From positions 1 through 22,226 of the IMG/VR virus record IMGVR_UViG_3300032006_000101: a stretch of 22,226 nt of DNA; one strand, given 5' to 3'. This document shows, in pieces, positions 1-22,226 of the stretch (position 1 is its first letter; each line of letters opens with the position of its first letter). The DNA is from a virus. The notes below the pieces were generated by a model. The model had not been told where the DNA came from and did not search any database. It worked only from the letters and a program-made list of their open reading frames with translations. The position numbers were made by a program, and so were the translations under genes.

Positions 1-1
1 G

Positions 2-3000
2 AATGTAATACCTGATGTCACCCATGGTCTATTAAAGAGACCTGGAGGTAGGTTGATTGGTAATGCTTTATCTGCTTATACAACATCAAGTAAGTGGTTC
101 CACTACTACAGAGATGAGAACGAACAATACATAGGTCAGATCCAGTTAAGTACTGGTGAGATCAAGATGTGGAAATGTGATACAGGAGCTGCTTGTACAG
201 TTAACTATGAGTCAGGTCAAGCAACAGCTCTAAAGAATTACCTTAAGCAAACTAATAGTGGTGGTACTATTACTGATGCAGATATACAAACACTTACTCT
301 TAACGACTACACATACTTAACCAACAGAAATAAAACTGCTGCTATGGCTGCGACAGTTGAGACTGTCAGACCACCAGAGGCATACATAGAGTTAAAGAAG
401 GTTGCTTATGCTAATCAGTATTCAGTTAACTTATTTGATAATACAGATTTATCTACACTTAATACTGCTACTCGTTTATCAGTTGAACCAATAAATATCA
501 ATTATGATTCAATGTTACCTAATGTAGGTACAAAAATATTTAATATTAATGGTGTACCAGAAGTACAAATGATAAACACAGCCGTATCATCAATTACAAG
601 TGATGGTTGGTATAGAATTACTGATGGTACTACTACTCTTAGTGTAAATCTAGATTTAGGTGCTGGTGGTTATGAAGTAACTGAAAGAATAGCTGAAGCT
701 TTTAGAAATCATGATGACTATCATAAATTAAAATTTACAATTGGAACTTCAAATCAAAAAATAAATATTATCGATAATATTACTTATGGACAAGATTTAA
801 GATTTGTATTTAAAGAAGGTGGTGGTCCAAATTCTCTTATTACATTAATTTTATCAACAACTGATGGAGGTACTGCAGTTTCTACGGCTACAGCTTCTAG
901 AATAGTAACTGGTTCTAATGGTAGTGCTAATAATAAACAGAACTTATACTTCCGTATAACAACGACTGGTCAAGCAGTGCCTCATCGTCATGATGATACA
1001 CCTACGTATTATGGACGTTATCAAACAACTATAGATTTACTTTACGGTGGAGAAGGTTGGACAGAAGGTCAAGTGATAGAAGTTGGGTTTAAGGGTTGTA
1101 GTATGCAGATAACTATTGATGAGGTAAGTACATCTAAAGTACAATCAAACTTAGGTTTAATCCGACCTACTCCTACATCCTTTGATACTAAAACTACAGT
1201 AACTGCTGAAAGTATTCTTGGTGATTTGAGAACAGATATAGCAGCTCAATCAGCTTTTACTGATGCTGATGTACAACAGATAGGTAATGGTCTTTATATC
1301 ACAAGATCTTCAGGTACATTCAACATTACCTCGCCAGTAGGAGAACTTCTTAACGTCTTAGCTGGTTCAGTAGAAGATGTAGCTGATCTACCTAACCAAT
1401 GCAAACATGGTTATGTAGTTAAGGTAGCCAATAGTGAAGCTGAAGAAGATGATTACTATGTAAAGTTTATTGGAGATAATGATAGAGACGGTGAGGGTGT
1501 CTGGGAAGAATGTGCTAAGCCTGGAGTTAAAACAACTTTAGATGCAGCTACTATGCCTATACAAATAGTTAGGCAAGCTGATGGAACATTTAAAGTTTCT
1601 CAAGTAGCTTGGGATAATCGTTTAGTTGGTGATACAACAACAGTTCCTGAACCTTCATTCATTGGTAAAACAATAAATAAGATGTTGTTCTTTAGGAACA
1701 GACTTGTCATGCTCAGTGATGAGAATGTCATTATGTCTAGACCTGGAGACTTCTTTAACTTCTGGCCGAAGTCAGCCATCACATATACAGCTACAGATAA
1801 CATAGATATATCTTGTAGTTCTGAATATCCAGCAATTGTCTATGATGGTTTACAGGTTAACTCTGGTCTAGTTTTATTCACTAAGAATCAACAGTTTATG
1901 TTGACTACAGATAGTGATGTCTTAAGTCCATTAACTGCAAAGATAAATTCACTATCTTCTTATAACTTTAACTTTGAAACTAATCCCGTATCACTTGGTA
2001 CAACTGTAGCCTTCTTAGATAACGCTGGTAAATATACACGTTTCTTTGAGATGACTGCTGTCCTTAGAGAAGGTGAGCCAAACGTATTAGAACAAAGTAA
2101 AAACATATCAAAGCTATTTCCTAACAACATAAATCTCATTGCTAACTCAAGGGAGAACTCAACTATATTCTTTGCTACTAAAGGTACTAATAAACTGTAT
2201 GGATTTAGATATTATTCAACAGGAGAAAGACGAGTACAACAAGCTTGGTTTGAGTGGGAGTTAAGTGGGACTATACAACATATAGCTATGCTTGATGATT
2301 CATTGTATGCAGTGGTTAAGAACACTGGATATACCATGCAGAAGTTCAGCATCAAGCTAGATGATAACTCTCATACGATTGTTGAAGATGAGACTTATAG
2401 GGTTCACTTAGATAATTCAAAAACATTTCCTCATACCAGTTTGACGTATGTAGCAGATGGTCACTACACAAAGTTTGATCATACTGCAGCTAACTTTAGT
2501 GGTTCAGGACAGTTATATGCTGTTGCTGTATCTACAGGATCAGATAAAGACTTTAATGGATTACTAGCACCAGTTAGTACATTCGATGATAACGGTACAA
2601 CTAAGGTAAAACTTCCTGGTAATTGGACTACAACTGATAACAACAAAGCATTCAATGTTGTATTAGGTTATGACTTTGATATGGAAGTTGAGTTTCCAAC
2701 TATCTATGTAGGTAGTAAAGAAGGAGAAAGCTATCGTTCTGATATACAAGCCTCTTTAATTCTACAAAGAACTAAGTTAAATCTTGGTCCTAGTGGTGTA
2801 TATAAGGTAACTCTAAAACGAATAGGTAAGCCAGATTATGCTGAGACCTATGAATCAGTTAAGGCTGATACATATACAGCTAACACCGCTGGTATAGATG
2901 GTGAGCAAGTAGTCAATATACCGATATATGAAAAGAACACAAACTTAACGCTATTGCTTAATTCAAAACACCCCTCTCCAGCCACATTGTATTCAATGAA

Positions 3001-3043
3001 CTGGGAAGGAAACTATTCAAATAGATATTATAAACGTGTCTAA
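2..3043 (+). CDS. Tail tubular protein B (T7 gp12-like), 5' partial
   Basis: Forms the lower tail tube or nozzle of a T7-like podovirus, attached to the gatekeeper protein and involved in DNA passage. The frame is open from the first full codon of the window, so the gene starts upstream; 1013 residues are visible. The first visible residues include GLLKRPGG, the pattern in which T7 gp12-type proteins carry a 'GL.KRPG' motif near their N-terminus, so the TTG at 53 is an internal codon and not the start. The visible part is already longer than T7 gp12 (about 794 aa). Much of the extra length lies around bases 460-960, an Asn/Thr-rich, AT-rich insertion. Later segments such as FFRNRLVMLSDENVIMSR (about 1687-1740) are typical of the family. 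It overlaps the next gene by 8 bases. Identification is from motif and synteny, and is quite secure. Confidence 0.92.
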   Translation, partial: NVIPDVTHGLLKRPGGRLIGNALSAYTTSSKWFHYYRDENEQYIGQIQLSTGEIKMWKCDTGAACTVNYESGQATALKNYLKQTNSGGTITDADIQTLTLNDYTYLTNRNKTAAMAATVETVRPPEAYIELKKVAYANQYSVNLFDNTDLSTLNTATRLSVEPININYDSMLPNVGTKIFNINGVPEVQMINTAVSSITSDGWYRITDGTTTLSVNLDLGAGGYEVTERIAEAFRNHDDYHKLKFTIGTSNQKINIIDNITYGQDLRFVFKEGGGPNSLITLILSTTDGGTAVSTATASRIVTGSNGSANNKQNLYFRITTTGQAVPHRHDDTPTYYGRYQTTIDLLYGGEGWTEGQVIEVGFKGCSMQITIDEVSTSKVQSNLGLIRPTPTSFDTKTTVTAESILGDLRTDIAAQSAFTDADVQQIGNGLYITRSSGTFNITSPVGELLNVLAGSVEDVADLPNQCKHGYVVKVANSEAEEDDYYVKFIGDNDRDGEGVWEECAKPGVKTTLDAATMPIQIVRQADGTFKVSQVAWDNRLVGDTTTVPEPSFIGKTINKMLFFRNRLVMLSDENVIMSRPGDFFNFWPKSAITYTATDNIDISCSSEYPAIVYDGLQVNSGLVLFTKNQQFMLTTDSDVLSPLTAKINSLSSYNFNFETNPVSLGTTVAFLDNAGKYTRFFEMTAVLREGEPNVLEQSKNISKLFPNNINLIANSRENSTIFFATKGTNKLYGFRYYSTGERRVQQAWFEWELSGTIQHIAMLDDSLYAVVKNTGYTMQKFSIKLDDNSHTIVEDETYRVHLDNSKTFPHTSLTYVADGHYTKFDHTAANFSGSGQLYAVAVSTGSDKDFNGLLAPVSTFDDNGTTKVKLPGNWTTTDNNKAFNVVLGYDFDMEVEFPTIYVGSKEGESYRSDIQASLILQRTKLNLGPSGVYKVTLKRIGKPDYAETYESVKADTYTANTAGIDGEQVVNIPIYEKNTNLTLLLNSKHPSPATLYSMNWEGNYSNRYYKRV

Positions 3044-3500
3044 ATTCATTCACCCCATTACGTTAGAGGCTGCCAAAGAGGTGGCTTCTAACCTACGTCC
3101 AGAAGACCGTAGAGAGGTCGAAGAAGGACATGGTATAGATGCAACAGAAGCACTGTTAGATGCAGTTCAGAAGCCCTCCTGCGTGTACTTCACGGTGCCT
3201 AACGGCAAGACTGCCGGTATGGCTGGAGTAGACCTTGGAGGTCAGATCTGGATGCTATGTACACATGCTATTCATGACTACCCAATAACGTTTGCTAGGG
3301 AAGCTAGACGTTATGTAGAAAGACAACCCGATAAGTTGCTGTGGAATGTCGTTGATAAACGAAACACTATCCATTTAAAGCTACTTAAATTCCTTGGATT
3401 CAAATTCTTACGAGAGATTGAGTTTGGTCCAAACAAATTATCCTTTATAGAATTTTGTAAAATACATCATGGCACTACCAGCAGTAATGGCAGGTCTTAG
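3036..3500 (+). CDS. T7 gp13-like protein, GNAT-like fold (DUF2833 type)
   Basis: 154 aa with a GTG start at 3036 that overlaps the end of the tail tube gene by 8 bases; this is the position of gene 13 in T7, whose product is needed for assembly of the internal core. The middle and C-terminal part looks like an acetyltransferase fold: a beta stretch (residues 68-76, GGQIWMLCT) and then LLWNVVDKRNTIHLK (101-115) followed by FLGFKFL (119-125), the usual 'RN..H..LK.LGF' signature of GNAT proteins. Whether it acetylates anything is unknown, and T7 gp13 is treated as an assembly factor. The last 32 bases overlap the gp14-like gene in another frame. The call rests on synteny plus the signature. Confidence 0.8.
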   Translation: MSKFIHPITLEAAKEVASNLRPEDRREVEEGHGIDATEALLDAVQKPSCVYFTVPNGKTAGMAGVDLGGQIWMLCTHAIHDYPITFAREARRYVERQPDKLLWNVVDKRNTIHLKLLKFLGFKFLREIEFGPNKLSFIEFCKIHHGTTSSNGRS

Positions 3501-4146
3501 TGTAGCAACTTCAGCTTTAGGTGCTATTGGTTCATACCAACAGGGTCAAGCAGCAAACAAAGCAGCTACACGAAATTGGAAATATCAAAACCAAGTAAGA
3601 GAAGCTGAGTGGAAACAAAGGTTAAGTATATGGGGTACTAAAAAAGTACAATTCTCTCAAGAGATTGATGCCTCTAACTTAGCTGCTCAAATAGCCTACT
3701 CTCAAGCACAAACTAGTCTCAATAGATCATGGCAATCTGCTATGCTTCAGAATGAACAAGACGTAATTGATAGTCTTAAAGCTGAAGGTGAGATCGAAGC
3801 TAGTGCAGCAGAACGAGGAGTAGGAGGTGTTTCAGTTAGACGTGCAGTTAGAAGTAACTTAGCTACACTTGGAAGAAGACAAGCGATGAGGAGTCGCTTC
3901 TTAACTGAATCAGAAGAGAAATTTAGAAGTAGTAATGAAAGCATACGTCGAGCACTAAAAGGAAGACAGAATAAGCTATATAGTCAGGTAGCTATACAAC
4001 CCACACCTGATGTAGCACCTCCAGCACCAGTACTACAGAACAATACATTTGGATTGTTAGCTGGTTTAGCAGGGGCTGCTGTCGATGGGTTTAGTACTCA
4101 TAAAGAGTGGGGTGGTAAGAATCCATTCACAGGGGCAGATTACTAA
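3469..4146 (+). CDS. Internal virion protein (T7 gp14-like)
   Basis: 225 aa, close to T7 gp14 (196 aa) and in its syntenic place between gp13- and gp15-like genes. T7 gp14 is ejected first and forms a pore in the outer membrane. The N-terminus is hydrophobic and small-residue rich (MAGLSVATSALGAIG, residues 7-21), followed by a long Gln/Ala/Arg-rich helical region (25-170) and a second hydrophobic Gly/Ala segment near the C-terminus (FGLLAGLAGAAVDGF). The ATG at 3469 has no strong Shine-Dalgarno and lies inside the gp13-like gene, so translation is probably coupled. An in-frame ATG at 3487 is an alternative start. It shares the single base 4146 with the next gene (TAATG junction). Confidence 0.85.
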   Translation: MALPAVMAGLSVATSALGAIGSYQQGQAANKAATRNWKYQNQVREAEWKQRLSIWGTKKVQFSQEIDASNLAAQIAYSQAQTSLNRSWQSAMLQNEQDVIDSLKAEGEIEASAAERGVGGVSVRRAVRSNLATLGRRQAMRSRFLTESEEKFRSSNESIRRALKGRQNKLYSQVAIQPTPDVAPPAPVLQNNTFGLLAGLAGAAVDGFSTHKEWGGKNPFTGADY

Positions 4147-6197
4147 TGGCATTAAAACAATTTCAACCAGGGGTCTTTGAACCAACTGAGCAGATGGATT
4201 TAATCCCTGCTATGGAAGACGACTACGAACGTATTAATCGATCTCAAGAACGATACTTTGATCAGTTAAGAGCTAACGATAAGAGACGTACTGAACTGGC
4301 AGGTAAGAACTTAGAAGCTTTAGCTTCATTATCAGGTAAGTTTAACTCTTATCTAAAAGAGAAATATAAACAACAGAAAGAAGATGAAGAGGCAACTATC
4401 TCATGGAATGCCTTAACTAAAGACTTACCAGAGGAGGAGAGATTAAAATATGATGAGGAAGAAGAAGCCTTATCTATAACAGCTACGAATACAAATAATC
4501 TAGCTGCTAATTATGAAGCAGAAACTGGTGATGTTATCAATGGAGAGAACTTTAGAAAGTTATCTGGTGATGAGAACTACACTCAAGTCAAGCTCTATGT
4601 ACAGGAAGAATCTAAGAAGTGGAAAGTCTATAAAGAGAAAGCTAGAGAAACTACTTCAGTGACTATCAATGGTAAACCTTATACCTATGAAACAGCTGAA
4701 GGTGATGAAGCTATCATTAGAGCTATTGATGCGAAGATCTTATTTAACTTTAGTAAACGATTCAATGGTATTAATCCTGTCTTACTAAATAAGTATGCTA
4801 AACCAACGATCTCTCAGGAAAATGAAGCTGATAGGACAGAACGTGAACAAGCTCAGATTGCAAACATTGAGAATAAACGTACTAATGAAGCCACTGCTCA
4901 AGTTAAAAATGTCTTTATCTACTCTGATCCAGAAGAAGGATCTAAAGCTGCAAGAGATTGGGTAGACAAGAATTTATGGAGACATGATGGAGATAGAAAA
5001 GAAACTCGTAAAGAGTTTGCAAGTATATTAACGACCTTAATTCAGAATGGGGAGATTGATCCAGAGACTGCACGTCAAGTCGTAAATCATGTATTTACAA
5101 AAAGAGATGGGAGTCAAGGTGATTTAACAGGTTGGAGAGAATGGGCTAACCTAAACTCAGTCATTGATGATGCTCAAAAAGCTCGTGTTGATGATGAGCT
5201 TGAAAAACTTGAGACAGAAAGAAACACAGATATTGCAAGAGTATTGCAATTAAAAAATATCTCCAACGAAGATAAGGAGACAATCGCAAAGCATTTTAGA
5301 GAGGAGTATGATTACATACCTGAAGAAGTAAAAAGAAAAATATATGGAGACGATGTTTATCGTTTGAATAAGTTACTACAATTGCAAGGTGGTCGTCTTA
5401 AGCAAAGTGATCTTATTGGTGTAGATCCATTAACCGCTAAATCGTTTCAAGGGTATGTTGTACCTGATAGAGATTTTGACATTACTACACCCTCTTCTGC
5501 TCAAGTAAAAGAGGCTAATCAACAGATAAAGTTAAGATTACAGACAAAATTAGAAGAAACAATAGGTGTAAGTAACACAGGCTCAGAACACTTCAATAAT
5601 GCCTATAATAACTTAAACCAAAAGTATGAAGAGATATTCCAAGATGGTATTGAAAACGATGGTTATTCACCATCAGCTGCTCATAGTGAGGCTATAAAGA
5701 AAATACAAGAAATAATTGATGCCTCAGATAAACCTACAACTGGTAGCCCAGCTAAAGCTAATAGTATTTATGAATACAATTATGTTGATTATGATGATGA
5801 AAGACGAAGGAAACTTGCTAGTGCTATAGAAGAATGTGTAGATAAAGGTTACGAAGAAAGAGAAATTCCTGCACCAGTAAAAGATAAAAAAGCTTTAATT
5901 GCTATTTCCAAAGCCCAGCAGGGAGATATACCTGATTTCTATAAACAAGTAGCATCTAGAGTACCTGGTGTTAGCCCTTTAATGTTAGCTAATGGTCAGC
6001 TTAAACTATGGGGTGAAAAACCTTTAGGTAAACCAGAGGAATATGATCCAGCTGTGTTTGAATTATTATTTGATAAACCTTCTAAATCACGTAAGGTTAG
6101 AGCACAAGTAGAGCATGTACGTTTAGAAAATAAAATAGAATATAACCTTAAAACTTCCCCCTTTAACAAAAAAGAAGTCCTATACACAGGTGATTAG
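4146..6197 (+). CDS. Internal virion (ejection) protein, T7 gp15-like
   Basis: 683 aa (T7 gp15 is 747 aa), immediately downstream of the gp14-like gene with a TAATG stop/start overlap. In T7, gp15 forms with gp16 the periplasmic and inner-membrane part of the DNA ejection conduit. The protein is highly charged and predicted mostly helical, rich in Glu, Lys, Asp and Asn, with no signal peptide, no membrane segment and no enzyme motif that I can see. The N-terminal MALKQFQPGVFEPTEQM and a long coiled-coil-like stretch (about residues 28-75) resemble internal core proteins of cyanopodoviruses. The assignment depends mainly on gene order and size; the sequence itself is poorly diagnostic. Confidence 0.82.
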   Translation: MALKQFQPGVFEPTEQMDLIPAMEDDYERINRSQERYFDQLRANDKRRTELAGKNLEALASLSGKFNSYLKEKYKQQKEDEEATISWNALTKDLPEEERLKYDEEEEALSITATNTNNLAANYEAETGDVINGENFRKLSGDENYTQVKLYVQEESKKWKVYKEKARETTSVTINGKPYTYETAEGDEAIIRAIDAKILFNFSKRFNGINPVLLNKYAKPTISQENEADRTEREQAQIANIENKRTNEATAQVKNVFIYSDPEEGSKAARDWVDKNLWRHDGDRKETRKEFASILTTLIQNGEIDPETARQVVNHVFTKRDGSQGDLTGWREWANLNSVIDDAQKARVDDELEKLETERNTDIARVLQLKNISNEDKETIAKHFREEYDYIPEEVKRKIYGDDVYRLNKLLQLQGGRLKQSDLIGVDPLTAKSFQGYVVPDRDFDITTPSSAQVKEANQQIKLRLQTKLEETIGVSNTGSEHFNNAYNNLNQKYEEIFQDGIENDGYSPSAAHSEAIKKIQEIIDASDKPTTGSPAKANSIYEYNYVDYDDERRRKLASAIEECVDKGYEEREIPAPVKDKKALIAISKAQQGDIPDFYKQVASRVPGVSPLMLANGQLKLWGEKPLGKPEEYDPAVFELLFDKPSKSRKVRAQVEHVRLENKIEYNLKTSPFNKKEVLYTGD

Positions 6198-6224
6198 CTA
6201 CGGCTACATGTTGATGCTAGGCAA

Positions 6225-6251
6225 GTAATACAATTACCAAGGTAATACAAT
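6225..6251 (+). repeat. Short direct repeat with dyad before the gp16-like gene
   Basis: The ten bases GTAATACAAT occur at 6225-6234 and again at 6242-6251, where the second copy runs into the ATG of the next gene. Between them lies the dyad ATTACC-AA-GGTAAT (6233-6246), which contains the only purine-rich stretch that could serve as a ribosome binding site. It sits in the longest truly non-coding gap of the window (6198-6249). The role is unknown. Confidence 0.4.
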
Positions 6252-9200
6252 GGCTTTAGATACTGAAGAATTCAGTAATGAAGAGATACTAAAGAATGCC
6301 GATCTCATACGTCAATCTATAGAGGAAGATAAAGAAAGAGAAAAAACAAATCAACAACAAACAGAACAAAAACGTCAACAAGATCAACAAGAATTAGCAG
6401 AAGTTGAAGACTCCAGAAACCAAGAGGACTGGGGTCCATGGCAAGTAGGAGCTGAACTAAGCTCTGCTGTTAAAGGTGGCGTTCAAGATACAGCTTCAAC
6501 ACTTATCACTGCACCAGAGAGAGTTATCGACTTCTTTACTGGTGAGATGGGAGAAGAAAATAAAACTGAGGAAGGTTATAAACCTGAATCAGATGATTGG
6601 TTTGTTGATGATGAAAACCCTATCGAAACAAAGACTTGGTGGGGAGGATTAATTAGAGGTTTAACACACTACGGAACCTTAGCTGCAGTACCAATCCCTG
6701 GAGCAAGAGTCGTCTCAGGTAAACTGGCAGCTACAAAACTTGGTCAAACTGCTGTAGGTCTTGGAACTAAGTATGGCTCTAAAACATTAGCCAAGTTTGG
6801 TACAAAGAAACTTACTTTAGGTAATGTTGCCACAGGCTCAGCTAGAGGTTTAAAAGTTGATGCTTTATCTATATATTCACAAGATGCAAATGCGTTACAA
6901 ATAATCAATGATCACCTAAAAGAAAAAGGTAATGGTTGGTTAGATACACCTCTTACAACTAAAGATACTGATCATCCTTTGATGAAAACAGTTAAGAATC
7001 TAATTGAAGGAGGACTTGTGATTGGTCCAATCTCTGATCTTGTTCTATTCTCAGCGGGAGCTGGTTTGAAATCAAGCAGAAATGTTATTGGTAAAAAGAT
7101 CAAGGATCGTAATGCCAGTATAAAATCTCAGAAAAAAGAATTAGTCAAAGAGCAATTAAAAGATCCAGGTTTTAGAGCACCTAAGAATGAACCAATTGCT
7201 GATCCATGGCAAGGTGCTGTTCAATCAGTTGAACCTGTTAAAGAAGTTGACATAGCTTTAAACAGAACAAGAACTGAATGGGGAGCTGAAGAAGGTTCTA
7301 CAGGTGTACCAGTTAGACGGTTAGCTATTCAAAGAGCAGCAACCTCCTCTGGTGAATCTGAGAAAATGATGAAAGATGTTTTACAAAAATATCTAAGTGA
7401 TACAAAAGTCCAAAAAATAGTTAGTACAATTAAAGGTGGTAAAGGAACAATCCCAGAGGAATGGCAAGAAGCTATTAAAGCTCATCAACAACTAACGTCT
7501 GGAAGAGAAGCTGCAAACTTAACAAGTAAGGATTATCTAAAGTTTTTATACGAAGGCTCAGATAGACTAGAAGGCTTTGACGTTTTCTCTACTAAGAATG
7601 TAAAAGTAGCTGATTTACTAATTGGTTCTTTACATAAAAAGCTTAGAGATACAGGGATTATGAGTCGTGAGATAATTGATTTCGCTGACTTACATGATAT
7701 AGATGGTCCAGCTTCAGCGATAATGGAAGACTTAATAACTGTACTGACTGAAGTTAAAAGAGCTAGACTGTTAAGAAGTAGAGCTTTGGCTTTCCTTGAT
7801 GATGGTGTTCGTAAACCTAAACCTTTAAATAAGAAACAGCTACTAGAGGAAGCAGTACAAGAGAGTAGAGAAGCTGTAGCAGCAGCATTAAATGTAGCTA
7901 AAATTTCTGATGATGACGATCTCACCAAAGCTATATTTGAAGCTATATCAATGTCTAATGATATCAGAAATATTGAAGACTTTGATGCATTCATTCGTAC
8001 CAAGTTAAGAGGTGGTGAACTGAATGGAAAAGATACAACTGGACAACTTGTTAAGCAATTACAAGCAGTGATGGTCAATAGTGTTCTAAGCGGTCCTAAG
8101 ACCCCTGTAAGAGCAATTATGGGTACATCTACTGCAACGTTCTTAAGACCTATGTCTATGGCTTTAGGGGCTGCACTCAAAGGTGATGGGCAGACCTATA
8201 GAGCTGCTTTGGCATCAACTAACGCAATGATGCAAGCAATACCTGAAGCATGGAAACTATTTAGAACTAACCTTAACTCTTATTGGTCTGGAGATATAGC
8301 AACTATTAAAACTAGATTCTCTAAATACTCTAAGTTTGATGAAGATTGGAAGTTATTCCAAAGATGGACAGAGGTAAGAGGAGATGATGTTGATAAGGCA
8401 GTATTTAGGACGGCTAACTTAGCTAGAGCTTTAAACGACAGTAACTTCCTAACTTATTCTACTAAGATAATGGCTGCTACTGATGATGCTTTTGGTCACA
8501 TCATTGGTCGTGCAAGAGCAAGAGAAAAAGCCATGCGTGAAGCTATGGAGAATTTGAACGATGGTGATTTTACTAACATTACTCCTGAATTATTAAAAGA
8601 TGCAGAGGATAGATTCCTAAAAGGTATCTTTGATAACGAAGGCAATCTAACGGATGAAGCTGCTAAGTTTGCTAAAAAAGAAGCAACCTTAACTCAAGAC
8701 TTAAGTGGATTTACTAAGGGTTTAAACGATGCATTTAATGCAGCTCCTTGGGCTAAACCATTCTTCCTATTTGCTAGAACTGGAGTCAATGGTCTTGCTT
8801 TAACAGCGAAACATACACCATTATTGAACCGTGCTGTTAGAGAAAGTAGAGATATACTTAATGCGAAACCTAATAAATTAGATGGTCTACAAAAGTATGG
8901 TATTGAATCAGCAGAAGATCTAGCTAATGCACAAGCCCTAATACAAGGAAGAGTAGCTATTGGTGGTTCTTTAATATCAATGGCAAGTATGCTCTACCTG
9001 ACTGGAGGTTTGCATGGTAATGGTCCATCAGATAGAAGTATGCGTAATTCATGGACTGATGCTGGTTGGAGACCTAGACAGATAAGAATAGGAGGCGTAT
9101 GGGTCAGTTATGATGCATTTGAACCATTCAACCAGATCTTAGCAACCATAGGAGATATTGGAGATCATATGGAGTTGATGGGAGAAGAATGGACAGAAGA

Positions 9201-10008
9201 TCAATTTATGAAATTAACTGTTGTTCTTGCTCAAGGCGTTTCAAGTAAATCTTATTTAGCAGGTCTACAACAGTTTGCCGACTTCCTTGGAGGTGAGCCT
9301 GGTCAACAAAACAGAGTTTTAGCGAGTTTAGCGAACAATGCTATTCCTTTATCATCTCTTAGAAATGAATTAAGTAAAATATTCACTCCATATATGCGTG
9401 AATTAAACTCTGGTCTCTATGACTCAATTAGAAATAGAAATCTAATTTTTGAAAACATCGCTGGATCTAAAGCCTTACCTATTAAATATGATTTAACGAA
9501 TGGTCAGCCTATTAAAGATCATGACTTTATGACTAGAATGTTTAATGCTTTTAGTCCAATCCAATTGAATTTAGATTATTCTCCAGGGAAACAACTACTC
9601 TTTGAGAGTGGTTATAACTTAAGAACTTCAGTCAATTCAGCACCTACCACACCTTCTATCAGTTTAGCTAGGCATCCTCGTGTTCGATCTATGTTCCAAA
9701 AGGCTATAGGTGAACAAAACATTGAAGCTAAGTTAAACAAATTAGCTAAGGATAAAAATATACAAGCTAGTATAGCTGATATGAATGCCGACAGGCGGAA
9801 TGGTAAAAGGTATTTAGAACCTAAAGATAACTATTATCATGTAGACGTTATTGCTGATATATTCAACAAGGCTAAGAAAGCAGCTTGGGGAAGTATCAGT
9901 CAAGAGGCAGAAGTTAAGAAGCTAATATCCGAAGAAAGATCTAAAGATGCAGAAGCTGCAAGAAATAAGAATAGATCTATTGACCAAGTATTAATACCAA
10001 CTAGATAA
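6250..10008 (+). CDS. Internal virion protein (T7 gp16-like), no transglycosylase domain
   Basis: 1252 aa, close in size to T7 gp16 (1318 aa) and in its place before the tail fibre gene. gp16 is the large ejection protein that spans the inner membrane and helps pull DNA into the cell. The N-terminus (residues 1-60) is a charged Gln/Glu-rich coil. Residues 135-165 include a hydrophobic Gly/Ala/Pro patch (GTLAAVPIPGARVVSG). A central segment PFFLFARTGVNGLALTAK (from base 8758) and the C-terminal region with FMTRMFNAFSPIQLN (from base 9528) are characteristic of gp16-type proteins. Unlike T7 gp16, I find no lytic transglycosylase signature (catalytic Glu followed by Ser, later GLMQ) in the first 150 residues. 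The gp16 assignment by size, order and C-terminus is good. Confidence 0.87.
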   Translation: MALDTEEFSNEEILKNADLIRQSIEEDKEREKTNQQQTEQKRQQDQQELAEVEDSRNQEDWGPWQVGAELSSAVKGGVQDTASTLITAPERVIDFFTGEMGEENKTEEGYKPESDDWFVDDENPIETKTWWGGLIRGLTHYGTLAAVPIPGARVVSGKLAATKLGQTAVGLGTKYGSKTLAKFGTKKLTLGNVATGSARGLKVDALSIYSQDANALQIINDHLKEKGNGWLDTPLTTKDTDHPLMKTVKNLIEGGLVIGPISDLVLFSAGAGLKSSRNVIGKKIKDRNASIKSQKKELVKEQLKDPGFRAPKNEPIADPWQGAVQSVEPVKEVDIALNRTRTEWGAEEGSTGVPVRRLAIQRAATSSGESEKMMKDVLQKYLSDTKVQKIVSTIKGGKGTIPEEWQEAIKAHQQLTSGREAANLTSKDYLKFLYEGSDRLEGFDVFSTKNVKVADLLIGSLHKKLRDTGIMSREIIDFADLHDIDGPASAIMEDLITVLTEVKRARLLRSRALAFLDDGVRKPKPLNKKQLLEEAVQESREAVAAALNVAKISDDDDLTKAIFEAISMSNDIRNIEDFDAFIRTKLRGGELNGKDTTGQLVKQLQAVMVNSVLSGPKTPVRAIMGTSTATFLRPMSMALGAALKGDGQTYRAALASTNAMMQAIPEAWKLFRTNLNSYWSGDIATIKTRFSKYSKFDEDWKLFQRWTEVRGDDVDKAVFRTANLARALNDSNFLTYSTKIMAATDDAFGHIIGRARAREKAMREAMENLNDGDFTNITPELLKDAEDRFLKGIFDNEGNLTDEAAKFAKKEATLTQDLSGFTKGLNDAFNAAPWAKPFFLFARTGVNGLALTAKHTPLLNRAVRESRDILNAKPNKLDGLQKYGIESAEDLANAQALIQGRVAIGGSLISMASMLYLTGGLHGNGPSDRSMRNSWTDAGWRPRQIRIGGVWVSYDAFEPFNQILATIGDIGDHMELMGEEWTEDQFMKLTVVLAQGVSSKSYLAGLQQFADFLGGEPGQQNRVLASLANNAIPLSSLRNELSKIFTPYMRELNSGLYDSIRNRNLIFENIAGSKALPIKYDLTNGQPIKDHDFMTRMFNAFSPIQLNLDYSPGKQLLFESGYNLRTSVNSAPTTPSISLARHPRVRSMFQKAIGEQNIEAKLNKLAKDKNIQASIADMNADRRNGKRYLEPKDNYYHVDVIADIFNKAKKAAWGSISQEAEVKKLISEERSKDAEAARNKNRSIDQVLIPTR

Positions 10009-10010
10009 CC

Positions 10011-11336
10011 ATGGCAACAGAAAAAACGTATAACGGGGATGGATCAGATACTACATTCGATATAACATTCCCATACTTAACACATGCAGATATAGGTGTA
10101 TCAGTAGGTGGAGTAACTAAAACTGTTGGCTCTGATTATTCAATCACTGGAGACACAGTTACTTTTACAACAGCTCCAGCAACTGGTACAGCAAACGTAA
10201 AACTATACCGCAATACAAACATAGATACACCTGAACATGAGTATTCAGCGGGTTCTTCTATCACTGCAGCAAGGTTAAATGAAAACCAAAAACAAGCACT
10301 CTATGCAATAGAAGAAGCTAAGTTAGTAACGACTACATCAGGAGGTATCAGTACAGGTAATAAGAACGACATTACTGTTAATAGTGATACTGACTGGGTT
10401 ATTAGGACTGATGCTGTTGAGAAGTCAATGATGGCTGACAACAGTGTTGGTACCGATCAAATAGAAACTAATGCTGTTACTGCTACTGAAATTGCAGTTA
10501 ATGCAGTAGGTGCTAGTGAGTTAGCAGATAATGCTGTTGATACTGCAGCAATAGTAGCTGATGCAGTTAATGGTACTAAGATAGCTGATGATTCTATTGA
10601 CTCAGAACATATAGTAGCTGATTCTATTGATACAGAACATTATGCACCTGGATCAGTTGATGCTACAGCTTTAAATACTGATGCTGTAACTCAAGCTAAG
10701 ATAGCAGATCAAACTATTGATGAAGCTAGATTACAAATATCTAATAACCCAACTAACGGTTATGTTTTAACAGCACAATCTGGCAATACAGGTGGTTTAA
10801 CTTGGGCTGTAGCTCCTACTTTAGCTGGCTCTATTTTAGAAACAGTTTCGTATATTTGTGATGGAGTATCGTTTACTCAAAGAGGTGTTACATATAACAG
10901 TACGGCAGTAACGCAAGTTCAGGACTTAACTAGTTCATATGTAGATGTAACAGGAAGTACAATTGCATACACTCCTCCATCAGGTACAAAAACAGTAGTA
11001 TATGAATTTAGATTTATAGATGCTAGAGTTGGTAGTGCTGGAGATCTATGGCACTTAAAATTATTTTTAGATAATGTTGAAGTTACAAAAGCAAGATATA
11101 CACATCTCAGCGAGGGAGGTGGTACAAATGTTATAAAATGGGCTTTCCCTATTGGTGGTAGTGCAGATGCAGCTACTGGAAGAATAGCTACTTGGGATAG
11201 TTCTAAAACTATAAAATTACAAGCTAGGGAGTATAACGGATCTTATGCTGCCAAATTACATAGTACTAGATACTGGGATGGCATCGATAGTAGTCATTTC
11301 TCATTACCTACGTTAACAATCACAGCTATTAGTTAA
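10011..11336 (+). CDS. Tail fibre protein with T7 gp17-type docking domain
   Basis: 441 aa, starting two bases after the gp16-like stop. Residues 1-105 match the T7 tail fibre N-terminal domain that docks to the tail: FDITFPYLTHADIGVSVGG, then a Y.I..D.VTF..AP..G motif, LYRNT, and an Asn/Gln-rich end (LNENQKQALYAIEEA). Residues 141-240 are ten 10-residue repeats (separate entry), probably a trimeric shaft. A linker with NNPTNGYVL (about 245-253) recurs in the fibre gene at 11824. Residues 272-441 are a beta-rich C-terminal domain (SILETVSY... to LTITAIS) that resembles the distal domains of genes 16104, 16625 and 17206. It is far shorter than a full cyanophage fibre, so it is probably one part of a compound fibre. 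Confidence 0.88.
   Translation: MATEKTYNGDGSDTTFDITFPYLTHADIGVSVGGVTKTVGSDYSITGDTVTFTTAPATGTANVKLYRNTNIDTPEHEYSAGSSITAARLNENQKQALYAIEEAKLVTTTSGGISTGNKNDITVNSDTDWVIRTDAVEKSMMADNSVGTDQIETNAVTATEIAVNAVGASELADNAVDTAAIVADAVNGTKIADDSIDSEHIVADSIDTEHYAPGSVDATALNTDAVTQAKIADQTIDEARLQISNNPTNGYVLTAQSGNTGGLTWAVAPTLAGSILETVSYICDGVSFTQRGVTYNSTAVTQVQDLTSSYVDVTGSTIAYTPPSGTKTVVYEFRFIDARVGSAGDLWHLKLFLDNVEVTKARYTHLSEGGGTNVIKWAFPIGGSADAATGRIATWDSSKTIKLQAREYNGSYAAKLHSTRYWDGIDSSHFSLPTLTITAIS
10431..10730 (+). repeat. Ten tandem 30-base units coding a 10-residue fibre repeat
   Basis: Residues 141-240 of the fibre protein fall into exact ten-residue units of the form (I/L)-x-x-(N/D)-(A/S)-(V/I)-D/T-x-x-x, for example IETNAVTATE, LADNAVDTAA, IADDSIDSEH and IVADSIDTEH. 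The DNA shows matching near-repeats such as GATTCTATTGA. This pattern is typical of phage fibre shaft repeats that trimerise into a beta-structured rod. The copies are diverged, so recent slippage is not implied. Confidence 0.75.
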
Positions 11337-11355
11337 AAATACATAATAAAGAGAT

Positions 11356-11820
11356 ATGGCTGTAACTACAAAAGAATACACACAAAGTGGAAGTACAGTA
11401 ACTTATTCATTTGACTTCCCTTATTTAAAAACTGAAGACGTGAAGGTATCGCTAGACGGTACAAATACAACTGCATTTACATTTGCAACAGCCACCTCCA
11501 TCCAATTAAACTCGGCTCCTAGTGCTGGAGTAAAGATATTAATCTATAGGAACACTGATGTCGATACAGCTAAAGCTGTTTTCTCATCTGGTTCATCCTA
11601 TAGAGCTACAGATCTAAATAATAACTTTGACCAAAGTCTATACTTTTCTCAAGAAGTTGCTGATTCAACTAATCCATTAGTAAGCAACTCATCTGATTTT
11701 GTATTAGATCAATCAGCTAAGGCTGATGGTTCTGTTATTTACTATAGCTCTAGTGCTTCGAAGTTTAAGGCTGATACGACTCAAACATTATCAAAAATCG
11801 TGGACGGAGGCTCCTTTTAA
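11356..11820 (+). CDS. Second, short gp17-type docking-domain protein
   Basis: 154 aa. Residues 1-105 carry the same T7 tail fibre N-terminal domain as the previous gene: YSFDFPYLKTEDVKVSLDG, IQLNSAPSAGVKILIYRNTD, and a C-terminal LNNNFDQSLYFSQEVAD helix. The remaining 50 residues end abruptly with SKIVDGGSF. There is no room for a receptor-binding domain, so it is essentially a free-standing dock or adaptor. It lies 19 bases downstream of the first docking-domain gene, with AAAGAG as a modest ribosome site, and 3 bases before the next fibre gene. Probably a duplicated docking module that gives the virion a second fibre type or an adaptor for the next protein. Confidence 0.85.
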   Translation: MAVTTKEYTQSGSTVTYSFDFPYLKTEDVKVSLDGTNTTAFTFATATSIQLNSAPSAGVKILIYRNTDVDTAKAVFSSGSSYRATDLNNNFDQSLYFSQEVADSTNPLVSNSSDFVLDQSAKADGSVIYYSSSASKFKADTTQTLSKIVDGGSF

Positions 11821-11823
11821 AAC

Positions 11824-13266
11824 ATGGCTCAAATTAGAATAAAAAGATCTACTGGGTCATCAGCACCTAGTAGTTCAGATTTAGCAAACGCAGAATTAGC
11901 GTTTACTGAAGGTAACGATATACTTTATTATGGTGAAGGAACTAGTGGTAGTAATGCAGCTAGTGTAATTAAGATTGGTGGTTCAGGTGCATTCGTTGAT
12001 TTAACAAGTGCTCAAAGTGTTGCTGGTAATAAAACATTTAGTAATAACGTTGTCGTTTCAGGTAACTTAACTGTTAATGGAACTACTACAACTTTAAATA
12101 CAACTAACTCGGTAGTTAAAGATGCTCTAATTGAGCTTGGTAATGGTACGTCAGGTAGTCCAGCTAATGATGCTGGTTTAGTAATTGAACGTGGAAGTTC
12201 CGATAATGCTTTTATTGGATGGGATGAATCAGTAAATAAATTTGCAATAGGTACTGGTACATTTACTGGAGCAAGTACAGGGGATTTAACACTTAGTACT
12301 GCTACTCTTGTAGGTAATTTAGAAGGTAACGTAACAGGTAATTGTAGTGGAACATCTGGAGGCTTTACAGCAGGTAACGCTTCTAACTTAAATTCTGGTA
12401 CAGTTCCAGTTGCAAGATTAGCTGATGGCTCAATTACAGAAGCTAAGTTAGATATACATAACACTCCTACCAATGGATATATTCTTAAATATACTTCAAA
12501 CGGTTTAGAGTGGGCTGCAGCTGGTGCAGGTGGAGAGAATAACCAAAATGCTTTCTCTAATATCGCTGTTAGTGGTCAAAACACTGTAGCAGCAGATTCA
12601 TCAACAGATACTGTTACCTATGTTGCAGGTAGCAATGTAACTATAACTACTGACTCTAGTGGTGATACAGTTACTTTTGCATCAACAGATACTAACACTA
12701 CGTACTCCGTCGGCGATGGTGGTTTAACTCAGAACAACTTTACTAATGCTTTAAAGTCTAAGCTGGACGCCATTGAAGCTTCAGCTACGCAAGATCAAAC
12801 AAAATCAGATATAGATGCTCTTGGTATTGCTGCTACTACAGCAGCGACATTAGCAACTGCAAGAACTATTGGTGGGGTATCTTTCGATGGTTCCGCTAAT
12901 ATCAACCTTCCTGGGGTTAATACATCAGGTAGTCAAGACACAACTGGTAATGCAGCTACCGCAACTGCTTTAGAAACTGCTAGAACTATCGCTGGTGTCT
13001 CCTTTAATGGAACAGCTAATATATCTTTAAATAATAATGCTATCACTAATGGTGCTGGTTATATAACAAGTTCAGGTAATGCAGCTACATCAACAACAGC
13101 AACAAACATTACAGCTTCAGCTAATAACTCAACAGATGAAACTGTATATCTAGCATTTGTAGATGGTGCTACTGGTTCTCAAGGAATCGAAACAGATACT
13201 GGATTATCTTATAACCCTTCTAGTGGTTTATTAACTGTAGGTTCTATAGATGGTGGTACATGGTAA
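11824..13266 (+). CDS. Tail fibre protein with tropism-determinant-like N-terminus and fibre repeats
   Basis: 480 aa. Residues 1-55 (MAQIRIKRSTGSSAPSSSDL, then ANAELAFTEGNDILYYGEG) resemble the N-terminal domain of major tropism determinant-type phage receptor binders: 'IKRS....P...DL..GELA...... LYYG'. The protein continues with beta-rich segments (GNLTVNGTTTTLNTTN), the NTPTNGYILKY linker also seen in the first fibre gene, and in the last 140 residues two copies of an ARTI.GVSF..(S/T)ANI motif preceded by GNAATATAL, a common phage fibre repeat. It ends suddenly in TVGSIDGGTW with a TAA directly followed by the ATG of the next gene. No enzymatic or chaperone domain is seen. It is structural, with uncertain position in the fibre. 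Confidence 0.82.
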   Translation: MAQIRIKRSTGSSAPSSSDLANAELAFTEGNDILYYGEGTSGSNAASVIKIGGSGAFVDLTSAQSVAGNKTFSNNVVVSGNLTVNGTTTTLNTTNSVVKDALIELGNGTSGSPANDAGLVIERGSSDNAFIGWDESVNKFAIGTGTFTGASTGDLTLSTATLVGNLEGNVTGNCSGTSGGFTAGNASNLNSGTVPVARLADGSITEAKLDIHNTPTNGYILKYTSNGLEWAAAGAGGENNQNAFSNIAVSGQNTVAADSSTDTVTYVAGSNVTITTDSSGDTVTFASTDTNTTYSVGDGGLTQNNFTNALKSKLDAIEASATQDQTKSDIDALGIAATTAATLATARTIGGVSFDGSANINLPGVNTSGSQDTTGNAATATALETARTIAGVSFNGTANISLNNNAITNGAGYITSSGNAATSTTATNITASANNSTDETVYLAFVDGATGSQGIETDTGLSYNPSSGLLTVGSIDGGTW

Positions 13267-16104
13267 ATGGCATCAATACTACATAAAAGAAAAGCTGCTG
13301 ACCCTTCAGCAAGCGATTTAACTGTAGGTGAACTTGCCATTAATACCTCTGATGGAGGTTTATTTACAAAGACTTCAGGCGGCTCAGTAGTTGAGGTTGG
13401 TTCTGGAGGAGGAGGAGTTAGTTCAGATGCTCAGTACAACACTGTCGCTGGTACTAATGCAGGAGATAGTTTTAGTGGAACATCTGCAACTAAAAATACG
13501 TTATTGGGTTACAACGCTGGTACAGCAATAACAACTGGTGATGAGCAAGACGCATTTGGTTTTCAAGCATGTATGTCAGTCACCACTGGTTTTGCAAACT
13601 CTGCTTTTGGACACTATGCTTTAGATGCTTGTACGACTGGAACTTACAATGTTGGGATAGGAGGTGGTGCTTTAGGTGCTGTCACTACTTCTAGTGGTAA
13701 TACCGCAGTCGGTTACTTATCTTTATATCACAATACTGCTGCTGGAAATTCTGCTTTTGGTCAGAATGCGTTGCAAGGAAATACGTCTGGAGCTAGCAAT
13801 GTAGCTATTGGATATGAAACTTTAAAATCAAATACAACTGGAACAGAAAACACTTCTGTGGGTTATCAAGCTGGGTATTCTGGAAATGATAGTTATAAAA
13901 CATCAGTAGGTTTTGAATCTGCTAAAGGTTCTGGTACTGGAACATCTTATGGTACTACAGCCTTTGGTAGGAAAGCTTTACATGCAATCACTACAGGTGC
14001 TCATAATTGTGCAACAGGTAATAACAGTTCAAAATTAATAACTACTGGAGCGTATAACACTACATTAGGTAATGATTCTGGTGCTGGAATTAGTACAGGT
14101 ACAAACAATGTCTGCTTGGGATACCAAGCTGGAGATGCAATTACAACTGGCGGTAATAATATAGTTATAGGTAAAGCTGCTGCTGCAAGTTCAGCGTCAG
14201 TAGACAACGAAATAACTTTAGGCGATACAAATATCACCAAGTTCAGAGTACCTGGACTTAACTTCGTAATTAAAGATACGACAGCCACAGATAACTATGT
14301 TTTAACCGTTGACGCCAACGGAGAAGCTGGTTGGGAAGCCGCAGCAGGTGGTGGTACGTCTACTGGTGAAACTTATGTAAAATACAAAGATAATAGTGGT
14401 AGCTCAGCGAATGATGGAATTAATACTTATGCAGGTTATGAAGCAGGAAATGCTTTAGCTAGTGGAGCTAATAACAATACTTTATTCGGATATAGAGCTG
14501 GAACAGCTATAACCACAGGGGATCACAGCACTGCATTTGGTAAGGATGCTCTTAAATCAGTCACTACCGCATATGGAAATATGGGTATTGGAAAAAATGC
14601 TGGAAGAAGTATCACAACTGGCCAACAAAATACTTGCATAGGTTTAGATGCAGGTGATGCACTAACAACTCAAAGTCAGAACGTAGCTGTTGGTGAAATG
14701 GCTATGTGGCAGACAAAAGGTTCTGGAAATTGTTCAGTTGGCTATGGCTCGATGGCTCTAGCTTATTTTGGAGACTATAATACCGCCGTAGGAACTGAAG
14801 CATTACAAGAAGTCGGTGGTAGTAGTGATGGGTCTGGCGGAGATCGTAATGTTGCGATTGGTTATCAAGCTGCTAAAGCTACCGATACAGCTTCTAATAA
14901 TACTGTAGTTGGACAGGGAGCTTTAAAATCTAACGTAACTATAGGTAATCAAACAGCAATAGGTTATAGAGCTAGTTATTCCCACAATGGAACAAGCATT
15001 GAACCTAATACAACTGTTGGTTATCAAGCTGGATATTCTGGCACGACTACTGAACGACTAACAGCAGTAGGACATGAAGCTGCGTATTCAATGACAACGG
15101 CAAGTTGGAACACTGCCTATGGCTATAAGTCTTTATATAGTGCAACTACCAACGGACAAAATACAGCAATTGGTGGTTTAGCTGCTGAGTATGTAACAGG
15201 TAGTGGTAATACAGCTTTAGGTTATAAAGCTCATAACGGTGTAAGTGGAAGTACGACGGGTAGTTATAACGTTGTTATAGGTGAGAAAGCTAGTGAAAAT
15301 GCTACTACAATGCACAGCTCAACTATTGTCGGATATAGAGCTGGACGTAATATTACTACTCAGCATGATTCAGTAGCAATTGGATATCAAGCATTATATA
15401 CGGTTGCTACAGGCGAACAAAATATTGCTATCGGTGTTGATGCTCTTAAGCTCTACACCTCTAGTTATAACACTGCAATAGGTTATAAAGCTTTAGATGC
15501 AGCAACTACTGGATGGCTAAATACGTGCGTGGGAGAGGAATCTGGTGGAGCACTTACTACAGGTGCTGCAAACGCTTTCTTTGGTTATCATTCAGGGCGG
15601 AGACTAACAACGGGTAGTGGAAATGTCTGCTTAGGTTCCACTGACGCTGGTGGCTGGATAACGAGTGGTAACTACAATGTTTGTATCGGATACGAAGCTG
15701 CTGGGGCTAGTGGAGCGAGTGGTCTTACATCTGGTAGTAATAATATAATTATAGGTAAAGGAGCTACTTCAAGTAGTCAGGGAGTATCAAACCAAATAAC
15801 TTTAGGCAATACAGACATTACTAAATTCCGTATTCCAGGTATTAACTTTACGGTTAAAGATACAACGGCTACTGAAGACTACGTTCTAACAGTTGACGCC
15901 AACGGCGAAGCCGGATGGGAAGCCGCTGGAGGCGGTGGTGCTACAGGAGCTGGTGGTGATTCTATATTCTGGGAAAACGGACAAACAGTGACAACTAATT
16001 ACACAATAACTAACAACACAAATGCAGGTACTTTTGGTCCTGTAACTATCAACTCTGGTGTCACCGTAACGGTTGGTGCTGGTGAAACTTGGACGGTGAT
16101 TTAA
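13267..16104 (+). CDS. Large adhesin-like fibre protein with two YadA-like head blocks
   Basis: 945 aa, the largest fibre gene. Residues 1-45 are again tropism-determinant-like (HKRKAADPSASDLTVGELAI...GGLFTK). Then come many repeats of the type 'N.A.G..A...TTG..N.AIGY.A', the left-handed beta-roll seen in trimeric autotransporter heads. They form two blocks, about residues 77-310 and 388-838, each closed by the same neck: NN(I)xIGK, ITLG(D/N)T(N/D)ITKFR(V/I)PG, KDTTAT..YVLTVDANGE, AGWEAA. The C-terminus (892-945) is a small beta domain ending VTINSGVTVTVGAGETWTVI, common at the end of phage structural proteins. The gene starts with no gap after the previous stop, and the next gene overlaps it as TAATG. 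Likely a trimeric receptor-binding fibre or spike. Confidence 0.83.
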   Translation: MASILHKRKAADPSASDLTVGELAINTSDGGLFTKTSGGSVVEVGSGGGGVSSDAQYNTVAGTNAGDSFSGTSATKNTLLGYNAGTAITTGDEQDAFGFQACMSVTTGFANSAFGHYALDACTTGTYNVGIGGGALGAVTTSSGNTAVGYLSLYHNTAAGNSAFGQNALQGNTSGASNVAIGYETLKSNTTGTENTSVGYQAGYSGNDSYKTSVGFESAKGSGTGTSYGTTAFGRKALHAITTGAHNCATGNNSSKLITTGAYNTTLGNDSGAGISTGTNNVCLGYQAGDAITTGGNNIVIGKAAAASSASVDNEITLGDTNITKFRVPGLNFVIKDTTATDNYVLTVDANGEAGWEAAAGGGTSTGETYVKYKDNSGSSANDGINTYAGYEAGNALASGANNNTLFGYRAGTAITTGDHSTAFGKDALKSVTTAYGNMGIGKNAGRSITTGQQNTCIGLDAGDALTTQSQNVAVGEMAMWQTKGSGNCSVGYGSMALAYFGDYNTAVGTEALQEVGGSSDGSGGDRNVAIGYQAAKATDTASNNTVVGQGALKSNVTIGNQTAIGYRASYSHNGTSIEPNTTVGYQAGYSGTTTERLTAVGHEAAYSMTTASWNTAYGYKSLYSATTNGQNTAIGGLAAEYVTGSGNTALGYKAHNGVSGSTTGSYNVVIGEKASENATTMHSSTIVGYRAGRNITTQHDSVAIGYQALYTVATGEQNIAIGVDALKLYTSSYNTAIGYKALDAATTGWLNTCVGEESGGALTTGAANAFFGYHSGRRLTTGSGNVCLGSTDAGGWITSGNYNVCIGYEAAGASGASGLTSGSNNIIIGKGATSSSQGVSNQITLGNTDITKFRIPGINFTVKDTTATEDYVLTVDANGEAGWEAAGGGGATGAGGDSIFWENGQTVTTNYTITNNTNAGTFGPVTINSGVTVTVGAGETWTVI
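14155..15938 (+). repeat. Duplicated neck segment of the YadA-like fibre protein
   Basis: The segment coding NNIVIGK to GWEAAAGGG (about 14155-14353) recurs as NNIIIGK to GWEAAGGGG (about 15739-15938). The protein copies are very similar over about 66 residues, while the DNA is clearly diverged at synonymous positions (for example GACGCCAACGGAGAAGC against GACGCCAACGGCGAAGC). The two copies close two beta-roll blocks of unequal length, suggesting an old internal duplication of a head-plus-neck module. Confidence 0.8.
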
Positions 16105-16628
16105 TGACAGTAACAATAAATGGTAACGGGACCATAACCCCGACAAGTGCAATCCAACCAACAGGATCAATACTTCAAATAGTTCAATCAGTTAAAACTT
16201 CAGTTTTTAGAACTTCCTCTACAACTTGGGTTGATATAACTGACCTGACTGGAACGATAACGCCTTCATCGACAAGTAGTAAGATAATGGTTACAGGTAA
16301 TTTTATCTTAGGGACGACTAATGGAGGTTATTTCCACTTCCGAATTTTAAGAGGTACAACGGCGATTGATATTGGAGCCGCAGATGGTAATAAGACACAA
16401 GCAACTTATTCATCTTTTGCTAATGCTTACGGTTCTCAATATAATTTTTCCTATACACCGATGTACTTAGACTCACCAAGTACAACATCTGCAACTACCT
16501 ATAAATGTCAATTAAAAGTGCCTTGGTCTGGTTATGGTGCGGTTATTAATAGCACATACTCAGATACAGACTCAGACTTTTTTAGTACTTACCAATCTAA
16601 TTTCACTTTGATCGAGGTAGCAGGATGA
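16104..16628 (+). CDS. Distal fibre domain paralog 1
   Basis: 174 aa from the ATG at 16104, which overlaps the previous stop as TAATG; an in-frame TTG at 16089 is less likely. After a 25-residue N-terminal tail the protein is a single beta-rich domain: SILQIVQSVKTS, GTITPSSTSSKIMVTG, FHFRILRGTTAI, YLDSPSTTSATTYKCQL and a terminal LIEVAG. The same blocks in the same order occur in the next two genes and, more weakly, at the C-terminus of the fibre gene at 10011. I infer a tip or receptor-binding domain of the compound fibre. The pattern resembles small jelly-roll fibre tips, but no family can be named with certainty. Confidence 0.78.
   Translation: MTVTINGNGTITPTSAIQPTGSILQIVQSVKTSVFRTSSTTWVDITDLTGTITPSSTSSKIMVTGNFILGTTNGGYFHFRILRGTTAIDIGAADGNKTQATYSSFANAYGSQYNFSYTPMYLDSPSTTSATTYKCQLKVPWSGYGAVINSTYSDTDSDFFSTYQSNFTLIEVAG
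16614..16617 (+). promoter_or_regulatory. Shine-Dalgarno GAGG within the end of distal paralog 1
   Basis: GAGG lies 7 bases before the ATG at 16625 and is made of codons for the terminal (I)EVAG residues. The stop and start overlap as ATGA. It decides the start of paralog 2. Confidence 0.7.
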
Positions 16629-17209
16629 GTGCAGTAAAATTAATACCCGCAAGTGGGGGAGGTTCAGTTTCTTTAGCTCCTCCAAACTCGACAAGTGGAG
16701 CTGATGTAACAATAACAATGCCTACTGCCTCGCAAGGTTTAGGTAAGATACTTCAAGTAGTTCAACAAACAACAGACAGTACGACTTCTACATCAGGTAC
16801 TACTTATGTAGATACAGGATTATCTCAAGCAATTACACCTACCTCAAGTTCAAGCAAGATTTTAGTTACTTGCTGTGTTGTTTATGGTGGTGAAAATGAC
16901 TCTTATGCAGGGTTTAAAGTTTTAAGAGGTACAACCTCTATAGGAGAAAGCTCTCAAGGTTCAGGAAATCAGAGTAATGTTGCTTTTGGAGGTTCTGGAG
17001 ATAGAACCCATATGGAATATATGACACATCCAGTATCATGGAGTTATTTAGATTCACCGAATACAACCAGTTCCACGACATATAAAGTACAGTTTGCAGC
17101 AAGATGGGCTAGTGAAACAGTTTATATAAATAGACCACATCTTGTTACTGATCATGCTTGGGTTTTTTACACAACTTCAACTTTAACATTAATGGAGGTA
17201 GCCGCATGA
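16625..17209 (+). CDS. Distal fibre domain paralog 2
   Basis: 194 aa, beginning in an ATGA overlap with paralog 1 and using the GAGG in that gene's last codons. Residues 1-40 (AVKLIPASGGGSVSLAPP, then a Gly/Ser/Thr stretch) form an N-terminal tail. The domain follows with ILQVVQQTTDS, YVDTGLSQAITPTSSSSKIL, FKVLRGTTSIGE, YLDSPNTTSSTTYKVQF and the ending TLTLMEVAA. It is closest to paralog 3 (shared DTGLSQAITP and LDSPNTTSSTTYKVQ). The DNA of these shared blocks differs at many third positions, so the duplication is not recent. Probably part of the same fibre tip as its neighbours. Confidence 0.8.
   Translation: MSAVKLIPASGGGSVSLAPPNSTSGADVTITMPTASQGLGKILQVVQQTTDSTTSTSGTTYVDTGLSQAITPTSSSSKILVTCCVVYGGENDSYAGFKVLRGTTSIGESSQGSGNQSNVAFGGSGDRTHMEYMTHPVSWSYLDSPNTTSSTTYKVQFAARWASETVYINRPHLVTDHAWVFYTTSTLTLMEVAA
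17194..17198 (+). promoter_or_regulatory. Shine-Dalgarno GGAGG within the end of distal paralog 2
   Basis: GGAGG sits 7 bases before the ATG at 17206 and is formed by the codons for terminal Met-Glu-Val. It supports the ATG at 17206 over the upstream in-frame TTG at 17158. Confidence 0.8.
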
Positions 17210-17733
17210 GTACATTAGCTACAACAAATATAAAACATGCCTCCTCTAGTTCAAATAATATTGTCTTAGGTAGTGATGGCAGTGCTTATATTCCTGGACA
17301 TATTATTCAAACAGTACAAAACGTAAAACTTGATGCAGCAACAACAACTAGCACTAGTTTTGTAGATACAGGTTTGTCTCAGGCAATAACACCAAGTTCA
17401 ACTAGTAGTAAAATATTATGTATGTATAGTATTTATGTTTCTCAAAACGCTGGTGCATTATCCTCATTAAACCTAGTTAGAGGAAGTACTAATATTTTTC
17501 AACCATCAGGAACTGCTACCAACGAAGCAACTACATTTAATTTTGTAAATGCAGCCGATATGCAACAACATATTTGTCAGTTTTTAGATAGTCCAAATAC
17601 AACAAGTTCTACTACATACAAAGTTCAATATAAAACAAGTTCTGCTTCAGCTTTAATTGGTTTGAATAGATACTTTGATAGTGCCGATTGGCTTGGAACC
17701 AGTTCTTTAACACTTATGGAGGTAGCCGCATAA
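17206..17733 (+). CDS. Distal fibre domain paralog 3
   Basis: 175 aa. The ATG at 17206 overlaps the preceding stop (ATGA) and has a strong GGAGG, so the in-frame TTG at 17158 is rejected. An N-terminal tail (STLATTNIKHASSSSNNIVL) leads to the shared domain: HIIQTVQNVKLD, FVDTGLSQAITPSSTSSKIL, LNLVRGSTNIF, FLDSPNTTSSTTYKVQYK and SSLTLMEVAA. The region between the third and fourth blocks is the most different from paralogs 1 and 2, where a receptor-contacting loop would be expected. Its end overlaps the next gene as TAATG. Confidence 0.8.
   Translation: MSTLATTNIKHASSSSNNIVLGSDGSAYIPGHIIQTVQNVKLDAATTTSTSFVDTGLSQAITPSSTSSKILCMYSIYVSQNAGALSSLNLVRGSTNIFQPSGTATNEATTFNFVNAADMQQHICQFLDSPNTTSSTTYKVQYKTSSASALIGLNRYFDSADWLGTSSLTLMEVAA
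17718..17722 (+). promoter_or_regulatory. Shine-Dalgarno GGAGG within the end of distal paralog 3
   Basis: GGAGG lies 10 bases before the ATG at 17733 and is again made by the codons of the terminal Met-Glu-Val-Ala-Ala. It supports the ATG at 17733 over an in-frame TTG at 17688. Confidence 0.75.
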
Positions 17734-18071
17734 TGGCATTAGATCACGAAGCAATTAGAAAAGCATATCCAACAGCCGTCACTATTGATGATGGGAAAGG
17801 TGCTTTTGATAAAGATGGTAATTCAATTACCCTCGTACAATCGAATATTGATACAGCTCGAACAGAGCTTAATACGGCTGCTGCTGCAGTTAAATACAAA
17901 TCAGATAGACAAGGTTATCCTATAAGAGGAACAGGTGATACTGTTTATTTACCAATAGGAGAGCAACTTGATCTACTCTATAAAGACATAGTAGCTGGAA
18001 CAGTTACGACAAGTGGAGGATTTGCTTCTGCAATAAAAGCCACAAAAGATAAATACCCTAAACCATCCTAA
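17733..18071 (+). CDS. Small fibre-associated protein of unknown function
   Basis: 112 aa from the ATG at 17733 (TAATG overlap, GGAGG upstream). The N-terminal half (IRKAYPTAVTIDDGKGAFDK) resembles proteins commonly found just downstream of phage fibre genes. The C-terminal half carries the recurrent phage motif YLPIGEQLDLLYKDIVAG (about 82-99), similar to the 'YP.IGEQLDML' motif seen in fibre-linked and fibre-assembly proteins. Together with its place after three tip-domain genes this suggests a fibre accessory or assembly role; the function is not established. The ATG of the next gene overlaps its stop as TAATG. Confidence 0.72.
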   Translation: MALDHEAIRKAYPTAVTIDDGKGAFDKDGNSITLVQSNIDTARTELNTAAAAVKYKSDRQGYPIRGTGDTVYLPIGEQLDLLYKDIVAGTVTTSGGFASAIKATKDKYPKPS

Positions 18072-18226
18072 TGGAGAAATTACAAGAAAAAGCTAACAAA
18101 CTAGTTGAAGAAAGAAATCAATTAGTAATTCGATTAAACGAAATTAATGGTGCTCTTAACGTACTTAGTGAATTAGCACAAGAAGAAAACCCTACAGAGG
18201 AGGCTAATGTCGGAACGAACGACTGA
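18071..18226 (+). CDS. Small coiled-coil protein, 51 aa
   Basis: ATG at 18071 overlaps the previous stop (TAATG). The product is 51 aa: residues 1-38 (MEKLQEKANKLVEERNQLV, then IRLNEINGALNVLSELA) form a clear heptad-like helix with Leu/Ile/Val at regular spacing, followed by a short acidic tail. Small single-helix proteins of this kind are frequent next to phage fibre genes and probably oligomerise. The codon composition is like its neighbours, and the tight coupling on both sides supports a real gene. Its tail overlaps the next gene by 20 bases and contains that gene's GAGGAGG ribosome site (18197-18203). No function can be assigned. Confidence 0.68.
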   Translation: MEKLQEKANKLVEERNQLVIRLNEINGALNVLSELAQEENPTEEANVGTND

Positions 18227-18455
18227 AGAAGTAGCACAAATCTATAACGCATCAAAAGATAGTGTCACTTTAATCAATAGCGTAGCTGCTCAATCAACTA
18301 TTACTGATGAGGATAAGGCTACTCTTAAGCGTAATGTAGATCATCTTGAGATTATCAAGGCATACAAAAAGGAAGACGGTACAACAAGTATTTGGGGAAG
18401 TGAAGATTTCTCCACACATGATGCAGCGGTTACTCTAGGTAAATCTAAGTATTAA
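18207..18455 (+). CDS. Conserved-type small phage protein, unknown function
   Basis: 82 aa, ATG at 18207 with GAGGAGG just upstream inside the previous gene. The protein looks helical in residues 5-52 (EEVAQIYNASKDSVTLINSV, then a TDEDKATLKRNVDHLEI motif), followed by a more polar end (IWGSEDFSTHDAAVTLGKSKY). Proteins with a 'K..V.RNV.HLEI' segment ending in a '(A)VTLGK' tail are familiar from marine phages, but I know no function. No signal peptide or membrane segment is present. The downstream frame is open from 18439 and may encode an N-terminal extension of the next gene. Confidence 0.7.
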   Translation: MSERTTEEVAQIYNASKDSVTLINSVAAQSTITDEDKATLKRNVDHLEIIKAYKKEDGTTSIWGSEDFSTHDAAVTLGKSKY

Positions 18456-18540
18456 AATATACCTACCTAGAGCAACATTACCTAAACCTGATGCTCTTTA
18501 CTTCAGACCTCCTACAGCTCGGATACCGTCGTATAAACCA

Positions 18541-18834
18541 ATGGTTATACCTCCGAGTGATCTAGAGGCTCCGGAAGATGTCAAGAAAGAATCTACAGAA
18601 CAGCAAGAGCCACCTAAATTGCAAATACCTGTTATAGATATACAGATGCCACTACCCGAACCTGCGGTAGTGATAACTGCTGTTACTACTGCTGTTGTAG
18701 CGGTAGCAACAACGTCTATAACTTCATCTTTATTTGAACCAATTAAAAAGAAAGTTCAAAAGTTTATGCAAGGAAAAATAGACGCATGGAAGAAAAAGAG
18801 AGAAGCCCGAAACCTAACCTCCTCACCAGAATAA
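18541..18834 (+). CDS. Single-pass membrane protein of the lysis-position cassette
   Basis: 97 aa from the only in-frame ATG (18541). It has a Pro/Glu-rich N-terminal part (1-41), one hydrophobic segment (VVITAVTTAVVAVATT, about 43-58) and a basic C-terminal helix (EPIKKKVQKFMQGKIDAWKK). The topology suggests a bitopic inner-membrane protein. The ATG has no ribosome site, and the frame is open upstream to 18439 with protein-like, Pro-rich sequence (LPKPDALYFRPPTARIPSYK), so the true start may be a rare codon (ATT at 18451 or ATA at 18457) or a frameshift from the previous gene. The end overlaps the next small gene by 49 bases. T7 has its holin near here, but one helix and the long soluble parts make a holin call unsafe. 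Confidence 0.68.
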   Translation: MVIPPSDLEAPEDVKKESTEQQEPPKLQIPVIDIQMPLPEPAVVITAVTTAVVAVATTSITSSLFEPIKKKVQKFMQGKIDAWKKKREARNLTSSPE

Positions 18835-18923
18835 AAGATGCAGCAGAAGATACCGAGCACCATATAGCTGTACTCGGAACTTTTGTACGTCTTGGTGTCG
18901 TGGTCTGGTCGGGCTTCATCTGA
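18786..18923 (+). CDS. Holin-like membrane peptide, first half of a frame-split pair
   Basis: 45 aa, ATG at 18786 nested in the end of the previous gene. A charged N-terminus (MEEKERSPKPNLLTRIKDAA) is followed by a hydrophobic helix that reaches the stop codon (IAVLGTFVRLGVVVWSGFI, 27-45). The natural continuation of this helix, LIITLNYVEIP, lies in the -1 frame directly after the stop and runs into the next small gene without interruption. The combined product would be a protein of about 100 residues with two hydrophobic helices, compatible with a holin-like or other small membrane protein. Either the gene is frameshifted, or two subunits are made, or ribosomes shift frame. The stop lies inside an 8-base hairpin stem. 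Confidence 0.6.
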   Translation: MEEKERSPKPNLLTRIKDAAEDTEHHIAVLGTFVRLGVVVWSGFI

Positions 18924-18959
18924 TCATAACTCTTAACTACGTTGAGATACCTATGATCA
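18921..18959 (+). repeat. Perfect 8-base inverted repeat at the stop/start junction
   Basis: TGATCATA (18921-18928) and TATGATCA (18952-18959) are exact reverse complements with a 23-base loop. The left arm begins with the stop codon of the first half-gene, and the right arm contains the ATG of the second (18953). It has no T-tract and lies inside coding sequence, so it is not a terminator. It could hide the second start, stimulate frameshifting, or be chance in AT-rich DNA. Confidence 0.6.
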
Positions 18960-19102
18960 AAAAGACTCAAAACACAGATATCACTTTCGTAGCCAGTATC
19001 TTTGGGTCTGCACTTTATTCGTTTGGACTCCAGACAAATAACGGAAACAAAGGCAACGGTAAAACTGTTGATTGTCCAATGGCAAAGAAAAAAGAAACAT
19101 GA
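18953..19102 (+). CDS. Small membrane-associated protein, second half of the frame-split pair
   Basis: 49 aa from the ATG at 18953. It contains a hydrophobic stretch TFVASIFGSALYSFGL (11-26), then a polar Asn/Gly/Lys-rich tail (NNGNKGNGK...AKKKET). The reading frame is open well upstream (from about 18818), and the upstream codons continue the hydrophobic helix of the preceding ORF. The ATG may therefore be an internal Met of a longer frameshifted product and not a real start. If it is a real start, its initiation region is in the stem of the inverted repeat. The stop overlaps the next start as ATGA at 19099-19102. Confidence 0.55.
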   Translation: MIKKTQNTDITFVASIFGSALYSFGLQTNNGNKGNGKTVDCPMAKKKET

Positions 19103-19470
19103 AAAAATGGCTAGTACTCTTATTACTGGCATCACCCACAGCAGCAAGAGCAGAATTAGTAACCCCAAATTTCACTCAGGGTTCGATGAACAGTACAACC
19201 ACGACTACTCAAGAAATCGTGGAGGAAATAACAACAACTACCTACGGGTCAGCCCTAAACAAGTGGAGTGGAGAAAACATAACTCATACTTCAGCTTCTT
19301 CAGGAGGCTTAGCCGATACAGATTCGGTATTCACCTTACACACGGCTGGAGATCCCTTCTCACTAGAAGTGGTATCAAGAGCAGCCAGTCAGGTGTTATC
19401 CGTAGAAGTAATAGACAGAGAAATAGATGTCTCCTCTACTACGGTCTCCTTATCAGTCTTCTCTCAGTAA
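19099..19470 (+). CDS. Exported Thr-rich small protein
   Basis: 123 aa from the ATG at 19099 (ATGA overlap with the previous stop; the upstream in-frame TTG at 19072 is less likely because it would bury the signal peptide). Residues 1-18 are a textbook signal peptide (MKKWLVLLLLASPTAARA, then E), with no lipobox cysteine. The mature part begins LVTPNFTQGSMNSTTTTTQE and ends STTVSLSVFSQ, rich in Thr and Ser, probably beta-structured. Proteins ending '(T)TSLSVF(S/T)Q' are familiar to me from cyanophages, function unknown. From base 19107 to its end it is overlapped by another gene in a different frame. Exported proteins are uncommon in phage genomes, and together with the position this suggests action on the cell envelope late in infection. 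Confidence 0.72.
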   Translation: MKKWLVLLLLASPTAARAELVTPNFTQGSMNSTTTTTQEIVEEITTTTYGSALNKWSGENITHTSASSGGLADTDSVFTLHTAGDPFSLEVVSRAASQVLSVEVIDREIDVSSTTVSLSVFSQ

Positions 19471-19976
19471 CACCTGTTAAAGCGGAAGAGGAGAACAATA
19501 ACGTAAGTAATCCCGTGGCTGCTGCCACTGGAAATGTAACCAATCAAGCGGTGCAATTTCAGAATAATGGAGCACCGTCGAGACAGCACTACGGACCTAA
19601 TATCTCATGCAATGGAAGTACGATGACTTTCTCTCCATTCTATATGGGAAATCATACGACTCCATTTGATGAGGAGATGGTTCAACAAACATATACCGTT
19701 GCTGAGAACTGGGGAGCACAGATAAACTTTATGGTTCCTTTGGACCGTAGAGGATTACAACGTTGTCTCTCCATTGCTGCAAGACAAGAAGAGAAGATGC
19801 GTCTGGACTACGAGTTAGTCAGAGCGTTGAAATGTGCAGAGCTACAAACAAAAGGCTTCATGCTCCAACCTGGTAGCCGTGTAGCCAGTATGTGCAGCGA
19901 TGTCATACCTATCTCTGCATATCTAAAAGAAACAAATCCACCTAAACAAACTAAAAAGAAATTCGGACTATTTTGA
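19107..19976 (+). CDS. Exported or signal-anchored protein, overprinted with the upstream gene
   Basis: 289 aa from the ATG at 19107; the only other in-frame standard start near the signal is GTG at 19263, also inside the overlap. Residues 1-107 are Ser/Arg/Asn/Tyr-rich and lie entirely over the previous gene in another frame. Residues 108-126 form a signal-peptide-like segment (CLLYYGLLISLLSVTPVKA, then EEE) ending just after the overlap stops at 19470. The downstream domain contains NPVAAATGNVTNQAVQFQNN, CNGSTMTFSPFYMGN, NWGAQINFMVPLDRRGLQRC and RQEEKMRLDYELVRALKC, with three or four Cys residues in the mature part. I recognise the mature domain as a cyanophage-type protein of unknown function. 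It may be exported with a long leader or anchored in the membrane. Confidence 0.72.
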   Translation: MASTLITGITHSSKSRISNPKFHSGFDEQYNHDYSRNRGGNNNNYLRVSPKQVEWRKHNSYFSFFRRLSRYRFGIHLTHGWRSLLTRSGIKSSQSGVIRRSNRQRNRCLLYYGLLISLLSVTPVKAEEENNNVSNPVAAATGNVTNQAVQFQNNGAPSRQHYGPNISCNGSTMTFSPFYMGNHTTPFDEEMVQQTYTVAENWGAQINFMVPLDRRGLQRCLSIAARQEEKMRLDYELVRALKCAELQTKGFMLQPGSRVASMCSDVIPISAYLKETNPPKQTKKKFGLF

Positions 19977-19978
19977 AA

Positions 19979-20140
19979 ATGATCGTACTTATCAAGCCCA
20001 TCCTCATGGCATTCCTCAGTTCTTCTGCTGTTAAGGAATTAGTTATACAACTACTAGAGGCTTATTCCGAGTCTACAGATAACACCATTGATGATAAGGC
20101 AGTTGAACTAATTAAAAAAAACTTATTTCCAGGGAGCTAA
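19979..20140 (+). CDS. Small conserved-type phage protein, 53 aa
   Basis: ATG at 19979, two bases after the preceding stop. The 53-residue product begins MIVLIKPILMAFLSSSAVKE and continues as an amphipathic helix (LVIQLLEAYSESTDN), then IDDKAVELIKKNLFPGS. The first 13 residues are hydrophobic but too short for a normal transmembrane helix. The Leu/Ile spacing and acidic patches suggest a small helical protein, perhaps membrane-associated. Similar small proteins with 'AVKELVI..LEAY...TDN.IDD.AV' are familiar from cyanophages. No ribosome site is obvious at its start, so it is probably coupled to the gene before it. Function unknown. Confidence 0.72.
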   Translation: MIVLIKPILMAFLSSSAVKELVIQLLEAYSESTDNTIDDKAVELIKKNLFPGS

Positions 20141-20142
20141 TT

Positions 20143-20289
20143 ATGGCATTTAAAATGACAGAAGAGGAGTACATGAAGTCCCTCAAAAAGAAAAAAACTA
20201 CACCTAAAAAAAAGAAAAAAGATAAAAGGTATAACCCCTTTAAAGATGGCAGAACACCAACAGGTGCTTCACATACAACAGGTCCGTAA
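20143..20289 (+). CDS. Small Lys-rich protein, 48 aa
   Basis: ATG at 20143 with AGGGAG (20131-20136) six bases upstream, and a TAATG overlap with the terminase small subunit start. The product has an acidic start (MAFKMTEEEYMKSL), then two Lys runs (KKKKTTPKKKKKDKR, 15-29), and a Gly/Thr-rich end (FKDGRTPTGASHTTGP). Net charge is strongly positive, so nucleic-acid contact is possible. The Lys codons are mostly AAA, which gives A7 (20191-20197) and A8 (20206-20213) tracts where polymerase or ribosome slippage could occur. No function known; the tight coupling to the terminase gene supports that it is real. Confidence 0.65.
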   Translation: MAFKMTEEEYMKSLKKKKTTPKKKKKDKRYNPFKDGRTPTGASHTTGP

Positions 20290-20534
20290 TGAAGAAAGCC
20301 ACTGAAGCCCAATTTAACGAATTACATAATCTCGTCACTAAAGAATTCCTCAAGCGGGTCAAAAGTGGCGAGGCTTCTACCCAAGATTTAAAGGCAGCCT
20401 GTGATTGGCTTAAAACTAACGACATTAGCGGTATTGCATATGACGGCAACCCACTTTCTAAGCTTGCAGCCGTAATGCCAAAAGTAGATCCAGAATTAGT
20501 ACAGAGCAGACTCTATGGCAGAAAGCACAGCTGA
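20289..20534 (+). CDS. Terminase small subunit (T7 gp18-like)
   Basis: 81 aa, close to T7 gp18 (89 aa). This protein recognises the concatemer and regulates the large terminase in DNA packaging. The sequence has the recognisable T7-like small terminase pattern: an N-terminal helix ATEAQFNELHNLVTKEFLKR, then SGEASTQDLKAACDWLKTND (26-45), IAYDGNPL (48-56) and a C-terminal VDPELVQSRLYGR (66-78). The position after fibres and small lysis-region genes matches T7 order. The start overlaps the previous stop (TAATG), and its last 20 bases overlap the next gene. The large subunit is not in the window. Confidence 0.85.
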   Translation: MKKATEAQFNELHNLVTKEFLKRVKSGEASTQDLKAACDWLKTNDISGIAYDGNPLSKLAAVMPKVDPELVQSRLYGRKHS

Positions 20535-20763
20535 GTATTACAGGAAAAACCCTGAAGCTCGTAAAAAAAGACTTAGTCAACAGAAGAGATACAACAAAAC
20601 TAAAAATGGTCTAAAAATAAGAGTCAATGCTAACAAACTTAATAGAAAACTTGGTACTTACGGTAATGGTGATGGCAAAGATGCTGCTCATTACAGCGGA
20701 AGTACTACTAAAGGGAGAACTCAATCCCCTTCTATTAATCGTAAAAGCAGAACTAAACATTAA
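20515..20763 (+). CDS. Small basic protein following the terminase small subunit
   Basis: 82 aa, ATG at 20515 inside the end of the terminase small subunit gene. The product is very basic: STAEYYRKNPEARKKRLSQQ (4-23), then KRYNKTKNGLKIRVNANKLN, and a Gly/Ser/Lys-rich C-terminus containing GTYGNGDGKDAAHYSG. Proteins with an 'AEYYRKNPEARKK' start and a 'GNGDGKD' motif are familiar from marine phages near terminase or HNH genes, without assigned function. Charge and location suggest nucleic-acid binding linked to packaging; this is inference. It ends in TAATG with the HNH gene. Confidence 0.72.
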   Translation: MAESTAEYYRKNPEARKKRLSQQKRYNKTKNGLKIRVNANKLNRKLGTYGNGDGKDAAHYSGSTTKGRTQSPSINRKSRTKH

Positions 20764-21092
20764 TGACCCCATTACTACCTAGCCCTCAACACTATCTATT
20801 CAACCTAATAACTATGACAAGTCCTGACGCAAAGCGTTTGTGGCGTAAAGCCATTAAGGAAAAGTTCAATTGTCAGTGTGTTTATTGCGGAAATAAGTAT
20901 GAATTACATCAACTCACGCTTGATCACGTCAAGCCTAGAACCAATGGCGGAGAAGACCTTACAAGTAACCTTGTCCCCGCCTGTAGATCGTGTAACCAAC
21001 AAAAAGGTAGTAGCAATTGGCTCCAATGGATGAGACATACATTTGGGCATCGACCCATAAGGGAGCAAATGATTATCCAACACATTAATTAA
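20763..21092 (+). CDS. HNH endonuclease
   Basis: 109 aa from the ATG at 20763 (TAATG overlap); an internal ATG at 20814 would give a 92-aa protein that still has the whole domain. The HNH beta-beta-alpha-metal fold is clear: zinc pairs C39-x2-C42 and C74-x2-C77, the core LTLDHVKPRTNGGEDLTSNL (51-70) with D54/H55 and N69, and CNQQKG with N78 as the last metal-site residue. Such enzymes cut DNA. In phages they are either free-standing homing endonucleases or partners of the terminase. Here the gene is two positions after the small terminase and is translationally coupled on its 5' side, which fits a packaging role as well as homing. Confidence 0.85.
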   Translation: MTPLLPSPQHYLFNLITMTSPDAKRLWRKAIKEKFNCQCVYCGNKYELHQLTLDHVKPRTNGGEDLTSNLVPACRSCNQQKGSSNWLQWMRHTFGHRPIREQMIIQHIN

Positions 21093-21093
21093 A

Positions 21094-22226
21094 ATGTCAG
21101 AAAGAAAACGAAGACCCCCATCGGGCAACATAAAACCAGGAACACCTCATCCCACTAAAGCCTATACTGTCAGGGGATTTGACGGTAGATGGATATCAAG
21201 AAAAGCTTACAACGCTGCAAAAAGAGCTAGAGAAAAAGCTAAAACACCTACGAAAGGTGGTTCTCTAGTTAAAAGAGTAACTAGTGCAGTTACTAAATCA
21301 TCTAAGGGTGACCTATTAAAGATTAAAAAAGGCGATAAAGGTATCGTAAGAGCTATTAAAGATACCTACAAATTTGGTCAGGATACAAGAAGATCAGCTA
21401 ATGCCGTCTATAAAGCTGGTAAAGTAACTCGTAAAGTACACGATAACCTCGTTAAAGGTACTAAAGAGTTTGTTAAAGGTACTGTTGAATCTGGTAAGGC
21501 TACAAGAAGAGCCTATGAACGACTAAAACCTGGCGGTAAGATCGTTAAAACTAAAGGAAGCAAGTTAACCAAATATAGGAAACCAAATTCTAAAATAGTT
21601 AGAAGCCCTAAAGGTGAACTAGTTAGAAGTCCTAAAGGTGAACTAACTAAGAGTACAACTAATAAAGGTGGTAAGTTAGTCCGTACATCTAAGACAACCA
21701 AGACTAGAAAATTTGATTATAGTAAACTACCTGATAAGTTTAATAAGTCTAACAAAGAAAAGCTAAAAACTAAGAAGTCAACCCCAATGAGTAGGCTTAA
21801 TAAAATAGGTAATCAAGTTGGAAACGTTAAAAGGAATATTGAAGCAAGAACATGGCTTGATTCAAATAAAAAAGGAAAAGATAATTTAAGTAAAAAACAA
21901 AGAGCTAACCTAAACAACACCAAACTAAAAGGTAATAAAAGTGGTGTTATAGCATCAATAACAGATGCAGCTTCTAGACCTATTATTGATAGGGGGATGC
22001 ACTTCCTATACAACAAGATAACGGGTAAGAAGACTAAGTTTAAAGACTATCAATCTGCGATGGATGCTCTTAAAGATCCTAATAAACCTTGGTTTGTTAA
22101 GTCAAAACCTAAAGATAAAGGAACACCACTAACAGGTGATAGAGAATTATCTACATCTATTAGAGGTAAGCAAAAGCAAAACCAACCTAAAGCTCAACCT
22201 ATTGGAACCTATAAAGGTGGAGCTAA
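21094..22226 (+). CDS. Long, very basic protein of unknown function, 3' partial
   Basis: ATG at 21094, one base after the HNH stop; open to the right edge (377 complete codons). The sequence is dominated by Lys, Arg, Thr, Ser and Gly, for example SERKRRPPSGNIKPGTPHP at the start and many KGT/KGG motifs. A 24-base tandem duplication gives VRSPKGEL twice (21598-21645). No signal peptide or enzyme motif is visible. A moderately hydrophobic, folded-looking stretch (SGVIASITDAASRPIIDRG, around 21940-21995) lies in the later part. The charge suggests a DNA-binding or packaged structural protein; the place between small terminase and the expected large terminase is compatible with a virion or packaging role. 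No family is recognised. Confidence 0.75.
   Translation, partial: MSERKRRPPSGNIKPGTPHPTKAYTVRGFDGRWISRKAYNAAKRAREKAKTPTKGGSLVKRVTSAVTKSSKGDLLKIKKGDKGIVRAIKDTYKFGQDTRRSANAVYKAGKVTRKVHDNLVKGTKEFVKGTVESGKATRRAYERLKPGGKIVKTKGSKLTKYRKPNSKIVRSPKGELVRSPKGELTKSTTNKGGKLVRTSKTTKTRKFDYSKLPDKFNKSNKEKLKTKKSTPMSRLNKIGNQVGNVKRNIEARTWLDSNKKGKDNLSKKQRANLNNTKLKGNKSGVIASITDAASRPIIDRGMHFLYNKITGKKTKFKDYQSAMDALKDPNKPWFVKSKPKDKGTPLTGDRELSTSIRGKQKQNQPKAQPIGTYKGGA
21598..21645 (+). repeat. 24-base tandem repeat in the basic protein
   Basis: GTTAGAAGCCCTAAAGGTG with AACTA (21598-21621) is followed immediately by a copy differing at one base (21622-21645). It encodes VRSPKGEL twice. The near identity of the copies suggests a fairly recent tandem duplication. 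Confidence 0.85.

Follow-up and report, generated by a model that had tools for sequence, protein, structure and literature searches.

The window, a 22,226-base IMG/VR virus fragment belonging to a marine cyanophage of the T7-like type that is close to the isolates NATL1A-7 and NATL2A-133, seems to encode two unrelated exported proteins, A and B, in genes that overlap in the -1 phase, with translation of B beginning on its own at a standard start codon inside gene A, probably mainly at ATG 19107; we give this reading a probability of about 0.7. Sequence comparison shows both frames to be kept by selection across hundreds of relatives, and the second frame displays the depletion of stops and of synonymous changes to be expected of overlapping genes under dual selection. 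It is rather likely that in one subclade nearly all of A is overprinted from twin out-of-frame ATGs, and that B has shifted its start position along A (to about 20, 36, 54, 63, 68, or 120 codons before its end) with the mature protein unchanged. The marine phage groups that carry A and B are very abundant, yet annotated records of close relatives of the window either lack one of the two genes or contain it in truncated form.

Genes, Products, and Genomic Setting

Gene A extends on the + strand from ATG 19099 to TAA 19468-19470 (19099..19470) and encodes 123 amino acids, beginning with the signal peptide MKKWLVLLLLASPTAARA. This export signal, like that of B, was recognised by inspection, and no other transmembrane segment is found in A. 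The protein is a member of the cyanophage gene A family phrog_650 (E 1.8e-32, residues 2-123, nearly full length) and a homologue of T4-like gene cluster (T4-GC) 236 in the Syn33 record; its match to Pfam DUF6322 is weak and lies under the cut-off of that family. Long beta strands are predicted for A with moderate confidence (pLDDT 78.5, pTM 0.37). The significant matches of a fold search with this model are uncharacterised viral proteins only, and a sequence search of solved structures yields no match. PDB matches of this model to beta-barrel pore formers fall short of significance (best E 0.056) and are given no weight here. A separate peculiarity concerns codon 2 of A (19102-19104 and the aligned codon in relatives), where Asn, if present, is encoded by AAC in all listed sequences and never by AAT. 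AAT would give TAA in the B frame one codon 5' of ATG 19107; a stop at that place should be of no consequence for a start of B at 19107, and the AAC-only pattern is puzzling.

The B frame, -1 relative to A on the same strand, runs without interruption from 18993 to TGA 19974-19976 and has two standard starts inside A, ATG 19107 and GTG 19263, in agreement with the earlier note. From the outer start, 8 nt after the ATG of A, gene B (19107..19976) would encode 289 amino acids consisting of leader, signal segment, and mature domain; from the inner start (codon -68, counted back from the stop of A like all B start positions given here; ATG in most relatives), it would encode 237 (19263..19976). 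The comparisons described below support a dual-coding overlap of 364 nt in the window (19107..19470), with 208 nt (19263-19470) as its secure minimum. The hydrophobic stretch CLLYYGLLISLL of B sits within the overlap, at the end of A, and the complete signal segment (CLLYYGLLISLLSVTPVKA, 19428..19484) leads to an expected cleavage after the Ala codon 19482-19484, in the motif VKA|E. This is 15 nt beyond the stop of A, so that the mature domain would indeed begin approximately where the overlap ends, as had been proposed. Signal segment and AXA-like cleavage motif are both conserved; the presence of such a motif after the hydrophobic segment argues against a stable transmembrane anchor, and the segment looks like a cleavable signal.

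The mature domain of B (163 amino acids, 19485..19973) contains four conserved cysteines, which are invariant columns (C48, C100, C123, and C143) of alignment A4. The structure predicted for B is a poor model of low confidence (59.5), its PDB matches are at chance level, and the same holds for a sequence search of solved structures. B is a homologue of T4-GC 235 ("gp165") and a member of phrog_848 (E 8.5e-51) and phrog_1755 (E 1.9e-51), both of which cover the mature domain, phrog_848 covering the leader as well; the Syn33 member of T4-GC 235 also matches both. The two profiles (292 and 214 positions, respectively) describe the same gene, differing in the N-terminal leader, and their division probably stems from inconsistent start annotation.

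A and B are located in a late operon, adjoining small membrane-protein genes and the gene for the small terminase. Neighbours on the + strand identified by profile matches are a small protein with one transmembrane-like segment (phrog_9426, 18541..18834) and the terminase small subunit (phrog_891, 20289..20534). Immediately 5' of A lies a gene for about 101 amino acids (phrog_721/2714, 18792-19096) that is matched in one piece in 198 loci. Six loci from at least two clades, the window among them, have inserts of 5 or 8 bases with TGA first (TGATC, TGAGGGTC, and TGAAAATC) that split this gene, each time at one and the same residue (WSGFI|IT), possibly marking a recurrent split or recoding site; the region corresponds to 1319-1629 in L016, 2380-2690 in L017, 2377-2687 in L020, 2359-2663 in L025, and 526-839 in L006. 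Elsewhere in the window, three successive genes for 179-194 amino acids (16089-17733) share motifs (GLSQAITP; ends LMEVAA or LIEVAG) and resemble tandemly arrayed paralogues that follow the tail-fibre region, and a 945-residue protein (13267-16104) contains, as judged by eye, many short NTAxGxxAL-type repeats resembling adhesin head repeats.

Constraint on the Second Frame and the Start of B

For the comparison, 400 IMG/VR loci fetched with B as query and 20 annotated regions were employed, and the stops expected in the B frame were obtained by redrawing the codons of A synonymously, related sequences being treated as independent. On this basis, codons -68..-1 of the window group (76 unique sequences) contain 0 stops against about 500 expected, with no comparable depletion in the third frame, and the earlier proposal that two exported products arise from overlapping frames is borne out. 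Myovirus overlaps contain 0 stops against 250 and 0 against 133 expected, codons -20..-1 of P-SSP7-like phages 0 against 128, and the overlap of S-RIP1-like phages 4 against about 414. Upstream of the B start, stops return to about the expected number in the myovirus groups and exceed it in the S-RIP1-like group; the P-SSP7-like group is mixed, with depletion in -96..-51 and an excess in -50..-37.

This onset of constraint coincides with start codons that are specific for each clade. One myovirus group has ATG at -20 in 71 of 71 sequences, another ATG at -54 in 77 of 83, and S-RIP1-like phages ATG at -63 in 81 of 82; the stop counts thus locate the B start in these control clades (-54, -20, and -63). 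P-SSP7-like phages start at -36 (GTG, ATG, or TTG, never CTG) or at -21, and the window group possesses starts at -68 and -120. The length of the overlap is not fixed and varies between phage lineages. The earlier note had regarded stops in the overlap, with the mature domain kept, as evidence against two overprinted products. Relatives with such stops do exist, but nearly all of the stops precede the start codon of the clade concerned; the exceptions are the 4 in the group starting at -63 and 8 that the P-SSP7-like phages, a group that includes the -21 starters, have in codons -36..-21.

The clade-specific starts also bear on two other routes to B, a -1 frameshift yielding an A-B fusion and initiation at a rare codon immediately ahead of the signal segment, the latter an option of the earlier note. 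B is in the -1 frame of A and the window has no standard start adjoining the signal segment, as such mechanisms would have it; nevertheless, standard starts are conserved at -20, -36, -54, -63, and -68 according to clade, and in clades other than that of the window they often follow an in-frame stop by a few codons, which speaks against frameshifting. Reading of the window sequence revealed no slippery heptamer for a -1 frameshift, and among candidate rare starts near the B signal (ATC, ATT, ATA, CTG) no position is conserved. Both routes are considered very improbable.

A further question is which of the two standard starts of the window group is employed. In the window subclade (55 sequences), the B frame has 0 stops in codons -118..-69 against 164 expected, or 78 if the codon background of the same gene is used. 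T before AA, AG, or GA, the sole route to a stop, is found at 0 of 362 sites in codons -117..-69, T making up 30-33% in other contexts (codons -100..-69) and reappearing at the same columns once the next codon changes (AAT|TC versus AAC|AG; CCT|CA versus CCA|AA). When events in codons -118..-69 are counted on a tree, changes to T make up 3 of 47 in a stop context against 97 of 305 elsewhere; the same test upstream of the S-RIP1-like start gives 10 of 41 against 109 of 363. The tree-based count agrees with the recoding test despite the non-independence of related sequences. ATG is present at -120 in 53 of 53 sequences of the subclade, always in the context AAA|TGG and never AAG|TGG. Against this, most sequences have K-W in A at both B start positions, where the pair can yield only ATG or GTG. 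From the selection on the open frame we infer that ATG 19107 is probably the main start of B in the window clade.

According to the principal competing interpretation, B starts at GTG 19263 only, the frame remains open as far as 19107 as a by-product, and the true overlap measures 208 nt. The sister subclade, with 21 stops upstream of -68 and none within -68..-1, is in line with it; in about half of its members, stops between -118 and -69 leave the inner start as the only usable one. Synonymous diversity is likewise not lowered in -100..-69. The lack of stops upstream of -68 in the window subclade, the tree-based test, and one locus (L074) with -120 as its sole standard start argue against this interpretation; with the depletion of stops continuing to -118, it seems unlikely. 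Two other loci (L079 and L090) have lost the -120 start and kept -68, and part of the sister subclade lacks an open frame to the outer start, which is thus not needed by the family.

Synonymous variation along A had been named as a further test, and it is lowest at the end of A. The difference at fourfold sites is 0.53-0.56 in codons -100..-69, about that of the single-coding domain (0.563), lower in -52..-21, and 0.20 in the last 20 codons, where the B signal lies and constraint is strongest. It appears that the B leader must stay open and is not conserved, the signal segment being held at the level of sequence. Such an open but unconserved leader would fit its removal along with the signal peptide, as we suppose. 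A leader of 100 residues ahead of a signal peptide is unusual and counts against initiation at 19107.

Under the preferred reading, A and B would be initiated independently, and they may be made late in infection, from an operon shared with genes for small membrane proteins and the small terminase. In the window clade, one ribosome-binding region would serve two ATGs that are separated by 8 nt and lie in different frames (ATGAANAAATGG), launching both proteins, no frameshift being required, with GTG 19263 as an inner or back-up start of B. The leader of B would be long and basic, with a Sec-type signal peptide at its end, and cleavage after VKA would free the same 163-residue cysteine-containing domain from either start.

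Relatives and Their Annotation

Relatives of B are found in 437 phage records, nearly all from cyanophages, podoviruses and myoviruses alike. Those of A number 49 at the limit used, mostly from the same podoviruses, and profile matches add A genes of myoviruses; marine cyanophages of both the T7-like and the T4-like type thus conserve the pair. Six relatives of B (L262-L267) occur inside "bacterial" assemblies, two of them from Prochlorococcus or Synechococcaceae and four from metagenome-assembled genomes of Flavobacteriaceae, Crocinitomicaceae, and Neomarinimicrobiota, the latter four probably being mis-binned cyanophage contigs.

Three close isolates, NATL1A-7, NATL2A-133, and 9515-10a, possess both starts of B. 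Public annotation of close isolates gives no more than one gene of the pair in full: B from -120 with A omitted in NATL1A-7 and 9515-10a, B from -68 with A omitted in P-SSP10, A together with a truncated B in NATL2A-133, and no annotation in R27W. Our search of the accessible literature found no paper treating the overlap. As its relatives number in the hundreds and B starts at several positions, the pair is a natural series in which to study the origin and lengthening of gene overlaps, and the setting of protein ratios by twin starts in different frames.

Possible Roles and Comparison with Known Systems

Export and gene position suggest, tentatively, that A and B are late envelope-acting proteins that aid lysis or alter the periplasm or outer membrane of the cyanobacterium, and they are candidates for an envelope-directed protein pair common to T7-like and T4-like cyanophages. 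Fold searches with both models find no convincing relative outside phages. They may instead act otherwise on the surface of the infected cell, in superinfection exclusion or a change of the host envelope, or be virion-associated. Their conservation across two phage families with common hosts fits such roles, as does the clustering of the myovirus pair with other hypothetical genes, T4-GC 235 belonging to a cluster thought to be functionally linked (Sullivan, 2010; PMC3037559). The export signals, in contrast, speak against ordinary virion parts.

The earlier note had suggested a perhaps spanin-like unit. The small transmembrane-protein genes and small terminase gene beside the two exported, overlapping proteins resemble the gene order of the T7 late region, and the two exported products and their late-operon position have held up. 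Its remark that neither protein has a lipobox cysteine now extends to 240 homologues of A and 251 of B, none of which contains a lipobox, and because of this A and B would not be a two-component spanin by definition. Furthermore, the signals of both proteins look cleavable, A has no further transmembrane segment, PHROG and Pfam scans match no spanin family, and T4-like cyanophages have the pair beside hsp20, not terminase. A lysis pair functionally analogous to Rz/Rz1 therefore seems quite unlikely.

Among orthologous pairs, gp44/gp45 of P-SSP7 and other cyanopodovirus homologues share the late-region position ahead of the small terminase; in P-SSP7 the start is at -36 instead, and many public records of these phages cut B off after its signal or omit A. 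The homologous cyanomyovirus pair T4-GC 236/235 (gp166/gp165) has the same -1 phase and an annotated overlap of 166 nt in four records, 178 nt in MED4-213, and 64 nt in S-H38, S-SM2 being the exception with no annotated overlap. It differs from the pair in the window by its start at -54, upstream of which the B frame is unconstrained, and by another genome neighbourhood, which includes hsp20 in several records. The Rz/Rz1 spanins of lambda and T7 are likewise two exported proteins from overlapping late-region frames; unlike them, A and B seem to include neither a lipoprotein nor a stable transmembrane anchor. The twin ATGs recall the dual-start motif of the lambda holin S107/S105, in which two ATGs a few bases apart are served by one ribosome-binding region, but here they lie in different frames and would give rise to unrelated proteins.
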